From positions 62,001 to 126,000 of the forward strand of contig CALCCE010000096.1 in assembly GCA_937899835.1 (NCBI GenBank): DNA of 64,000 bases, given 5' to 3'. This document shows positions 1-64,000 of this stretch, one piece after another. The notes below the pieces were generated by a model. The model was not told where the DNA came from and did not search any database. It saw nothing but the letters and a program-made list of their open reading frames with translations. The first letter of the stretch is position 1, and each line of letters starts with the position of its first letter. This DNA is from an uncultured Flavobacteriales bacterium (GTDB lineage: Bacteria > Bacteroidota > Bacteroidia > Flavobacteriales_G > Salibacteraceae). The position numbers and the translations under genes were made by a program.

Positions 1-33
1 CCTTTCAATTTTTGCTTACGTCTTACCAGTAGA

Positions 34-1122
34 ATGATTGGAAAGCGCGGTAGGAATTGTTTGAGTTTTGTGCTGGTAGTAGGCGGGATTTTGATGGGAT
101 GTGCGAAAAGCGACCCCTTCATAGAAGTGCCTATTTCAGAAAGCTCGGGACCACAACCTTACTTTTTGAAGGTACCCGATCATTTTCCCGAACCCTTGAT
201 TCCCGATGATAAACCGATGACGGTACAAGGCGTGGAATTGGGTAGAAAGTTATTTTATGATCCGATTCTTTCGGGCGATTTTACGCAAAGTTGTGCCAGT
301 TGCCACAACCAGAAGTTTGCTTTTACCGACAATGAATTACGTGTCAGTGTTGGAATTGATGGTATCGAAGGCGATCGTAATTCCATGGCCATCATCAACC
401 TGGCTTGGGGGGCTCGGTTTCTTTGGGACGGCCGTTCGGCTACGTTGGAAGAGCAGGCTCTGGAACCCGTTCCCAATCCAATTGAAATGCATTTGGAGTG
501 GACCGAAGCGGTGGAAAGGCTTAAAAATGATGCCGATTATCCCGATTTGTTTGACGGAGCGTTTCCCGGACAGTCGATCACTCGTACATTGGCAGCCAAC
601 GCCATGGCGCAATTCATGCGCTCCATCGTGTCGGGTAATTCACGATACGATGCTTACGTGAAACGGGAAGGCTGGGCACGGTTTACTCCGGATGAAATTT
701 TGGGGGAACAAATTTTTAACAGCGAGGTGGGCGATTGTTTCCATTGCCACGGTAGTATCTTGCTCACCGACAACGAGTTTCACAACAATGGGCTCGATTC
801 CAATGTAACGAATACGGGCGTTGGAGAATTTTTTAGCACGCCAAGTCAATACGGTTGGTTTAAAACACCCACCTTGCGCAATGTGGAACTAACGGCACCT
901 TACATGCACGATGGCCGTTTTAAAACACTGGAAGAAGTGGTAGAGCACTACAGTACCGGTGTGAAATGGTCTGACACTATCGATCCGTTGATGAAACAAG
1001 CGACCCAAGGTGGTTTGCAACTCGAAGAGGACCAAAAACGGCAACTGGTGGCTTTCCTAAAGACCTTGACCGACGAAGACTTTATCAACAATCCGGCTTA
1101 CTCCGATCCGAATTCAAAATAG
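34..1122 (+). CDS. Cytochrome-c peroxidase / MauG-family dihaem lipoprotein
   Basis: This is a dihaem c-type cytochrome of the bacterial cytochrome-c peroxidase/MauG family, expected to act in the periplasm, reducing peroxide or oxidising a partner. Two CxxCH haem sites are visible: C87-A-S-C90-H91 and C235-F-H-C238-H239. The spacing of about 150 residues and the following 'PTLRNVELTAPYMHDG' block are typical of the family, and 362 aa is the usual length. The N-terminus has a hydrophobic stretch ending in a lipobox Cys at about residue 23, so it is probably a lipoprotein. It stands alone and ends at a shared bidirectional terminator. Peroxidase and MauG-like oxidase roles cannot be told apart here. 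Confidence 0.9.
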   Translation: MIGKRGRNCLSFVLVVGGILMGCAKSDPFIEVPISESSGPQPYFLKVPDHFPEPLIPDDKPMTVQGVELGRKLFYDPILSGDFTQSCASCHNQKFAFTDNELRVSVGIDGIEGDRNSMAIINLAWGARFLWDGRSATLEEQALEPVPNPIEMHLEWTEAVERLKNDADYPDLFDGAFPGQSITRTLAANAMAQFMRSIVSGNSRYDAYVKREGWARFTPDEILGEQIFNSEVGDCFHCHGSILLTDNEFHNNGLDSNVTNTGVGEFFSTPSQYGWFKTPTLRNVELTAPYMHDGRFKTLEEVVEHYSTGVKWSDTIDPLMKQATQGGLQLEEDQKRQLVAFLKTLTDEDFINNPAYSDPNSK

Positions 1123-1143
1123 TTTTCGAGCATTTAATGCATT

Positions 1144-1182
1144 AAAAAGGGGCTGACTTCAACTGAAGTGCAACCCCTTTTT
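1144..1182. terminator. Bidirectional intrinsic terminator between convergent genes
   Basis: AAAAAGGGG at 1144-1152 pairs with CCCCTTTTT at 1174-1182, and inside it ACTTCA pairs with TGAAGT. This gives a long hairpin with T-runs on both strands. It lies between the stops of the peroxidase (+) and the prolyl oligopeptidase (-) and can serve both. Confidence 0.85.
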
Positions 1183-1203
1183 ACTTTCTAACGCGTAACT
1201 CTT

Positions 1204-3360
1204 TTAGCTTTTCTCGGGGGCCTTTCCGGCCATCTCCATACCAAGGTGGTGAAAGGTGAACGCCCACATGTCAGCCAGCTCGGCAATGGTCATGGAAACT
1301 GGTTTCCCTGCTCCGTGACCACCGGATTTTTCAATACGGATAAGGGTTGGCTCGTTTCCTTTTTGAGCTTCCTGCAAGGTGGCGATAAACTTAAAGCTGT
1401 GGGCCGGCACAACCCGGTCGTCGTGATCGCCGGTGATGACCAAGGTGGCGGGATATTCTTTGGCTTCCAGGTTGTGCAAGGGAGAATACCCCATGAGGTA
1501 GTTGAATTGCTCCTGGCTTTCTTCACTGGTGCCGTAATCACCGGCCCAGGCCCAACCAATGGTAAATTTGTGGTAGCGGAGCATGTCTAAAACTCCTACT
1601 TGTGGCAATGCCACCTGAAACAGGTCTGGGCGTTGGGTCATCACCGCTCCTACGAGCAATCCACCGTTGGAACGTCCGTGCACCGCCAGTTTTTCTGAGG
1701 AGGTATACTTTTCCTGAATGAGGTATTCGGCAGCGGCAATGCAATCGTCAAACACGTTTTGCTTGTTCATCTTAGTGCCTACCATGTGCCAATCTTCACC
1801 GTATTCGCCACCGCCACGCAGGTTGGCCACCGCATATACGCCACCGTTTTCTAAGAACACAACCTGGCGCGGGCTAAAGGACGGCTTGATGCTAATATTA
1901 AAACCCCCATATCCATAAAGGAACGTTGGATTTTTGCCATCCATTTGTAAGCCTTTTTTGTGGGTGATGGTCATCGGTATTTTGGTGCCGTCCTTCGAAG
2001 TGTAAAATACTTGCTTGGTCTCGTAGGCATCCGACTGAAAATCAAGCTCCGGCTGGCGGAAAACGGTCGATTGATAGTCTTCCAGGTTGAGCTGATAGAT
2101 GGTGGTAGGTGTAATATAGTTGGTAAACGAAAAGAAGGCGGTGCTTTCGTCTTTTTCGGAGCTAAACCCACCTACAATTCCGGGTCCGGGCAATTCAATC
2201 TGCCCCAGGTGATTGCCTTCCAAATCGAACCGGTGCAATTCGCTCTGTACATCTACCAGGTAGCGAACCACCATTTCACCATTCGCAAGGGATACCGATT
2301 CCAGTTTGTTTTCGGTTTGTGGTACCAGTTCCTGCCAGTTTTCTTTGGCTGGATGTTGAGGATCGATGAGGATCACCCGATTTTTGGGTGCGCTTTCGTT
2401 AGTCATTACCAGCAACTTTCCGTCCAGATGGTCGATCACCGAATACTCGTGGTCGTAGGTCTCGTCCAGCACTACAAAATCGCTGTTCTCCTTGCTTAAA
2501 TCTTTGACATAAAAAGTGTTGCCACTGGTAGAGATGGAGCTAAAGAGGGTAAGAAAGCGCTCATCCTCGGTGGTGCGTGCGTAGAAATTGCGTTGTGCAT
2601 TTTCCGGATCGTTGTACACCAATTCATCGTCGGCCTGTTCGGTACCGAGTTGGTGGTAGTACAGTTGGTGGAATTCGTTTTTACCGGAATATTCATCTCC
2701 GGTTTCGGGTTCCGGATACCGGCTATAATAAAAGCCATCGCCTTTCCAGGAAATGCCCGAAAATTTTACCCAGCGGATAACATCGGGCAGGTCTTCGCCC
2801 GTTTCAATGTTGCGAACATGGATTTCTTGCCAATCGGAACCAGCAGACGATTGGCTGTAGGCCATGTATTTAGAATCGCCTGAGATACCGGTGCCGCCCA
2901 TGCTGGTGGTACCATCTTCTGAAAATGTATTGGGGTCGATCAATACCCGAGCTTCGCTGTCGAGGTTTTCTTGCAAGTAGAGTACGCTGTGGTTTTGAAT
3001 GCCGTCGTTTTTGTAGAAAAAGTAGTAGTTGCCGCGTTTGTTGGGCGCACTATATTTTTCATAATTCCACAATTCGGTGAGTCGTTCACGGATAGGTTCA
3101 CGCTGCGAAATATTTTCCAGGTAGGCATAGGTCACTTCGTTTTGAGCATCGCCCCAGGCCATGGTTTCTTCTGAGCGATCATCTTCCAGCCAGCGGAAGG
3201 GATCAGCTACTTCGGTACCAAAATACGTGTCGGCTACCGAAGAGTCTTGGCGAGTTTCGGGATACTGCATTGGAGTGGGGGCTTCAGCTTCTTTCGCAGG
3301 AGGGTTGGTCTGGCAGGCGAGCAGGAAACCTGGCGCCAGGAGCAAGAGGGATTTTTTCAT
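1204..3360 (-). CDS. Prolyl oligopeptidase family serine peptidase (S9A), lipoprotein
   Basis: An S9A prolyl oligopeptidase that cleaves peptides after proline, here probably anchored in the cell envelope. The N-terminal half is a seven-bladed propeller. The C-terminal half is an alpha/beta hydrolase with nucleophile S568 (numbered from the upstream ATG at 3372) in HGRSNGG, the acid in DHDDRVVP, and the catalytic His in GGHGAGK near the end. About 720 aa is normal for the family. The start at 3360 puts MKKS before a hydrophobic run ending in Cys (FLLAC), a lipoprotein signal; an in-frame ATG lies 12 nt upstream. It is a single gene, convergent with the peroxidase. Confidence 0.93.
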   Translation of the reverse strand: MKKSLLLLAPGFLLACQTNPPAKEAEAPTPMQYPETRQDSSVADTYFGTEVADPFRWLEDDRSEETMAWGDAQNEVTYAYLENISQREPIRERLTELWNYEKYSAPNKRGNYYFFYKNDGIQNHSVLYLQENLDSEARVLIDPNTFSEDGTTSMGGTGISGDSKYMAYSQSSAGSDWQEIHVRNIETGEDLPDVIRWVKFSGISWKGDGFYYSRYPEPETGDEYSGKNEFHQLYYHQLGTEQADDELVYNDPENAQRNFYARTTEDERFLTLFSSISTSGNTFYVKDLSKENSDFVVLDETYDHEYSVIDHLDGKLLVMTNESAPKNRVILIDPQHPAKENWQELVPQTENKLESVSLANGEMVVRYLVDVQSELHRFDLEGNHLGQIELPGPGIVGGFSSEKDESTAFFSFTNYITPTTIYQLNLEDYQSTVFRQPELDFQSDAYETKQVFYTSKDGTKIPMTITHKKGLQMDGKNPTFLYGYGGFNISIKPSFSPRQVVFLENGGVYAVANLRGGGEYGEDWHMVGTKMNKQNVFDDCIAAAEYLIQEKYTSSEKLAVHGRSNGGLLVGAVMTQRPDLFQVALPQVGVLDMLRYHKFTIGWAWAGDYGTSEESQEQFNYLMGYSPLHNLEAKEYPATLVITGDHDDRVVPAHSFKFIATLQEAQKGNEPTLIRIEKSGGHGAGKPVSMTIAELADMWAFTFHHLGMEMAGKAPEKS

Positions 3361-3620
3361 GTTGAGTGGCATCGAATTTCAACTGGAAAGTAGCAAAAAA
3401 GCGGTAAAATCCTTGACCAAACCGGGCAATTCAGTAAAAGTCGGGCAAGGGTGCTTTCATTTTCCTAAATTAAGCTTGGTTTTTCAGGTTTTTATACCCT
3501 ATAAATTAACCTGCAAGCCCTATTTTTACGCCTTTTGACTACATCATGACCCACGAAACGTCCACCTTACAGCCTACTGCCTGTACCACTGTCACCTTTT
3601 ACTATTCGATAAATCGGAGC

Positions 3621-4403
3621 ATGGCCGCCAAAGAGCTGGAGGAGAAAAGTTATGTTCAATCCCGGCGGGAGTTCGATTCGGAAGGCCGCGTGATCAGTCA
3701 AATTACGTACCGCCAAGACGGAAAAGAGGTGGAGCGGGAAACCTTCACGTTTGATGAAACTGGGTTTCTAATAGAAGAAACAAAACGCACGCAAGACGAA
3801 GATTTTACCGAGCGTATCAAACACGAAAAAGGGGGCAACGATCAAAAAGCTTTCTCTTATCGCTATTACGCCGATGGTTCTTTTGACACCACCACTTATA
3901 CCTACGACGACCAAGACCGATTGGTAGAATTGCGCACCGCTGACAGCGATGATGAGGAAGAGGTGAAGGAAGTCTATGAATATCCTGAAGCAGGGTTACA
4001 GCTCTCTGAACGCTATGATTGGGAAGAGCTCTCTGGCAAACGCAGCATTCGAACCGGAGAACACGGCATGGTAGAAAGAAAAGTAACGGATGCAGAAGGA
4101 GATGTAATGGAGTTGCTTCAGTTGGAATACAATGATGCGGGTAAATTGGTGGCCTCTACCTTGGAAGAAGATGGTGAACGCTACGAAATAAAATACGAGT
4201 TGGACGACCAGGGACGACCGGTGAAAGAGCTGCACAATAGCAATGACAATAATTTTCAGCAAACAATTACCAACCAATTCGATGACAATGGGCATCTTAT
4301 TCATCAGCAACAGCTTGTGAACGAAAACGGAAAGGAAATCCGTTTCGCAAGGCGTTACGATTACGAATGGCCTGAAGAAGGCAGTCAGAACTCAGGTGCT
4401 TGA
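3621..4403 (+). CDS. YD/RHS-like repeat protein of unknown function
   Basis: A strongly acidic protein of about 260 aa built of short beta-rich repeats of the type 'YDDQGRLVE..', resembling RHS/YD or MORN-like repeats found in many Bacteroidota proteins. No signal peptide, enzyme motif or membrane segment is visible. The frame is open from an ATG at 3546, which would add 25 residues that do not look like a signal peptide; 3621 is preferred because the repeat pattern begins just after it, but the start is uncertain. It lies 174 nt before the large PKD-protein gene. Function unknown. Confidence 0.6.
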   Translation: MAAKELEEKSYVQSRREFDSEGRVISQITYRQDGKEVERETFTFDETGFLIEETKRTQDEDFTERIKHEKGGNDQKAFSYRYYADGSFDTTTYTYDDQDRLVELRTADSDDEEEVKEVYEYPEAGLQLSERYDWEELSGKRSIRTGEHGMVERKVTDAEGDVMELLQLEYNDAGKLVASTLEEDGERYEIKYELDDQGRPVKELHNSNDNNFQQTITNQFDDNGHLIHQQQLVNENGKEIRFARRYDYEWPEEGSQNSGA

Positions 4404-4577
4404 AATAAGGATTAAAAAAATCCTGGAAACATGAACCTTTTTCGGTCCGCATTCGTAAAAAGAGCAATTGCCTTTGGGCAATTCGTCCAACCTACTACTG
4501 CGAGTTCTCGCGATCGGAAAAAACCGGGGTTCACCAAACGGCCCCAAACCTATTTCTTGTTTTCCAAATCAAAGCCC

Positions 4578-7500
4578 ATGAGAGCTCTCGTCACACTCAT
4601 GCTCTGCCTGTGTATAGCCCGTTTCGCCCAGGCACAATGCGAATTACTTGATGGAAACGGTAACATGGAAGCCAACCCGGTATGGGTAAGCTGTTCCGGT
4701 GGAGCCTACACCCTCTTTTTACAGTCCAACACTACATTTGGACCTTATTCCATTGACTGGGGTGACGGTTCGCCCCCTACCACAGGAGCCAGCCTCGTGC
4801 CGCCCACCTTTGTGTCGCACAATTATGCTGCGGCCATTGCTAATTATACCGTTACGTTCACAGAATTAGGAACGGGCTGTGTGGTAACCGGTATGGTCGT
4901 GATGGAGGAACCGGTCAATGCCTCCATCCAAATTCCGATTGGCGGTGTCACTCAAATATGTGCGCCCGGCGATATTCTGTTCACCAATTCCAGTACAGAT
5001 GTTTCCTCCAATACTGTTTTTACCTGGGATTTTGGGGATGGAACCCCGCCATTGATTTTTGGTGACACTAACCTGGGACAAACCATATCGCACACCTATC
5101 AGCGCAACACGGTAAATTGTGTGACGGCAGTGACACTAACCGCTGAGAATTTCTGCAGCTTCGGAAATCCGACGATCGCTACTTTTAATCCGGTTCAGAT
5201 TTACGATTTGGACGATGCGGCCATTACGGCTTCTGCCAACTTACTTTGCTATCCGGATACGGTGGTGCATTTTGACAACACCACGGCACGCAACTGTGTA
5301 CCGGAAGGGAATGTGGCACAACGCTATGAATATTGGAATTTCGGCGATTATTGGGGCCTTGGATACGACTCCATCATCAATTGGCAACCTTTTGCTCCGC
5401 CCAATCGCCCGGGCTACGACATTGCTTTTCCTGGCATCGGTACCTACACCATCATGATGATTGACAGTAATCAATGTGGTCGTGATACTGCTTTCTCAAC
5501 GATTCAAATTGTCGACCAGCCTACCGCTGCTTTTACCGCTAATCGCGACACCATCTGTGCCGGCGAACAAATCACCTTCACCAACAACTCTTTTGGTGGT
5601 GCCAATGCTTTCCAGTGGAACTTTGGCAACAACAACAACTTTCAAAATACAGGTGGCGGCCCAAGAACCCGCACTTTTAACAATCCGGGCATTTTTACCA
5701 TCACTTTGGTGGCCAACATCAACGGGGGAACCGCCACTTGTACCGATACTGCCCGAATGGATGTGGTGGTATTGGCGAGTCCCAATGCGAATTTTACCTT
5801 GAGCAACAACAACGGATGCGACACGATGGACGTGACGTTTACCGATGGAACTACCGGTGGGGCCGTGAGTTGGCTATGGGATTTTGACAACGGCAATACC
5901 GACACCACTCAAACTCCGCCCACCCAAACTTACACGGTGGGCACCTACAATGTTTCGCTCACGGTCTCCAGTGCCAACGGATGTACCAATACCGAAACGG
6001 AGGTCGTACGGGTGTTCCAGTCTCCGGTTCCGGCTTTTACTCCGACCAATGTTTGTGAAGATGTTTTGAGCACCTTTTTAGATGGTTCCACTTCTCAAGC
6101 GGGAGATCCGATTCTGACCTGGGCCTGGAACTTTGGCGATGGCAATACCAGCAGTGCCCAAAATCCGACTCAGACGTATGCAGATTCGGGAACCTTTAAC
6201 GTGGTATTGCAAGTCAACACCGCCAATTGCTTTGGCGTGGATACGGTGCCGGTAGCCGTTGAACCCAAGCCTACGGCAGGATTTACAAAAGATACCCTTT
6301 CGGGATGTTCGCCTCTGGTGGTGAACTTTACCAATACCTCTGTGGGAGCTGCCAACTACACCTGGGATTTTGGCGATGGCAATACCTCTACTGCGCAAGA
6401 CCCGAGCCACACCTATACCAACAACTCTGGTCAGGACACGGTATTCACCATACGTTTGATCAGCGAAACGGCATTTGGATGTGCGGATACCACCGAACAA
6501 ACGGTCACGATATTCTTCAATCCCAATGCGGCTTTTAGCGTTTCAAGTACATCGGGTTGTGGCCCTTTCACTACACAGTTTACCAACAACTCCAGTGGAG
6601 TGGCTTCGTTTGCCTGGGACTTTGGCGATACGACCGGAAGCAGCCTCGCCAACCCAAGCCATACGTACACCAACACTACCTTGTTCAATACCAACTACAC
6701 CGCCAATTTGGTGGTAGTGGGTACCAATGGTTGTACCGATACGGCCAGCCAGAACATTCAGGTGTTTCCTACCCCGATTTTTGATTTTACTACCATTCCC
6801 GATTCCGGATGTAGTCCTTTGAACGTGAGTTTTATTTCAAGTACGGCTACCGTGGCGGTGGTATTCGATTGGGATTTCGGTGATGGCAATTCCGCCAATG
6901 GCGTGAATCCCAGCAACGTGTTTGTAAATAACACCACCAACAATCAAATCTTCAATGTGGAGTTGGTTACCACTTCTTCTTCTGGTTGTACGGATACCAC
7001 CTACACCGATGTGAAGGTATTCCCCAACCCTGATGCTGTTTTCACAGCAGTTCCAGATACGGCTTGCCATCCGGCGGTGATTACTTTCAACAACACTTCT
7101 ACCGGAGCCATTAGTTTCGATTGGGATTTTGATGATGGAGATACTTCCGATACCGGGGTTTCAGTTTTTACCCACACGTATTTCAATACCGGAATTGTAC
7201 CGGTAGTGCGTAACGCACAGTTGGTGGTAGCTACCGCCGATGGTTGTAGGGATACAGCCAACCAAAACGTTACGGTTAATCCTCTGATTGATGCGGTATT
7301 TACGAGCGATACAGTGGGTTGTCATCCGTTTACGGTAGCTTTTACCGACAACTCGGTTGGTGTCGATAACTACTTCTGGGATTTTGGCGATGGCAACACC
7401 TCTACCATGGCGGCTCCAACCCACGTTTTTCAAAACTTAGGCCAGGCAGATTCCATATACACCGTCAAGTTGGTCACTACTTCGATCTACGGATGTGCTG

Positions 7501-10500
7501 ACAGCCAGATGGTAGATATTAGGGTGCATCCTAAGCCGGTTGCTTCCTTCACGCCTTCGGATACGGTGGGTTGCCAACCGCTGTCCATCAATTTTGCCAA
7601 CAGTTCTATTGGAGGCAATTTCTTTCGATGGGATTTTGGGGATGGAGACACTTCAAACCTGGGTGGAGCGGTAGTTCCTCACGTATACAACAATACTTCC
7701 AGTACGCCCAATAGCCTTATTGCCAGCTTGCTGGTGACCAACAATGACGGCTGTCGGGATACAGCCGATACCAACATTTTGGTGTATCCGGAAATTGTGG
7801 CGGCCTACAGTTCCGATTCGGTGGGCTGTCAACCGTATCCGCTCAGCTTCACCAACCTTTCTACCGGAGCCAGCGTCTACGCCTGGGATTTTGGCGATGG
7901 AGATACCACCAGTCAGGTTTCTCCGAACCACCTTTACCAGAACCCTGGAACCATAAATCAGACTTTTACTTCGCAATTGATCGCCACCTCCATTTACAAT
8001 TGTAGCGATACGGCCACCCGACCTATCCTGGTATACCCCAAACCAGTAGCCGACTTTTCGGTACCCGATACCATTGGTTGCCAGCCCTTGCAATTGGCCT
8101 TTCAAAACAACTCCGTCATTGCCGATACCTATATCTGGGCCTGGGGAGACAACGATACTTCCAATGCTGGAACCCCTATCGTTAGCCATACCTATACCAA
8201 CCTGGATACGGCTACCCGCATTAATCCGATGAACCTCATCGTGCTCACCAACAACGGGTGTAGCGATACGGCCAGCCAGGATATTTACGTCTATCCACAA
8301 ATTGTGGCGGCTTACGCTTCCGATTCGGTAGGCTGTTCACCTTATACCTTGCCGTTTACCAACCAGTCGATCGGGGCCAGTGTCTATGCCTGGAACTTCG
8401 GGGATAACAATTCCAGTACTCAGGTTTCACCTACGCATACTTACCAGAATTCCACTACCGGAAATGTGGTGTACTCGGCCAGCATGGTGGCTACCTCGCA
8501 GTTTGGTTGTGCAGACACTACCTTCAAGCCTATTTTGATCTATCCCAAGCCTGTAGCTGCCTTTGTACCCAGTGATACCATTGGTTGTCAGCCCTTGGAA
8601 GTGATGTTTACGAACAACTCCGTGATTGCCGACAGTTACATCTGGGACTTTGGCGATGGCGACTCGTCCACTTTGGGCACGCCCACGGTGAGCCACACCT
8701 ATACCAACCTTGGGGTGAATACCACCATCAACCCCATGTTGTTGATTGTATCGACCAACAACGGTTGCTCGGATACGCTCAATCAGGATATTTACGTCTA
8801 CCCTCAGGTAATCGCCGATTTCAGTTCGGATACGGTGGGCTGTAGTCCATATGCACTGCCCTTTACCAACAACAGCACCGGAGCGGCTACCTATGCCTGG
8901 GATTTTGGCGATTTGAGCGCGGTTTCCAGCGCGGTGGACCCGAGCCATGTGTTTGCCAATCCTACTTTGGCGGACACGCTTTACACGGTGACTTTAATCG
9001 CTACCTCAGCAGACAATTGCCCCGATACCGCTACTCAGGTGATTCGGGTACATCCTAAACCAATTGCAGACTTCAACTTAAATCCTACTTCTATTTGTGA
9101 GGGCACCCCCACAACCTTCACCAACAATTCGGTGCTGAACCAAACCAACTTTTGGGACATCGGCAACAACGGCTTGCTGGATACCATTGCGACTTTGAGT
9201 TTCGACTCGGTATTTTTCAATTCGGGGACACTGCCCCAAACCGAACTCATTACGCTGATTGTTCAATCGGCCGATGGTTGTTTGGATACTACCCAGCAAT
9301 CGCTGCAAGTTTTCCCAAGAATTGAGGCTGACTTTTCTGTGGCGGATTCCGCTTGTAGCCCTGTGGATGGCAACATTGTAAACACTTCTATTGGTAGCGC
9401 GGCCTACATCTGGTCTTTTGGAGACGGATCGGCCAATTCGAACCTGCAACAGCCTACGCACACCTTTAGCAATCCGTCCATCAACGACACGACTTACACG
9501 ATGCGCTTGATTGTGCAATCGATCTACGGTTGTGCGGATACGGCTTTTCAAAACGTAACGGTATTCTCTCAACCAACGGCTTCTTTCACCGCCACTCCTG
9601 CCAATCAGGTGTTTCCATTAGCAACGGTGAACGTGAACAACACTTCGAGTCCTGGAAACTGGAGTTACAATTGGGATTGGGGCGATACAACGGTGACTAC
9701 GTTAGAAAACCCTGGACCGCATACCTACAACACCTGGGGCAACTTCAATATTTCACTCATTGTATCGAGCAATTTTTGCTCAGATACGGCCATCAATCAA
9801 ATTGTAATTGAGCCGCCTTTGCCCATTGCTGATTTCACGGGTCAGGGTACTGGCTGTAAGCCATTAACGGTTACTTTCTCTAATATTTCTCAATATGGAG
9901 TAACCTATGAGTGGGATTTTGGTGATGGTGGTAAATCTACCCTGGAAAATCCACCGCCTTATACCTATTTCAATGCGGGTACCTATACGGTAAGCTTACG
10001 GGTAGTGGGCCCGGGCGGAGATGTGGACATCGAGGTGAAGCAAAACATTGTGGTGGTAAACGAAACACCGATTGCGTTTTTCGACCTTAATCCCAAAACT
10101 GTGGTGGTGCCTACTCAGGCGGTACAGTTTTTCAACTTTAGCAACTTCGCCGATTCTTATGTTTGGGATTTTGGCGATGGTAACTTTTCTACTGAACCCT
10201 TTCCGTCCCACAACTACACGGAGGAAGGTGCTTATACCGTCACCTTGTTTGTAGCCAACAACTTTGGCTGTCGTGATACTTTTGTGCTTCCCACCGAAGT
10301 GATTGCGGAAAGCAGGGGAGAGGTGCAATTTCCCAATGCCTTTACGCCCAATTCTGCCGGTCCAACCGGAGGAATATACGACCCAAATTCCATCAACAAC
10401 GAGGTGTTTTTCCCGGTGTCGGATGGTGTTCTGGGCTATCACCTGATGATTTTCAACCGATGGGGAGAGTTACTTTTTGAGTCTAAAGACGTGAACATTG

Positions 10501-10622
10501 GTTGGGATGGCTATTACCGTGGCCAATTGTGTCAACAGGATGTGTATGTTTGGAAAGTCGTAGCCCAACTGTCCAATGGAAATGAACTGGTAAAAGTGGG
10601 CGATGTGACCCTTTTGCGTTAG
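4578..10622 (+). CDS. Giant PKD-repeat surface protein with type B T9SS C-terminal domain
   Basis: A secreted protein of 2,014 aa. The start at 4578 gives a clear signal peptide (MRALVTLMLCLCIARFAQAQ); the longer frame from 4431 adds a 49-residue leader that hides it. The body holds about 22 PKD-like domains recognisable by WDFGDG-type cores, many opening with a Gly-Cys and closing with a second GC before Asp-Thr. The last 100 residues are the gliding-motility-associated C-terminal domain (FPNAFTPNS ... FNRWGELLFES ... WDGYY ... VTLLR), the type B signal for export and attachment by T9SS. Likely an adhesin or cell-surface stalk. It heads an operon-like run with a PD40 protein and a PorP/SprF protein, the usual partners of such cargo. 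Confidence 0.9.
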   Translation: MRALVTLMLCLCIARFAQAQCELLDGNGNMEANPVWVSCSGGAYTLFLQSNTTFGPYSIDWGDGSPPTTGASLVPPTFVSHNYAAAIANYTVTFTELGTGCVVTGMVVMEEPVNASIQIPIGGVTQICAPGDILFTNSSTDVSSNTVFTWDFGDGTPPLIFGDTNLGQTISHTYQRNTVNCVTAVTLTAENFCSFGNPTIATFNPVQIYDLDDAAITASANLLCYPDTVVHFDNTTARNCVPEGNVAQRYEYWNFGDYWGLGYDSIINWQPFAPPNRPGYDIAFPGIGTYTIMMIDSNQCGRDTAFSTIQIVDQPTAAFTANRDTICAGEQITFTNNSFGGANAFQWNFGNNNNFQNTGGGPRTRTFNNPGIFTITLVANINGGTATCTDTARMDVVVLASPNANFTLSNNNGCDTMDVTFTDGTTGGAVSWLWDFDNGNTDTTQTPPTQTYTVGTYNVSLTVSSANGCTNTETEVVRVFQSPVPAFTPTNVCEDVLSTFLDGSTSQAGDPILTWAWNFGDGNTSSAQNPTQTYADSGTFNVVLQVNTANCFGVDTVPVAVEPKPTAGFTKDTLSGCSPLVVNFTNTSVGAANYTWDFGDGNTSTAQDPSHTYTNNSGQDTVFTIRLISETAFGCADTTEQTVTIFFNPNAAFSVSSTSGCGPFTTQFTNNSSGVASFAWDFGDTTGSSLANPSHTYTNTTLFNTNYTANLVVVGTNGCTDTASQNIQVFPTPIFDFTTIPDSGCSPLNVSFISSTATVAVVFDWDFGDGNSANGVNPSNVFVNNTTNNQIFNVELVTTSSSGCTDTTYTDVKVFPNPDAVFTAVPDTACHPAVITFNNTSTGAISFDWDFDDGDTSDTGVSVFTHTYFNTGIVPVVRNAQLVVATADGCRDTANQNVTVNPLIDAVFTSDTVGCHPFTVAFTDNSVGVDNYFWDFGDGNTSTMAAPTHVFQNLGQADSIYTVKLVTTSIYGCADSQMVDIRVHPKPVASFTPSDTVGCQPLSINFANSSIGGNFFRWDFGDGDTSNLGGAVVPHVYNNTSSTPNSLIASLLVTNNDGCRDTADTNILVYPEIVAAYSSDSVGCQPYPLSFTNLSTGASVYAWDFGDGDTTSQVSPNHLYQNPGTINQTFTSQLIATSIYNCSDTATRPILVYPKPVADFSVPDTIGCQPLQLAFQNNSVIADTYIWAWGDNDTSNAGTPIVSHTYTNLDTATRINPMNLIVLTNNGCSDTASQDIYVYPQIVAAYASDSVGCSPYTLPFTNQSIGASVYAWNFGDNNSSTQVSPTHTYQNSTTGNVVYSASMVATSQFGCADTTFKPILIYPKPVAAFVPSDTIGCQPLEVMFTNNSVIADSYIWDFGDGDSSTLGTPTVSHTYTNLGVNTTINPMLLIVSTNNGCSDTLNQDIYVYPQVIADFSSDTVGCSPYALPFTNNSTGAATYAWDFGDLSAVSSAVDPSHVFANPTLADTLYTVTLIATSADNCPDTATQVIRVHPKPIADFNLNPTSICEGTPTTFTNNSVLNQTNFWDIGNNGLLDTIATLSFDSVFFNSGTLPQTELITLIVQSADGCLDTTQQSLQVFPRIEADFSVADSACSPVDGNIVNTSIGSAAYIWSFGDGSANSNLQQPTHTFSNPSINDTTYTMRLIVQSIYGCADTAFQNVTVFSQPTASFTATPANQVFPLATVNVNNTSSPGNWSYNWDWGDTTVTTLENPGPHTYNTWGNFNISLIVSSNFCSDTAINQIVIEPPLPIADFTGQGTGCKPLTVTFSNISQYGVTYEWDFGDGGKSTLENPPPYTYFNAGTYTVSLRVVGPGGDVDIEVKQNIVVVNETPIAFFDLNPKTVVVPTQAVQFFNFSNFADSYVWDFGDGNFSTEPFPSHNYTEEGAYTVTLFVANNFGCRDTFVLPTEVIAESRGEVQFPNAFTPNSAGPTGGIYDPNSINNEVFFPVSDGVLGYHLMIFNRWGELLFESKDVNIGWDGYYRGQLCQQDVYVWKVVAQLSNGNELVKVGDVTLLR
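7531..9060 (+). repeat. Three copies of a two-domain PKD super-repeat
   Basis: Inside the 2,014-aa protein, two kinds of PKD domain alternate. Type A begins 'YPKPVA.F.PSDT.GCQPL' near 7531, 8043 and 8551. Type B begins 'YP.(I/V)(V/I)A.(Y/F).SD(S/T)VGC.PY' near 7798, 8307 and 8812. The AB unit repeats every 505-512 nt (about 170 residues), with high similarity at the DNA level. This indicates growth by duplication of domain pairs. Confidence 0.8.
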
Positions 10623-10641
10623 CGTAGACTTAAAAAGCCAC

Positions 10642-11841
10642 ATGAAACTTCCTCTCCGCCTCCCTTTTCTCTTGCTCTTAACCCTTGGCTTTTTCTCCCA
10701 AGCAGGGCAGGCACAACATCAAATGGACCGCGCCCAGCGCGCGGATTTCAATGAGGCGGAAGACTTATTTGCCTATGCAGATTTCGTGGCAGCGTTGGCC
10801 ATTTATGAGGAGTTACACAAAAAGGTACCCAACCACGCAAAACTCAACCAGCGCATTGGTGCTTGCCTCTTTCAATTAAAAAAGGATTATAAAGTGGCCA
10901 TGCCTTACCTGCAGTTGGCCTCCGATTCCGGAGAATACGAAGCATGGTATTATTTGGCCCGTTGCCATCATCAAAATCAACAGTTTGACAGTGCCCTTAA
11001 ATACTTTCGCAAGTATGGCAGTGTGCGCGATGAGAAAAACGTGAGCAATGCCGATGTGGGTCGCTACATCGAGCAAACCCGCTTTGCCCGTCAAAAGACG
11101 GCTGATCCTGCCGAAGCCCAAGTGAAAAACATGGGCAAGGCCATCAACACGCCGTTTCCCGAATATGGTCCTATGATGCCGGCAGAGGGTAACGTTTTGT
11201 ATTTTACTTCCCGCCGGGAAGGCAGTACGGGCGGACAAAAAGACCCCTACGGCCAATACTTTGAAGATGTATACATCAGTCAACAAACTACTGATGGTCA
11301 GTGGGGCGCTCCACAAAGCCTGGAGGGTAACATCAACACGGCAGTACACGATGCCGGAGCAGGCATTGCACCCGATGGTCGCTCCATGGTGCTGTTTCGC
11401 ACGAGTGAAGATTTGCTTTCCGGAGACCTTTATTGGACGGAGTTTCAGGCTAATTCTTGGGGAGTACCCTTGAAGTTGGGCGAAGAGATCAACTCTAAAG
11501 ACTACATTGAGTCTTCGGCCAGTTTCTCACCTGATGGCAGTGTCTTGTATTTTTCCAGCGATCGCCCCGGTGGCTATGGTGGCAAAGATATTTACCGCGT
11601 GGTGCGCTTTGGCAACGGCTTGTGGAGCCAACCGAGCATTTTGGGGCCTACCGTCAACACGCCTTACGATGAAGATGCACCCTTCATTCACCCGGATGGA
11701 AAGACGTTGTTTTTTAGCTCCAAGGGGCACAACAACATGGGCGGCTACGATATTTTTCGCACCCGTCTCGATCAGGAAGGCCATTGGAAGGTTACTGAAA
11801 AACTTGGAGCTCAGGTGAAATCGGTGATCAACGAAATTTAA
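10642..11841 (+). CDS. TPR and PD40 (WD40-like) periplasmic protein, N-terminal part before an in-frame stop
   Basis: A signal peptide (about residues 1-24) is followed by TPR-like helices (about 30-150) and PD40 beta-propeller repeats with 'LYFSSDRPGGYGGKDIYRV' type motifs. Proteins of this build, usually ending in an OmpA domain, accompany PorP/SprF and CHU_C cargo in T9SS cassettes (PorE is a relative). The frame stops at TAA 11839-11841, in the middle of the PD40 pattern, and goes on in the same frame to 12225. The stop replaces an aromatic position in the usual 'DEVYFVLSADGK' block. The gene is therefore broken by a point mutation, or the base call is wrong. It starts 19 nt after the PKD-protein stop. 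Confidence 0.8.
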   Translation: MKLPLRLPFLLLLTLGFFSQAGQAQHQMDRAQRADFNEAEDLFAYADFVAALAIYEELHKKVPNHAKLNQRIGACLFQLKKDYKVAMPYLQLASDSGEYEAWYYLARCHHQNQQFDSALKYFRKYGSVRDEKNVSNADVGRYIEQTRFARQKTADPAEAQVKNMGKAINTPFPEYGPMMPAEGNVLYFTSRREGSTGGQKDPYGQYFEDVYISQQTTDGQWGAPQSLEGNINTAVHDAGAGIAPDGRSMVLFRTSEDLLSGDLYWTEFQANSWGVPLKLGEEINSKDYIESSASFSPDGSVLYFSSDRPGGYGGKDIYRVVRFGNGLWSQPSILGPTVNTPYDEDAPFIHPDGKTLFFSSKGHNNMGGYDIFRTRLDQEGHWKVTEKLGAQVKSVINEI

Positions 11842-11844
11842 TTT

Positions 11845-12225
11845 GTGTTGACGTTGGACGGTAAAAATGGGTATTTCTCTTCTGATCGTTCGGGTGGTTT
11901 CGGAGCTACGGACCTCTACCGGGTGCGGTTGCCCGAAAACCAGATTGATGTTACCGTAGTGAAAGGAATAGTGAAAGATGCGGCTACCAATGCACCGGTA
12001 ACAGCTTACATTTCGGTGGAGTATCAGGACGATGATTACATGCTGCAAGGCACTTATGCTTCCAACAGTAACAACGGTAAGTTTCTGCTAGTCTTAGACC
12101 CGGGAGCCGGTTATCGGGTGCTCATTGAAGCGGACGGATACCAATCGCAGGAGCTGGAATTGTTTTACCCGAAAAACGGGTTTCAAGAGGTGATTCGAGA
12201 CTTTAAATTGACGAAGAACCCGTGA
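11845..12225 (+). pseudogene. C-terminal remainder of the PD40 protein (same frame, after the TAA)
   Basis: In frame with the preceding gene and beginning three bases after its stop, this piece carries the last PD40 repeat ('DGKNGYFSSDRSGGFGATDLYRV') and a carboxypeptidase-regulatory-like beta-sandwich ('GKFLLVLDPGAGYRVLIEADGYQSQ'). It ends at residue 126 without the OmpA peptidoglycan-binding domain that usually follows in this family. There is no signal peptide, so on its own it could not be exported. It could be expressed only by readthrough or from the GTG at 11845. The stop overlaps a GTG at 12222 (GTGA). Confidence 0.7.
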
Positions 12226-12233
12226 TCAAAGCA

Positions 12234-13238
12234 ATGAGGTGGTTAATTGTTGGATGTTGCTGCTTGTTGGCCTTCCATCTCTCGGGGCAAGATCCGCAGT
12301 TCTCTCAGTTTTATGCTGCTCCGCTCTACCTCAATCCTGCTTTTGTTGGCAATACCACCGAAGGCAGGATGGTGCTCAATTACCGAAACCAATGGCCGGC
12401 TATTCCAGGCACATTTGTTTCCTATGCGGCTTCTTACGACTACAATCTCGATGACTTAAACAGTGGTTTGGGCCTTGGCATTCAGCACGACCAGGCGGGC
12501 ACGGCTGGTTTGCGCTATACCAATGCCGCTGCCATGTATGCCTATCGCCTGCGCATCAACCGCAAGCAAGCCATGCGATTTGGCATGAACCTGGGCTATA
12601 CCATTCGCGACCTCAATTTTTCAGAATTGCTTTTTGGTGATCAATTGATTAGTGGGGCGCCTACCACTTCTTCTACCGCTGCTTCCAACTATCGCGGCCA
12701 AGTAGTGACCTATGCTGATATTGGAGCGGGGGTGCTGTATTACACCCGTAGAGCGTGGTTTGGTTTTGCCGGGCATCACCTCAACCAACCCAACCAAAGT
12801 TTGCTATCCGGCGAAAGCCGCTTGCCGTTGAAATATTCGCTGCATGCCGGGTGGAATTTTACCCTCAAAAAGGACCGTCGTAGAAACCCGATTTCTTCCC
12901 TCATCGTTTCGGGCAACTACAAAGCGCAGTTGCGCTGGGATCAGTTGGACATTGGGGCTTATTTCAACTATGGCCTATTCGTTACCGGATTGTGGTACCG
13001 AGGCATTCCTGTAAAACGACTGGAACCGGAAATTCAAAACAACGATGCGATTGTTGTCTTGGCCGGTTTCAAGTGGAATGATTTCCGTTTCGGATACAGC
13101 TACGATCTGACCATTTCCCGATTGGTGACCAACTCGGGTGGAGCGCATGAAATTTCCTTGATTTATGAGCATGCCTCCCCATCCAAAAAACGGAAAAAAG
13201 CGAGAAGCCGCTTTTTGGTGCCCTGTGCCAAGTTCTAA
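12234..13238 (+). CDS. PorP/SprF family T9SS outer-membrane protein
   Basis: A PorP/SprF-type outer-membrane beta-barrel. After a short signal peptide comes the hallmark 'GQDPQFSQFYAAPLYLNPAFVG', and the rest alternates as membrane strands with 'FGYSYDLTISRLV' near the C-terminus. Members of this family assist export and surface attachment of type B T9SS cargo. Here the likely client is the PKD protein two genes upstream or the Ig-like protein on the other strand. ATG 12234 gives a 19-residue signal peptide; GTG 12222, overlapping the previous stop, is the alternative. Its stop overlaps the stop of the convergent gene by 4 nt. Confidence 0.9.
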   Translation: MRWLIVGCCCLLAFHLSGQDPQFSQFYAAPLYLNPAFVGNTTEGRMVLNYRNQWPAIPGTFVSYAASYDYNLDDLNSGLGLGIQHDQAGTAGLRYTNAAAMYAYRLRINRKQAMRFGMNLGYTIRDLNFSELLFGDQLISGAPTTSSTAASNYRGQVVTYADIGAGVLYYTRRAWFGFAGHHLNQPNQSLLSGESRLPLKYSLHAGWNFTLKKDRRRNPISSLIVSGNYKAQLRWDQLDIGAYFNYGLFVTGLWYRGIPVKRLEPEIQNNDAIVVLAGFKWNDFRFGYSYDLTISRLVTNSGGAHEISLIYEHASPSKKRKKARSRFLVPCAKF

Positions 13239-16200
13239 CGCAACAGGGTAAAGCTCCCGGTAAATTCGTTACCGTTGACTTCGATAATGTAGAAGTAAAC
13301 CCCTGGCGGGGTTTCCTTTCCGGCAAAGGTGCGTCCGTTCCAGCTGGGATCAGCTCCATCGGTTTCGAATAGCAACTGCCCCCACCGGTTGAAAATCTTG
13401 AATTTGGTACAACTCGATAGACCGAGTTTGAGGTCTACCTCCCACCAGTCGTTCAGGCCGTCTCCATTGGGAGAAAATACATTGGGTACCTCAAAGTCGA
13501 AATAATCGTCAAACGTCAGTAAATTCTCGCTGGCACTGGTATCTGCGGTGCAGCCGTCAACCGTGGTTACCGATAGAGTGGTTTGCAATAGGGAGGCAAA
13601 AGGGAAAAATATGTCTTGCGGGTCCATCTCGGTACTGGTAGTACCATTACTGAACGTCCATAGATAGCTATCCGCATTTTGACTTTCGTCCGTGAAATCC
13701 ACCAACACGCCGTCACAAGAAGGATCGGGAACATAACGGAATTGCGCCACTGGCGAAGGGAAAAGCTGCAAATTAACGGTGGCGGTCTCCACACATCCGT
13801 TAGCCGCAGTTACCGTAACCGTGTAAAGTGTAGGTCCATTCGGAAAGGCCAATGGTGTTGCTATAGTGCTGTCGTTCAAACTGGCTCCCGGAGACCAGGA
13901 GTAGGTGTACGGGGCCGCTCCAAAACTGGGATTGACCACTAAGGCCACACTGTCACCACTGCATAGACCAGTATCGTTTTGAGAACTCAATTCGAACACT
14001 GCAGCGAATACCGAATCGGAACTGGAACATTGATTGGTATCGGTTACAATGACTGAAAATACCGAATTGACACTTACGGTGGCCGTTGGATTGGCAATGG
14101 TTGAGTTGCTTACCTGACTTGCGGGTGTCCAGGAATAAGTAGCTCCCGAAGGACCGGTGGGCGAACCCCCCAAGGTAGCCGGCAAGTTATTACAGGCAAA
14201 TACCGTATCACCAGCATCTGCCACTGGCAAGGCATTTACTACCAATTGAATCGTATCGTTGTTTTCGCAGCCGTTAGTGTCGATTCCTACCACCAGGTAA
14301 GAGGTATTGGTCGACGGACTTGCCATAGGATTGGCAATGCTGACCGACGAAAGCCCTTGTGCAGGCGACCATGTAAAATTGCTGGCCCCGGTGGCTTGGA
14401 GTTGAAGTGTATCGCCTTCGCAAAAGGAAGTATCGGTACCCGCATCGACTGTCGGTAGTGGATTAACCGCTAATTCAACCGTATCTGAGCCGAAGCAGGA
14501 ATTGCTGGGCGCAAAGAACTCAATGTCATCTATTCCAAAATCGTTTCCGATCGGATCGGTATTGAGGGTGCGAATGCACAGTTGGGCATTGGTGGCCGTT
14601 CCCGAATTCCAGGTGCAAGAGAGCAATACCCACTGATCGGGCAATTCGGGCAACACCAAAGAGGCACAAATCGAGCTGCCATTGATCAGCAATTGAACTT
14701 CGGGATCGGCCGAATTGAGTGTTGGGTCTACCACGTTGTTAACCCAGGTAGAGAACACATAATCCGTGTTGGGGGTTACCGCTACGTTTTGGCACCAGGC
14801 CTGATCGGCCGTGTTGGTAGAACCGTCAACCACCATAAATTGCCCGCTTCCAGTAGTGTGGTCCACTCCTGAAAAAGTAGGCTCAATCAAATTGGCATCG
14901 GTTGTTACTGCATAATCCGACGACTGCACTTGATTGCCGGCAACGTAGAGGTTGTAATTGGTGGTGAATCCGGTATTCCCTTGTTCGAAATCACCATTGA
15001 CCACCAAATTGATTGGTGTACCACCCGAAACGATATAAGTAGTGGTAGTGCTGGGAGCGGCAATAGGATTGGCAATTGTATCAAAGTTGAGGCCAGCCGC
15101 CGGAGTCCATTGGTAAACCGTACCGCCAACCGCCTGAAACGGATAACTGTCACCGGCACAAATCGCGGTGTCAGGGCCGGCCGAGATGGTGGGTAAACTT
15201 TGGATAATTAGTTCCACCGAATCCTGGTTGGCGCACAGACCACTTCCCGGGCCGCCGGTAAGTTGAAAGCCGGTTACTACATAAGTAGTGGTTTGATTGG
15301 GCGCAGCTAAAGGATTGGTTAAGGTGGAATCGTTGAGCGATGTTCCGGGCGACCAAATGTAACTCACCCCACCACTGGCGGAAAGCTGAGCCGTATCTCC
15401 CAAACAAATCGTTTGGTTCAATCCGGCATCAATCACCGGTAAGGGTAAACTGCTCAAGGTAACCGAATCGACGGCACTGCAACCGTTGGTATCGGTAATG
15501 GCTACCACATATACATTCGTATCTATAGGAAAGGCAAAAGGATTGCTCACCGTGTCATTGCTCAGGGTGGTATCTGCATTCCAGGCGTAAGTGATGCCGC
15601 CACTGGCCTGCAGTTGCACTGTGTCGCCCAGGCAAATGGTCGTGTCGTTTCCGGCGTCTGCATTGGGCAGGGCGTTAACCGTTACCGAAATGGTATCAAC
15701 ACCCGTACAGGTATCACTGGAAGTAAACACGATGTAATCGGTTGGAGCGCTTGGGAAAACCAACGGATTGCCCACCGTATTGTTGACCATGGTGGCAACT
15801 GGTTGCCAATTGAAGGTAGCCCCCGGAGGAGCAGTAGGGTTGCCCCCAATGCTCAAAGTATCACCGCTGCAAAGTGCCGTATCTGGCCCTGCATTGGTAG
15901 GTACGATCGGGTTCACGAAAATGGTTAGCGTATCCACATTGGGGCAGCCGTTCACCGGATCGCCAGCCAGTAGGTACACCACGGTATCAATGGGACCTGC
16001 GGATGGGTTGGCAATGGTATCGTTGCTGAGGCCCGTGTTGGGCGACCAGTTGTAAGTGGTGCTTCCAGTGGCGTTGATTTGAGCCGTATCCCCCGGACAA
16101 AGCCAAAGGTCGATCCCTGCATTCACTGTTGGATAATTGACTACAACGGTGACCGAATCCTCGTCAGTGCAACCAAAACCGTTGGTAACTGTGAGTTGAA

Positions 16201-18607
16201 GCACTTGAGTTGAATCCGGAAAAACTTGTGGGTTGGCAATGGTACTGTCGGACAAAAAGGTGCCCGGCGACCATGCATAAGTTCCGCCCCCCGAGGCTAA
16301 AATTTGAGCGGTATCTCCCGGGCAAAGGTTGATGTTGGGCCCGGCATTAGCATTAGGGGAAGGATTGACAACGATCGACACGGTATCCCTGCCCGGGCAG
16401 CCATTGCTGTCGGTTACTTGAAGGATGTAGTTGGCAGAGTTGCCCGGCGAAGCCTCTGGGTTGGATACAGTATCCGAATTCAATCCAGTGGCAGCTGACC
16501 ACAAAAAGCTAGCGCCTAAGGGGCCGGTTGGATTGCCTCCCAAGGTGACGGTTTCCCCGTTGCAAATGGTGGTATCCACTCCGGCATCTGCCAAAACAGA
16601 CGAAATAACCGAGACAGTGACCGAATCGCTAATCGTACACCCGTTGGTTTGACTGATGGTTACCACGTATGTGGTGGTAGTATCTGGAAAGGCTTGTACG
16701 GTAGATCCAGTGGTACTGCTCAGGGTAGCTGCCGGCGACCATTGGTAGCTCGATCCTCCGGTGGCTACCAACGTCAACGTATCACCATCACACGCCAAGG
16801 TATCCGGGGTAAGGGTAATCGAGTTGAGGCCCAACAGGGATACCGTAACTGAATCTTGAAGCGAACACCCCATGCCATCGCTTACGGTTACTACATAAGT
16901 AGTGGTAGTGCTTGGTGTGGCCAGTGGATTGAAAACATTCGGATTGTTGAGCGAGGAACTGGGGCTCCAACTTGCTTGATAGCCGGGAAAAGCAGTAGGT
17001 GAACCACCGAGTTGGACAGTATCTCCCGGACAAATGATTTGATCGGGGCCCGCATCGGCCAGGATGTTCTGAATAGTAATGTTAGCGCTCACAGGAGGCG
17101 AATTACATCCTAAACTACTGGTAGTGGTAACCGTTAAGGTTCCAGCAGTGCTGGTCCCCCAATTCACGGTGATCTGATTGGTGCCGTTGCCGGAAACGAT
17201 CGAACCGCCGGTGATGGTCCAGTTGTAGGTAGCTCCTCCAATGCTGTCGACGGAATACACTACGCCACTGTCTCCCGGACAAACCACTTGCAACCCATTG
17301 ATGACCGTTGGACCCGGAAATGGATTGACTACCACCTCGAAGGTAAAAGGACTCACCTTAGGCAAGCAGCCGTTGTCGCGTACTTCTACGTTGAAAAAGT
17401 AGGGCGCTACACGGCCTTGACCACAACCTGTGTTCCAACAGAACTGAGTAGACAAGAGGCTGTCGGCATTTTGAGGTGAGGGTAAAAAAGCCGGAGGGTT
17501 GGTAAGGGTGGCATCCAGTGGTTCCCCATTGGCCACGAGAAAAAGGCTATCCCCATTGGGGTCGAAAAAAGTCATTGGAATACAGAGCGTATCTCCTTCC
17601 TCCAAGGTAAAAGAAGTGACGCCACTGCCACCAGCAGTGGAAAGATTGGGCCGCGGATTCACCGGACAGTTCGATACAATGATCTGCATGTCTCTTCGCG
17701 TAATGCCTATGGGTGTGGTAAGGTTGGGTGGGCGAAACTCCCGAATTTCAATGGCGGTAACAAATGTGCCCAAAGTAGTGGGTCGATATTGAGTAAACCC
17801 GGAGTTCTGGTTGATGAACTGAAAACCGCCAGGACCAAAAATGGTATTGGCATTGAAGCCAGTGGCCCAATTGATGGTGGGAGGTGGCCACCCCAGGTTG
17901 ATCGGCAATGGTGGGCTTGGAGGAGGGTTCCCATTTTGTCCGTCTCCGCTATAACCCCAAAATGGATCAACGAAAGAGAAAACCAAAATATCACCATCCG
18001 GGTCCGTAGCGGTGTTCAACACCCCGGTAGTATCGTTGATACAAATTTCAGGTACCGGAACATCCGTAAATACAGGTGAGCTGTTCGCGAGGAGGGTAGG
18101 CCCAATAAAAGCTGTAAACGTTAGTCCTTGTTGTCCCGGCTGATTGAGGTTGATTGTTCCCGGGTTGCGGCAACACCTATCGTAAAACAGGTAATATCCC
18201 TGAAAGGTGAGCGGCAAATCGATGGTACCCAGATAAGTCGCCTCATAGATACAAGGTGGTACTCCTGGTTGGATACACCCTGCCGGTAAAGCAGGTACAA
18301 TGGCATTGGAGTCCAGCAATGGAATAATAAGCGAAGTGGTTTGGTTCAGGGTAGCAGGTGGGTTCAGGCCCGGACCTTCATAAAACCCAATTTCCAGTTG
18401 AGGCTCAGGAAAATTGACTCCCCAAAAGGGAGACGTACAATCCAAGTAGGTTTTGAAGGTGATTTCGTAAGTCGCTGCATTGGTAACACTATTGAAACCA
18501 AGGTACCGGTAGGTAATACTGCCTCCTACGAGGTGGGTTGCTTGCAGGTTGCCGACCAGAAGCACCCCCACAAATGCCCCAATTAGCCTAAGAATCCACT
18601 TCCCCAT
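13235..18607 (-). CDS. Large Ig-like-repeat surface protein with type B T9SS C-terminal domain
   Basis: A secreted 1,790-aa protein. The signal peptide ends near '...LQATHLVGGSITYRYLG', an N-terminal module common in gliding-associated proteins. About twelve repeats of roughly 75 aa follow, with the pattern 'DAG.DT.IC.GDT..L.A.G...Y.W.P...L....NP.A.P..TT.Y.V...D.NGC...D'. A jelly-roll-like module ('NLVVNGDFEQGNTGF ... GIDDIEFF') is inserted inside one of them. One PKD-like domain and the gliding-motility C-terminal domain ('NVFSPNGDGLNDWW ... FNRWGQLLFET ... FTLLR') close the protein. It lies 4 nt after the gene at 18612-22289 and is probably co-transcribed with it. Likely adhesin; ligand unknown. 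Confidence 0.9.
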   Translation of the reverse strand: MGKWILRLIGAFVGVLLVGNLQATHLVGGSITYRYLGFNSVTNAATYEITFKTYLDCTSPFWGVNFPEPQLEIGFYEGPGLNPPATLNQTTSLIIPLLDSNAIVPALPAGCIQPGVPPCIYEATYLGTIDLPLTFQGYYLFYDRCCRNPGTINLNQPGQQGLTFTAFIGPTLLANSSPVFTDVPVPEICINDTTGVLNTATDPDGDILVFSFVDPFWGYSGDGQNGNPPPSPPLPINLGWPPPTINWATGFNANTIFGPGGFQFINQNSGFTQYRPTTLGTFVTAIEIREFRPPNLTTPIGITRRDMQIIVSNCPVNPRPNLSTAGGSGVTSFTLEEGDTLCIPMTFFDPNGDSLFLVANGEPLDATLTNPPAFLPSPQNADSLLSTQFCWNTGCGQGRVAPYFFNVEVRDNGCLPKVSPFTFEVVVNPFPGPTVINGLQVVCPGDSGVVYSVDSIGGATYNWTITGGSIVSGNGTNQITVNWGTSTAGTLTVTTTSSLGCNSPPVSANITIQNILADAGPDQIICPGDTVQLGGSPTAFPGYQASWSPSSSLNNPNVFNPLATPSTTTTYVVTVSDGMGCSLQDSVTVSLLGLNSITLTPDTLACDGDTLTLVATGGSSYQWSPAATLSSTTGSTVQAFPDTTTTYVVTISQTNGCTISDSVTVSVISSVLADAGVDTTICNGETVTLGGNPTGPLGASFLWSAATGLNSDTVSNPEASPGNSANYILQVTDSNGCPGRDTVSIVVNPSPNANAGPNINLCPGDTAQILASGGGTYAWSPGTFLSDSTIANPQVFPDSTQVLQLTVTNGFGCTDEDSVTVVVNYPTVNAGIDLWLCPGDTAQINATGSTTYNWSPNTGLSNDTIANPSAGPIDTVVYLLAGDPVNGCPNVDTLTIFVNPIVPTNAGPDTALCSGDTLSIGGNPTAPPGATFNWQPVATMVNNTVGNPLVFPSAPTDYIVFTSSDTCTGVDTISVTVNALPNADAGNDTTICLGDTVQLQASGGITYAWNADTTLSNDTVSNPFAFPIDTNVYVVAITDTNGCSAVDSVTLSSLPLPVIDAGLNQTICLGDTAQLSASGGVSYIWSPGTSLNDSTLTNPLAAPNQTTTYVVTGFQLTGGPGSGLCANQDSVELIIQSLPTISAGPDTAICAGDSYPFQAVGGTVYQWTPAAGLNFDTIANPIAAPSTTTTYIVSGGTPINLVVNGDFEQGNTGFTTNYNLYVAGNQVQSSDYAVTTDANLIEPTFSGVDHTTGSGQFMVVDGSTNTADQAWCQNVAVTPNTDYVFSTWVNNVVDPTLNSADPEVQLLINGSSICASLVLPELPDQWVLLSCTWNSGTATNAQLCIRTLNTDPIGNDFGIDDIEFFAPSNSCFGSDTVELAVNPLPTVDAGTDTSFCEGDTLQLQATGASNFTWSPAQGLSSVSIANPMASPSTNTSYLVVGIDTNGCENNDTIQLVVNALPVADAGDTVFACNNLPATLGGSPTGPSGATYSWTPASQVSNSTIANPTATVSVNSVFSVIVTDTNQCSSSDSVFAAVFELSSQNDTGLCSGDSVALVVNPSFGAAPYTYSWSPGASLNDSTIATPLAFPNGPTLYTVTVTAANGCVETATVNLQLFPSPVAQFRYVPDPSCDGVLVDFTDESQNADSYLWTFSNGTTSTEMDPQDIFFPFASLLQTTLSVTTVDGCTADTSASENLLTFDDYFDFEVPNVFSPNGDGLNDWWEVDLKLGLSSCTKFKIFNRWGQLLFETDGADPSWNGRTFAGKETPPGVYFYIIEVNGNEFTGSFTLLR

Positions 18608-18611
18608 GCCC

Positions 18612-21600
18612 TTAATTTACAACCACTTTTAAGGATTTACGGTCTTTTTCACCAATTACGGAAACAAAATAGATTCCTGATGGAAACTGATCGACCTGCA
18701 ACATGGTGCGAAAAACTCCCGTAGTAAAGCTGGATTTTTCAAACATCAGCTCCCCCAAAGTATTAAATACGATGACCCGAATGCGTTCCGCCTGTTCCGA
18801 TCGATAGGTGATGGTCAATTGGTCTTCTGCTGGATTAGGAAAGGCTTTTAGTGCACTAACCGCACGCCATTCCGGGCCCGAAGAAACCGGGCAATATTGT
18901 TTGTCACGATGGATAAAATCGGTCTGGGTCAGCGTGTCACTGCCCAAAGCGTTGGTGGCGATCAACCTCACCGTGTAGAACCCATCGGTGGTATAGGTAT
19001 GTTGTGGGTTTTGTTGGGTGCTGGAAAATCCGTCACCGAAATCCCAATCCCACGAGGTAGGCAGTTTTGTAGAAAGGTCGGTAAAGTTGATGGCTCCGGT
19101 ACAACTGGTGGTACTATCGGCTGAGAAAAACGCAATCGGCGGCTCGGGATTTAGCTGGCAGCTCCAATCGGCCACAAACCCCGCGGCACTGCCAAGCGCA
19201 TCCGAATTGAGAAAAATAGTAGCCGCACCCGAATTGGCAGTAACGCTAAAACTGGAAGGGCTGTTGTTGTCATAGGTGCCTATCAAAGGTGCTGAAGTGC
19301 TGGGACCGTCGTGAATTCGAATGAAATCGGTGCCGCTGCCCATTGCAAAGCCACTGATATCGATGGTAACAGCTGAAGCTCCGGTCGGAGCAATGGTGAT
19401 GGATCCAAAACTGCTGTTGAGGTAGTTGGAGATACCACCGTTGTCATACACCCGTCCGCTACAAGCGGTTTGAACCGGACCTGCGCCTTGTTGGGGCAAG
19501 CACAAAATGGTATCCACCGTGATGTAGTCGATAATAGTAGAATCATCCATTCCGTTCGGGTTGGTAACCGTAAGGGAAACGGTATAATCTCCCGGTGCAC
19601 TGTAAGTATGCTGCGGGTTTTGCTGGTTGCTCGTACCACCGTCACCAAAGTTCCAGGCCCAGGCGGTGACTCCTCCGGTACTTTGATCGGTAAACTGCAC
19701 GATCCGATCGCAAGTAAAGGTTTCGTTGGCACTAAAGGCGGCTACTGGCAATTGACTCACCGAACACAACCAACTGAGGCTAAACCCACCGCTGACCGTT
19801 CCACCGTTAGAAAACTGCTCGATAGTAATGGCGCTACCTGAGGAGGTTACGGTTCCACCGTTGGGCAAGGCAAAGCCATCGTATTGCCCAATCAGCGGAC
19901 TGGAAGCGGATGGACCATCGTAGATACGCAGGTAGTCGCCCACTGCAAAAGCAAAGGCGGAAAAGGTGAGGGTGACAGAGGTAGCAGATGGAGGTTGAAT
20001 GGTGATAAAAGAACTGGTGTTGTTCGAGTAATTTCCTCCCGGACCACCGTTGTCGTGCAGTTGACCCGCACAGCCACTTTGTAGGTTCCCCGTACCGTTG
20101 GCAGGCATGTTGATCGAATTGCAGGCATTGGGATCATAAAGAATATGGTTGGGCTTGGACAACGTGTCGCTACCGCTACCATTGGTGACAATTAATATCA
20201 CGGAATAGGTTCCCGGGGTAGTGTAGGAATGTTGCGGGTTTTGCTGAGTGCTGGTAGCGCCATCACCAAAATTCCACTGCCAGGAAGTAGGGCTGTTTTG
20301 CGACTGGTCAGTAAACTGAATGGTTCCATTACAGGTAATGGTGGTGTCTTCCGTAAAATTCGCCACTGGTGGCGGCAAAGTTTGAAAGATGGTTACTGCA
20401 TAATCTTCTACCTGACCGTTGATAGGGTTGGTGCAAGGGCTGGGATTGCTCCCCGCAAAATCGGACCAAACGCGCATGCGTAAAGCCTGGTTGAGGGTCA
20501 CACCCGTAGACGGTACCGTGAAGGCCGCGCTGTGAGCCATGTTCCCATCCGAACTAAGAATCAGTTCGGCCCCGCTAAAACTGCCGTCGTTGTTGTAATC
20601 GACCCAAGCCCGTACATCTTCATTCTGACTCAGGCCGGTTTGTACATTGATGGTGTAAACAGAACCGGTTACCAAAGAAGTATTGTCGGTGCAACTGTAA
20701 TCTTGGTAGCCTACCGAAGCATTGCCAGAACTGCGGTTGATGGTGGCCAGGGAAACGTTGTAGATGCCATAACTACAGCAATAGCTACCAGTAGCTGGTG
20801 AGCAACTGGCTGGCGAAAGTTGGTTGGCAAAATTTACGGTTACGAAATTGGTTTGTACCAAGGTATCACTTCCATTGAGGTTGCTGGCAATCAAAGAGAC
20901 CGTGTAAGTACCACTGGAGAGGTAGGTATGGGTGGGGTTTTGCTGAAAGCTGGTGCTGCCGTCACCAAATTCCCAAAACCAGGCAGATGGAACGTTTGCT
21001 GACTGGTCGGTAAAAGATACTGCACCATCGCAGGTTGTAGTGGGATCGGCATTAAAAGCCACAGCTGGAGGGGCCGTATTGGGTTGAATGATTACGGCGT
21101 AGTCTTCCGCTTGCCCGTTCACCAGGTCGGCACATGGCGTAGGAATCGGTTGTAGGTCATAATCGGAAGAAATTCGAAGCCGTAGCGGAGTGTTGAGCAC
21201 TGCTGAGCTTGGTATGCTCACTGTACCGTTTGTAATGAGGCTGTTGTTGGCCGAAAGCACCAGTTCAGTAGTATTGTTCAATACACCATCGTTGTTCCAG
21301 TCGATCCAGGCCCGGGTATTGTGCGTGGTGGGCTGGTTGGTGGTGACTTGAATAGGATAAGTTTGACCAGCTGTGAGGTTGGCAATAGTGCAAGAGAAAT
21401 CTTCGTATCCTCCGGCATTCTGAGCATTTTGAGAAGGGTTGTTAATTCCCCCGAAAAGTACGTTCGTGATCCCAAAACCAGCCACGGGTTGGGTGGTTGC
21501 CGGCAGGCAGGAAATAGGAGTGAGCGAGGCACTCAGGTTGACGGTGATATAATTGGGCAAGGTGAGGGTGTCACTTCCGTTGGCATTACTGGCAATCAAT

Positions 21601-22289
21601 TGAACCGTGTAACTACCACTGGCAGTATAGGTATGTTGTGGGTTCTGCGATGTACTCGTAGTGGCATCTCCAAAATCCCATAGCCAGGAAGTGGGTGCCA
21701 ATGTGCTGAGGTCGGTAAACTGAACCAAGCCATTACAAGTAGAAGTGGTGCTGGAAGTAAAATCTGCAACCGGTGGTGTGTTGCCAGGAAGGATCAATAC
21801 GTTATAGTCTTCCGTTTCTCCGAAAGGAATGTTTTGGCAAGGAGTATTAAAGATAAAAGAGTCGCTGGCGCGAATGCGCATCCGAACGGTACTACTAACC
21901 ACACTACTGAGCGGGATCGTTACACTGGTTGTTTGTGTGGTATTGGTTAGGTTACTGGTAGTAAATACCAATTCTCCCGGATCATTAAAATCGTTGTCAC
22001 CGTTAAAGTCAATCCAGGCCGCTAAACCTTGAAAGGTTAAACTACTGGGAGCAATGGATAAAGTATAGGTTTGGCCTTGCTGTACTACTGCTTGCAGGTT
22101 GGGATAGTAGATGTAACTGTTGCTAAAACAGTTGTTTCCGCCAGAGTTGGTATTGGAGAGGTTGGAAAATATTACGCTGTTTACATAGTGGTCGAAAAAA
22201 CAGCTTGAAGAAGGTATACAAACCTGAGAATGTCCATGAAAGGAGAAAAATATGGTGGAGAAAAATAGCAGGTGGAGGAATTTTTTCAT
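18612..22289 (-). CDS. Secreted GEVED/PKD/CUB multidomain protein with type A T9SS sorting domain
   Basis: A 1,225-aa exported protein with a signal peptide ending at about residue 21 (FHGHSQ). Modules alternate: three GEVED domains ('AWIDFNGDNDFNDPGELV ... GETEDYNVLI' and two relatives), each followed by a PKD domain ('WLWDFGDATTSTSQNPQHTY'); then a CUB domain ('LRIYDGPSASSPLIGQYDG'), PKD, a second CUB and a last PKD. The C-terminus ('FPNPAEDQLTITY ... NTLGELMFE ... FPSGIYFVSV ... KSLKVVV') is the type A sorting signal. The GEVED and CUB modules suggest binding or a matrix role; no protease or hydrolase domain is visible. It is first in a two-gene unit with the downstream type B protein. Confidence 0.9.
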   Translation of the reverse strand: MKKFLHLLFFSTIFFSFHGHSQVCIPSSSCFFDHYVNSVIFSNLSNTNSGGNNCFSNSYIYYPNLQAVVQQGQTYTLSIAPSSLTFQGLAAWIDFNGDNDFNDPGELVFTTSNLTNTTQTTSVTIPLSSVVSSTVRMRIRASDSFIFNTPCQNIPFGETEDYNVLILPGNTPPVADFTSSTTSTCNGLVQFTDLSTLAPTSWLWDFGDATTSTSQNPQHTYTASGSYTVQLIASNANGSDTLTLPNYITVNLSASLTPISCLPATTQPVAGFGITNVLFGGINNPSQNAQNAGGYEDFSCTIANLTAGQTYPIQVTTNQPTTHNTRAWIDWNNDGVLNNTTELVLSANNSLITNGTVSIPSSAVLNTPLRLRISSDYDLQPIPTPCADLVNGQAEDYAVIIQPNTAPPAVAFNADPTTTCDGAVSFTDQSANVPSAWFWEFGDGSTSFQQNPTHTYLSSGTYTVSLIASNLNGSDTLVQTNFVTVNFANQLSPASCSPATGSYCCSYGIYNVSLATINRSSGNASVGYQDYSCTDNTSLVTGSVYTINVQTGLSQNEDVRAWVDYNNDGSFSGAELILSSDGNMAHSAAFTVPSTGVTLNQALRMRVWSDFAGSNPSPCTNPINGQVEDYAVTIFQTLPPPVANFTEDTTITCNGTIQFTDQSQNSPTSWQWNFGDGATSTQQNPQHSYTTPGTYSVILIVTNGSGSDTLSKPNHILYDPNACNSINMPANGTGNLQSGCAGQLHDNGGPGGNYSNNTSSFITIQPPSATSVTLTFSAFAFAVGDYLRIYDGPSASSPLIGQYDGFALPNGGTVTSSGSAITIEQFSNGGTVSGGFSLSWLCSVSQLPVAAFSANETFTCDRIVQFTDQSTGGVTAWAWNFGDGGTSNQQNPQHTYSAPGDYTVSLTVTNPNGMDDSTIIDYITVDTILCLPQQGAGPVQTACSGRVYDNGGISNYLNSSFGSITIAPTGASAVTIDISGFAMGSGTDFIRIHDGPSTSAPLIGTYDNNSPSSFSVTANSGAATIFLNSDALGSAAGFVADWSCQLNPEPPIAFFSADSTTSCTGAINFTDLSTKLPTSWDWDFGDGFSSTQQNPQHTYTTDGFYTVRLIATNALGSDTLTQTDFIHRDKQYCPVSSGPEWRAVSALKAFPNPAEDQLTITYRSEQAERIRVIVFNTLGELMFEKSSFTTGVFRTMLQVDQFPSGIYFVSVIGEKDRKSLKVVVN

Positions 22290-22481
22290 ACCAATTCGAT
22301 TCAGACGAGTGCAGGAAGAATGACGTACACAACGGTAAACCGTTGTTCAGTGGGCATCATTTTACATATAGATGACCATTTTGCTGGAATAGTTGCTGCC
22401 CCACACTTTAAAAAACCTATTATTTAGGAATCCCTAAACTTATAGACCAGAAATTAGTGGTAATGGTTGGAAAGTGATAGT

Positions 22482-22515
22482 AAAAACCTCTAAGTGGTAG
22501 GATTAGGAGGTTTTT
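22482..22515 (-). terminator. Intrinsic terminator overlapping the end of the proline dehydrogenase gene
   Basis: On the minus strand AAAAACCTC (22515-22507) pairs with GAGGTTTTT (22490-22482), a 9-bp stem followed by a T-run. The upstream arm is made from the last Lys-Thr-Ser codons and the TAA lies in the loop. It would end transcription of the dlt/proline dehydrogenase run. Confidence 0.65.
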
Positions 22516-23717
22516 CGGCGGGCTTGCTCCTGCTGAATCATTCGGAGCTCTTTCGACATTTGGCCGGCAATGGCCGTATTTTCTTCCGCTCTGCGAATGA
22601 GGTAAGGCACGGTAGCCTTTACCGGGCCATAGGGCAGATACTTGGTCACATTGTAGCCACTCCCGGAGAGGTTGTAACTCATGTAGTCGCTCATACCGTA
22701 GAGCTGCGAAAAATAAATGTGTGGGTGATTGTTGGGCAGGCCTTTTTGACGCATGTGCTCTACCAACAACATGCAACTGGCCTCGTTGTGGGTACCAGCG
22801 CAAATCTCTACACAATCCAGGTGCTTTAAGGCCAGGTCGAGCGCGCCATCGTAGTCTTGATCGGTATTGGCCTTAGAAGCTTGCATGGGAGTAGGATAAC
22901 CTTTGGAGCGTGCCCGTTCGTTTTCTTTTTCGAGGTATGCTCCACGTACCAGCTTCACACCTAAACGAAATTTTTCTGCCCTGGCCCGTTCGATCAACTT
23001 ACCAAAGTAGGCCAATCGGTCGTGCCGATACATTTGTAGGGTGGTAAATACAATGGCTCTTTTGGAATTGAACCGCTGCATCATCGTTTCAGCCAATTGA
23101 TCAATGGCGGGTTGAATCCAGGTTTCTTCCGCATCAATGTACATCGGAACGCCTAAAGAGGCGGCCTTTTCACAAATGCGTTCCAATCGCCCTTGGGCCC
23201 TTTCCCATTCAGCTTGCTCTTCGGCAGTGAGTTGGACTTTCGAAGACACCTTCTCGAGTAAGGCGAAACGGGCAATGCCCGATAGCTTCATGCAGCCAAT
23301 CGGAATGTTGGGATCGTCTTCGGCCTCGTGCAAAACTTGTAGCAACTCATTGGCCGTTCCCTCCAGATCTTTCTCATGGCTCAGGCCTTCAACCGAGTAA
23401 TCTAAAATGGCACCGATGCCGGCATTACCCAGTTTTTGAACCGATTTTCTACTATCGACAATGCTTTCTCCTCCACAAAATTGGCGGTAGATGGTGGCTT
23501 TGATCATCCAGGTAACCGGCAGGTGGAGTTTCAGGGCCAACAACCCCAATTGTGACGAAATCTTCACCACCAATGGACTATTCATCAGTTTGAATACCCA
23601 GTAGGAAAAGCGTAGTTCTTGGTTACTAAGGTGTGCGAAAGCACCTCTGGTGTCATCGAAAGACACTTTTCTAACATCGGAAGAAACCGGGGCGGTAGGC
23701 TCAGAAGACATTCCCAT
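22503..23717 (-). CDS. Proline dehydrogenase (FAD-dependent)
   Basis: Catalyses oxidation of L-proline to pyrroline-5-carboxylate with FAD, feeding electrons to the quinone pool. The 404-aa sequence has the TIM-barrel PRODH signature, including 'GVKLVRGAYLEKENERARSKG' and a final 'YLIRRAEENTAIAGQ' block, and matches the monofunctional enzymes of Bacteroidota in length; no aldehyde dehydrogenase domain is fused. It starts 74 nt after the dltA-like stop on the same strand and is followed by a terminator, so it may be read partly with the dlt genes. No link in function to dlt is apparent. Confidence 0.92.
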   Translation of the reverse strand: MGMSSEPTAPVSSDVRKVSFDDTRGAFAHLSNQELRFSYWVFKLMNSPLVVKISSQLGLLALKLHLPVTWMIKATIYRQFCGGESIVDSRKSVQKLGNAGIGAILDYSVEGLSHEKDLEGTANELLQVLHEAEDDPNIPIGCMKLSGIARFALLEKVSSKVQLTAEEQAEWERAQGRLERICEKAASLGVPMYIDAEETWIQPAIDQLAETMMQRFNSKRAIVFTTLQMYRHDRLAYFGKLIERARAEKFRLGVKLVRGAYLEKENERARSKGYPTPMQASKANTDQDYDGALDLALKHLDCVEICAGTHNEASCMLLVEHMRQKGLPNNHPHIYFSQLYGMSDYMSYNLSGSGYNVTKYLPYGPVKATVPYLIRRAEENTAIAGQMSKELRMIQQEQARRKTS

Positions 23718-23791
23718 TCCAACACCAAAATTAAGTCAAAAGTTCGGAAACAAATCCACTTTTGAAGCAACAAGAAACCACTTTTGGACGA

Positions 23792-25300
23792 CTACAGGCT
23801 ACCCTTACGGTATCGGTCTATCAAAGCCTTGCGGTCCACCTTGTGGTTGGTGGTGTAGGGAAACTCTGAAGTGACGCACAATTCTGATGGTACCATGTAG
23901 GCAGGTAGGTGGTCAAACAACCGTTGCCGGAGCCTATCGAGGTAGCTTTGATCAGGGGAGATACCTTCTTCTAAAATCAAAATACCGATGATTCGTTTTA
24001 CCGTTTCCCGTTGCTTCAGCGGAAGCACAACCGCATCTTTAACGCCTGGCAATTGCCCCATTTGGTGACTGATATCGCCCAATTCGATACGAAAACCATT
24101 CAGTTTGATCTGATCGTCATTGCGCCCCCCAAAAAAGAGTTGTCCGTTTTCGAGTTTTCCCAAATCGCCCGTTCGGAAAGCACGCTTTTGCTGATGCAAG
24201 AAAAACTTTTGTGCATTGAGTTCAGGGGCTTCGAAGTAACCGATAGATACATTGTTACCAACAATTATAATCTCTCCCCATTCGTCATTAGGGTCTTGCT
24301 TTTCGAGCAGCAGTTCGGATGAAAATTTGGGAGCACCTACCGGAAGCGGGTCGTGGTGAGCCACCACTTCGGCGGTCACATCCACCAACGTAGTGGCTAC
24401 AGTAGCTTCGGTTGGGCCGTAAGAATTCAGGACCCGCGCCTTGGGAAAGCGCTCTAAAAGCAACCTTGCAGTGCGGTTGGGAAGGGTTTCGCCACAAAAC
24501 AAAAAGGTGTGTAGCTGTGGGAAATGGGCACCTGTGAAATCGGGTGCTGCCAAATACCGATAGGCAGCCGATGGGGTAGAAACCCAAACGGAAGCGTTGG
24601 CCCTTTGAATTCTGGGAAAAAAAGTACTGGGATCGTTCAATTGCTTCGCTGTAGAGAGTACCAGGCTATCTCCCCGGTGTAGCGAAATGTAAAGGTCATA
24701 CACCGATAGATCGAAACTGAAGGGTGCCTGATTGATCCAGGTGGCGTGGCCAACAAGGCCAAAATCACGGTCCACCCATTCCAGGTAACTGGATACTGCC
24801 GAAGCTGTGATTTGAACCCCTTTGGGTTCTCCGGTGCTACCAGAGGTAAAGATGATGTAGCGAATCGGGTCTTCCGGGCGATGGTGAATGCTTTGGGAGA
24901 AGTTGGCATGGCCTTTTCGAGATATCGGTCCTGAGGATGGAAATATGATCGGCACCTCCTCGAATGGGTGTTCGACACGAGAAGTCAACAAAACCTGACT
25001 ACCGGAACGTTTGGCAATGCGCTGGCAACGTGCTTTCGGCACGTTGATGTCGATTGGAATGTAGGGCAATTGCAATGAGATGCAGGCCAGTACATTTACA
25101 ACAAAATGGGCCTCTTTGTGACCATAAATCAATACCGGGTGTCCGGTGGGTATTTCAGATGCCTGTAATTGCAACATCCTTTCTTGCACCGCCAATTGCA
25201 AGGCTTCCCAATTCATGGAGTGGTCACTGCCCAGTACTGCCAGTTGATCGGTTCCAGAATCGGTCTGAGCAAATGCTCTTAATTGAAAATCGAACCGCAT
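23792..25300 (-). CDS. dltA: DltA-like D-alanine:carrier protein ligase (adenylation enzyme)
   Basis: An ANL-superfamily adenylation enzyme of 502 aa. The P-loop 'YIIFTSGSTGEPKGV', the DltA-type block 'NQAPFSFDLSVYDLY', 'NSYGPTEATVA' and 'YRTGDL'-like 'FRTGDLGKL' are all present. 'FLFCGETLP' keeps the Cys that in DltA of Gram-positive bacteria selects D-alanine over L-alanine. It should activate D-Ala with ATP and load it on the carrier protein at the head of this operon. It is a free-standing domain with no condensation or thioesterase part. It lies 48 nt after the MBOAT gene. A different small amino acid cannot be excluded. Confidence 0.85.
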   Translation of the reverse strand: MRFDFQLRAFAQTDSGTDQLAVLGSDHSMNWEALQLAVQERMLQLQASEIPTGHPVLIYGHKEAHFVVNVLACISLQLPYIPIDINVPKARCQRIAKRSGSQVLLTSRVEHPFEEVPIIFPSSGPISRKGHANFSQSIHHRPEDPIRYIIFTSGSTGEPKGVQITASAVSSYLEWVDRDFGLVGHATWINQAPFSFDLSVYDLYISLHRGDSLVLSTAKQLNDPSTFFPRIQRANASVWVSTPSAAYRYLAAPDFTGAHFPQLHTFLFCGETLPNRTARLLLERFPKARVLNSYGPTEATVATTLVDVTAEVVAHHDPLPVGAPKFSSELLLEKQDPNDEWGEIIIVGNNVSIGYFEAPELNAQKFFLHQQKRAFRTGDLGKLENGQLFFGGRNDDQIKLNGFRIELGDISHQMGQLPGVKDAVVLPLKQRETVKRIIGILILEEGISPDQSYLDRLRQRLFDHLPAYMVPSELCVTSEFPYTTNHKVDRKALIDRYRKGSL

Positions 25301-25348
25301 GACTTTACAGAATCAGATTGAGAATTGGCAACCGCTTGGGAAATAAGT

Positions 25349-26485
25349 TTAAAACCAACGGCCGCTAAAAATGTAGATGGCCACTAAGCAAAGATGCACC
25401 AAAACAAGAATGGAAATCACACGTGTGACCTTTTCGGGAACTCCTTGAAATACCAGATCGCGCCCCTGCTTACGGCTGTAATACACATAACTATTGTGCA
25501 CCACTGAAAATAGTCCAAACAAACAACCACTAAGGATAAAATGAGCCTTGAATCCATTCCACAAGCCCATTAGGGCAAAAGTGGCAAACAAGGCTAAATT
25601 TTGCTTCAACAACGGTTTTGATTTGAGGGACTTAAATCCATTGAGCCACTTGTAGATGGGTCGAAAGAAATAATCGTTGAGCCAATCGCCCAGCGATTTG
25701 TGCCACCTTTTCCAAAATTCTTTTGGATTGTGGGCCAGGTATGGATGATTAAAGTTTATCGGTATGTCGATGCCCATCATTTTGCCCAATCCTATCGCAA
25801 GAGAGCTATATCCGGCAAAATCGAAATAGAGATAAGCACCATAAGCGTAAATGCTTTGCACCTGTATCCAGAGGTCAGAGCTGGAAGGGTCCAATTCCGA
25901 AAGCCAATAGCGTTGTATCGCCTCAGCCACCACCAGCTTTTGAAAGAGGCCCAGCAGTAGGTCTTCCCAACCGCTCCACCAGCGGGTGCGGTCGAGGTTG
26001 GCATAACCTTTATGGAGATCTTTTTGAAACCGCTGAAATCGATCGATCGGTCCGATAAGCAGGGTAGGAACGAAGATTAGAAAGTTGCAAAAATCTAAGA
26101 AGTTGGGGAAGGGCTTCCGATTATCGTGATCCATATACACTTGAATCACCCGAAAAGAAACGTAGGACAAACCGGCAAAAGTGACCCAATCGGTGAGCCA
26201 CTGAGCTTTCAAAAAAATCATGGGCAGTGCCAAAAGCACTGTACCCCAGAGCTTGTTTCCTTTGGGATATTTGTTTGCCAGGAGCCAAATCGTACCGTAG
26301 CTAAACAATATGTATCCTACGAGTTGAAACGGCTTTGGAAAAAAGAAAATCAGGTAAAACAGCGATAGCCCTAGCAGTAAATGACGATAGGGTAGCCACC
26401 TACGAAGTAGGACTTTGGCCAAAAGCACTGTGAAAACAAAAAACGCAGCAAGGCCGGTAAAATCTAAATCGCTAAAAGGAAGCAA
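25349..26485 (-). CDS. dltB: DltB-like MBOAT O-acyltransferase with Asn at the usual catalytic His
   Basis: A 378-aa polytopic membrane protein of the MBOAT family with many hydrophobic helices. The DltB/AlgI blocks 'FAGYSSLAIGLGKMMGI', 'NFNHPYLAHNPKEFWKRWHKSLGDWLNDY' and 'ALMGLWNGFKAHF' are clear. In Dlt systems this protein passes D-Ala from the carrier protein on the cytoplasmic side to DltX and outward. H262 in RWH is kept. The residue in the MG(L/I)WHG motif, where the invariant MBOAT histidine is expected, is N310 (codon AAT, complement of 25556-25558). It sits between dltX (6 nt upstream) and dltA. Either the enzyme is altered or another His (H314 in KAHF) takes part. Confidence 0.85.
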   Translation of the reverse strand: MLPFSDLDFTGLAAFFVFTVLLAKVLLRRWLPYRHLLLGLSLFYLIFFFPKPFQLVGYILFSYGTIWLLANKYPKGNKLWGTVLLALPMIFLKAQWLTDWVTFAGLSYVSFRVIQVYMDHDNRKPFPNFLDFCNFLIFVPTLLIGPIDRFQRFQKDLHKGYANLDRTRWWSGWEDLLLGLFQKLVVAEAIQRYWLSELDPSSSDLWIQVQSIYAYGAYLYFDFAGYSSLAIGLGKMMGIDIPINFNHPYLAHNPKEFWKRWHKSLGDWLNDYFFRPIYKWLNGFKSLKSKPLLKQNLALFATFALMGLWNGFKAHFILSGCLFGLFSVVHNSYVYYSRKQGRDLVFQGVPEKVTRVISILVLVHLCLVAIYIFSGRWF

Positions 26486-26491
26486 CTGGCC

Positions 26492-26638
26492 TTAGAATTG
26501 TTGGTATATGAACTCCACTTTCGACTGTGGTTGGTTTTCAGGGGCCTCGGAAAAGGGATTGTGCAGCCAGATCAACCCACCGATAAGGGCGAGGTAGAGC
26601 AGCAACAGCCGAAGCCAATGTAGGGTTTTTGCCTTCAT
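26492..26638 (-). CDS. dltX: DltX-like microprotein (48 aa, C-terminal FIYQQF)
   Basis: A 48-residue protein with one membrane helix (about residues 8-27), a polar linker and the C-terminus 'VEFIYQQF'. DltX of Gram-positive dlt operons is about 50 aa, has one helix and ends in F-x-Y-x-x-F, whose Tyr is reported to carry the acyl group between DltB and DltD. Here F43, Y45 and F48 match that pattern. The ATG at 26638 overlaps the dltD stop as ATGA and the stop lies 6 nt before the MBOAT gene, so translation is coupled on both sides. A longer frame to 26689 would only overlap dltD. Size makes it easy to miss in automatic annotation. Confidence 0.8.
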   Translation of the reverse strand: MKAKTLHWLRLLLLYLALIGGLIWLHNPFSEAPENQPQSKVEFIYQQF

Positions 26639-27891
26639 GATTTTGGAAGAATCAAATGTTCGTAGATGGCTTGATTGATCTCCATCCATCCCAATGGACC
26701 CGTGTGCATCATGTCGGTAAGCGTACCAATTTCGTATTGTTCCGGGTCGGAAGTATGCAAATTGAGAAAGGTGAAACCTGCTGCTTCTACGGTAGCCTGA
26801 ATTTTTTCAATGTTGGCGTCCATGGTAGCCAACTCCTGATACACCACCGGATGAAAGGATTGCATGACAAACACTACTTGTGACTCGTAGTGCTCCAACA
26901 ATTGCAGTAGGTGCAACAGGTCTTGATATTCTTGAATATCGTCCAGGTTTTTAGGATGCACCGGACGGTGCTGGTTTTGTGCCAATACCTCTTTATAATA
27001 GGTATCGTTGATGCCAAAATTATTAGAGGTGGAGGCCAAGGCTGCTTTTTTACTTCCTTCGGATTTGAGCTTATCCCAAAGGGGTGCCACTGGTATTGGG
27101 ACTTGGGAAGTAGCATTCAAAAAGCGTTTGGTGGAAATTATCCGATAATCTAAATCAATTTCTCCGGCTTTCAATTGCAAAACCTTAGCCGCATGCTCCG
27201 CTTCACTCAATAAAGAATAAGTAGCTGTAAAGGGAGCAAATACCAATCGGTGGAAGGGTGAAATGCTTTGTTTTTGCTTATAATACCATTTGCGGAGCAA
27301 GGGACCCGGATTACCAATGTTGTGAAAATGACTAGCCGCCAGTTCACCTGCGGCCGCTTTGAGTTCGGGAGTGAGCGTGGTATCCTGGTCGATGTAATGG
27401 AGCAAACGAGGGTTATGGTAGCTCAAAAAAACATCCGAATTGGTGCCTTTCGCATATTTGCCTTCAAACCATCCAGTGGAAAGGATAATGGCCAATCGGG
27501 CTCCACGAAGGTCTTCCCCCATCGCAGCCAGCGTAGTGAAAATATTGCCACACTGGTGTCCCGCTTGCCCAAATGCCATGAGCGGGTAGGGGAGTTGTTC
27601 CTTATAAAAACGATACGGAATTTCTTCTTGGTGAGCGTGGGAAAGCTCCGAAGAGCCAATCAGTACAATTCCTTGCCGAAGCGCTTGCCGTACGATTAGT
27701 TCATCTTGGGCCGATTGCCAGGTGCCAATGCGTTTAGGCAAATGTTGGCCTACTGGGGCTACCTCTACTTTGGCGGGCTTTGGATAACACCAGCGATCGA
27801 ACTGGTCCGTTTGCCCTGCGGCAAATAATAGGCCGATGGCTAACAAAAAGGCACTTGAATGAAGCACCATCGGATGTTGCCCACGCTTCAT
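26635..27891 (-). CDS. dltD: DltD-like acyl-transfer protein
   Basis: A 418-aa protein with an N-terminal membrane anchor (about residues 9-26) and an SGNH-like domain outside the membrane. Motifs match DltD: 'IGSSELSHAH' with GSSELS at 79-84, and 'LTDMMHTGPLGW' near the end with D393 and H396 in the place of the catalytic Asp and His. In Dlt pathways this protein makes the last transfer of D-Ala to the surface polymer, so in a Gram-negative cell the active domain should face the periplasm. It starts 6 nt after the carrier-protein stop and overlaps dltX (ATGA). The acceptor here is unknown, since teichoic acids are not expected. Confidence 0.85.
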   Translation of the reverse strand: MKRGQHPMVLHSSAFLLAIGLLFAAGQTDQFDRWCYPKPAKVEVAPVGQHLPKRIGTWQSAQDELIVRQALRQGIVLIGSSELSHAHQEEIPYRFYKEQLPYPLMAFGQAGHQCGNIFTTLAAMGEDLRGARLAIILSTGWFEGKYAKGTNSDVFLSYHNPRLLHYIDQDTTLTPELKAAAGELAASHFHNIGNPGPLLRKWYYKQKQSISPFHRLVFAPFTATYSLLSEAEHAAKVLQLKAGEIDLDYRIISTKRFLNATSQVPIPVAPLWDKLKSEGSKKAALASTSNNFGINDTYYKEVLAQNQHRPVHPKNLDDIQEYQDLLHLLQLLEHYESQVVFVMQSFHPVVYQELATMDANIEKIQATVEAAGFTFLNLHTSDPEQYEIGTLTDMMHTGPLGWMEINQAIYEHLILPKS

Positions 27892-27897
27892 CTGTTA

Positions 27898-28158
27898 TTA
27901 AGGTATAAGGGTTTGGAGGTAGTTACAGATGCTGTTGACCGTTTGAAAGTTGGTCGCATCAATATCGGTGAAGGGAATCTTTATGTCGAGATGTTCTTCC
28001 AGGGCTACTGAAAGATCAACTACCGTAATGGAGTCGAGTAAGCCGCTTTCAAGCAGTTGTTCATCGGGTGCTACCGAGCGAAAAACCAGATTGGCGACTT
28101 CCTCATGTACGATTTCTGATAAGTTGGCCACTAAACGTAGAAGTTGATTCAGTTTCAA
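27898..28158 (-). CDS. dltC: DltC-like acyl carrier protein
   Basis: An 86-aa carrier protein. 'LLESGLLDSITVVDL' contains the phosphopantetheine attachment site at S43 in the DS(I/L/M) motif, followed by 'ALEEHLDIKIPFTDID' typical of helices II-III. It should carry the aminoacyl group from the DltA-like enzyme to the MBOAT. It is the first gene of the dlt run; its start lies 210 bp from the divergent haem operon. It could be mistaken for an NRPS or fatty-acid carrier protein, but the neighbours (DltD, DltX, MBOAT, adenylation enzyme) decide. Confidence 0.85.
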   Translation of the reverse strand: MKLNQLLRLVANLSEIVHEEVANLVFRSVAPDEQLLESGLLDSITVVDLSVALEEHLDIKIPFTDIDATNFQTVNSICNYLQTLIP

Positions 28159-28241
28159 AATTACGTTTTAAAGGCAGCGTCTACAAAGTTTGTTCCGTGA
28201 TACCTACACAAGTTAGGTTTACTTCTTTGGGGGCTATTTTA

Positions 28242-28258
28242 TTTAGATTCATTCTAAA
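28242..28258. promoter_or_regulatory. Dyad TTTAGA-N5-TCTAAA (copy 1), putative metal-responsive operator
   Basis: A perfect 6-bp inverted repeat (TTTAGA 28242-28247, TCTAAA 28253-28258) with a 5-bp spacer in the 210-bp region between the divergent dlt and haem operons. A second copy of the same arms and spacing lies 71 bp away. Position before a haem-uptake operon suggests a Fur- or DtxR-type iron repressor. Copy 1 is about 84 bp upstream of the dltC-like start, so it could also affect that side. The regulator is inferred. Confidence 0.6.
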
Positions 28259-28312
28259 ATACCGAATGTTAGGTATTGGAAATAAGAGGTTTCGGAGTGA
28301 ATTTTGCCCTTG

Positions 28313-28329
28313 TTTAGAATCAATCTAAA
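28313..28329. promoter_or_regulatory. Dyad TTTAGA-N5-TCTAAA (copy 2), putative operator of the haem operon
   Basis: TTTAGA at 28313-28318 and TCTAAA at 28324-28329, with the same 5-bp spacing as copy 1, about 40 bp before the first haem-operon ATG. This is where a repressor would block the promoter. Regulator identity is inferred from the operon content. Confidence 0.65.
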
Positions 28330-28368
28330 TAACATAAAAGTTTCAACAAACTATCATCCTAAAATTAC

Positions 28369-29637
28369 ATGAAAAAACTTTTACTTTTTATAGCCGCTGT
28401 TACGATCACAGCAAGCCTTCAGGCCCAAGTAGTGAATGAAACAGTAAGCATCGGTTCCGGATATGCCAACCAGGTTTGGTATAGCCTCGACATGGGGGAA
28501 ACTGGATCCGATCCTAAAGATAACTGGGACTTAGCCTTTCAAATTGCAGGCATTAGTTCCGCCATTCGCGTAAATGGTCTTAATAATCACACCGTTTGGA
28601 CCTATCCTAATGGTGATACCTCTCAGTGGAATAACATCGATACTTCAGGTCATGGTGCTTGGAACATTGTTTATGATTCCGATTCTTCTTGGGGTATGGG
28701 TGCCTTCAACCGTCCTGCCGATCTTTCTGATCCATTTGATCTTGGTTGGGGTACTTATAACCTTTCGACCCACCACGTAACTGGTGATCGTATCTTTATC
28801 ATGAGAACCGGAGCTGGAGTTTACAAGAAAATCTGGATTCTGAAGCTTGCTGGCGGTACTTATAGTTTCCGTATTGCCAACTTGGACGGAACCAATGAGA
28901 TTGATCGTACCATTGATAAGACCAATTACAATGGCAAGGTTTTCGCTTATTACGATATTGATGGAGATCAAAACCTTGACCGTGAGCCGATTGGTTCAGA
29001 ATGGGATTTATTGTTCACCCAATATCCTGCTGTTATTCCTGGTTTTGGTGCTTACCCTTCTACCGGTGTTCTCTTGGCCGCAGGTGTTACTGCCTCAAGA
29101 ATTCATCCAGTGAATGATCCAGTAACCTACAACGATACAACTACAGCTTATCAGCCTTACATCAACACCATTGGGTACCAATGGAAGTCATACAACTTCG
29201 GTACCAACGGCTGGGACATTGCCGATAGCACTGTCTATCTGGTAAAATTACCTAACCGTGACATTTGGAAAATGGTGATGACCGGCTTTGGTGGTCAAGC
29301 TACTGGAGACTACGAATTCAGTAAAGAAAAAATCTACGACCACAGCAGCACTGTAGGTATAGGGGAATATGGTAACGCCTCTTACTTCCTACAGCTATAT
29401 CCCAATCCATCCATTGATGGCGAAGTAACCGTTGCGTTTGATCTTCAAGGTTCATCCGCCCGCGCCACCCTGCGTCTGACCAATCTACAAGGACAAACAG
29501 TTTGGCAGGATTCTCCCGCAGTGGTATCTGGTTTGCAAACCAGGCGCTACTCCCTCCACGACCTCCCCGGAGGAATCTACTTTCTAACGCTCGAAACCGA
29601 ATCTGGATTTCAAACGCAACGTTTAGTCATTCAATGA
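28369..29637 (+). CDS. HmuY-like haem-binding protein with type A T9SS sorting domain
   Basis: A 422-aa secreted protein with signal peptide (about residues 1-20). Its core resembles the HmuY family: 'VSIGSGYANQVWYSLDMGE', 'NWDLAFQI', 'IRVNG', and late 'GYQWKSYNFG'. HmuY proteins take haem from the surroundings and hand it to a TonB-dependent receptor. The C-terminus ('LYPNPSIDGEVTVAFDL ... LTNLQGQTVWQ ... LPGGIYFLTLE ... RLVI') is a type A T9SS signal, so it should be exported to the surface or medium rather than held as a lipoprotein. It is the first gene of the haem operon and overlaps the next one by ATGA. Confidence 0.85.
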   Translation: MKKLLLFIAAVTITASLQAQVVNETVSIGSGYANQVWYSLDMGETGSDPKDNWDLAFQIAGISSAIRVNGLNNHTVWTYPNGDTSQWNNIDTSGHGAWNIVYDSDSSWGMGAFNRPADLSDPFDLGWGTYNLSTHHVTGDRIFIMRTGAGVYKKIWILKLAGGTYSFRIANLDGTNEIDRTIDKTNYNGKVFAYYDIDGDQNLDREPIGSEWDLLFTQYPAVIPGFGAYPSTGVLLAAGVTASRIHPVNDPVTYNDTTTAYQPYINTIGYQWKSYNFGTNGWDIADSTVYLVKLPNRDIWKMVMTGFGGQATGDYEFSKEKIYDHSSTVGIGEYGNASYFLQLYPNPSIDGEVTVAFDLQGSSARATLRLTNLQGQTVWQDSPAVVSGLQTRRYSLHDLPGGIYFLTLETESGFQTQRLVIQ

Positions 29638-30545
29638 TATTTAAGATCAAGTTAAGTAGCTTTTCGAGCTACCTTCTTGTTGGGATGATGATCCTGGGAG
29701 CCTCGTGCTCCCAGGACTCTTTGCATAAAGAGGGGTCAACTTCATCTAAAAAATCATCTGAAGCTGAGGCGCAAAAAATCGTCTCTCTCAACGGAGCTAT
29801 CTCGGAAACTATTGCTGCCGCCGGATATGCTCATCAACTGGTTGGCGTAGATGTTACCAGTACCTATCCTGAGTCTGTAGCCAAGGTTCCTAAGGTTGGC
29901 TACAATCGGAATATCCAGGCAGAAGGCGTTTTAGCCTTATCGCCAACACTTATTTTGGGCAACGAGGGCAACCTCAAGCCAGAGGTTAGGCAGCAATTTA
30001 AATCGGTTTCGGTTAAAACCGTTCTCTTTCCCAAGCGTGAATGGACGCTGGAAGGAACCGAAAAACTACTCCGTGACATTTGTGATCAAATAGACGCCAC
30101 CGATAAAGTGGATCCTATGATGATCGAAATCAAAGAAAAACTAAGTCAGGTGCAACCTTTCGAAACCGCTCCACGAGTATTGTTCATCTACGCACGCGGA
30201 GCAGGAACCTTGTTGGCAGCCGGAAGCGGCACGCAAATGCAAGCGATCATCGAAATGGCTGGCGGACAAAATGCAGTTTCAGGCTTCGAACAATTTAAGC
30301 CACTCACTTCAGAGTCGCTGGTAGAAGCCAATCCTGAGGTGATCCTCATGTTTAGTGGTGGGCTGGAAAGCCTTGAAGGTACCTCTGGTTTGCTTGAGGT
30401 GCCAGGAGTGATAGAAACCTCCGCTGGACAAAACGAAGCAATTGTGACTATGGACGGTCCTTTGCTATCCAATTTCGGACCCCGGCTCGGGGAAGCTGCA
30501 TTGCTGTTGAACAAGCGCCTGCATGAGGTGCTACCCAATTCATAG
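29634..30545 (+). CDS. hmuT: Haem ABC transporter periplasmic-binding lipoprotein (HmuT type)
   Basis: A class III (BtuF/FepB-like) solute-binding protein of 303 aa. The hydrophobic N-terminus ends in a lipobox at Cys 25 (ILGASC), followed by 'IVSLNGAISETIAAAGYAHQLVGVD', the usual opening of HmuT/BtuF domains. It should carry haem across the periplasm to the permease encoded next. ATG 29634 overlaps the previous TGA (ATGA); the frame is open upstream to 29502 but that part lies in the hmuY-like gene. The stop overlaps the next start by one base (TAGTG). Confidence 0.9.
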   Translation: MIFKIKLSSFSSYLLVGMMILGASCSQDSLHKEGSTSSKKSSEAEAQKIVSLNGAISETIAAAGYAHQLVGVDVTSTYPESVAKVPKVGYNRNIQAEGVLALSPTLILGNEGNLKPEVRQQFKSVSVKTVLFPKREWTLEGTEKLLRDICDQIDATDKVDPMMIEIKEKLSQVQPFETAPRVLFIYARGAGTLLAAGSGTQMQAIIEMAGGQNAVSGFEQFKPLTSESLVEANPEVILMFSGGLESLEGTSGLLEVPGVIETSAGQNEAIVTMDGPLLSNFGPRLGEAALLLNKRLHEVLPNS

Positions 30546-31573
30546 TGCAGAAAAACCAGAAAATAGCTTTAATCCTCCTGGGAGTTGGGGTGCTGGTAAG
30601 TGCATTATTAGCACTCAGTATAGGAGCGGTGCGCATTCTTCCATTGGCTTGGTTTAGTCAATGGCTGGAAGGTAGCACCGAATTGGCCGGATCAAGTTCC
30701 ACCATTCTTTGGGGCATCCGGTTCCCCCGGGTGTTGATCGCCCTGTTGGTAGGTGCCGGCTTGGCTACCAGTGGCACCGCACTACAAGGCATTTTTCGCA
30801 ACCCACTGGCCGACCCTTCTATCATCGGCCTTTCCGCTGGAGCCGCGATGGCCGCTTCGGTCTTTATCGTATGTATTGGCTGGTTTTCTTTCGACATCAT
30901 TGCAGAAGTCAGTCAGTTTTCCATGGCTATGGTTACGTTTTTGGGAGCGGCTATCACCGCTTGGATGGTATTTAAAATCGCCAAAAGCAAAACCGGCACC
31001 ATTGTTATCACGATGTTATTGGCAGGTATTGCAATGAATGCTCTGGCCAGTTCCTTTATCGGCATGATGTCTTTTCTGGCCGATGAGTCGCAATTGCGAA
31101 CGCTCACTTTTTGGACTTTGGGCAGTCTTGGAGGTTCCAACTTCCTTATTCTCGCCTTCATGGTTCCTCTTTGTGCCTTAGGCATGTTTGGTCTATTTCG
31201 GCTGCACAAACCCCTTAACGCCTTGGCCTTGGGCGAACAAGAAGCTGCTCAGTTGGGCATCAAGGTAGAATCCTTGAAACGCCAGGTCGTGTTATTCTCT
31301 TCCCTGCTGGTAGGTGCTACAGTGGCCTTTTGCGGCATCATTGGCTTCATTGGCCTGGTCATTCCTCACATTATTCGAATGATTGGTGGCCCTGATCATC
31401 GTTATCTATTTCCGGCATCAGCTTTAGCAGGAGGAATTTTGCTGTTGTGGGCCGATACCTTTTCCCGAACTGTCGTGGCTCCGGCAGAGGTGCCCATTGG
31501 AGTAGTAACCGCATTGGTCGGAGCACCTGTTTTTCTCGTTTTGATCTATCAAAAGAAAAAGGAAATGCTATGA
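30545..31573 (+). CDS. hmuU: Haem ABC transporter permease (FecCD/HmuU type)
   Basis: A 342-aa FecCD/BtuC-family inner-membrane permease with about ten helices. Family blocks are clear: 'RFPRVLIALLVGAGLATSG', 'GIFRNPLADPSIIGLSAGAA', 'GIIGFIGLVIPHIIRM' and 'GPDHRYLFPASALAGG'. It forms the haem channel with the ATPase encoded next. The start is GTG at 30545, overlapping the hmuT stop by one base, and the end overlaps hmuV as ATGA, so the three transporter genes are translationally coupled. Confidence 0.93.
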   Translation: MQKNQKIALILLGVGVLVSALLALSIGAVRILPLAWFSQWLEGSTELAGSSSTILWGIRFPRVLIALLVGAGLATSGTALQGIFRNPLADPSIIGLSAGAAMAASVFIVCIGWFSFDIIAEVSQFSMAMVTFLGAAITAWMVFKIAKSKTGTIVITMLLAGIAMNALASSFIGMMSFLADESQLRTLTFWTLGSLGGSNFLILAFMVPLCALGMFGLFRLHKPLNALALGEQEAAQLGIKVESLKRQVVLFSSLLVGATVAFCGIIGFIGLVIPHIIRMIGGPDHRYLFPASALAGGILLLWADTFSRTVVAPAEVPIGVVTALVGAPVFLVLIYQKKKEML

Positions 31574-32397
31574 ATATTGCGTTGAGAAACCTTTCTTTTT
31601 CGGTCAAAAACAAGACCCTCCTACAGGCTATCGACCATGTATTCCACGCAGGCAGACTTACTGCTTTGGTGGGTGGAAATGGAGCTGGGAAATCGACACT
31701 CATAAAACTGCTCTCAGGAGAATACAAGCCTACAACGGGCGAAACGCATTGGAACGGTCAAAATGCCAAACAAATGAGTGCTCGTACCTTGGCTTGTCAA
31801 CGGGGCGTATTCACGCAGCGTATCAGCATGAGTTTGAACTTTCCGGTTGAGGAAGTGGTACTCATGGGGCGCTATCCTCATTTTGATACCACACCTTCGA
31901 TTCACGATCGACGGGTGGTCAACGAAGTGATGCAGAAATTCGAGATAGCACACCTGGCGGGACAGAATTTCCAACAACTCAGCGGTGGAGAGCAACAACG
32001 CGTTCACCTCGCGCGCGTGTTTGCCCAAGTCTGCCGAAACGACCGGGAACCTACCTTACTATTGCTCGATGAGCCATTGAACAACTTGGATGTGAGGCAT
32101 CAATTTTCCCTCTTAGAACATTTGAGAACGTATGTAGAGGCGGGCAACATGGCCATACTTGTGATTCACGACCTCAACCTTGCCGCTCGTTTTGCGGACT
32201 ATTTGCTTCTGCTCCACGAAGGTCGCTTGATAGCCAAAGGTGTACCCGAAGAAGTCATTACTGAGAAGAACCTAAGCCACGCCTACCAATTTCCGGTAAA
32301 AGTATACCGTGAGCAAGGTCACCCTCACCCGCAAATTCAGTTTGGCATAGAGCCAGAAAATATTTCCACGACTCGACTCAAAACCCTGTTTGCCTAA
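31570..32397 (+). CDS. hmuV: Haem ABC transporter ATP-binding protein (HmuV type)
   Basis: A 275-aa ABC ATPase with Walker A 'GGNGAGKSTL', signature 'LSGGEQQRVHLARV', Walker B 'LLLLDEPLNNLD' and the switch His in 'VIHDLNL'. It is the size of HmuV/FecE proteins and powers the permease encoded just before it. ATG 31570 overlaps the permease TGA. The open frame from 31447 only adds residues read from inside hmuU and is not the start. Confidence 0.93.
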   Translation: MNIALRNLSFSVKNKTLLQAIDHVFHAGRLTALVGGNGAGKSTLIKLLSGEYKPTTGETHWNGQNAKQMSARTLACQRGVFTQRISMSLNFPVEEVVLMGRYPHFDTTPSIHDRRVVNEVMQKFEIAHLAGQNFQQLSGGEQQRVHLARVFAQVCRNDREPTLLLLDEPLNNLDVRHQFSLLEHLRTYVEAGNMAILVIHDLNLAARFADYLLLLHEGRLIAKGVPEEVITEKNLSHAYQFPVKVYREQGHPHPQIQFGIEPENISTTRLKTLFA

Positions 32398-32402
32398 CAC
32401 GT

Positions 32403-33458
32403 ATGGACACCCAAACGGACACCCTGAAAGAACGCTGGAACAAGCTAAAGGAAGAGCAGCCAAAACTGCGCATTCGCAACGCTGCTGAAGAGTTGGGGGT
32501 GAGCGAGGCGGAACTATTAGCTACTCGGATTGGAGATGGAGTAACCTTACTTCGGCCGGAGTTCAAAAGTATTCTTGGAAAATTAGAAGCCCTTGGCTAC
32601 GTAATGGCACTCACCCGCAACGACGATGTGGTGCATGAGCGCAAGGGAATTTATCTCAACCCGTCCCTCAACAATTCTCATGTAGGATTATTTGTAGGCG
32701 AAGACATCGACCTGCGTATTTTCTGGCAGCCATGGGCTTTCGCGTTTGCTGTGGAAGAAATAGCTCGAAAACAGCTACGGAAAAGCCTTCAATTTTTCGC
32801 AAAAAATGGCATGGCTGTTCATAAAATCTACCTGACAGAAAAAAGCAACCAAGAAGCTTTTGATCAGCTGGTGGCTGAATTTCAGGAACCGTCTCAAGTA
32901 GCCAACTTTTTCATCCAGGCGCTGCCACAACCCGACCCCGAAAAGCCTGATTCTGAAATTGATCAAGCCGGTTTTCAGGAATCTTGGTGCAATTTGAAAG
33001 ACACGCATCACTTCTTCGGCATGCTGAAAAAGTATCGTCTCACGCGCACCCAGGCACTACGACTCGCTCCGGAAGGCAACTACGCAGTGCCAGTACAACC
33101 AGTCGCCATGCGCAAAGTATTGCAGCTAGCGGCTGAGCGTCAAGTACCCATCATGGCCTTTGTTGGCAATCCTGGAATGATTCAAATCCATACGGGCCCT
33201 GTAAAGAAATTGTTGGAGTACGGCGATTGGTACAATGTGATGGACCCTGCCTTTAACTTGCACGTGAATGAGCCCTCGATTCAACAATGCTGGGTGGTCC
33301 GTAAACCTACTGAAGACGGTGTAGTAACTGCTTTAGAATGTTTTAACCAGCGTGGAGAGCAAGTATTACAATTCTTTGGCCAACGGAAGCCTGGGATACC
33401 CGAGAAGCCAGAGTGGACAAGCCTTATGGCAGATGTAGAAATAGAATTGAAGCAGTAA
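32403..33458 (+). CDS. hmuS: Haem-degrading/haem-carrier factor (HemS/HmuS family)
   Basis: A 351-aa cytoplasmic protein of the HemS/ChuS/HmuS family, built of two related halves. The start 'LKERWNKLKEEQPKLRIRNAAEELGVSEAELLA' is the family hallmark, and 'GNPGMIQIHTGPVKKL' is the conserved block of the second half. These proteins bind imported haem and release iron or pass haem on. The gene lies 5 nt after hmuV and 3 nt before the next gene, clearly in the same operon. Confidence 0.92.
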   Translation: MDTQTDTLKERWNKLKEEQPKLRIRNAAEELGVSEAELLATRIGDGVTLLRPEFKSILGKLEALGYVMALTRNDDVVHERKGIYLNPSLNNSHVGLFVGEDIDLRIFWQPWAFAFAVEEIARKQLRKSLQFFAKNGMAVHKIYLTEKSNQEAFDQLVAEFQEPSQVANFFIQALPQPDPEKPDSEIDQAGFQESWCNLKDTHHFFGMLKKYRLTRTQALRLAPEGNYAVPVQPVAMRKVLQLAAERQVPIMAFVGNPGMIQIHTGPVKKLLEYGDWYNVMDPAFNLHVNEPSIQQCWVVRKPTEDGVVTALECFNQRGEQVLQFFGQRKPGIPEKPEWTSLMADVEIELKQ

Positions 33459-33461
33459 ATC

Positions 33462-33794
33462 ATGAATCATCAACAAAAGGTATTAGTCAGTAATTCGAGC
33501 GGATACATTTCGCTTTGCCCACATTGCAACACGGCTGTTATTGCTTTTGGAACAATGTTGACTACCTTGCCCTTTTCACAATTGTCTACCGTAAAAACTT
33601 CAGTTGAAGAAACGCTAGAATGTATACCGCGGTTTGATTGTCCGAAAGCCAAGCAATTTACCATTCGTTTGCGCCCAGACGATCTTTGTTGCATGGTACT
33701 TAATTTACGGGAGCTGGAAGGGCTCGATAGTATGATTGCACAGGCTTTATTGATTCATACTGCTCAAAGCTGGTTAGAAAATGCTGAACAATAG
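33462..33794 (+). CDS. Small CxxC protein of the haem operon (DUF6686-like)
   Basis: A 110-aa protein with an early 'YISLCPHCNTAVIAFG' (CxxC), a middle 'FTIRLRPDDLCCMVLNLRELEGL', and no signal peptide or membrane helix. The pattern resembles a small Bacteroidota family (DUF6686) of unknown function; I am moderately sure of this match. It starts 3 nt after hmuS and overlaps the TonB receptor start by 14 nt, so it is co-translated with haem-uptake genes. The CxxC and the CC pair could bind metal or haem, or take part in redox regulation; this is inference. Confidence 0.7.
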   Translation: MNHQQKVLVSNSSGYISLCPHCNTAVIAFGTMLTTLPFSQLSTVKTSVEETLECIPRFDCPKAKQFTIRLRPDDLCCMVLNLRELEGLDSMIAQALLIHTAQSWLENAEQ

Positions 33795-36039
33795 GATAGG
33801 ACTCACTGGTCTGCTATTATTGGGTTCCATCGCTGGATTTGCCCAGACCAGTGTGGTGGTGAAGGAAGCTAAGAGTAATGTTACTCTTCCAGGTGCTCAC
33901 GTTGTTTTTTATGCTCCAAACAGTAAAGATTCGGTGGCGCTACAAACCGATGTGTCTGGTAAGGCCGAATTGCCTTCTAACTGGGCATCAGGCGACAAGA
34001 AATGGAGCTACAGGGCCTCTTTTGTTGGTTATCAAACCCAACATGATACTTTAAAATCAGGCGATAAATCGGTGATTTACCTGTTGCCATCGCTCGAAAA
34101 CTTAGGTGAAGTGGTAGTGACGGCCCAATACGAACCCGGTTCGTCAGAAGATGCTGTTCACGTAGTTCGTGTAATTGATCGGGAAAAAATCGATCACATG
34201 GCAGCGGTTTCTCTTGATGATGTACTCTCCAACGCACTAAACATCCGTTTGTCCCAAGACAACGTACTCGGGAGCCGCATGAGCATGCAAGGTATCTCAG
34301 GGCGCAATGTTAAAATTTTGGTTGACGGTATTCCTATGATCGGGCGCCAGGATGGCAACTTAGATCTCAGCCAAATTAATTTGCAAGACATTGAGCGGAT
34401 TGAAGTAGTAGAAGGTCCACTGAGTGTCAATTTTGGAACCGATGCGCTGGCAGGAACCATCAATCTAATAACCCGAAAGGGAGGAAGAGAAAAAATTGGT
34501 ATTCGTTCCACCACTTACCAGGAAACGATTGGAACATACAATCAAAACCTGTCAGTGAACTTCAATCACAAAAACTTGTTTGCCCGCGTGAGCGGTACAC
34601 GTAACTTTTTTGACGGTTGGAACCCGGGTGACGACCACATGTTCAGTCCGCCAGAACGATCGGCAGACGAAACGCGTGTGCAGCAATGGAAGCCGCGGGA
34701 GCAATGGTTGGGCAGTGCTTTGGTGGGATGGCGCGGAACTACGAGCGAGGTGTCTTACCAGTTTCGCTACTTTGAGGAAACCATTAAAAACCGAGGATTT
34801 CCCAGACCACCTTATGGTGAATCCGCCTTCGACGATCAATACATTACCCGGCGTACCGATCATGGTATCAACTACAAAACCACCATCACCGATAATATTC
34901 GGTTTTCCGCTGTAGCGGGATACAATCATTACGAGCGGGAGAAAAACACGTTCCTGACCGACCTAACTACTTTAGGGCAAAGCTTATCAGCGGCTGAAGG
35001 TAGTCAAGACACATCGGTGTTTGAATTGTGGATGAGTCGGGGTAGTGCCGTTTTTGGTGCAGATTCTTCCAAGATCAAATGGGAGTTGGGTTACGATGCG
35101 CAATACGAAACCAGTGCTGGGCGCAGGATCGAAGGCCGTACCCAGGAATTGGGAGATTATGCGCTTTTTGTCACTTCTGAGATTCAGCCTTTCGATGGGA
35201 TGGTGCTGCGACCTGGTTTAAGAGCCGCTTACAACACCGATTATGATGCGCCACTGCTTCCCTCATTCAATGTTCGTTATCGGCTCAATAAATGGGTAAT
35301 TCGGGGAAGCTATGCCCGGGGATATCGTGCTCCGAGCTTGAAGGAATTGTATTTTTTCTTTGTGGATATTAACCACAACATTCGTGGAAACACCGACTTG
35401 AAATCAGAATCATCGCACAATTATACCGCCAACCTACAGCGTAACTTCTTGCTCAACAAAAACCTGTTTAAAATTGAGTTAGGCGGTTTCTACAACAAAA
35501 TTGATAACCTGATTACCCTGGCACAAGGGGAAGGAACGTTGTTTACTTACGTCAATATTGGAGAATACCAAACCCGAGGTTTGCGCATGAACGGCTCCTG
35601 GATGCGAGCAGGTTGGAATGTGCAATCCGGATTGACGTATACTGGACAATACAATGCCATCAGTGAAGCATTTTCAGTAGATCGCTTCAGTTATTACCCC
35701 GAAGCCAATCTGAACCTTACGAAAACCATCCTGAAAACCGGAACCGTCATTTCAATTTTCTACAAATACCAAGGCGAACTGCCCGGTTTCCGACAAACCG
35801 CAGAAGACCAGGTGGAGCCTTCTTTCATTGAAGCCTACCATACTGCTGATATGACGGTAACGCAGCGTTTTTGGAAACAACGAATTGGTATTTCAGCAGG
35901 CGCAAAAAATCTGTTTGATGTACAAAATGTGGCAGCTGGACTCTCTGGTGGAGTACACAGCTCCAATGCAAGTTCAGTACCGGTGAGCACCGGGAGGTTT
36001 TATTTCCTTAAATTGGATTTACAATGGTTGAAAAACTGA
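33781..36039 (+). CDS. hmuR: TonB-dependent haem receptor (HmuR type)
   Basis: A 752-aa outer-membrane receptor. After the signal peptide (about residues 1-21) comes a short carboxypeptidase-like beta domain, then the plug ('LGEVVVTAQYEPGSSEDAV ... LDDVLSNALNIRLSQDN ... IERIEVVEGPLSVNFGTDALAGTINLITRK') and a 22-strand barrel with 'GYRAPSLKELYFFF' and 'NLKSESSHNY'-like blocks seen in haem and siderophore receptors. It should import haem supplied by the HmuY-like proteins encoded at both ends of the operon. It overlaps its upstream neighbour by 14 nt and its downstream neighbour by 16 nt. Confidence 0.9.
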   Translation: MLNNRIGLTGLLLLGSIAGFAQTSVVVKEAKSNVTLPGAHVVFYAPNSKDSVALQTDVSGKAELPSNWASGDKKWSYRASFVGYQTQHDTLKSGDKSVIYLLPSLENLGEVVVTAQYEPGSSEDAVHVVRVIDREKIDHMAAVSLDDVLSNALNIRLSQDNVLGSRMSMQGISGRNVKILVDGIPMIGRQDGNLDLSQINLQDIERIEVVEGPLSVNFGTDALAGTINLITRKGGREKIGIRSTTYQETIGTYNQNLSVNFNHKNLFARVSGTRNFFDGWNPGDDHMFSPPERSADETRVQQWKPREQWLGSALVGWRGTTSEVSYQFRYFEETIKNRGFPRPPYGESAFDDQYITRRTDHGINYKTTITDNIRFSAVAGYNHYEREKNTFLTDLTTLGQSLSAAEGSQDTSVFELWMSRGSAVFGADSSKIKWELGYDAQYETSAGRRIEGRTQELGDYALFVTSEIQPFDGMVLRPGLRAAYNTDYDAPLLPSFNVRYRLNKWVIRGSYARGYRAPSLKELYFFFVDINHNIRGNTDLKSESSHNYTANLQRNFLLNKNLFKIELGGFYNKIDNLITLAQGEGTLFTYVNIGEYQTRGLRMNGSWMRAGWNVQSGLTYTGQYNAISEAFSVDRFSYYPEANLNLTKTILKTGTVISIFYKYQGELPGFRQTAEDQVEPSFIEAYHTADMTVTQRFWKQRIGISAGAKNLFDVQNVAAGLSGGVHSSNASSVPVSTGRFYFLKLDLQWLKN

Positions 36040-36998
36040 AACAAATAGTGCTGTTGGCTGGTGTTTGCAGCCTGCTTTATGCCTGTGAAAGAGAGGAAGA
36101 TCCCATTCAACCCTACGATCGAGGTGGGGTAGAAACGGTGCAGATTGCCATGGGAGAAAACTATGGAACCCAGGTTTGGTATGATTTGGGAACCCAGCAA
36201 GTGGTGAGCACAAACGAGCGAAGTGCCTGGGACATTGCATTCGATTGCTCTGCCACCTCTAACAACATCTTTTTAAACACCTCGGTGGCCATGAAGGCTG
36301 CCCCTGTACCTGGAGCTGTATTCGAAGACGTAACCTCCGATGCTGGCCTCTTCTACCGTCCAGATCACCCCGAGGGGCATTCCGACAGTTTGTCTTTTGC
36401 AAATTGGGAAACCACCCCGGCAGTCTGGGTTTTGGACCTTGGTTTTCGAGCCAGTGGGACTTCTCGTGGCAAGCGTAAAGTATCCGTTGAGATGACCGCT
36501 GATGGGGCTTACTCCATTCGCCACGCTAAATTGGACGGCACAGAAGAGGGAACGGCTATCATTCAAAAAGACGATCGATTCAACTGGTTGGCTTTTTCGT
36601 TCACTACCAATTCTTCCATAGAAATAGAGCCGATCAAAGAAACGTATGACCTCTGTTTCACCACGTATACTACAGTTTTTTACGATCCTTATCTTCCCTA
36701 TTTGGTCAATGGGGTCTTACTCAATCCTCACAACACGCAAGCTGTCCGCGATACGATGGATGACTTTTCAGCGCTGAATCTGGATATATTGGCGGACCGA
36801 GACCTTACCACACAGGCCAACATTATCGGCTACAATTGGAAATCATATAACTTGGCCGAGGGGGCATTTACTGTATTTCCTCAAATTGTTTACCTGGTTC
36901 AGGATTCTGAAGGATTCTATTATAAGATGCACTTTATCGATTTCTATGATGCCAATGGCATTAAAGGGCATCCACTCTTCGAGATGCAGCGTTTATAA
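36024..36998 (+). CDS. hmuY: HmuY-like haem-binding lipoprotein (second copy)
   Basis: A 324-aa lipoprotein (lipobox Cys at residue 21, 'LLYAC') of the HmuY family: 'VQIAMGENYGTQVWYDLG', 'SAWDIAFDC', and 'GYNWKSYNLAEGAF' near the end, in the same order as in the first gene of the operon. Unlike that one it has no T9SS sorting domain, so it is predicted to stay on the outer membrane. The start lies inside the receptor gene. It ends the operon; a 7-bp hairpin follows at 37068-37088. Confidence 0.87.
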   Translation: MVEKLKQIVLLAGVCSLLYACEREEDPIQPYDRGGVETVQIAMGENYGTQVWYDLGTQQVVSTNERSAWDIAFDCSATSNNIFLNTSVAMKAAPVPGAVFEDVTSDAGLFYRPDHPEGHSDSLSFANWETTPAVWVLDLGFRASGTSRGKRKVSVEMTADGAYSIRHAKLDGTEEGTAIIQKDDRFNWLAFSFTTNSSIEIEPIKETYDLCFTTYTTVFYDPYLPYLVNGVLLNPHNTQAVRDTMDDFSALNLDILADRDLTTQANIIGYNWKSYNLAEGAFTVFPQIVYLVQDSEGFYYKMHFIDFYDANGIKGHPLFEMQRL

Positions 36999-37067
36999 TC
37001 ACGCTCAGGAGTTTCGTTGATTTATTCAGGTCTGCGCTCCTTCATTTAGGTGCTTTTCCGTTTCTTT

Positions 37068-37088
37068 GTAGCCCTTCCGAGGGGCTAC
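37068..37088. other. Hairpin after the haem operon
   Basis: GTAGCCC at 37068-37074 pairs with GGGCTAC at 37082-37088 (7 bp, 7-nt loop). It lies between the last haem gene and the DUF4836 gene. There is no T-run after it on the plus strand, so it may be a processing or weak termination site rather than a normal terminator. Confidence 0.4.
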
Positions 37089-37133
37089 CCTGGAAGGATA
37101 ACCCTCAATAAATGAAGTTTTTACCTGTTTCTT

Positions 37134-38777
37134 ATGCGCATGTCTTTTTCCCTCGTTCGTAAGCTCATTCCTGGATTGCTCGGAATAGCTTTTCTTGCTT
37201 CTTGTTCTTCTACTCCTGCACACCTGAAAACCATTTCGCCCGATTCTCCGGTGGTGGTTTCGGTAGACCTTACCAGTTTGGCCTGGAAGGGAGATTTACA
37301 AAATTTACCCAAAACCAAGCTCTACAGGCAAATGAAAGAGCAAATGGAATCTGGTGATCCCAAACGCTCAGAGCAGCTTAAAAAATACAGCAAAGACCCA
37401 TTTGCTGCCGGTATTGACTTCTTGGAAAATACTTACTTCTTTGTGCACATGGAGCCCAGAGAGGACAATCAGGAGTACAAAGACACCTACCTCTGTTTTG
37501 CCGCCGAGTTGTCCAATTCCGAGAAATTTGCTGGAATGATAACTGAGATGTTCGGTAGCGACAAAATCGAAACCAAAGAGGCTTTTCAGTCAGTAGCTAT
37601 TGATGAAGATGTAATGATTGGTTGGACAAACGAAGCTGCCGTTTTGGTAAGTTCCGAGCGCTACGATCCCAGCTTGGGAATTGCTAAAGTGATGGAAAAA
37701 GCACTTACTCGCACCGAAGAACAGTCGGTGTTGGCCAACGCAAATTTCAAATCCTTCCTGAAAAAAGACCACGACCTGTCAGCCTGGGTATCCACAACCG
37801 GCTTGAAAGATGAGTTTGAACGCTCCTTAGAAAAAACCGAAGAGGAACTCACCGCCGAGCAATTGGCAGACAATTACCTACATGCTTACCTCGATTTTGA
37901 AGACGGTGCGATCAAAATGGGTATGGATGGATTCCTCAACCAGGCATTGCCCGAAAAGTACCGCAATCGTAACGGTCGGGTACCCGAAGAATCGCTCATT
38001 GATTTTGTACCTGGAGGCGATGAAACCTATGCATTGATGACGGTAGGCTGGGATATGAAAGCCTCTGAGCAAGTGATGCGCGAACGCTTTGGAGAAGATG
38101 GCGAAAGGTTTCTGCAGCGTGTAGGCATGTCCTTCGACGACCTTTTTGAGTCCCTCACTGGTGATATGGTAGTGGCCGTTCCAGGGTTTGAAGAATTGGA
38201 AAGCGTTTCCAAAGACTACGACTATGAAACGGGTGAATTCATTGATCGGGTAGAGAAAAAGGTTCAGCCTCAGGTGATCTGTATCTTAGGAACTGGCAGT
38301 GATCAATTGACCGCTAAGGCCATCAAATATTTGCAAGAAGACCCTCAAATGGGAAATGCTGCCACAGTAACCCAAGAGGGGGGTAAGTATAAGATTACCA
38401 GTTCAGGCCCAGTGATCTACCTTGTGCAAAAGGAAAAGGCGCTTATAATCTCCAACAGCCCTACGTTGGCCGATGCGGCTGAAAATGGAGGATTTAGCGG
38501 AAGCGAAGCCCTTGCTGGTTCGCTTCGCGACAACGCTACCAACCAATCGTTTTCGGGATATTTCAACCTCAACTACGACAACTATCCAATGGAAGGCGTT
38601 CAAAGCATTCTGGGTCAATTTATGTCTACCATGTTGGCTGGTAAACGTGATCTTTTAGTTTACGAAGGCCTTTACATCACTGGTAATGAAGACCATTTAG
38701 ATGCTGAGTTGCGTTTCCACCAAAAAGATGAAAACAGCCTGGTGGTCATGATCAATATGCTGGACGGGGCCATCTAA
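37134..38777 (+). CDS. DUF4836 family lipoprotein
   Basis: A 547-aa lipoprotein (lipobox Cys at residue 24, 'FLASCSS'). The body resembles the DUF4836 family of Bacteroidota: 'PDSPVVVSVDLTSLAWKGDL' at the start, 'VPGGDETYALMTVGWDM' in the middle and 'FDDLFESLTGDMVVAVPG'. Function unknown; such proteins are thought to sit in the periplasm. The TAA stop shares a base with the ATG of the ABC ATPase (TAATG), tying it to that transporter. An ATG two codons later is possible. Confidence 0.8.
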   Translation: MRMSFSLVRKLIPGLLGIAFLASCSSTPAHLKTISPDSPVVVSVDLTSLAWKGDLQNLPKTKLYRQMKEQMESGDPKRSEQLKKYSKDPFAAGIDFLENTYFFVHMEPREDNQEYKDTYLCFAAELSNSEKFAGMITEMFGSDKIETKEAFQSVAIDEDVMIGWTNEAAVLVSSERYDPSLGIAKVMEKALTRTEEQSVLANANFKSFLKKDHDLSAWVSTTGLKDEFERSLEKTEEELTAEQLADNYLHAYLDFEDGAIKMGMDGFLNQALPEKYRNRNGRVPEESLIDFVPGGDETYALMTVGWDMKASEQVMRERFGEDGERFLQRVGMSFDDLFESLTGDMVVAVPGFEELESVSKDYDYETGEFIDRVEKKVQPQVICILGTGSDQLTAKAIKYLQEDPQMGNAATVTQEGGKYKITSSGPVIYLVQKEKALIISNSPTLADAAENGGFSGSEALAGSLRDNATNQSFSGYFNLNYDNYPMEGVQSILGQFMSTMLAGKRDLLVYEGLYITGNEDHLDAELRFHQKDENSLVVMINMLDGAI

Positions 38778-39418
38778 TGGACCTTCGACTCCAAAAAGTC
38801 GTACCCGTCCCGCTGCGCGATTGGAACCTCAGCCAATCTGGTGTTTGGAATCAGGAGGTACTTTTAGAGTGTGGGAAATCCTATTTGGTGACCTCTCCCT
38901 CTGGAAAGGGTAAATCAACCCTGCTGAACTTGCTATACGGCATTCGTCGTGATTTTGATGGTGAGGTAGTTGCTGGCAACCGAAAATGGAGCCACTTGAA
39001 AAGAAACCAGTGGGCCACCCTGCGGCAAACTGAAATTTCCATGGTTTTTCAGGGGTTGCGCCTGTTGCCGCAGCTCAGTGGTTGGGAAAACCTTCGTTTG
39101 AAATCCCGATTACCTCTGCATGTCACCGAATCCCGAATGCGGGAAATGGTGGAACTGTTGGGCATTGTAGATTTGATGGGCAAAAAGTGTGCGTTTTGGT
39201 CATATGGCCAACGTCAGCGTTTGGCCATCATTCGGGCGTTGTTGCAACCCTTTCATTGGTTGTTGTTGGATGAACCATTCAGTCACCTTGATCGGGACAA
39301 CATCGCATTGGCCGCACAGCTCATACAAGATGAATGTCAACAGCGCAATGCTGGCGTATTAATCGCTTCCCTTGGCGATGATTACGAATTGAAATTAGAC
39401 GCTCAATTGGCCCTTTGA
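38777..39418 (+). CDS. ABC transporter ATPase with unusual signature motif
   Basis: A 213-aa ATPase of the LolD/FtsE/MacB size class. Walker A reads 'TSPSGKGKSTLLNLLYG', the Q-loop is 'MVFQGLRLLPQLSGWENL' and Walker B is 'HWLLLDEPFSHLD'. The signature is 'FWSYGQRQRLAIIRALL', that is WSYGQ in place of LSGGQ. With the FtsX-like permease encoded 1 nt downstream it should form a mechanotransmission-type ABC complex. Overlap with the DUF4836 lipoprotein gene suggests the lipoprotein is its partner or substrate. Confidence 0.85.
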   Translation: MDLRLQKVVPVPLRDWNLSQSGVWNQEVLLECGKSYLVTSPSGKGKSTLLNLLYGIRRDFDGEVVAGNRKWSHLKRNQWATLRQTEISMVFQGLRLLPQLSGWENLRLKSRLPLHVTESRMREMVELLGIVDLMGKKCAFWSYGQRQRLAIIRALLQPFHWLLLDEPFSHLDRDNIALAAQLIQDECQQRNAGVLIASLGDDYELKLDAQLAL

Positions 39419-39419
39419 A

Positions 39420-40601
39420 ATGTTGCGGAAAGTACTTTGGAAAAACCAAGGCCTTGGAAAATTAATATTGGCCTCAATTGGCGCATTTCTGGGCCTGTTT
39501 CTGTTCCTCTTTTCCATTCAGTTCTACCAGGATATTCAATCCCTTTTGGCTAAAGACGATCTTTTTGGTGCCGGATTCTTGGTGATCAACAAGGAAGTAT
39601 CGCTTCTAAATATGGCTGGTGTGGGCAACACTGGTTTTCGAGACAATGAGTTGGAAGATTTAAAGGCCCAGTCCTACATTGAGGATGTAGCTCCTTTTGT
39701 GCACAGTACGTTTCGAACCTATGCCTCCATTGGTTTGGGAGGACAAGAACAGGAAATTCGCACCGATATTTTTTTCGAATCCATTCCCGATGCTTACCTC
39801 GACATTAATGCTGAAAAATGGGGTTGGGAAGGACCAGCAGATGAAATTTCCATTGCCCTACCGGCTGATTATTTGAAGCTGTACAATTTTGGCTTTTCGC
39901 AAAGCTATGGCTTACCCCAGGTTTCCTCAGGCACCATTGGCATGGCTCGATTAAAATTGAAGATCAGTGGAAAAGGCCGTACTGAAACTTTTTACGCGCG
40001 TATTGCAGGCTTTAGCGATCGGATCAATGCCATCTTAGTTCCCCAAGGGTTCATGGAATATGCCAATGAGAGGTTTGGCGACCGGGAGGCACGCAAACCC
40101 AGCAGGGTGTTGGTGGTGTGCAACGATCCGGCCCATCCCGACTTGGAGCAGTACCTTAAGGAAGAAGGCTACGAAACCAACCGGGAAAAATTGAAAAATA
40201 GCCGCATGCAAAGCGTTTTACGCATTGTAGTGGGCGTATTGGCAGGCATAAGCGTGCTAATCATTTCCCTGGCCCTAATTGTATTTACACTTTCTTTTCA
40301 GTTGATCATTACCGGTGCGGCAGAAGAAATTCAGCTCATGCTCCATTTGGGTACCAGGGAAGGGGCAATTGCTGGCTATTACCTCAAGTCTTTTTCCTTG
40401 ATTTTATCAGGCTTAGGCTTAGGTATAATTGGAGTAGTAGGCTATGTGAAAGGCTTGGTCATCGATGTTTTGCAAGAGCGCGGCTTTGAAATTCCCGAAG
40501 GCATCGATGCAGCTGTTTGGTTGTCACTGATGGTTGTATTGGGTGTATTTATGTTGGTAAACACCGTAAGCATTTTTCAGAGCCTTAGAAAGCTTGCCTG
40601 A
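39420..40601 (+). CDS. FtsX/MacB-type ABC transporter permease
   Basis: A 393-aa membrane protein with one helix near the N-terminus (about residues 13-36), a periplasmic domain of about 220 residues and three helices at the C-terminus ('VLRIVVGVLAGISVLIISLALIVF' and two more). This is the FtsX/LolE/MacB layout. It is the partner of the preceding ATPase. The substrate is unknown; the family works on lipoproteins, cell-wall hydrolases or exported compounds. It ends 6 nt before the start of the tandem duplication, with no obvious terminator. Confidence 0.85.
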   Translation: MLRKVLWKNQGLGKLILASIGAFLGLFLFLFSIQFYQDIQSLLAKDDLFGAGFLVINKEVSLLNMAGVGNTGFRDNELEDLKAQSYIEDVAPFVHSTFRTYASIGLGGQEQEIRTDIFFESIPDAYLDINAEKWGWEGPADEISIALPADYLKLYNFGFSQSYGLPQVSSGTIGMARLKLKISGKGRTETFYARIAGFSDRINAILVPQGFMEYANERFGDREARKPSRVLVVCNDPAHPDLEQYLKEEGYETNREKLKNSRMQSVLRIVVGVLAGISVLIISLALIVFTLSFQLIITGAAEEIQLMLHLGTREGAIAGYYLKSFSLILSGLGLGIIGVVGYVKGLVIDVLQERGFEIPEGIDAAVWLSLMVVLGVFMLVNTVSIFQSLRKLA

Positions 40602-41077
40602 CCGGTTTCAAGAAGCAATACTCCGAATCAAGGTGTTGATACGATGCTCTTCATCCATTGAGCGCTGATCGACGGGAATTTCAAGTAAAAGTTTTAGTCG
40701 TTGAGCTTTCTCGGCCAACTCAAGAATTGCTTCAATCCGGTGATGCACTGTCGCGATTTTTTGGACTTCTGAAGCGGTAGTCAGATGATGAGTTGAATCG
40801 CCTGTAAAGAGGGTTGGATCGCGATGAAATTGGTCCGGGAGTGCTTTGTCTTTTTTCATGCCGCCCGAGCCCAAAAGAGAATGCCAGGAGCCAAGGTTTG
40901 CGCTGATTTTTTGAATAGAATCCGTCTTGATATCCAGATTATAGAGACCCATTACTGATCCAATTCAGTCTACCGCAAATCCAAAAATCAGTGCAACCGG
41001 TCCACTGCGCAGCAGTGGCTACCTTGGAGGATGGTCAATGTCTTTTGGAGCTTTGGCAGGAAAAGGGGAAAGAGCTT
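40602..41077. repeat. 476-bp tandem direct repeat, unit 1
   Basis: Unit 1 begins at CCGGTTTCAA (40602) and the same ten bases recur at 41078 and 41555, so two units of 476-477 bp stand head to tail. The units are identical over most of their length and differ by a few bases only at the edges. Each holds one 114-aa gene and, upstream of it, a perfect CCACTGC-GCA-GCAGTGG hairpin (41002-41018 in this unit). Confidence 0.9.
40608..40952 (-). CDS. Unknown 114-aa protein, copy 1 of a tandem duplicate
   Basis: A small soluble protein of unknown family. The N-terminal half is polar with 'GSGGMKKDKALPDQFHRD'; the C-terminal half looks helical ('HHRIEAILELAEKAQRLKLLLEIP'). No signal peptide, membrane helix or known motif was recognised. 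A perfect inverted repeat lies about 50 bp upstream of the ATG. It is identical to its neighbour except at the last residues (SIAS here against IIAF). Confidence 0.6.
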   Translation of the reverse strand: MGLYNLDIKTDSIQKISANLGSWHSLLGSGGMKKDKALPDQFHRDPTLFTGDSTHHLTTASEVQKIATVHHRIEAILELAEKAQRLKLLLEIPVDQRSMDEEHRINTLIRSIAS

Positions 41078-41554
41078 CCGGTTTCAAAAAGCAATAATCC
41101 GAATCAAGGTGTTGATACGATGCTCTTCATCCATTGAGCGCTGATCGACGGGAATTTCAAGTAAAAGTTTTAGTCGTTGAGCTTTCTCGGCCAACTCAAG
41201 AATTGCTTCAATCCGGTGATGCACTGTCGCGATTTTTTGGACTTCTGAAGCGGTAGTCAGATGATGAGTTGAATCGCCTGTAAAGAGGGTTGGATCGCGA
41301 TGAAATTGGTCCGGGAGTGCTTTGTCTTTTTTCATGCCGCCCGAGCCCAAAAGAGAATGCCAGGAGCCAAGGTTTGCGCTGATTTTTTGAATAGAATCCG
41401 TCTTGATATCCAGATTATAGAGACCCATTACTGATCCAATTCAGTCTACCGCAAATCCAAAAATCAGTGCAACCGGTCCACTGCGCAGCAGTGGCTACCT
41501 TGGAGGATGGTCAATGTCTTTTGGAGCTTTGGCAGGGAAAAAGGAAAAGTGCTT
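41078..41554. repeat. 476-bp tandem direct repeat, unit 2
   Basis: Second unit of the tandem duplication, bounded by CCGGTTTCAA at 41078 and 41555. Its hairpin is at 41478-41494. Near identity to unit 1 points to a recent event. Confidence 0.9.
41084..41428 (-). CDS. Unknown 114-aa protein, copy 2 of a tandem duplicate
   Basis: The second copy of the unknown small protein, with the same start, length and upstream hairpin. Because the duplication keeps the whole frame and the same bases before it, both copies should be expressed alike if the gene is real. Intact frames in both copies support coding, but the event may be too recent for this to be strong evidence. Confidence 0.6.
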   Translation of the reverse strand: MGLYNLDIKTDSIQKISANLGSWHSLLGSGGMKKDKALPDQFHRDPTLFTGDSTHHLTTASEVQKIATVHHRIEAILELAEKAQRLKLLLEIPVDQRSMDEEHRINTLIRIIAF

Positions 41555-41582
41555 CCGGTTTCAAGGAGCTTGACGGTAACAC

Positions 41583-43040
41583 TTAATGAGTTAGCAGTAG
41601 GTCTACCTGATGGTGAAGTTCTTCCAAACATCGATCAATGGTCTCAAGATGGGTTCGAAAGGAAAGCACTGCTAACCTTAAATACACTTTTCCATCAACT
41701 GTAGTAGAGGAGAGGAACACCTTTCCGCCTTCTTGAATTTTTTTGACCAGTTGCAAATTGAAGGCATCTATGTCTTGACCATCCTCCGGACAATAGCGAA
41801 ATAGAACCACCGATAAGTCAGGTTCTGGGCCAACTTCAAATCCGGTAGACTCTTTTAGGAATTGATGGAAATACCGCGCGAGTAGAATCTTTTCATTCAA
41901 GGCATGCTTAAAGCTGTTCAAACCAAAGAGGCGCAGCGGAAGCCACATCCGAAGTCCTCTGAAATGTTTACTCAATTCGGGAGACAGATCGGCTGGTGAC
42001 CACTCCTCCGTAGCTCTCAAAGTGTCCTGCATGTAATTGGCTTGGTAAAAGTGAGATTGCTGTAGCAAAGCACCATTTTTGACCAATACTGCTCCAGTAC
42101 CGTATGGAAGAAACAATCCCTTGTGTGGATCGATGACCAGAGAATCGCTCAACTCAATCCCTTCGAAATGTTCTTTCACTAAATCTGAAAGCACAAAAAA
42201 ACCGCCATAAGCTCCATCAATGTGGTACCACAATCCCTCTTTTTGGGCAATTTCTCCCAATTCCTTCAATGGATCAACTGCACCCGTATCCGTCGTTCCT
42301 ACCGAGGCCACCAATAAAAAGGGTCGAAGCCCGGCTTTTCGATCTTTGTTCAACAGCAATTGAAGCGCCTCTGGCTGCATTCGAAACCGTTCGTCCACCG
42401 GCACCTCATGCAGTTTGGCCTCCGCCAAACCTGCAATGCGTAAGGCTTTGTTTACCGCATGGTGCACCTGCGCAGTACAATACACCACAGCCTTTGGGAT
42501 GTCAGCACAACGTAACTGATGCGCTTCGCGTGCCGTAACAATGGCCGTGAGTGTTGCAATAGATCCTCCCGAGGCAAGGCTGCCGGCAGCTGTTGCAGGA
42601 TAGCCAATGAGTTGGGCCATCCATTCTAATAGTCGGTTTTCGAGTCGAACCGCTCCGGGAGAGGCAAAGTAAATACCCGCATACCGGTTGGCAATCGCAG
42701 CTATAAAATCGCCAATGGCTGATGGATACACTCCACCACCCGGGATGTAACCCAAATGACCTTCTGATGCTGGATCAAGACCATGCGCATCGATTTCATT
42801 CCGAATAAAATCCAATGTTTCGGCCATCGGTAGCGGATGATCCTGAATGAAATCATTCCACTGCTCAGGTTTTCCCTTAGAGCCAGTGAAAACAGGCCTC
42901 TTCTCAAAGCCGGCAAAAAATGCTTCTGCATACCCTCCAGCCGCTGCTAACCATTGCTGGCGTGTTTCTGCCTCCGGTTCGAGTTTCCTGCTGTACTGAG
43001 CAATAGAATTGATTTTTTCGCGTAAATCAGGTAACTTCAT
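41583..43040 (-). CDS. PLP-dependent group II amino-acid decarboxylase
   Basis: A 485-aa pyridoxal-phosphate enzyme of the group II decarboxylases (aromatic-L-amino-acid/tyrosine/glutamate type). K307 in 'VIDPHKGLFLPYGTGAVLV' binds PLP; 'ASVGTTDTGAVDPLKELGEI' and 'WYHIDGAYGGF' are the cofactor blocks. The start at 43040 gives 'MKLPDLREKI'; the frame is open to a TTG at 43139, but the added 33 residues do not look like part of the family. The exact substrate cannot be read from the sequence. Monocistronic; divergent from the sigma-factor operon. Confidence 0.9.
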   Translation of the reverse strand: MKLPDLREKINSIAQYSRKLEPEAETRQQWLAAAGGYAEAFFAGFEKRPVFTGSKGKPEQWNDFIQDHPLPMAETLDFIRNEIDAHGLDPASEGHLGYIPGGGVYPSAIGDFIAAIANRYAGIYFASPGAVRLENRLLEWMAQLIGYPATAAGSLASGGSIATLTAIVTAREAHQLRCADIPKAVVYCTAQVHHAVNKALRIAGLAEAKLHEVPVDERFRMQPEALQLLLNKDRKAGLRPFLLVASVGTTDTGAVDPLKELGEIAQKEGLWYHIDGAYGGFFVLSDLVKEHFEGIELSDSLVIDPHKGLFLPYGTGAVLVKNGALLQQSHFYQANYMQDTLRATEEWSPADLSPELSKHFRGLRMWLPLRLFGLNSFKHALNEKILLARYFHQFLKESTGFEVGPEPDLSVVLFRYCPEDGQDIDAFNLQLVKKIQEGGKVFLSSTTVDGKVYLRLAVLSFRTHLETIDRCLEELHHQVDLLLTH

Positions 43041-43190
43041 GGTTGCGATTTTCACAATACTACTTAATCCAACACATCGATCAATAGGCCATAACCCGAG
43101 AAAACATGCTTTTTCCCGGGAAAACTTTGAATGCTCCAACCATTTGGAGATTCACCTGCATCTTTCAAACAGCAGAGGCATTCCTTCCGC

Positions 43191-43751
43191 ATGAAGTATT
43201 CTGACCAGAGTAGCGAGCAAGACCTTATTCTAGGGTGTCAAAAAGGGCATTCTCAGGCACAAAGGTTTTTGTACAAACGGTTCTACAGTAAAATGAAGAG
43301 CGTTTGTATGCGTTACGCCCGTGACCCTGATGAGGCAGAAGAAATGCTCAATTCTGGATTTTTAAAAGTTTTCAATGCCATCAACCGCTATGAGGCCAGA
43401 GGGTCTTTTGAGGGTTGGGTACGGAGAATTGTCTTGAATAGTGCGTTAGAACACATTCGAAGGCAAGTCAAATACCGGGAAACGCTCACCTTCGATACAT
43501 ATCACGAAGGTTCAGTTTCTTGTGATGCCGTCGAAACCTTGATGGTAGAAGACCTGTACAAAGTGATTCAGAAACTGCCTACCATGCAGCGAATGGTATT
43601 TTGTTTGAATTTGTTGGAAGGGTATACCCACAAAGAGATCGGAGAATTGCTAAGTATTCCGGCAGGTACCTCAAAATGGCACTTGTCAGAAGCGAAAAAA
43701 CAATTTTCTAAGCTTGCTAAAACCTACTATAGTAGATCGTATCAGAAATGA
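43191..43751 (+). CDS. ECF-type RNA polymerase sigma factor
   Basis: A 186-aa sigma-70 family factor. Region 2 is 'YARDPDEAEEMLNSGFLKVFNAINRYEARGSFEGWVRRI' and region 4 is 'LPTMQRMVFCLNLLEGYTHKEIGELLSIPAGTSKWHL'. It lacks regions 1 and 3, as ECF factors do. ATG 43191 is chosen over the longer frame from 43131 because the family starts close to the 'EQDLILGCQKG' block. Its TGA overlaps the ATG of the next gene (ATGA), the usual arrangement of an ECF factor and its anti-sigma factor. Confidence 0.92.
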   Translation: MKYSDQSSEQDLILGCQKGHSQAQRFLYKRFYSKMKSVCMRYARDPDEAEEMLNSGFLKVFNAINRYEARGSFEGWVRRIVLNSALEHIRRQVKYRETLTFDTYHEGSVSCDAVETLMVEDLYKVIQKLPTMQRMVFCLNLLEGYTHKEIGELLSIPAGTSKWHLSEAKKQFSKLAKTYYSRSYQK

Positions 43752-45622
43752 ACCAAAAGGATCAATACACCGAAAAGTTGCTCAAAGACCGCATTGAGCA
43801 GCACACTTTCGAATTTTCGGAAGACCGGTGGGACGCAATGGCTTCCATGCTCGAAAGCCAACCCCAACCTGTGGCTTCCCCGTGGAGCTGGTTTGGTTTC
43901 TCCCTCAACAGCATCATGGTTCTTATTGCCGGTGCCGGAACTTTTCTCCTGGGATTGGTCCTGGTTTCCCCTATCGATACTGTCAATGCCGAAAATGCTG
44001 CTGCGGTCGCAGCGTTGAAGCCATCCCTCTCAGACAACATAGAACAAACTCAATCAATATCACCGTATTCATCACCAATCGCTTCGTTTTTTACAACCGA
44101 AGGTACCGATCGAAGCGAAGGAAATGGCACCATTGCATCGGCTCATTTATTTCCAATTATAGAAAATAAAGCAAAAGATAACGCAGTTGCATCTGCCCAT
44201 GTTCCTCGCAACGAAAAGGTTGCTTCTGCTTCAAAGAGTAAGTTAGAACCACAGAATGCGTCCGTCCAAAAAAGCTCTATATATCCAACGGGGCAAGTTG
44301 CTGCATCGAGTGAAGTTGCTTCCTCATTGGCGCAGAAGGAAACGGCTACAGCTTCAGTATCAGAAAGCCAGCCGCTTGGTCTTGTAAATAGCGCTACTGG
44401 AAAAGCAACCGATAGTGAAATGAATCAGAATGCTTCCGTCACTCTTCAGGTGGAAGTGTCTCCTGGCCTTATGGCCGGAGATCAGGCTGAATATCAGGAA
44501 GAAGGCGAAGCTGCCATTGCGAAAAAGCGATTGCCTTCCAACCTTGGTTTGAATAAAAACAATTCCCGGGGTATTGCACTTCGCGACATCAACCGAGGAG
44601 GCCGTGGTCGTTTCCGCATGCACCATGTGAAGGGAGCCGCCCATATCCGTAGAACCAAAAAAGGATTGCGCTGGGGCAATGCTTCCCATCAATTCAACAA
44701 CAGTCAGCTCTTCAACATTTGGGACAACCCCGCCTATGTGGGCGTAGAAGAAGGACAAAACCTCATTATTCAAGCCAATCGCTCTTGGTTGGGCATGTAC
44801 CGGCCTAAAGGACGTGGGTTAGATTCTGATTTGAAAAACCGTTCTTTCTACCGTTCACCTACCAATTATCAAATTGGTTACTACGGTCACTTAGGCGGAA
44901 AACACCGTACTGCACTTGGAATATATGTAGAAGATGAAAACCAGCGTTTGCTGAGACAAACCAGAATAAACGCCTCCATATCACACAAATTTTCACTCAG
45001 CAAAAAGCAATACCTGAGCTTTGGACTCAATGTGGCTTACACCCAAAATCAGGTCTTCTTCAACGAGCTCTATTTTCCCGATCAGGTGGATCCTCGCCAA
45101 GGTGTGATTTACAACACTTTGGACCTTCCGGTTACCAAGTTTACCCGTTCGGTTGACTTTTCGTTGGGAATGTTCTATAGCTATCGGAAATTCTATGCCG
45201 GAGCAGCGATCAATCAATTTGTGCAACCTCGGATAACCTACTTCGAAGAGGCAGCGATTCCAGAGCGCGACCTTCAACGTGAGGTTCACATGGCCAGTGG
45301 CTTCGATGTAGACCTTTCCAAGAAATTTACCCTTAGCCCATCGGCAACGGTAGAGGTGAATGCTAAAGGTATCGAGTTGAACCCGGGTTCATTTGTAAAA
45401 TACAACAACCAATACATGTTTGGGCTTTCTTATAGAAACCTCAACGTAGTAACTGCCCATGCTGGTTGGCTCTTAGCCGATCACATGCGATTATTGGTCG
45501 CCGTAGGAACTCCTACCCAAGCAGACTTGCTTGACTATGGCCGTATCGCCTATATGGAGGCAGGTTTGCGCTATCAGTTTGGCAAGCGTACCCACAAAAC
45601 CTCAATTTTGGTGTATGATTAA
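43748..45622 (+). CDS. Putative anti-sigma factor fused to a PorP/SprF outer-membrane barrel
   Basis: A 624-aa protein with an unusual layout. Residues 1-50 are charged ('YTEKLLKDRIEQHTFEFSEDRWDAM') and have no signal peptide; one hydrophobic helix spans about 53-74; residues 75 to about 300 form an Ala/Ser/Glu-rich linker; about 305-624 is a PorP/SprF-like barrel ('QFNNSQLFNIWDNPAYVGVEEGQNLIIQANRSWLGMY ... GLSYRNLNVVTAHAGWLL'). Directly coupled to an ECF sigma gene, the N-terminus is probably a sigma-binding domain. The linker is long enough to cross the periplasm, so one chain may span both membranes, as reported for dual membrane-spanning anti-sigma factors of Bacteroides. The anti-sigma role is inference from position and topology. 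Confidence 0.8.
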   Translation: MNQKDQYTEKLLKDRIEQHTFEFSEDRWDAMASMLESQPQPVASPWSWFGFSLNSIMVLIAGAGTFLLGLVLVSPIDTVNAENAAAVAALKPSLSDNIEQTQSISPYSSPIASFFTTEGTDRSEGNGTIASAHLFPIIENKAKDNAVASAHVPRNEKVASASKSKLEPQNASVQKSSIYPTGQVAASSEVASSLAQKETATASVSESQPLGLVNSATGKATDSEMNQNASVTLQVEVSPGLMAGDQAEYQEEGEAAIAKKRLPSNLGLNKNNSRGIALRDINRGGRGRFRMHHVKGAAHIRRTKKGLRWGNASHQFNNSQLFNIWDNPAYVGVEEGQNLIIQANRSWLGMYRPKGRGLDSDLKNRSFYRSPTNYQIGYYGHLGGKHRTALGIYVEDENQRLLRQTRINASISHKFSLSKKQYLSFGLNVAYTQNQVFFNELYFPDQVDPRQGVIYNTLDLPVTKFTRSVDFSLGMFYSYRKFYAGAAINQFVQPRITYFEEAAIPERDLQREVHMASGFDVDLSKKFTLSPSATVEVNAKGIELNPGSFVKYNNQYMFGLSYRNLNVVTAHAGWLLADHMRLLVAVGTPTQADLLDYGRIAYMEAGLRYQFGKRTHKTSILVYD

Positions 45623-46220
45623 TTCCGCCTTGAGGTGGAGTGTTGCAGCACTGGTACTATTGACCGGCTGTACAACAGACGATGACAATCCGGAGTGCAC
45701 CCGTACGATTGAGTCCAGCATCACTGTTGTAGTGGAAAACGCCGGCTATGTATGTCTGTATGCTGATCAAACCGCCGAATTGCGAGTACTACCCCGACCC
45801 GAAGCCACTTACTTGTGGAGTTCGGGAGATTCAACCGCCTCCATAGAGGTAGATCAACCAGGCATTTATTCGGTCTCCGTCAGTGATACCAACGGAAGTG
45901 TAGATTCCTTTCTGATTCAGTTGTATGATTGTAACCCACCCGACCTGGTGGCTATTCCAAGTAGCTTCACGCCAAATGGTGATGGGATCAACGATATTTG
46001 GTTTCCTGTCATTGCAGAATCGTGTGGTATAAATGTGCAAGTAAGAGATCTGGATGGGAATCGCATGTTTGAAACCAGTGATTTCACTGAAGCCTGGAAT
46101 GGCGAAAACATATTCGAAAATTTGCCCGCCCCAATGGGTACCTACTTTTACACCGTCAACGTCACCTTTTTTAACGGAACTACTTCCGACTACACAGGTG
46201 AGGTGCTTTTGATCCGATAG
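45615..46220 (+). CDS. Small lipoprotein with type B T9SS C-terminal domain
   Basis: A 201-aa protein. The N-terminus has a lipobox ('LVLLTGCTTDDD', Cys 19), an Ig-like stretch follows ('LRVLPRPEATYLWSSGDSTASIEV'), and the last ~95 residues are the gliding-motility C-terminal domain ('IPSSFTPNGDGINDIWFP ... VRDLDGNRMFETSDF ... AWNGENI ... VLLIR'). It overlaps the PorP-fusion gene by 8 nt, so the two are coupled. Type B domains normally work with PorP/SprF proteins; here that partner is the putative anti-sigma factor. It may be the ligand of the sensor. Having both a lipobox and a T9SS domain is odd. Start by ATG 45615. Confidence 0.85.
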   Translation: MINSALRWSVAALVLLTGCTTDDDNPECTRTIESSITVVVENAGYVCLYADQTAELRVLPRPEATYLWSSGDSTASIEVDQPGIYSVSVSDTNGSVDSFLIQLYDCNPPDLVAIPSSFTPNGDGINDIWFPVIAESCGINVQVRDLDGNRMFETSDFTEAWNGENIFENLPAPMGTYFYTVNVTFFNGTTSDYTGEVLLIR

Positions 46221-46263
46221 CTTTCAGGGGTTCGGAGCGAAAGAAATAACTACTTTTAGTCCG

Positions 46264-46740
46264 ATGCACTCCCGAACGCGCATTCTTCTTTTCCTGCTTC
46301 TTTTGGGATATACCCCAGGTTTTTACTGCCACGCTCAAGAAGCAACAACAGAAAAACCCAACCCAACCAGCATGGAGCCGATTTTAGAAAAATCGGCCAA
46401 CCTGTTGCTTTCCATCGAAGAACAAGGCTACGAAGTGGTGCACCTTGAAGTGGACATCCTCAAAACCGTTAGGTACACCTACCGCTCCTTATATCCCGAT
46501 TACGAATACGGTCTGCTAATTTTTGGCGATTACCGACTGAAATCAGTTCAGCTCAAGGTGTACCAAAATTTAGATGGTGCCTGGGCGCCAATCACTGGCC
46601 TAAAGACAGAACAACAGAACGGAAATACCTTAGTAACCTTCAAACCGCAAGCGTATGGCAAGTATCGGTTTGAGTGGATCGGTGAAGCATTTGTAGCCGA
46701 ACAAACCGCTGGTCATGCTGGTCTGCTAATTTTCCATTAA
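46264..46740 (+). CDS. Small secreted protein of unknown function
   Basis: A 158-aa protein with a signal peptide (about residues 1-24, 'LLFLLLLGYTPGFYCHAQ'). The mature part is beta-rich and ends 'TAGHAGLLIFH'. I do not recognise a family. It lies 43 nt after the type B lipoprotein gene and is probably the last gene of the sigma-factor operon, which would place it under the same control. Its stop overlaps the stop of the convergent aminopeptidase by 4 nt. Confidence 0.7.
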   Translation: MHSRTRILLFLLLLGYTPGFYCHAQEATTEKPNPTSMEPILEKSANLLLSIEEQGYEVVHLEVDILKTVRYTYRSLYPDYEYGLLIFGDYRLKSVQLKVYQNLDGAWAPITGLKTEQQNGNTLVTFKPQAYGKYRFEWIGEAFVAEQTAGHAGLLIFH

Positions 46741-48632
46741 GCCTTTGGAGTAGAATAACCAAGCAGTTCGTCCAAAGTGCCTGTAGAAACCGCATGATAG
46801 TTAGAGCGGTATTTACCATACAACTCCAACGCCCAATCCAGTTGATCACTTTCCTTCATAGCCGTGTAAATTGGCTCCAGAAACTTCCGACGACCCACTC
46901 TACTTAGAAAATCTTCCAGAGCGGGTTTAGCAGGAGCATACCGACCGTGAATGGCCCGAACAAACCACAAAGACAGAATTTCGCTATTGCCCGATTGGGT
47001 AAAGCCAAAGTTCTGATCCAATTCGGAAAGCTGTTTTTGGCTCATGTCCATAGGTAAGTTCCGCAAGAAGTGTTGCCACTCGCTCGATTTCCAGTTTTTA
47101 GTGCTAAGCTTTCCGGGATAAGCCCCTTCTTTCCAAAATTCAATGGCTTTCTCTACCGAAGCAAACCGTTCGGAGGCAATTGCAGGACAGTTGTTTGGAA
47201 TACCAGGGCCATAGACCCAAGCCTTTAGATCAACCCCTTCTTTCATTCCTTCTTCAGTAAGTAAGTTGGATTCAAGATAGGAGAGGAAACCCTCCGTATC
47301 CATGCTTTGGAAAGCATGCGAATTGAAATAACTTTTCAAAAAGGCATCAAATTTTTCACGGCCTACCGTTTCCTCCAACATGCGCAGGAAGAAATAGCCT
47401 TTTTCGTAGGCGATATCCGTCAATCCCTCATCAGGATCACGTCCTTCGAGATCCAGCTTCAGGTGAGTGTCTTCTGCATCCAGTTTAGCCACCGTATGCT
47501 CTAAATCTTGAAAACCCAGTTGGGCCAGCATGTCCGCAAAGTCTTTTCCGTAAAGTGCTTCCATGATTCGGCGTTCGAAATACACCGTAAAGCCCTCATT
47601 CAGCCAAAAATCGTCCCAGGTGATGTTGGTCACCAGGTTGCCCGACCAGCTGTGCGCCAATTCGTGCGCCACCAAAGAAGTCAATGACCGGTCGCCTGCC
47701 AAAATTGTAGGAGTAGCAAAAGTGAGTCGTGGGTTTTCCATTCCGCCAAACGGAAAGCTTGGGGGAAGTACCAACACATCATAACGGTCCCAGACGTAAT
47801 CGCCATAGAGGGCCTCCGCTGCATGTAGCATGTTTTCCATGTCTCCAAATTCGTATACCGCTGATTCAATCACTGAAGGTTCAGCGAAGACACCAGTTTT
47901 TTTGCCGATAGACGCAAAAACGAGATCTCCAGCTGAAAGTGCCATCAGGTAGGAGGGTATGGGTTGCTTCATTTGAAATTGATATTCCCCTGAGGCTGCT
48001 TTTTGGGTAGGGTTGGAGGCACTCATGACAGCGAGCATGCCTTCCGGGGCTTTTACCTCAGCGGAATAAGTAAAACGCACTCCAGGTACGTCCTGGCAGG
48101 GAACCCAGGTACGGGCAAGGATGGCCTGGCTCTGGCTGTATAGAAAAGGCATGGTCTTGTCCGCCGTTTGCTCCGCTGGAAGCCACTGCAAGGCTTTGCA
48201 AGAAGGGTCTGTCTCATACTCAACCGTTACGGTCTTGGTTTTTCCATCGATAGGGATGGCAAGCCCTTGGCCAAAAAGTTCATGAGCGGGTCCCAGGATA
48301 ATGGGTAAAGGTTCATCCGACTGGTCATTTCTCACTGAGAGCACCTGCATTCCCCAAACATCCAGAAACACATAATTGGCTTCTTGTTTATGATCTAATG
48401 TCCAGGTAGCACTTCCTTTCACCACTTTCCGGTCAAAGTCTAAAGCCAGTTTTAAATCGAGATGACTGACCTTCACCGCCTCAGGTTGTGAAAAACTATG
48501 GTTTGTGATGGGGAAGTCAGGCTGCTTTAGGTCTTTTACTTCCACGTTTTCAGAAGTTGGTGACGGGCTGCCACATCCACTGAAAAACAAGACATTAACC
48601 ACTAAAAAAAGCGCAAAGAGAATACGTACCAT
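46737..48632 (-). CDS. M1 family zinc aminopeptidase, lipoprotein
   Basis: A 631-aa M1 metallopeptidase of the leukotriene-A4-hydrolase-like branch. The zinc site is H323-E-L-A-H327 with the downstream Glu in 'DDFWLNEGFTVYFERR', and the exopeptidase motif is 'FPFGGMENPRLTF'. A lipobox ('LFFSGCGSPS') near residue 20 predicts anchoring to the membrane. It removes N-terminal residues from peptides in the envelope. The leukotriene-hydrolase-type C-terminal helical domain is present. Monocistronic. Confidence 0.93.
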   Translation of the reverse strand: MVRILFALFLVVNVLFFSGCGSPSPTSENVEVKDLKQPDFPITNHSFSQPEAVKVSHLDLKLALDFDRKVVKGSATWTLDHKQEANYVFLDVWGMQVLSVRNDQSDEPLPIILGPAHELFGQGLAIPIDGKTKTVTVEYETDPSCKALQWLPAEQTADKTMPFLYSQSQAILARTWVPCQDVPGVRFTYSAEVKAPEGMLAVMSASNPTQKAASGEYQFQMKQPIPSYLMALSAGDLVFASIGKKTGVFAEPSVIESAVYEFGDMENMLHAAEALYGDYVWDRYDVLVLPPSFPFGGMENPRLTFATPTILAGDRSLTSLVAHELAHSWSGNLVTNITWDDFWLNEGFTVYFERRIMEALYGKDFADMLAQLGFQDLEHTVAKLDAEDTHLKLDLEGRDPDEGLTDIAYEKGYFFLRMLEETVGREKFDAFLKSYFNSHAFQSMDTEGFLSYLESNLLTEEGMKEGVDLKAWVYGPGIPNNCPAIASERFASVEKAIEFWKEGAYPGKLSTKNWKSSEWQHFLRNLPMDMSQKQLSELDQNFGFTQSGNSEILSLWFVRAIHGRYAPAKPALEDFLSRVGRRKFLEPIYTAMKESDQLDWALELYGKYRSNYHAVSTGTLDELLGYSTPKA

Positions 48633-48712
48633 AATGAATTGCTATGAAGAGGGCCAAAGTTAGGGAAAGTACTATTTGGGAGTAGCGAATTACCGGCTTA
48701 AGTAATTTTCAG

Positions 48713-48728
48713 AAACTTTTGAAAGTTT
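48713..48728. promoter_or_regulatory. Palindrome AAACTTT-TG-AAAGTTT before the GbsR-type gene
   Basis: A perfect 7-bp inverted repeat with a 2-bp centre, 25 bp before the regulator ATG and overlapping the -33 element of the putative promoter. A related half (AAACTTTCA) lies at 49272-49280 after the regulator gene. Probably the operator of the regulator itself. Confidence 0.55.
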
Positions 48729-48748
48729 AGAAACAAGTGTTATATTTG
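48718..48748 (+). promoter_or_regulatory. Bacteroidota-type promoter TTTG-N19-TATATTTG
   Basis: TTTG at 48718-48721 and TATATTTG at 48741-48748 match the Bacteroidota -33/-7 consensus (TTTG, TAnnTTTG) with a 19-bp spacer. The ATG follows only 4 nt after the -7 element, so the transcript would be nearly leaderless, or the real start is a later Met. Confidence 0.5.
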
Positions 48749-48752
48749 GTTT

Positions 48753-49256
48753 ATGGAATTTGAAGAAGGACGAGAAAAATTTATACAAGCGTGGGGAACT
48801 TTGGGTTCAAGCTGGGGCATCAACCGCACCATGGCACAAATTCAAGCCCTTTTGCTTATCTCTCCTGAATCTATGACTACTGAAAGTATCATGGAGGAAC
48901 TCAACATCAGTCGAGGTAACGCAAACATGAGCTTACGCGCTTTGATGGATTGGGGAGTGGTATTTAAGGAGAATCGTCCGGGAGAGCGCAAAGATTACTT
49001 CTACGCTGAAAAAGATATTTGGAAAGTAGCAGTACAAGTGACGCGCGAACGTAGAAGAAGAGAATTAGAACCCCTCATCAGAGTGTTGGGTCAGGTAGAA
49101 AGCGTGCCCCAAGAAGATGGGGAGGAGTATCAAGAGTTTAAAAAAGTGACCGAAGACATTAGCAAGTTCGCCGATAAAGTAGACGGTTTGTTTGACAAAT
49201 TGGCCAAAGCCGATGAGCATTGGTTTGTAGGTAATTTTTTGAAGCTTCTTCGGTAG
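48753..49256 (+). CDS. GbsR/MarR-type transcriptional regulator
   Basis: A 167-aa winged-helix regulator of the GbsR family: 'FIQAWGTLGSSWGINRTMAQIQALLLISPESMTTESIMEELNISRGNANMSLRALMDWGVV' is the DNA-binding part, followed by a coiled, charged C-terminal half for dimerisation. It starts a run of membrane and small-molecule-binding genes that it probably controls. The palindrome just before it suggests autoregulation. Confidence 0.92.
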   Translation: MEFEEGREKFIQAWGTLGSSWGINRTMAQIQALLLISPESMTTESIMEELNISRGNANMSLRALMDWGVVFKENRPGERKDYFYAEKDIWKVAVQVTRERRRRELEPLIRVLGQVESVPQEDGEEYQEFKKVTEDISKFADKVDGLFDKLAKADEHWFVGNFLKLLR

Positions 49257-49311
49257 ACTTTTTTTACCTACAAACTTTCAAAAAATATTGAAAATTCAAA
49301 AAATACTGATC

Positions 49312-49662
49312 ATGCATAAACCAATCTTATTCTGGATACAAACCGCGCTCTTGGTTCTTGCAGTCGTTGCTAGTCTATTTGCTTGGGCTGGGCTTTGGAT
49401 ATGGCTGATACCCGGAAGTGTTCAACTACTACTCGCCTTGTGGGATACCATCGAACCCAATCATTTATTTCCAACCTCACAACCCAAAATTTATTGGTAT
49501 TGGATGAGTGTATTTGCTGCCCTTGGACTTTGGGCGGTAGGTGTAGGGAGTTGGGTTGCCTTATTCCCCATGGCAATGTATGAGGTGTTTTCCTTCATAG
49601 TGGCCTTTCAATGGGACTTACCCGAAAAGCGAAGTAAGTTTTTACCCAATCTAAAATTCTGA
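49312..49662 (+). CDS. Small membrane protein (116 aa)
   Basis: A polytopic membrane protein with about four helices, beginning 'MHKPILFWIQTALLVLAVVASL'. No known family recognised. ATG 49312 is preferred to a TTG at 49288. It follows the regulator by 55 nt. It has the same length as, and a weakly similar layout to, the next gene ('PGSVQLLLALWDTI' against 'FGFFQLLVGIFDLL'), so the two may be distant paralogues. Confidence 0.7.
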   Translation: MHKPILFWIQTALLVLAVVASLFAWAGLWIWLIPGSVQLLLALWDTIEPNHLFPTSQPKIYWYWMSVFAALGLWAVGVGSWVALFPMAMYEVFSFIVAFQWDLPEKRSKFLPNLKF

Positions 49663-49715
49663 CTCTCTATGCAGTGGTTGCTGTAGCATTATGAATTGAT
49701 CCTCAATCACAAATT

Positions 49716-50066
49716 ATGGACATCGGACTCATTCTTTTCATTCAACTCTGCTTTTGCATCGGCTTGGGCTGCCTCAAAGTGATGAACGATACGGACTATT
49801 TTCCATTGTGGTTCTTTTTTGGCTTTTTCCAATTGTTGGTCGGCATTTTTGACCTTTTACGTTGGAGTTGGTTGCCCTCTATCCATCGAAAGAAACTAAC
49901 CATCTATTGCATAATGGTGGTTGCCTATTTTGGACTTTTCGTTTTTGCCCCTTTTGATCCTCGTGCCGATAGTTTTTGGGTTTCTGGAATTCCTTGGATC
50001 ATGGCGACTTGGCAGATAGGCAACGGTATTGTTCTATTTCGCAAAAGGCAACTCCAACAAAACTAA
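49716..50066 (+). CDS. Small membrane protein (116 aa), possible paralogue of the previous one
   Basis: A membrane protein with about four helices ('MDIGLILFIQLCFCIGLGCLKVM' at the start). Function unknown. It lies between the preceding small membrane protein and a DCC-family gene in the GbsR-headed run. Confidence 0.7.
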   Translation: MDIGLILFIQLCFCIGLGCLKVMNDTDYFPLWFFFGFFQLLVGIFDLLRWSWLPSIHRKKLTIYCIMVVAYFGLFVFAPFDPRADSFWVSGIPWIMATWQIGNGIVLFRKRQLQQN

Positions 50067-50102
50067 AACGGACGAGAAACATTCCCCAATACTGAGTACA
50101 AC

Positions 50103-50963
50103 ATGAAAACTCCCGATCATTACCTTTTACTCTTCGATGGAGCTTGTCCATTTTGCCGATGGTACTCGCTGCAGTTTGTAAACTGGAAGTTTTTAGCTCC
50201 TGAAAGCCGTCAAACTCTGCAATCTGCTTTAAGTAGCAATCCGGGAATTATACCTGATCCTGAGCGTGCGCGGCATGAAATCCCCTTGCTGGATCGCCAA
50301 ACCGGGCGGGTACTCTATGGCATCGATGCCCTTTCGGCAATTCTGGCTTATCGTTGGAATTGGATTCGAATTCCGGTTCAATGGAAGTGGGTAAGATGGA
50401 TTTTGCAACAGCTGTATATGTTTATTTCCTTCAATCGAAGAATCATTGCCGGAGAACGCCTTCAATCAGGAGCCTGCGAATGCGGTCCAACCAGGCACCC
50501 GGGGTATCAATGGACTTTCATTGTGGTTATGGCACTCACTTCTGTGTTTCTCAGTCTGTGGTTTGGTCATATAACTGCCCCGGTAATACAAGGTTTTTTT
50601 CCGTCTTTTTTGCCCATACATACCTTGCTTTTAGTAGGCACGGGATGGGCATTACAAGGCCTTGCCATTTGGTTCACTACGCCAAAAAAGCGGTTGGCTT
50701 ATATAGGGACTTTATCTACCCTTGCTTTCACAGGGCTTCTGGTCTTGATAGGTGTGGCAATACCGCTTTTTAGTCTTTTTCCGGCAACCTTAGTGTGGGG
50801 CTGCATGAATCTTCTCATCTCAGTTAGCGCCAGTTTTATTTTCATGTGGAGTCAACACCGCAAACGCTTAAGAAGCCTTTGCTTGAATCAAACCTGGCAT
50901 TTAACATGGACTTTCAATTTGTGGCTTAGCCTTTTCGGCTGGGTTGGATTACTATTTCTATAA
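50103..50963 (+). CDS. DCC (DUF393) family protein with C-terminal membrane domain
   Basis: A 286-aa protein. The first 125 residues are a DCC/DUF393 domain, a thiol-disulfide-oxidoreductase-like fold named for its motif; here 'FDGACPFCRW' gives D12-G-A-C15-P-F-C18. Residues from about 140 to the end form about five membrane helices, so the domain is tethered to the inner membrane, probably facing the cytoplasm. Most DCC proteins are half this size and soluble. Substrate unknown. Confidence 0.85.
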   Translation: MKTPDHYLLLFDGACPFCRWYSLQFVNWKFLAPESRQTLQSALSSNPGIIPDPERARHEIPLLDRQTGRVLYGIDALSAILAYRWNWIRIPVQWKWVRWILQQLYMFISFNRRIIAGERLQSGACECGPTRHPGYQWTFIVVMALTSVFLSLWFGHITAPVIQGFFPSFLPIHTLLLVGTGWALQGLAIWFTTPKKRLAYIGTLSTLAFTGLLVLIGVAIPLFSLFPATLVWGCMNLLISVSASFIFMWSQHRKRLRSLCLNQTWHLTWTFNLWLSLFGWVGLLFL

Positions 50964-50976
50964 ACACTTTTCAATT

Positions 50977-51132
50977 ATGGCAGTAGTCAATAAAACCGTT
51001 TCGTTTCCTATTTACGACTTGTTGCAACTCAAAACTTTTATTCTGGAAAGCAAAAGACCTCAATTGGGTAAGCCAATGACGAGGCAAGCATCTAAATCGA
51101 AATTAAGCTCTCCACATGTATTAGATCATTGA
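50977..51132 (+). CDS. Possible short protein (51 aa), unsupported by homology
   Basis: An open frame from ATG 50977 filling most of the gap between the DCC gene and the DUF2071 gene ('MAVVNKTVSFPIYDLLQLKTF' at its start, rich in Lys and Ser later). It resembles nothing I know. Position in the operon gap is the only support; it may be a remnant or non-coding. Confidence 0.3.
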   Translation: MAVVNKTVSFPIYDLLQLKTFILESKRPQLGKPMTRQASKSKLSSPHVLDH

Positions 51133-51136
51133 GCTT

Positions 51137-51868
51137 ATGCTACCTCCTTTGCCCTTTTCCTATCGTGGCACACTCAACCAAGTCAAACTGGTAGCTTTTT
51201 CGGTTGATCGTGACGAAATCGTTCCGCGACTTCCTGATCCACTGCGAATGCTTCCCTGGCGTAACCGTGCCATTATCACGTTGGTAAACGTGAAGCTGAC
51301 AGAAATGCGCCCGGCCGGTTTCCCTCGAAAATTAGGGATCAATTACCAGCACCTCGCATTTCGCCTGTCGGTAGACGACAGTCACCTGTTTGGAGGAAAG
51401 TCCAAAGGCATTTTTTTCTTAGACTCTTTTACCAACCAACCTTGGATCAAAATGTCTGGCAATATGGCTTCCAGTTACCGGTTCAACCTGGCTCGGATCA
51501 AAGACGATGATTACCTCTGTGAACTACGTGCTGAGGACCGGTTTTTCCATTATGCTTACAGCGATGCCCAACCTCAGCGTCCCGATAAGGCGCTTTTTCG
51601 AATGGTCAAGCGATTGGATCGGGCATATGCTGAGAACTTGGGAAGGGTTTATTGTACCCAAATCATGAGAAAAGAGTGGCCGATTCAATGGAAAAAACTC
51701 TACCATCTGGAAACCAATTTTTTTGAGACAGCTCGTCCTGAAGGAATGTTTACGGTTCAAAAACCCATTGCCTACCTCTGGAAAGCGCCCGTCAAAATTG
51801 CTCCAAACCTTTGGGAACGAGTAAGCAACGCGTGGCAACCGAAGACTCCCTTCTTAAAACCAACCTGA
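51137..51868 (+). CDS. DUF2071 (YqjF-like) family protein
   Basis: A 243-aa cytoplasmic protein of the DUF2071/YqjF family: 'LVAFSVDRDEIVPRLPDPLRMLPWRNRAIITLVNVKL' and 'INYQHLAFRL' are characteristic. The fold is related to acetoacetate decarboxylase-like barrels; no reaction is known for most members. It begins 4 nt after the small frame and ends 3 nt before the SRPBCC gene, so it belongs to the GbsR-headed run. Confidence 0.85.
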   Translation: MLPPLPFSYRGTLNQVKLVAFSVDRDEIVPRLPDPLRMLPWRNRAIITLVNVKLTEMRPAGFPRKLGINYQHLAFRLSVDDSHLFGGKSKGIFFLDSFTNQPWIKMSGNMASSYRFNLARIKDDDYLCELRAEDRFFHYAYSDAQPQRPDKALFRMVKRLDRAYAENLGRVYCTQIMRKEWPIQWKKLYHLETNFFETARPEGMFTVQKPIAYLWKAPVKIAPNLWERVSNAWQPKTPFLKPT

Positions 51869-51871
51869 GCA

Positions 51872-52342
51872 ATGCCCCAATTGGAACTTACCACCCGAAT
51901 TGCCGCTCCACAAAACCGGTGTTTCAACCTCTGCAGGAGTATCGACCTTCTATGTGACAGCATTAGCCCCAATCTACGCCAGCCTCGGAATGCTCCTGCA
52001 TCCGGGCTGGTAGTAGTTGATCAAATTGTTGAATTGGACGCCATGCAATGGGGTTACCGCTGGGTGCACCGTTCTAAGATTACTGCGTTAGAAACGAGCT
52101 ATCATTTTCAAGACATTATGGTAAGTGGTCCTTTTAAAGCGTTTACGCACGATCACTATTTTGAAGCCAATGGTGCTGAAACCCTCATGCGTGACCGCTT
52201 TTTTTACGAATTACCTTTTGGATGGTTGGGAAAGGCAGCCAACGACTTGGTAGCGCAAAAAACACTCCGTGCCTTGCTGGAACGACGAAACCGCGCTTTA
52301 AAGGCCACTGCAGAAACTGAAGCTTGGAAAAGCTACCTGTAG
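51872..52342 (+). CDS. SRPBCC (START-like) ligand-binding protein
   Basis: A 156-aa helix-grip protein: 'LELTTRIAAPQNRCFNLCRSIDLLCDS' at the start, 'KITALETSYHFQDIMVSGPFKAFTHDHYFE' and the final long helix 'NDLVAQKTLRALLERRNRALKA' match SRPBCC/cell-division-inhibitor-like proteins. It binds an unknown hydrophobic ligand. DCC, DUF2071 and SRPBCC genes often group in Bacteroidota, sometimes near photolyase genes, but no photolyase is in this window. Confidence 0.85.
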   Translation: MPQLELTTRIAAPQNRCFNLCRSIDLLCDSISPNLRQPRNAPASGLVVVDQIVELDAMQWGYRWVHRSKITALETSYHFQDIMVSGPFKAFTHDHYFEANGAETLMRDRFFYELPFGWLGKAANDLVAQKTLRALLERRNRALKATAETEAWKSYL

Positions 52343-52402
52343 CACTGGCAGTTTCTCCGCAATTTTCTCAATTTTGAAGGGCATCAAGCAGGACAAACCA
52401 TC

Positions 52403-53920
52403 GTGGCAAACATCGACTTATCGGAAGCAGATTGGCAACAGCTTACTGCCCAGGGAATTACCTCAGTACAAATCCAACAACAGATTCAATGGTTTAAAAC
52501 AGGCTTTCCATTTGCCGATTTGGTGCGCCCTTGTACCCCAGGAGATGGGATCGTCAGTCTTGACGACCAATTAGATCATTACATCAATGTATTCCATAAC
52601 CGAATAGCTCAAAGTGAGTTGCTCAAATTTGTTCCGGCTTCGGGTGCAGCTACCCGGATGTTCAAACAGCTCTTCTTAGCGCAAGAAAATCCAGACTATC
52701 CTGATGTTCAGCAATTTGTACAGCAGCTCAAAAATTTCGCCTTCTATCGCGATTTACAAGATACTTTAGAAGAGCAAGAACAATCGGTTGACGCTCTTCA
52801 GCAGCAAAAACAATCAGCCACTTTGGCTGATGCCCTGCTTTCGTCGAAAGGATTGCATTATGGCCAAATGCCAAAAGGTTTGATTGCTTTTCACCAATAC
52901 GAAGAAATCCCTCGAACGCCTTTAGAGGAACACCTTGTGGAGGGTGCAATGTATGCGCAGTCTGCCGACGGGATAGTGCGCTTGCACTTTACGGTTTCGG
53001 AAGAACATCTGGCCCGCTTTAAAAACAAGTTGACAGCGGTGGGCAAAGAATATGAATCCCGTTTCGGTGTGAGGTATGAGGTCACTTTTTCCTTGCAAAA
53101 TCCGGCTTCGCAAACTCTTGCAGTAGACCCTGATAATCAACCCTTTCGGGATGAAGCTGGACACTTGGTACTGCGGCCCGCCGGCCATGGCGCTCTGTTG
53201 GAAAATTTGGGTGCTTGTAATGCGGATGTGGTGTTTATCAAGAACATCGATAATGTGCTGCCTGATTACCGAAAAGAACCTACCATACGCTATAAAAAGG
53301 CACTTGCGGGCTACCTGTTGGAAGTGCAACAAGAACAGTTTGCCTTGATCCGAAAACTGAAACATTCGCCAGATGAAACTGCACATGCAGCAGCAGAGGA
53401 ATTCATCCTGCGAAAGTTTGGACGAAAGCTACCTAATTCCAGTACAGAAGCCTTGATCAGTCAACTCAACAGACCCATTCGGGTTTGCGGTATGGTGAAA
53501 AATCAAGGTGAACCTGGCGGAGGACCCTTTTGGGTGCGCAACAAGCAAGGAGAAATCTCGGCTCAAATCGTTGAGAAAGCTCAGATTGACCCCCAAAATA
53601 AGGACCATCAAGAACACCTCTCCAACGCGACACACTTTAACCCGGTAGACTTGGTTTGTGGGCTACGCGATTTCGAAGGCAAGCTCTTTTGCTTGCCCGA
53701 TTTTTCTGATCCAGACACGGGATTTATCTCTATAAAATCGCAAGGTGGACGAGAATTAAAGGCCCAAGAGCTACCCGGGTTGTGGAACGGTGCCATGGCA
53801 CATTGGAATACCATTTTTGCAGAGGTTCCGCTTGAAACCTTCAATCCGGTGAAAACCGTAATTGATTTGCTCAAACCGGAGCACCAACCCGAAGCCATTA
53901 CTCCTTCAGCCGGGTCGTAA
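52403..53920 (+). CDS. DUF4301 family protein
   Basis: A 505-aa protein of the DUF4301 family of Bacteroidota: 'FPFADLVRPCTPGDGIVSL' and 'FVPASGAATRMFKQLF' are its hallmarks, the latter resembling the start of nucleotide-sugar pyrophosphorylase folds. Function unknown; a nucleotidyltransferase-like role is inference. The start is GTG at 52403, 60 nt after the SRPBCC gene. Its last 23 nt overlap the end of the convergent hydrolase gene. Confidence 0.85.
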   Translation: MANIDLSEADWQQLTAQGITSVQIQQQIQWFKTGFPFADLVRPCTPGDGIVSLDDQLDHYINVFHNRIAQSELLKFVPASGAATRMFKQLFLAQENPDYPDVQQFVQQLKNFAFYRDLQDTLEEQEQSVDALQQQKQSATLADALLSSKGLHYGQMPKGLIAFHQYEEIPRTPLEEHLVEGAMYAQSADGIVRLHFTVSEEHLARFKNKLTAVGKEYESRFGVRYEVTFSLQNPASQTLAVDPDNQPFRDEAGHLVLRPAGHGALLENLGACNADVVFIKNIDNVLPDYRKEPTIRYKKALAGYLLEVQQEQFALIRKLKHSPDETAHAAAEEFILRKFGRKLPNSSTEALISQLNRPIRVCGMVKNQGEPGGGPFWVRNKQGEISAQIVEKAQIDPQNKDHQEHLSNATHFNPVDLVCGLRDFEGKLFCLPDFSDPDTGFISIKSQGGRELKAQELPGLWNGAMAHWNTIFAEVPLETFNPVKTVIDLLKPEHQPEAITPSAGS

Positions 53921-55112
53921 CCTTTACTTCATTGTGTAGGGTGCGGTGCACCGGACATTTATCAGCAATTTCAAGCAGTCGTGATTTTTGCTTTGCATCC
54001 AGATCTCCCTCTATTTCTATCACACGATCAAAGTGGTCGATTTTGGAACCACTTTGTTCTGGACGATCACAGTCCTCCCGGTGTTGTTTGCCATGTTCTA
54101 AATGGACGGTAACCGATTGCAGGTCCCATTTCTTGCGGTTGGCGTACATCCGTAAAGTCATCGCAGTGCAAGCACCAAGGCTAGCGGTAAGCAGATCATA
54201 AGGAGTAGGGCCAAAGTCGTTGCCGCCGACAGATGTTGGTTCATCGGAGACGAACCGGTGTTTACCAGCCTTTACCTGCGATGAATAACCTTCGTCTGCA
54301 TCATTTCTCACTACTACTGGCCGATTCGAGCTTAGGGTCTCCTCTTCTTTTTTCTCCAAATATCCGTTGGCCCAGGCTGCAATCATTGTTCCGGCATAGC
54401 TTGAGTCCGATTTTTTGGTCAGCAGATGATCTGCCTCATTGAGTGAAATAAAGCTTTTAGGGTGTTGTGCAGCTTTATAAATACGGGTAGCATTGGAAAT
54501 GTCTACTGTACGATCTACCGGTGAATGAAGAATGAGCAGCGGAAGGTTGATCTCATGGATCACTTTATGTTCCTCAACCTCGATAAGTGCATCTAAAAAC
54601 TCCTTCTTAATTGTAAAATCACGACCTCCAATGCTTACTGCGGCTTGTCCCTTTTCCTGAATCTCTTGAATACCTCCTGCAAAAAGATGGGTGACGTGCT
54701 CGGGATCGTAAGGAGCACCAAGGGTGGCAATTGCCTTGAGTGATGGAATCTTGCTGGCGGCACATAGCACTGCAGCACCTCCGAGCGAGTGGCCAATCAT
54801 CAAAGTGGGAGCTTGGTATGCGTTGTTCAGAAAGTTGGCAGCAGCCACTAAATCGCCAACGTTAGAAGCGAAATTCGTATCCGCAAATTCACCTTCACTT
54901 TCTCCCAATCCGGTAAAGTCAAACCTTAAAACGGCAATGCCTTCCCGAGTCAAAGACCGGCTGATGTTTCGAACCGCTGTAAGGTTCTTATTACAAGTGA
55001 AGCAGTGTGCGAAAATGGCATAAGCATGCGGGTGCGTATCGAGGGGTAATTCAAGCCGTGCAGAAAGCTTTTGTCCAGCAAAATTGCTGAAAGAGACTTT
55101 TTGAGAATGCAT
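53898..55112 (-). CDS. Alpha/beta hydrolase-OsmC fusion protein
   Basis: A 404-aa two-domain protein. Residues 1 to about 255 are an alpha/beta hydrolase with nucleophile S109 in GHSLGG and the acid/His region 'DRTVDISNATR ... LNEADHLL'. Residues about 265-404 are an OsmC/Ohr-type domain with its two cysteines in 'LGACTAMTLRMYANRK' and 'DKCPVHRTL'. OsmC proteins reduce organic hydroperoxides; the fusion is known and widespread but its substrate is not. The gene is separate and convergent with DUF4301. Confidence 0.92.
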   Translation of the reverse strand: MHSQKVSFSNFAGQKLSARLELPLDTHPHAYAIFAHCFTCNKNLTAVRNISRSLTREGIAVLRFDFTGLGESEGEFADTNFASNVGDLVAAANFLNNAYQAPTLMIGHSLGGAAVLCAASKIPSLKAIATLGAPYDPEHVTHLFAGGIQEIQEKGQAAVSIGGRDFTIKKEFLDALIEVEEHKVIHEINLPLLILHSPVDRTVDISNATRIYKAAQHPKSFISLNEADHLLTKKSDSSYAGTMIAAWANGYLEKKEEETLSSNRPVVVRNDADEGYSSQVKAGKHRFVSDEPTSVGGNDFGPTPYDLLTASLGACTAMTLRMYANRKKWDLQSVTVHLEHGKQHREDCDRPEQSGSKIDHFDRVIEIEGDLDAKQKSRLLEIADKCPVHRTLHNEVKVTTRLKE

Positions 55113-55198
55113 AGAACCGAGAATCAGCTTTGGTGACTAAGCCTTAAAAGTAATACCAGGAATGGAATGAAATTGTCGTGTATAGCACATTTAAAAGC

Positions 55199-55681
55199 TC
55201 AATACGGAAGCCCGATTTTCCGATAGATGAATCCGAGCAGCCAACTCGGACCAATCAATAGGAACTGAATATCTTGAAGAAAGGAGGGCTTTTTTCCTTC
55301 CACTTTGTGACCGTAAAACTGACCGATCCACGCAACGATAAACACAATCAAAGACACCATCCACAACGGTGCGACTTGTGCATCTTCCACCATTCGAACC
55401 GCCATCAACATCCCAAGAGAAACCATTGCCATCCCTAAAAACATAGTAAAGGAAAGCCTCAAATAGAACAGAAGTCCTAAAAAGAGTAACACCAATCCCC
55501 AATGGCCAAAAGGAGCTAATGCAGCTGGCAGTAGGCTGGAGAAATAATCGTGAGGAATACTTGCTAACAGACCTATGACACTAAAAAAGATGAGCGGCAC
55601 GCAAATCCAGTGTACCAGCTTGTTGAACGAATTTTGATGGCTCTCTCCATAGGCATCGAACCAGTCTTGCATGCTTCTCAT
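55199..55681 (-). CDS. Mpo1-like (DUF962) membrane protein
   Basis: A 160-aa protein with about four membrane helices and the DUF962/Mpo1 pattern: 'YGESHQNSFNKLVHWICVPLIFFSV' with H15 and H24, and 'GHKVEGKKPSFLQDIQFLLIGPSWLL'. The yeast relative Mpo1 is an Fe(II)-dependent dioxygenase of 2-hydroxy fatty acids; the His residues are its likely metal ligands. It stands between the hydrolase-OsmC gene and the mutase, on the same strand. Confidence 0.9.
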   Translation of the reverse strand: MRSMQDWFDAYGESHQNSFNKLVHWICVPLIFFSVIGLLASIPHDYFSSLLPAALAPFGHWGLVLLFLGLLFYLRLSFTMFLGMAMVSLGMLMAVRMVEDAQVAPLWMVSLIVFIVAWIGQFYGHKVEGKKPSFLQDIQFLLIGPSWLLGFIYRKIGLPY

Positions 55682-55753
55682 AGGTTGGGAATAGTTAGGA
55701 TGATATTCCCTAAAAGTTAAAACAAAACTGTCGAATAGGAGAGAGCTCCAGGT

Positions 55754-57469
55754 TTAGCCCAGCTCTAACTCTTCAATGATCGAGTCGATTCGGGACAAAA
55801 GACGGGCCTGTTCCTGTGGGAATTCCTTTTTGGTTTCCAGCTTTCCTACCACGCTGAAATAAAACTTAATCTTAGGCTCGGTTCCAGAAGGGCGGGCGGT
55901 GATTTTACTGCCATCAGCAGTGATAAACTGCATCACATTGGAACCGGGAAGCGAGATAGGGGAGTTGGTACCGGTAGTGGTGTTCATTTCAGTAGAGGAC
56001 TTAAAATCGCGAATGGCAACCACCGCTGAGCCACCCAAAGTGGTTGGAGGAGTGTTCCTGAACCGTTCCATGAGTTGGGCGATTGCCTCCGCTCCCGTTT
56101 TCCCTTTCTTCGTAAATGAAACCAATTTTTCTTGGTAATAGCCGTGTGTTTGGTACAACTCGAGTAGCCTTTCGAAGAGAGAACTGTTTTTTTCGGCCGC
56201 GTGGGCAGCCGCTTCACAAAGCATTACCGAGGAGATTACGGCATCTTTGTCGCGCACAAAATCGCCAGCCAGGTAACCGTAACTTTCCTCACCACCGCCA
56301 ATAAAAGCGCGCTTGCCTTCTTCTTTTTGAATCAGTTCTGCGATGTACTTGAAACCAGTTAGTGTTTCAGGACATGGAACTTGGTACGAAGCCGCAATGC
56401 GTGAAATCAAATCACTGGTCACCACGGTTTTGGCCACAAATTCTTTTCCTTTCAGCCGATTATTGGCCTTCCACTGTTGTAATAAGTAATCAACCAATAA
56501 CGAGCCGGCTTGGTTGCCATTCAATAACACCAACTCACCTTCTGGATTGCGAACTCCGATGCCTACCCGATCGCTATCAGGGTCAGTACCCAATACAATG
56601 TCCGCTCCTTCGGCCTTAGCCTGGTCTAACGCCATTTCCATAGCCGAATTTTCTTCCGGGTTAGGAGAGGCTACCGTGGGGAAATTACCATCCGGAGTAG
56701 CTTGAGCTTCAACGATCGATACCGATTCAAATCCCATGCGCTGAAGCGCCTCGGGTATACTTTGAATTCCGGTTCCATGCAGCGATGTGTAAACAATCTT
56801 TAGATTGCTTTTGCCTTGGCGAAAGCTAAGGCCCACCACCCGATCCAAATAAGCCTTGTCCAGAACTTTTCCAATTGAGTGAATGAGGGCTTCATTGGCA
56901 TCAAATTTTACTTCCTCTACCGATTGAATCTGGCGGACTTTTTCGATGACATTTCGATCATGAGGCGGTACCAATTGACCGCCATCTTCCCAGTACACTT
57001 TATAACCGTTATATTCTTTTGGATTGTGAGAAGCTGTGATTACCACGCCAGCCTTGCACCCCAGATGCCGAAGTGTAAAACTAAGTTCTGGAGTAGGGCG
57101 GAGGCCATCAAACAAGTACACTTCAAATCCGTTTGCTGAAAAAACTTCAGCTGTAGTTCGTGCAAAAAACGGACTGTTGATTCGTGAATCGTGGGCAATG
57201 GCCACTTTATGGTGGCCCGGCCCAAAGCTAGCCCTTAGGTAATTGGCCAAACCTTGTGTGGCCATTCCGATAGTGTAACGATTGATGCGGTTGGAGCCGG
57301 CTCCCATCACCCCACGAAGCCCACCGGTACCAAATTCTAAGTCCTTATAGAAAGCATCTTCCAAACCGGCTGGATCGTGATCCATCAAATGCTGAACAGC
57401 ATCTCGGGTTTCGGAGTCAAAGGCAGGGGAAAGCCATTTTTCGGCTTTGGAACGAAGGATTGGATCCAT
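55754..57469 (-). CDS. Phosphoglucomutase/phosphomannomutase
   Basis: A 571-aa alpha-D-phosphohexomutase interconverting hexose 1- and 6-phosphates. The phosphoserine is S147 in 'GVVITASHNPKEYNGYKVYWEDGGQL', the Mg loop is 'GTDPDSDRVGI', the sugar loop 'GGGEESYGY' and the phosphate loop 'RPSGTEPKIKFYF'. Domain order and length fit the PGM/PMM (ManB-like) type of Bacteroidota. Single gene. Confidence 0.95.
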   Translation of the reverse strand: MDPILRSKAEKWLSPAFDSETRDAVQHLMDHDPAGLEDAFYKDLEFGTGGLRGVMGAGSNRINRYTIGMATQGLANYLRASFGPGHHKVAIAHDSRINSPFFARTTAEVFSANGFEVYLFDGLRPTPELSFTLRHLGCKAGVVITASHNPKEYNGYKVYWEDGGQLVPPHDRNVIEKVRQIQSVEEVKFDANEALIHSIGKVLDKAYLDRVVGLSFRQGKSNLKIVYTSLHGTGIQSIPEALQRMGFESVSIVEAQATPDGNFPTVASPNPEENSAMEMALDQAKAEGADIVLGTDPDSDRVGIGVRNPEGELVLLNGNQAGSLLVDYLLQQWKANNRLKGKEFVAKTVVTSDLISRIAASYQVPCPETLTGFKYIAELIQKEEGKRAFIGGGEESYGYLAGDFVRDKDAVISSVMLCEAAAHAAEKNSSLFERLLELYQTHGYYQEKLVSFTKKGKTGAEAIAQLMERFRNTPPTTLGGSAVVAIRDFKSSTEMNTTTGTNSPISLPGSNVMQFITADGSKITARPSGTEPKIKFYFSVVGKLETKKEFPQEQARLLSRIDSIIEELELG

Positions 57470-57595
57470 AAGGCGTTAGTTGAAAAGGTGAAGATTGGGA
57501 GGCAAAATTAGCGGAAAACAAACAATCGAGACATCTCTACTTTTTTTCAAAGATTAGATAATCAATAACCCTCCTCAATCGAAAGCCTGAAAACA

Positions 57596-57625
57596 AAAAC
57601 GGCGACCCTTTGGAGGCCGCCGTTT
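57596..57625 (-). terminator. Intrinsic terminator after the PorP/OmpA cassette
   Basis: AAACGGCG (ending 57604) pairs with CGCCGTTT at 57618-57625; on the minus strand the stem is followed by TTTTTGTTTT. It lies about 20 nt after the OmpA-protein stop and ends the minus-strand cassette. Confidence 0.75.
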
Positions 57626-57645
57626 CCTTATTTGGTTTAATGGTT

Positions 57646-59724
57646 TTAATAAATACGTACTTCCACACGCCGGTTCTGAGCCCGTCCTTGAGGGGAATCA
57701 TTGGTTGCCGCAGGGCGGCTGAATCCGTAGTGTTTGGTAGTAATTCGCGATTTGTCAATACCGCGAGAGATGAAGTAATCTTTTGCTGTCTTAGCCCTTA
57801 CTTGCGAAAAGCGATCATTCACTTGTTCCGTACCTACGTTATCTGCGTGCCCTTCAATTAAAATTTTAAGCTCAGGGTTGGCTTTAAGAGTGTCCAATAG
57901 TTGGTACAATTGGAAGCGGGTAGCCCGTGTAAGGTTGTAAGAGTTGAACTCAAAAAGAATGACTGCGGTAGCATCACTGGCCGGGTAGGTAGGAGGCGCA
58001 GGTTTTTCTGGTTCAGCAGGCTTGGGGTTTTCAACAGCAGGCTCGGTTTGCTTCGGTGTTTGAGCAATTGGTTTTTCTATCGGTTTGTCTGGTGCTGGTT
58101 TGTCCACCGGTTTCTCCGTTACAGGATTCGGATTCGGAGGGGTAGGAATTGGAACATCCGGGTCTTTTTCATCTATAGCAGCCAGTGTTTTAGCATCAGG
58201 ACGTAAGGTTTGAAAGGCGAAAGTGCCTTCAGATTGGAGTTGTGGCGATATCGTCTCTCTGCCATTATCATCCACGAACACAATCTCTGCCTTATCCTTG
58301 AATCGAGCATCTTTTTCAGCTACCCTGATCAAGTATTTAGTTTCCGGGTCTAGCTTAGTGAAGACGAAATTTCCGTTCTCATCCGTCTCTACCGTTTGAA
58401 TGACTTGATCATTTTCATCCAGCAACTCTAAGGCAACGTTAGATTGGCTGAGGCTGTTGTATTTGAAGGTACCTCCAAGTTCAGAATCGTCGGTTGGAAC
58501 TACCATTGGAGGCAGACTTTCCACCTTTTCGCGATTCAGAGAGTTAAAGGCAAACAATCCTTCACTATCAGCATCAAGTATTGCTACCTTTTCGCCATCC
58601 TGATTGACCATAAACAGTTGGGCATCTTGCATCGTCTCATCGTCGATTCTGATCAGGTAATTTTTATCCGGGTCTAATTGCGAGAAAGAAAAGTTTCCGT
58701 ACTGATCTGTTCTTACTGTCTGAATTACCTGGTCATTCTCGTCCAGCAGGTAGAGCGTCTGGCCTGCCTGGGGCAAGTTGGCATATTCAAAAACTCCAGA
58801 AATATCAGTTGTAGCCAAAGCCGCAGGCTGAATAATATCCACTTCAAACAAATCACTCAACTCTCCGGCCCGGTCACTGGAGAAGTAGGCCTTGTCATTT
58901 GTACCAATAAAGAAGTATCCATCAAAGTCTTTGGAATTTACTTCCGTAAGATTAATGGGCGCGGACCAATTGGTCCAGGTATCATCAAGTCTTTCCACAT
59001 AGAAAATATCCGCATCGCCCTTGCCCACGTGTCCATTACTCGAAAAATAGAGCCGTTGTCCATTATCATCTAAAAAAGGAGAAATTTCGAACCCCGTGGT
59101 GTTCACCATATTACCCAGGTGTATCGGTTCGCCCCATTTGCCCTTTTCGTTTTTTAGTGAAACATACAAATCTTCCTGTCCTACAGTATTAGGACCAGTC
59201 ATGGAGATAATGATAACATCACCGCTACGGTTCACATAGTATCCTTGATGGAATTCCCGTTTCGAAATGCTGGGAATCTTTAAACGCTTGGGGCGCTTCC
59301 AACTTCCACCTTCTTCCTGATAAGAAAAAGCCAAACCGCGATTGAGGTTTCTGTTGGTACCATAAGAATACAAAAGGTACAAGATGTTTCCATCCAGACT
59401 AGTCCCGGTTACCGCATTGTTCTCAGGGTTATTGAGATTGCCCATGTTATTTTGTGGAGCAGTCCATCCGTTACCATCCCGATTACTATACCAAATGTCT
59501 TGGCCACTTTCTTCACCACCAATATTGTTAGGGTGAAAGGTTCTAACGAAGTAAAGCGTATTACCATCCGCGGAAACGTGAGGCATATTCTCCTCTGCCG
59601 TAGAGTTAATTTCCGATGAAAGTTTAACCGGATTACCAAACTTCAGCTTAGATGTTTGCCCCCATACTGGAGACAGTAAGAGCAAACAAACAGCCAGTGA
59701 GAAAGAAGTAGATAACTTCATCAT
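57646..59724 (-). CDS. PD40/carboxypeptidase-like/OmpA T9SS-associated protein
   Basis: A 692-aa periplasmic protein with signal peptide (about residues 1-22). Order: PD40 propeller repeats ('MPHVSADGNTLYFVR', 'RLYFSSNGHVGKGDADIFYV'); two to three beta domains with 'LLDENDQVIQTV.TD..GNF.F..LDP'; a Pro/Lys-rich linker (about 515-580); and an OmpA domain ('ILFEFNSYNLTRATRFQL ... IEGHADNVGTEQVNDRFSQVRAKTAKDYFISRGID ... NRRVEVRIY') that binds peptidoglycan. Such proteins tie PorP/SprF complexes to the cell wall (PorE-like). It starts 1 nt after the PorP/SprF stop. No TPR domain is present, unlike the gene at 10642. Confidence 0.92.
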   Translation of the reverse strand: MMKLSTSFSLAVCLLLLSPVWGQTSKLKFGNPVKLSSEINSTAEENMPHVSADGNTLYFVRTFHPNNIGGEESGQDIWYSNRDGNGWTAPQNNMGNLNNPENNAVTGTSLDGNILYLLYSYGTNRNLNRGLAFSYQEEGGSWKRPKRLKIPSISKREFHQGYYVNRSGDVIIISMTGPNTVGQEDLYVSLKNEKGKWGEPIHLGNMVNTTGFEISPFLDDNGQRLYFSSNGHVGKGDADIFYVERLDDTWTNWSAPINLTEVNSKDFDGYFFIGTNDKAYFSSDRAGELSDLFEVDIIQPAALATTDISGVFEYANLPQAGQTLYLLDENDQVIQTVRTDQYGNFSFSQLDPDKNYLIRIDDETMQDAQLFMVNQDGEKVAILDADSEGLFAFNSLNREKVESLPPMVVPTDDSELGGTFKYNSLSQSNVALELLDENDQVIQTVETDENGNFVFTKLDPETKYLIRVAEKDARFKDKAEIVFVDDNGRETISPQLQSEGTFAFQTLRPDAKTLAAIDEKDPDVPIPTPPNPNPVTEKPVDKPAPDKPIEKPIAQTPKQTEPAVENPKPAEPEKPAPPTYPASDATAVILFEFNSYNLTRATRFQLYQLLDTLKANPELKILIEGHADNVGTEQVNDRFSQVRAKTAKDYFISRGIDKSRITTKHYGFSRPAATNDSPQGRAQNRRVEVRIY

Positions 59725-59725
59725 A

Positions 59726-60718
59726 TCAGAAGGTAATTTTATTGGCCTTATTCAGCATGATCCCCAGTACCACCTCGTGGCTTCCAGAACTGTATTGCTG
59801 CAGCTGAGAAGTGGTGAAATCATAAGCATAACCGAACTTGAGCATGTCGCTAATAGTCATTCCTACCATTCCTACAATAGCATCGTTCTGACGATAAGAA
59901 ACGGCTCCCCAGATTCTTTGGCGGTAGTCGAACTTTGCAGAAATATCGAATGAAACAGGTAATGGGTCCAAATAACGCACCAGGAAATTAGGGGTAAAAG
60001 TAATCTCGGGAGTAAGGTATAATTTGTAACCAGCGGTTAGAAAATGATGCATCTTCCGCTCATTTCCTGTTACCGCATCCCCAAGGGTCACTTCATTTTG
60101 AAGTAACTGCGCAGTAGAGTATCCGATATACAACTCATTGTTGTAAAACCATGTGCCAAAGTTTAAGTCCACTACAGTCGAGGTATTCGTATTACCCTGA
60201 AAAGCAGCATAGATCGGATCTTCGAGTACCTCAGGGCTGACCTTAGACCGATCGAAGAGTATCTGTGTGGCACCAACTGATGTCCCCACCGACCAGGTAA
60301 AGGTTCTGGAGATAGGGAGGTGGATAGCATATCCAGCGTTGCCAATCGTTTGCCGGAATGCACCAGCTTCATCTGAAGCAATAAAGCCTCCAATCGCATG
60401 GCGCAGCTTGCGCTTCGGATCATAGCGGTTATAACGATTTGGTTTACTGATCCTCAGAGAAGCAGGCTTGTAGGAGGGTTTCTTAAACTTAGTTAGCGAA
60501 GTGTTAGCACTTGCGTAGTAAGTCTGAGGAGAACCCTCAATACCCGTCCACTGCTTTCGATAGCTGAGGGTGATATCAAGGTAAGGCTCGATACCGGCAG
60601 CAGCGGGATTAAGCACAAACGGATTTTGCTGATACTGGCTATGCTGACCCAGCTGCTGGGCAGCAAGACCATTTGAAATCAGTAAGGCAATGGCCCAAAG
60701 GAAAATTTGTTTTTTCAT
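59726..60718 (-). CDS. PorP/SprF family T9SS outer-membrane protein
   Basis: A 330-aa PorP/SprF protein with a signal peptide ending at '...NGLAAQQ' and the family block 'GQHSQYQQNPFVLNPAAAG', then 'ITLSYRKQWTGIEGSPQTYY' and the C-terminal 'FGYAYDFTTSQLQQYSSGSHEVVLGI'. It is expected to help export and anchor the HYR-repeat protein encoded 8 nt upstream. This trio (cargo, PorP, OmpA) is the standard type B cassette of Bacteroidota. Confidence 0.93.
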   Translation of the reverse strand: MKKQIFLWAIALLISNGLAAQQLGQHSQYQQNPFVLNPAAAGIEPYLDITLSYRKQWTGIEGSPQTYYASANTSLTKFKKPSYKPASLRISKPNRYNRYDPKRKLRHAIGGFIASDEAGAFRQTIGNAGYAIHLPISRTFTWSVGTSVGATQILFDRSKVSPEVLEDPIYAAFQGNTNTSTVVDLNFGTWFYNNELYIGYSTAQLLQNEVTLGDAVTGNERKMHHFLTAGYKLYLTPEITFTPNFLVRYLDPLPVSFDISAKFDYRQRIWGAVSYRQNDAIVGMVGMTISDMLKFGYAYDFTTSQLQQYSSGSHEVVLGIMLNKANKITF

Positions 60719-60726
60719 GGCCTTAA

Positions 60727-63700
60727 TTATTTAAGAAGCGTGATAGAACCAGTAAAGGTTCGGTTCTCAGGATCGTTCAATTCAATGATGTAGAAATAAG
60801 GACCGAATGGCAGATCTTTTCCAGCATTAGTTCCGTCCCATGGGTCGTCATATCCAACAGATTCGTAGACAACTCCTTGCCATTTATCAAGGATAACCAC
60901 CTTAGCATTTGGATAGTTACTGATTCCCAAAATCTTGAATTCATCATTGATTTGATCGTTGTTCGGAGTGACCAGCGTGTAAATTGTAATGCTGTCCGTT
61001 ACGTTCACCGTCATAGAGTCGGTTACCGGGCACAGACCATCCAAGGTTACCGTCAAGGTGTAAACCGTTGTCTCCGGAGGAGATGCATCCGGATTCTCAC
61101 TGGCTGGGAAGTTGAGGAAGGTGGTCGGTGTCCACAGATACTCAATGTTACCCGCAGTAGCAGAAACGTTAGGTTGTAGGGTAGCTACCTCTTCTCCCTT
61201 AGTGATTGTAAAGTCAGGACCAGCGTCAACTAGTGGTAGGTCATAAACGGTGACCGATACTATGGCCGACGAGTCAGGACATGGTGTAAGACCAGGAACC
61301 GTATATACATAATCTCCGGCCAAATCAGACCCAGGAGTGAATACACCCGAGTGAGGTTGTCCATCTGGATCAGTCCAAGAACCTCCGGCATCAGGTGTGC
61401 CATTCAGGATGTCAATGAGGTCAAATCCAGCATCATTCACACAAACTGTAATGGCACCATCTTCCCCTGGGTTGGGTCGAGCGTTGACCGTTACTGTAAA
61501 GCTGCAAGTATCAGAGTTACCTGCGGAGTCGGTAACCACGTAGGTCTCAGTAGTTACTCCAATTGGGAAGGTAGAACCTGAACCCAATCCTGCAATCTGG
61601 TTGGTGGTTAAACCGCCAGAACAGTTGTCGGTTCCTACCGGAGGAGTATAGAAGACTACCTCATCACATGAAACAATGTCAGCAGGACAAACAATTGTTG
61701 GAGCCTCATTATCCAGAATCGTGATGGTGAAGGAACAAGTATCCGAGTTTCCGGCAGTATCAATTGCGATGTAAGAAACCGTGGTAACTCCAACTGGGAA
61801 GATCGCACCTGAAGTGTGAGAAACAATCAAGGTATCGATGCCACAGTTGTCTGTCGCTTGAGGAATTGTCCAGGAAACGAGTGCACCGCAAATTCCGGCA
61901 TCGTTGTTAATGGTAATGTCAGCAGGGCATCCGGTGATGCTTGGCGCTTCGTTGTCGGTCACAGTGACGGTGAAGCTACAAGTGTCCGAATTACCAGCCG
62001 AGTCACTTGCCACAAATTGATTGATGGTAACCCCAACTGGGTAGGTAGACCCTGATGGGAATCCTGCAATTTGAGTAACAATCGCACCAGGACAATTATC
62101 TGTCACTACCGGTGCGGTGAAAGTAACGACAGCACCACATTGGTTCAGGTCATTGCCCACTACAACATCAGCAGGGCATACAATCACCGGAGCTTCTGAA
62201 TCTACTACTGTAACTGTAAAGCTGCAGGTATCAGTATTACCTGATGCATCTGTTACCTCATAGGTCTCAACCGTAACTCCAATTGGGAACAATGATCCAC
62301 TACCCAACCCGGAGATCAATGCAGTGGTACTACCAGGGCAGTTATCTGCTCCAACAGGAGCCGTGTAGGTAACAGTCGCACCACAGGCACCTGGATCGTT
62401 GCTAACCGAAATATTGGCAGGGCAAGCAATCGTTGGCAACTCCGTATCCACCACCTCTACAGTGAAGGAACAGGTATCAGTATTTCCAGAGACATCAGTT
62501 GCCACGAAGGTATTCGTGGTAATACCAACTGGGAATGCAGAACCACTTGGCAATCCAGCAAGTTGTGTAAGTGTTGCACCTGGACAGTTGTCGCTAATAC
62601 TTGGTGCAGTAAAGCTTACTACAGCAGAACATAGACCTGCATCATTGTTTGTGCTAACGTTTGCAGGACAAGTGATGACCGGTGCCTCGGTATCTGTTAC
62701 TACAACATCAAATGAACATACAGAAACATTACCTGCGGTGTCAGTAGCTGTATAAGTGACAGTGGTCGTACCAGCCGAGAAAGTACTTCCAGGAGTATGT
62801 GAACTCACAAACGAAGCAATTCCGCAGTTGTCCGTTGCCGTTGGAGCAGTCCATGTGGCAACGGCGGTACACAACCCTGGATCGTTGTTAAGGGAAATGT
62901 TTGCCGGACAGTTAGCAACAATCGGAGCAGTTGTATCCGAAATCGTAACTGTAAAGCTACAAGTGTCTGCATTGCCCAAACTATCGGTAGCTACGAAAGT
63001 GTTGGTTGTTACCCCAACAGGGTAAGAGGAACCACTTGGCAGTCCACCAATTTGCGAAATCGTAGTGTTCGAGCAATTGTCTGTTGCAGTAGGCAGTGCG
63101 AAGGAAATCACCGCTCCACAAGCACCAGAGTCGTTTGCTTGCGTGATGTTGGCAGGACAGGTAATGACCGGAGCTTCCACATCGTTGATGGTAACATCGA
63201 AACTACAAGTATCCGAGTTGCCCGCTGAATCAGTCACCACAAAGGTGTTCGTGGTGGTTCCAACTGGGAACGTAGCCCCACTGGCTAATCCACCAATCTG
63301 TGAAAGAATAGGACCTGAACAGTTGTCATTTGTGATAACCGTGTAAGTAACTACCGCTGAACACTGACCTGCATCGTTATTCTGTGTGATATTAGCAGGA
63401 CAAGAGATGGTTGGAGCCTCTGCATCGTTTACAGTAACATCAAAGCTACAGGTATCCGCATTGCCATTAGAGTCAGTGGCCACATAAGTATTAGTGGTTG
63501 TTCCAACCGGGAACACTGCTCCACTTGCCAATCCAGCAATCTGAGTTACTACAACCCCTGGGCAGTTGTCTATAGCTGTTGGTGCAGCATATGAAACTAC
63601 TGCTGAACAAAGACCAGCATCATTAATAGTGACCACACTTGGTGGGCAAGTGATAGCTGGTGCACTTGTGTCGGTAACCGTTACTGTAAAGCTACAGGTG

Positions 63701-64000
63701 TCTGCGTTTCCAGCAGAATCAGTGGCAACGAAAGTATTTGTTGTCACACCAACTGGGAAGACTGCTCCACTTGCCAATCCTGCAATCTGCGTGATAGAGG
63801 TGTTGATACAGTTATCAGTGGCCGTAGGTAAGGTATATGTTACAACTGCACTACATTGACCTGCATCATTTCCTTGAGAAATATTCGCAGGACATGCAAT
63901 TACCGGTGCAGTAGTATCCGCAACAGTTACCGTGAAGGTACAAGTGTCAGTGTTTCCAGCGAGGTCGGTAGCAACGAAGGTGTTCGTTGTTATACCTACA
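60727..64000 (-). CDS. Giant HYR-repeat surface protein with type B T9SS domain (5' end outside the window)
   Basis: The frame is open to the window edge, so at least 1,090 C-terminal residues are seen and the true start is missing. At least ten HYR domains of about 82 aa stand in tandem ('CPANI...NDAG.C.A.V.Y..P...DNC......QI.GL.SG..FPVG.TTN.FVATDSAGN.DTCSFTVTV'), then two degenerate beta domains and the gliding-motility C-terminal domain ('LVTPNNDQINDEFKILG ... VVILDKWQGVVYES ... DPWDGTNAG ... ITLLK'). Likely an adhesin or filament built of near-identical domains. It heads the PorP/OmpA cassette. Confidence 0.9.
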   Translation of the reverse strand, partial: VGITTNTFVATDLAGNTDTCTFTVTVADTTAPVIACPANISQGNDAGQCSAVVTYTLPTATDNCINTSITQIAGLASGAVFPVGVTTNTFVATDSAGNADTCSFTVTVTDTSAPAITCPPSVVTINDAGLCSAVVSYAAPTAIDNCPGVVVTQIAGLASGAVFPVGTTTNTYVATDSNGNADTCSFDVTVNDAEAPTISCPANITQNNDAGQCSAVVTYTVITNDNCSGPILSQIGGLASGATFPVGTTTNTFVVTDSAGNSDTCSFDVTINDVEAPVITCPANITQANDSGACGAVISFALPTATDNCSNTTISQIGGLPSGSSYPVGVTTNTFVATDSLGNADTCSFTVTISDTTAPIVANCPANISLNNDPGLCTAVATWTAPTATDNCGIASFVSSHTPGSTFSAGTTTVTYTATDTAGNVSVCSFDVVVTDTEAPVITCPANVSTNNDAGLCSAVVSFTAPSISDNCPGATLTQLAGLPSGSAFPVGITTNTFVATDVSGNTDTCSFTVEVVDTELPTIACPANISVSNDPGACGATVTYTAPVGADNCPGSTTALISGLGSGSLFPIGVTVETYEVTDASGNTDTCSFTVTVVDSEAPVIVCPADVVVGNDLNQCGAVVTFTAPVVTDNCPGAIVTQIAGFPSGSTYPVGVTINQFVASDSAGNSDTCSFTVTVTDNEAPSITGCPADITINNDAGICGALVSWTIPQATDNCGIDTLIVSHTSGAIFPVGVTTVSYIAIDTAGNSDTCSFTITILDNEAPTIVCPADIVSCDEVVFYTPPVGTDNCSGGLTTNQIAGLGSGSTFPIGVTTETYVVTDSAGNSDTCSFTVTVNARPNPGEDGAITVCVNDAGFDLIDILNGTPDAGGSWTDPDGQPHSGVFTPGSDLAGDYVYTVPGLTPCPDSSAIVSVTVYDLPLVDAGPDFTITKGEEVATLQPNVSATAGNIEYLWTPTTFLNFPASENPDASPPETTVYTLTVTLDGLCPVTDSMTVNVTDSITIYTLVTPNNDQINDEFKILGISNYPNAKVVILDKWQGVVYESVGYDDPWDGTNAGKDLPFGPYFYIIELNDPENRTFTGSITLLK
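61480..64000 (-). repeat. Tandem array of HYR domains
   Basis: About ten units of roughly 240-250 bp with high similarity at the DNA level, for example the 'AAAGCTACAGGTGTC'-type block recurring near 63684, 63436 and 62949. The units carry a regular pair of Cys residues (one in 'DNC', one in 'DTCSF') besides 'CP' and 'GLC'. The array runs out of the window. Confidence 0.85.

Follow-up and report, generated by a model that had tools for sequence, protein, structure and literature searches.

The unit of interest comprises three genes on the + strand of the window, the 64,000 nt stretch of DNA that was analysed (G000:C96:62001-126000), which is part of a draft genome of 6.9 Mb. The first gene (43191..43751, +) encodes an ECF sigma factor of 186 aa that is matched by TIGR02937 and, in the family scans, by PF04542 for sigma-70 region 2 (6e-15) and PF08281 for region 4 (6e-11). 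It shares 4 nt, ATGA, with the second gene (43748..45622, +), whose start codon lies inside the overlap and whose product of 624 aa joins a putative anti-sigma segment to a PorP/SprF barrel. The third gene (45615..46220, +) begins 8 nt upstream of the end of the fusion gene and encodes a lipoprotein of 201 aa. Both overlaps had been described in an earlier note on this DNA and were borne out, whereas the end of the unit, placed there at 46740, had to be moved back to the end of the lipoprotein gene at 46220. The longer interval takes in an ORF of 158 aa (46264-46740), for which no family match was found and which we left out of the system because no counterpart follows the unit in relatives.

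In the well-known FecA-FecR-FecI system an outer-membrane barrel signals via an anti-sigma protein to an ECF sigma factor, and the TonB-dependent barrel and the anti-sigma factor are separate proteins. Here, in contrast, barrel and putative anti-sigma segment are encoded in one chain, and a Pfam scan of the three-gene unit returned no FecR, plug or TonB-receptor family, hence no sign of FecR/TonB-type signalling.

The fusion protein starts with a cytoplasm-like segment (residues 1-47), followed by a membrane helix segment without charged residues (residues 48-76; 43889..43975, +), within which hydropathy gave the single strong hydrophobic stretch of the protein at about residues 55-76. A low-complexity, presumably periplasmic tether of ~235 residues follows (residues 77-310; 43976..44677, +); 58% of it is A/S/T/N/Q/E/G and it is predicted to be disordered. 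The remainder forms the barrel (residues 311-624; 44678..45619, +). In the AlphaFold model of the full-length fusion, residues 33-306 had a pLDDT<50, and the mean of 48.6 reflects low confidence everywhere except in the barrel, which is why the assignment of the N-terminus rests on sequence. Hydropathy, composition and model thus agree with the anatomy given in the earlier note (cytoplasm-like N-terminus, one helix, a linker of ~230 residues and a PorP/SprF barrel). A free barrel would begin with an N-terminal signal peptide; because the fusion starts cytoplasm-like instead and continues with an internal helix and a tether, we did not class it as an ordinary PorP.

For the N-terminus we collected the ECF sigma genes nearest to that of the window, from its own genome and order, and read the gene downstream of each. 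In most cases the product has a conserved Trp motif in its short N-terminus, then a membrane helix, a tether of low complexity and finally a barrel-like C-terminus; among four of the barrel-like proteins checked for PF13568, two reached the cut-off, one gave a weak match and one gave none. An HMM was built from 30 N-termini of this layout, which is that of the Dma anti-sigma factors discussed below, with PorP-headed and type-B-headed proteins excluded. Among 897 sequences it recognised the W-motif of the fusion (residues 9-38; 43772..43861, +) with E=8.4e-6, and the best score of any sequence that was not a sigma-linked anti-sigma candidate was E=0.39. By sequence, then, the N-terminus of the fusion does resemble Dma-type anti-sigma N-termini, as the earlier note had supposed, the profile being one of relatives. 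The motif spans 30 residues.

Sequence and predicted fold both mark the barrel as PorP-like, again in line with expectation. Residues 314-590 match PF11751 (PorP_SprF) at 9e-33 with 114.4 bits (cut-off 22.3), TIGR03519 matches the barrel at 1.3e-36 with 126.5 bits (cut-off 90.6), and exactly 14 strands were counted in residues 311-624 of the AlphaFold model, the number of a FadL-type barrel. Comparison with the PDB retrieved FadL-family barrels and the barrel chain of T9SS translocon structures, which we take to be PorV: 8gl6_F, a chain of a T9SS complex, gave Z 23.3 with an rmsd of 2.8 over 251 residues, an rmsd below those of the FadL entries, and 6h3i_F gave Z 23.1. The barrel of the window is thus of the PorP/FadL type, while related sigma-linked loci have a barrel of the OMP_b-brl_2 type.

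The lipoprotein has its lipobox at Cys19 and carries a C-terminal T9SS type B domain (residues 113-200), the gliding-type domain anticipated for it, with matches to PF13585 (CHU_C, 5e-12) and, above threshold, to the type B sorting domain TIGR04131 (9.5e-10, 38.5 bits, cut-off 35). TIGR04131 was matched by all 12 lipoproteins in alignment A2, most of which also have a basic/acidic run directly after the lipobox cysteine. Such a run resembles the export signals of surface lipoproteins, and with acidic/basic residues after its own lipobox Cys the lipoprotein of the window might reach the surface by a separate surface-lipoprotein route apart from the T9SS. When the lipoprotein model was used for a fold search, all matches were generic Ig-like ones, and their TM-scores were low.

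The earlier note had proposed a search for the same gene order in other Bacteroidota. With the fusion of the window as query, 395 genomes of the class yielded two full fusions, both in family f13, a distant Flavobacteriales lineage and a family other than that of the window; a search inside f13 extended this to 8/10 genomes in two genera. At each f13 locus read, the sigma gene again came first, the fusion second and the type B lipoprotein third, with genes that overlap or sit within a few bases of one another, and the recurrence of this order in eight genomes argues that the arrangement is more than chance. One of these loci, in G193, has an assembly gap within the fusion. In the cytoplasmic part of the f13 fusions the W-motif occurs four to five times in tandem. 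These fusions share 16-20% identity with that of the window, which points to an ancient association or to one with more than one origin. No second fusion was found among the 35 genomes of the window's own family, and a pattern scan of genome contigs with the window fusion alone returned no relative. Long PorP frames in that family were considered as anti-sigma fusions and rejected, as they proved to encode PorPs extended at the C-terminus and located behind large adhesins.

Phylogenetic trees gave differing answers as to origin. The sigma tree rejects a single origin of the PorP fusion (p-AU 0.017), with a long window branch; it groups the f13 sigma factors with those of type-B-headed units (96/61) and the sigma factor of the window with those of OMP-headed units. 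The barrel tree, however, weakly unites the window and f13 fusions (89/68). Since the two trees disagree, we do not claim convergence of the PorP fusion. In this barrel tree, which has 73 rows, free and fused barrels fell into a single clade (100/99) that excluded every other PorP sampled. The free members come from families f6, f9, f11, f48 and f64, where the same kind of barrel has a signal-peptide-like start and is followed by a small lipoprotein, with no adjoining sigma gene (the f64 lipoprotein leaves the locus ahead of its C-terminus). Barrels of this clade thus travel with a small type B lipoprotein even when no anti-sigma segment is attached.

A sister form of the system became apparent at locus G000:C304 of the window's own genome and in the relative G001, where a sigma gene is followed by a gene whose product has the N-terminal motif of the window type (E=9e-5 and 1e-7, respectively, with the N-terminal HMM) ahead of a helix and a linker, with PKD domains and a type B sorting domain farther on. 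With a profile made from both proteins, full-length homologues of ~410-470 aa were retrieved in many families, and the type-B-headed form is therefore widespread in the class. In the 20 best loci the type-B-headed protein was in every case encoded directly behind a sigma gene, starting -29 to +75 nt from it, and of the 18 loci that could be judged, 15 had a gene for a large type B cargo protein next in line; no PorP gene was found within the stretches read. Together, the PorP-headed and the type-B-headed fusions imply that both halves of the PorP:type-B pair have been fused to the same anti-sigma module, which lends indirect support to the mechanism put forward in the earlier note, where binding of a type B domain by the barrel would control the sigma factor. 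Some OMP-headed relatives also have a lipoprotein as third gene, there without a recognised type B domain; a lipoprotein in third place thus need not mean a link to the T9SS.

Upstream of the sigma gene, relatives share an element that resembles a self-controlled ECF promoter. In f13 it reads GCAACC-N15-CGTC and lies 21-22 nt from the ATG in five g28 genomes; in the more general form CAACC-N14..17-CG[T/A] it precedes the sigma gene in 6/8 PorP-headed, 22/25 type-B-headed and 20/27 OMP-headed loci, compared with ~1% of shuffles and 1/112 other genes. Judging from this distribution, autoregulation of the sigma factor is likely in relatives. The strict pattern was not matched upstream of the sigma gene of the window, where comparison by eye with relatives (CAACC-N15/16-CGT) gave just a weak, degenerate candidate, CAACC-N17-CATC (43137..43162, +), as a tentative ECF-type promoter, nor was it found at any of 8 further loci of the same genome. 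When five f13 genomes were scanned with GCAACC-N15-CGTC, total matches did not exceed the reversed control; standing out were the sigma upstream region (5/5 genomes) and the gene of a ~260-aa lipoprotein (4/5), which we regard as a candidate regulon member in f13 and which, in the one copy scanned, had no Pfam match. The type B cargo genes behind type-B-headed units had an element of their own in just 2/27 cases.

The closest known system is formed by Dma1/Das1 and Dma2/Das2 of Bacteroides thetaiotaomicron (PMC13088901). Like Dma1 and Dma2, the fusion combines an N-terminal segment (sigma-binding in Dma, putatively so here), one helix, a long disordered tether and a C-terminal beta-barrel; as in the Dma/Das pairs, its gene adjoins that of an ECF sigma factor, and Dma2 also belongs to a three-gene operon (PMC13088901). 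Unlike those proteins, it ends in a PorP/SprF barrel of 14 strands, which is paired with a type B lipoprotein of the T9SS. The sections of PMC13088901 used here describe neither a PorP- or type-B-headed member nor a link to the T9SS, and do not name the input signal of the Dma anti-sigma factors. We class the unit with the Dma kind because it has the Dma layout, under a new class of head. The barrel and the lipoprotein also have counterparts, in PorP-PorE-PG1035 of P. gingivalis and SprF-SprB of F. johnsoniae, where PorP-like proteins were found experimentally to bind type B proteins (PorP-PG1035 and SprF-SprB); SprF and SprB are moreover encoded together, as barrel and lipoprotein are here (PMC9143113). 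In contrast to the window fusion, however, the PorP and SprF barrels have no cytoplasmic or sigma-linked part, and neither PG1035 nor SprB is a small lipoprotein whose gene follows a sigma gene (PMC9143113). In P. gingivalis, PorA and PorXY-SigP provide a case in which a surface CTD protein affects an ECF sigma factor that serves T9SS genes (PMC7712824), much as proposed here, but through a two-component relay without an anti-sigma/barrel fusion; we treat this link as an analogy only. A literature search, in which few of the matching papers were covered in their text, returned nothing that connects an anti-sigma factor with PorP barrels or type B domains.

These comparisons suggest the following mode of action. 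At the inner membrane the N-terminal segment would keep hold of the sigma factor; the tether would cross the periplasm and the barrel would sit in the outer membrane, so that the chain would span both membranes in one piece. The lipoprotein would dock its type B domain onto the barrel from outside, and docking might change either because exported type B cargo displaces the lipoprotein or because the lipoprotein binds a ligand. Such a change would alter the barrel or the tether, upon which the anti-sigma segment would let go of the sigma factor or be cut, and the freed sigma factor would transcribe its regulon, in relatives probably including its own operon. That the unit is a Dma-type switch appears highly probable. 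Given the reciprocal fusions, docking state is the most economical signal, and we consider it about evenly balanced whether type B docking is the event sensed; displacement by cargo is, taken by itself, an unlikely trigger. For the explanation as a whole, the one that we favour over its rivals and in which surface docking would be sensed by a trans-envelope anti-sigma/PorP fusion, the sequence evidence leaves us with an even chance.

The PorP-type barrel might instead be merely an outer-membrane anchor in an ordinary Dma-type sensor of the outer membrane or envelope state, independent of type B docking. Most relatives with the same sigma/anti-sigma layout carry unrelated OMP_b-brl_2 barrels, some with a lipoprotein behind them, and Dma1 and Dma2 affect vesiculation in Bacteroides (PMC13088901); yet the barrel of the window belongs to the single clade whose members come with a type B lipoprotein, and the type B half was independently fused to the same anti-sigma module, so that we hold the anchor role to be somewhat unlikely. 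If the fusion were processed, so that the anti-sigma factor stayed in the inner membrane and a free barrel of the PorP kind served the lipoprotein, the arrangement would come down to co-expression, with no signalling across the envelope, and five other families do have a separate signal-peptide barrel with the same lipoprotein partner. This strikes us as improbable, however, since the fused form with its long tether has been kept in the window and eight f13 genomes at so low an identity and since its layout equals that of the Dma proteins, which according to PMC13088901 reach from the outer membrane to the cytosol. More improbable still is that the N-terminal segment is no anti-sigma factor and the fusion a membrane-anchored PorP variant with the sigma gene as a mere neighbour: the motif is indeed short, but its score is far from the best unlinked background, the genes overlap, the order of the partners is the same across families and the motif recurs in tandem in f13.

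Returning to docking as the sensed event, we tentatively propose, at somewhat short of an even chance, a class of anti-sigma factors, so far unreported, that would cross the envelope and plug into the type B branch of the T9SS, either through a PorP-type receptor barrel with a built-in type B lipoprotein ligand or through a type B signal at the end of the protein, by which a membrane-anchored anti-sigma factor would be threaded to the surface by the machinery or docked on it. Export and attachment of cargo would thereby be coupled to transcription of cargo operons without a relay protein. A Dma-type protein headed by one half of a known docking pair offers a concrete candidate signal together with its two partners, and the type-B-headed sister form ahead of cargo genes in many families makes the idea testable in many more species. 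If docking is indeed sensed, these cells may have a direct readout of their secretion surface, which bears on how Bacteroidota adjust their output of surface adhesins to those that the type IX machinery has actually put in place there.

The element GCAACC-N15-CGTC, as it occurs upstream of the f13 sigma gene, is also located 35–40 nt before the start of a gene for a ~260-aa lipoprotein in four genomes of the distant Flavobacteriales family f13 (L244, L247, L250 and L251), and the gene is a candidate regulon member. The PorP-headed fusions of f13 (L196–L203) carry 4 to 5 tandem copies of the conserved tryptophan motif in their cytoplasmic part, and two copies are present there in some proteins ending in an OMP_b-brl_2 type barrel (OMP-headed; L058, L060), which could mean that one anti-sigma chain holds several sigma molecules.

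Downstream of two OMP-headed units of the Bacteroides-like trans-envelope layout (Dma) in the window's own genome, we observed a gene for a lipoprotein of ~210 aa in which no type B domain is recognised (L098:6066–6692, − strand; L105:2521–3159, + strand); a lipoprotein as third gene may thus be a general trait of Dma operons. At L100 of this genome (G000:C138:98000–108500), an OMP-headed Dma unit has a pair of genes for a type B protein and a PorP on one side and, on the other, a gene whose product is at least 1977 aa long.

Two further PorP genes of ordinary type lie in the window, each adjoining a large type B gene (12222–13238, +, with 13235–18607, −; 59726–60718, −, with 60727–63999, −). 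Its − strand also harbors a tandem pair of near-identical 114-aa ORFs (40608–40952 and 41084–41428), which differ only in their last residues and represent a recent duplication of ~480 bp.

The anti-sigma-like N-terminus of the window fusion recurs in a widespread sigma-linked family (L204–L223 and L224–L243, e.g., L226:962–5120; L099 in the window's own genome), where a helix, a linker and PKD domains follow it and the chain ends in a type B sorting domain. In most cases the gene directly downstream encodes a large type B cargo protein. This type-B-headed family may be a weightier discovery than the PorP-headed unit of the window.
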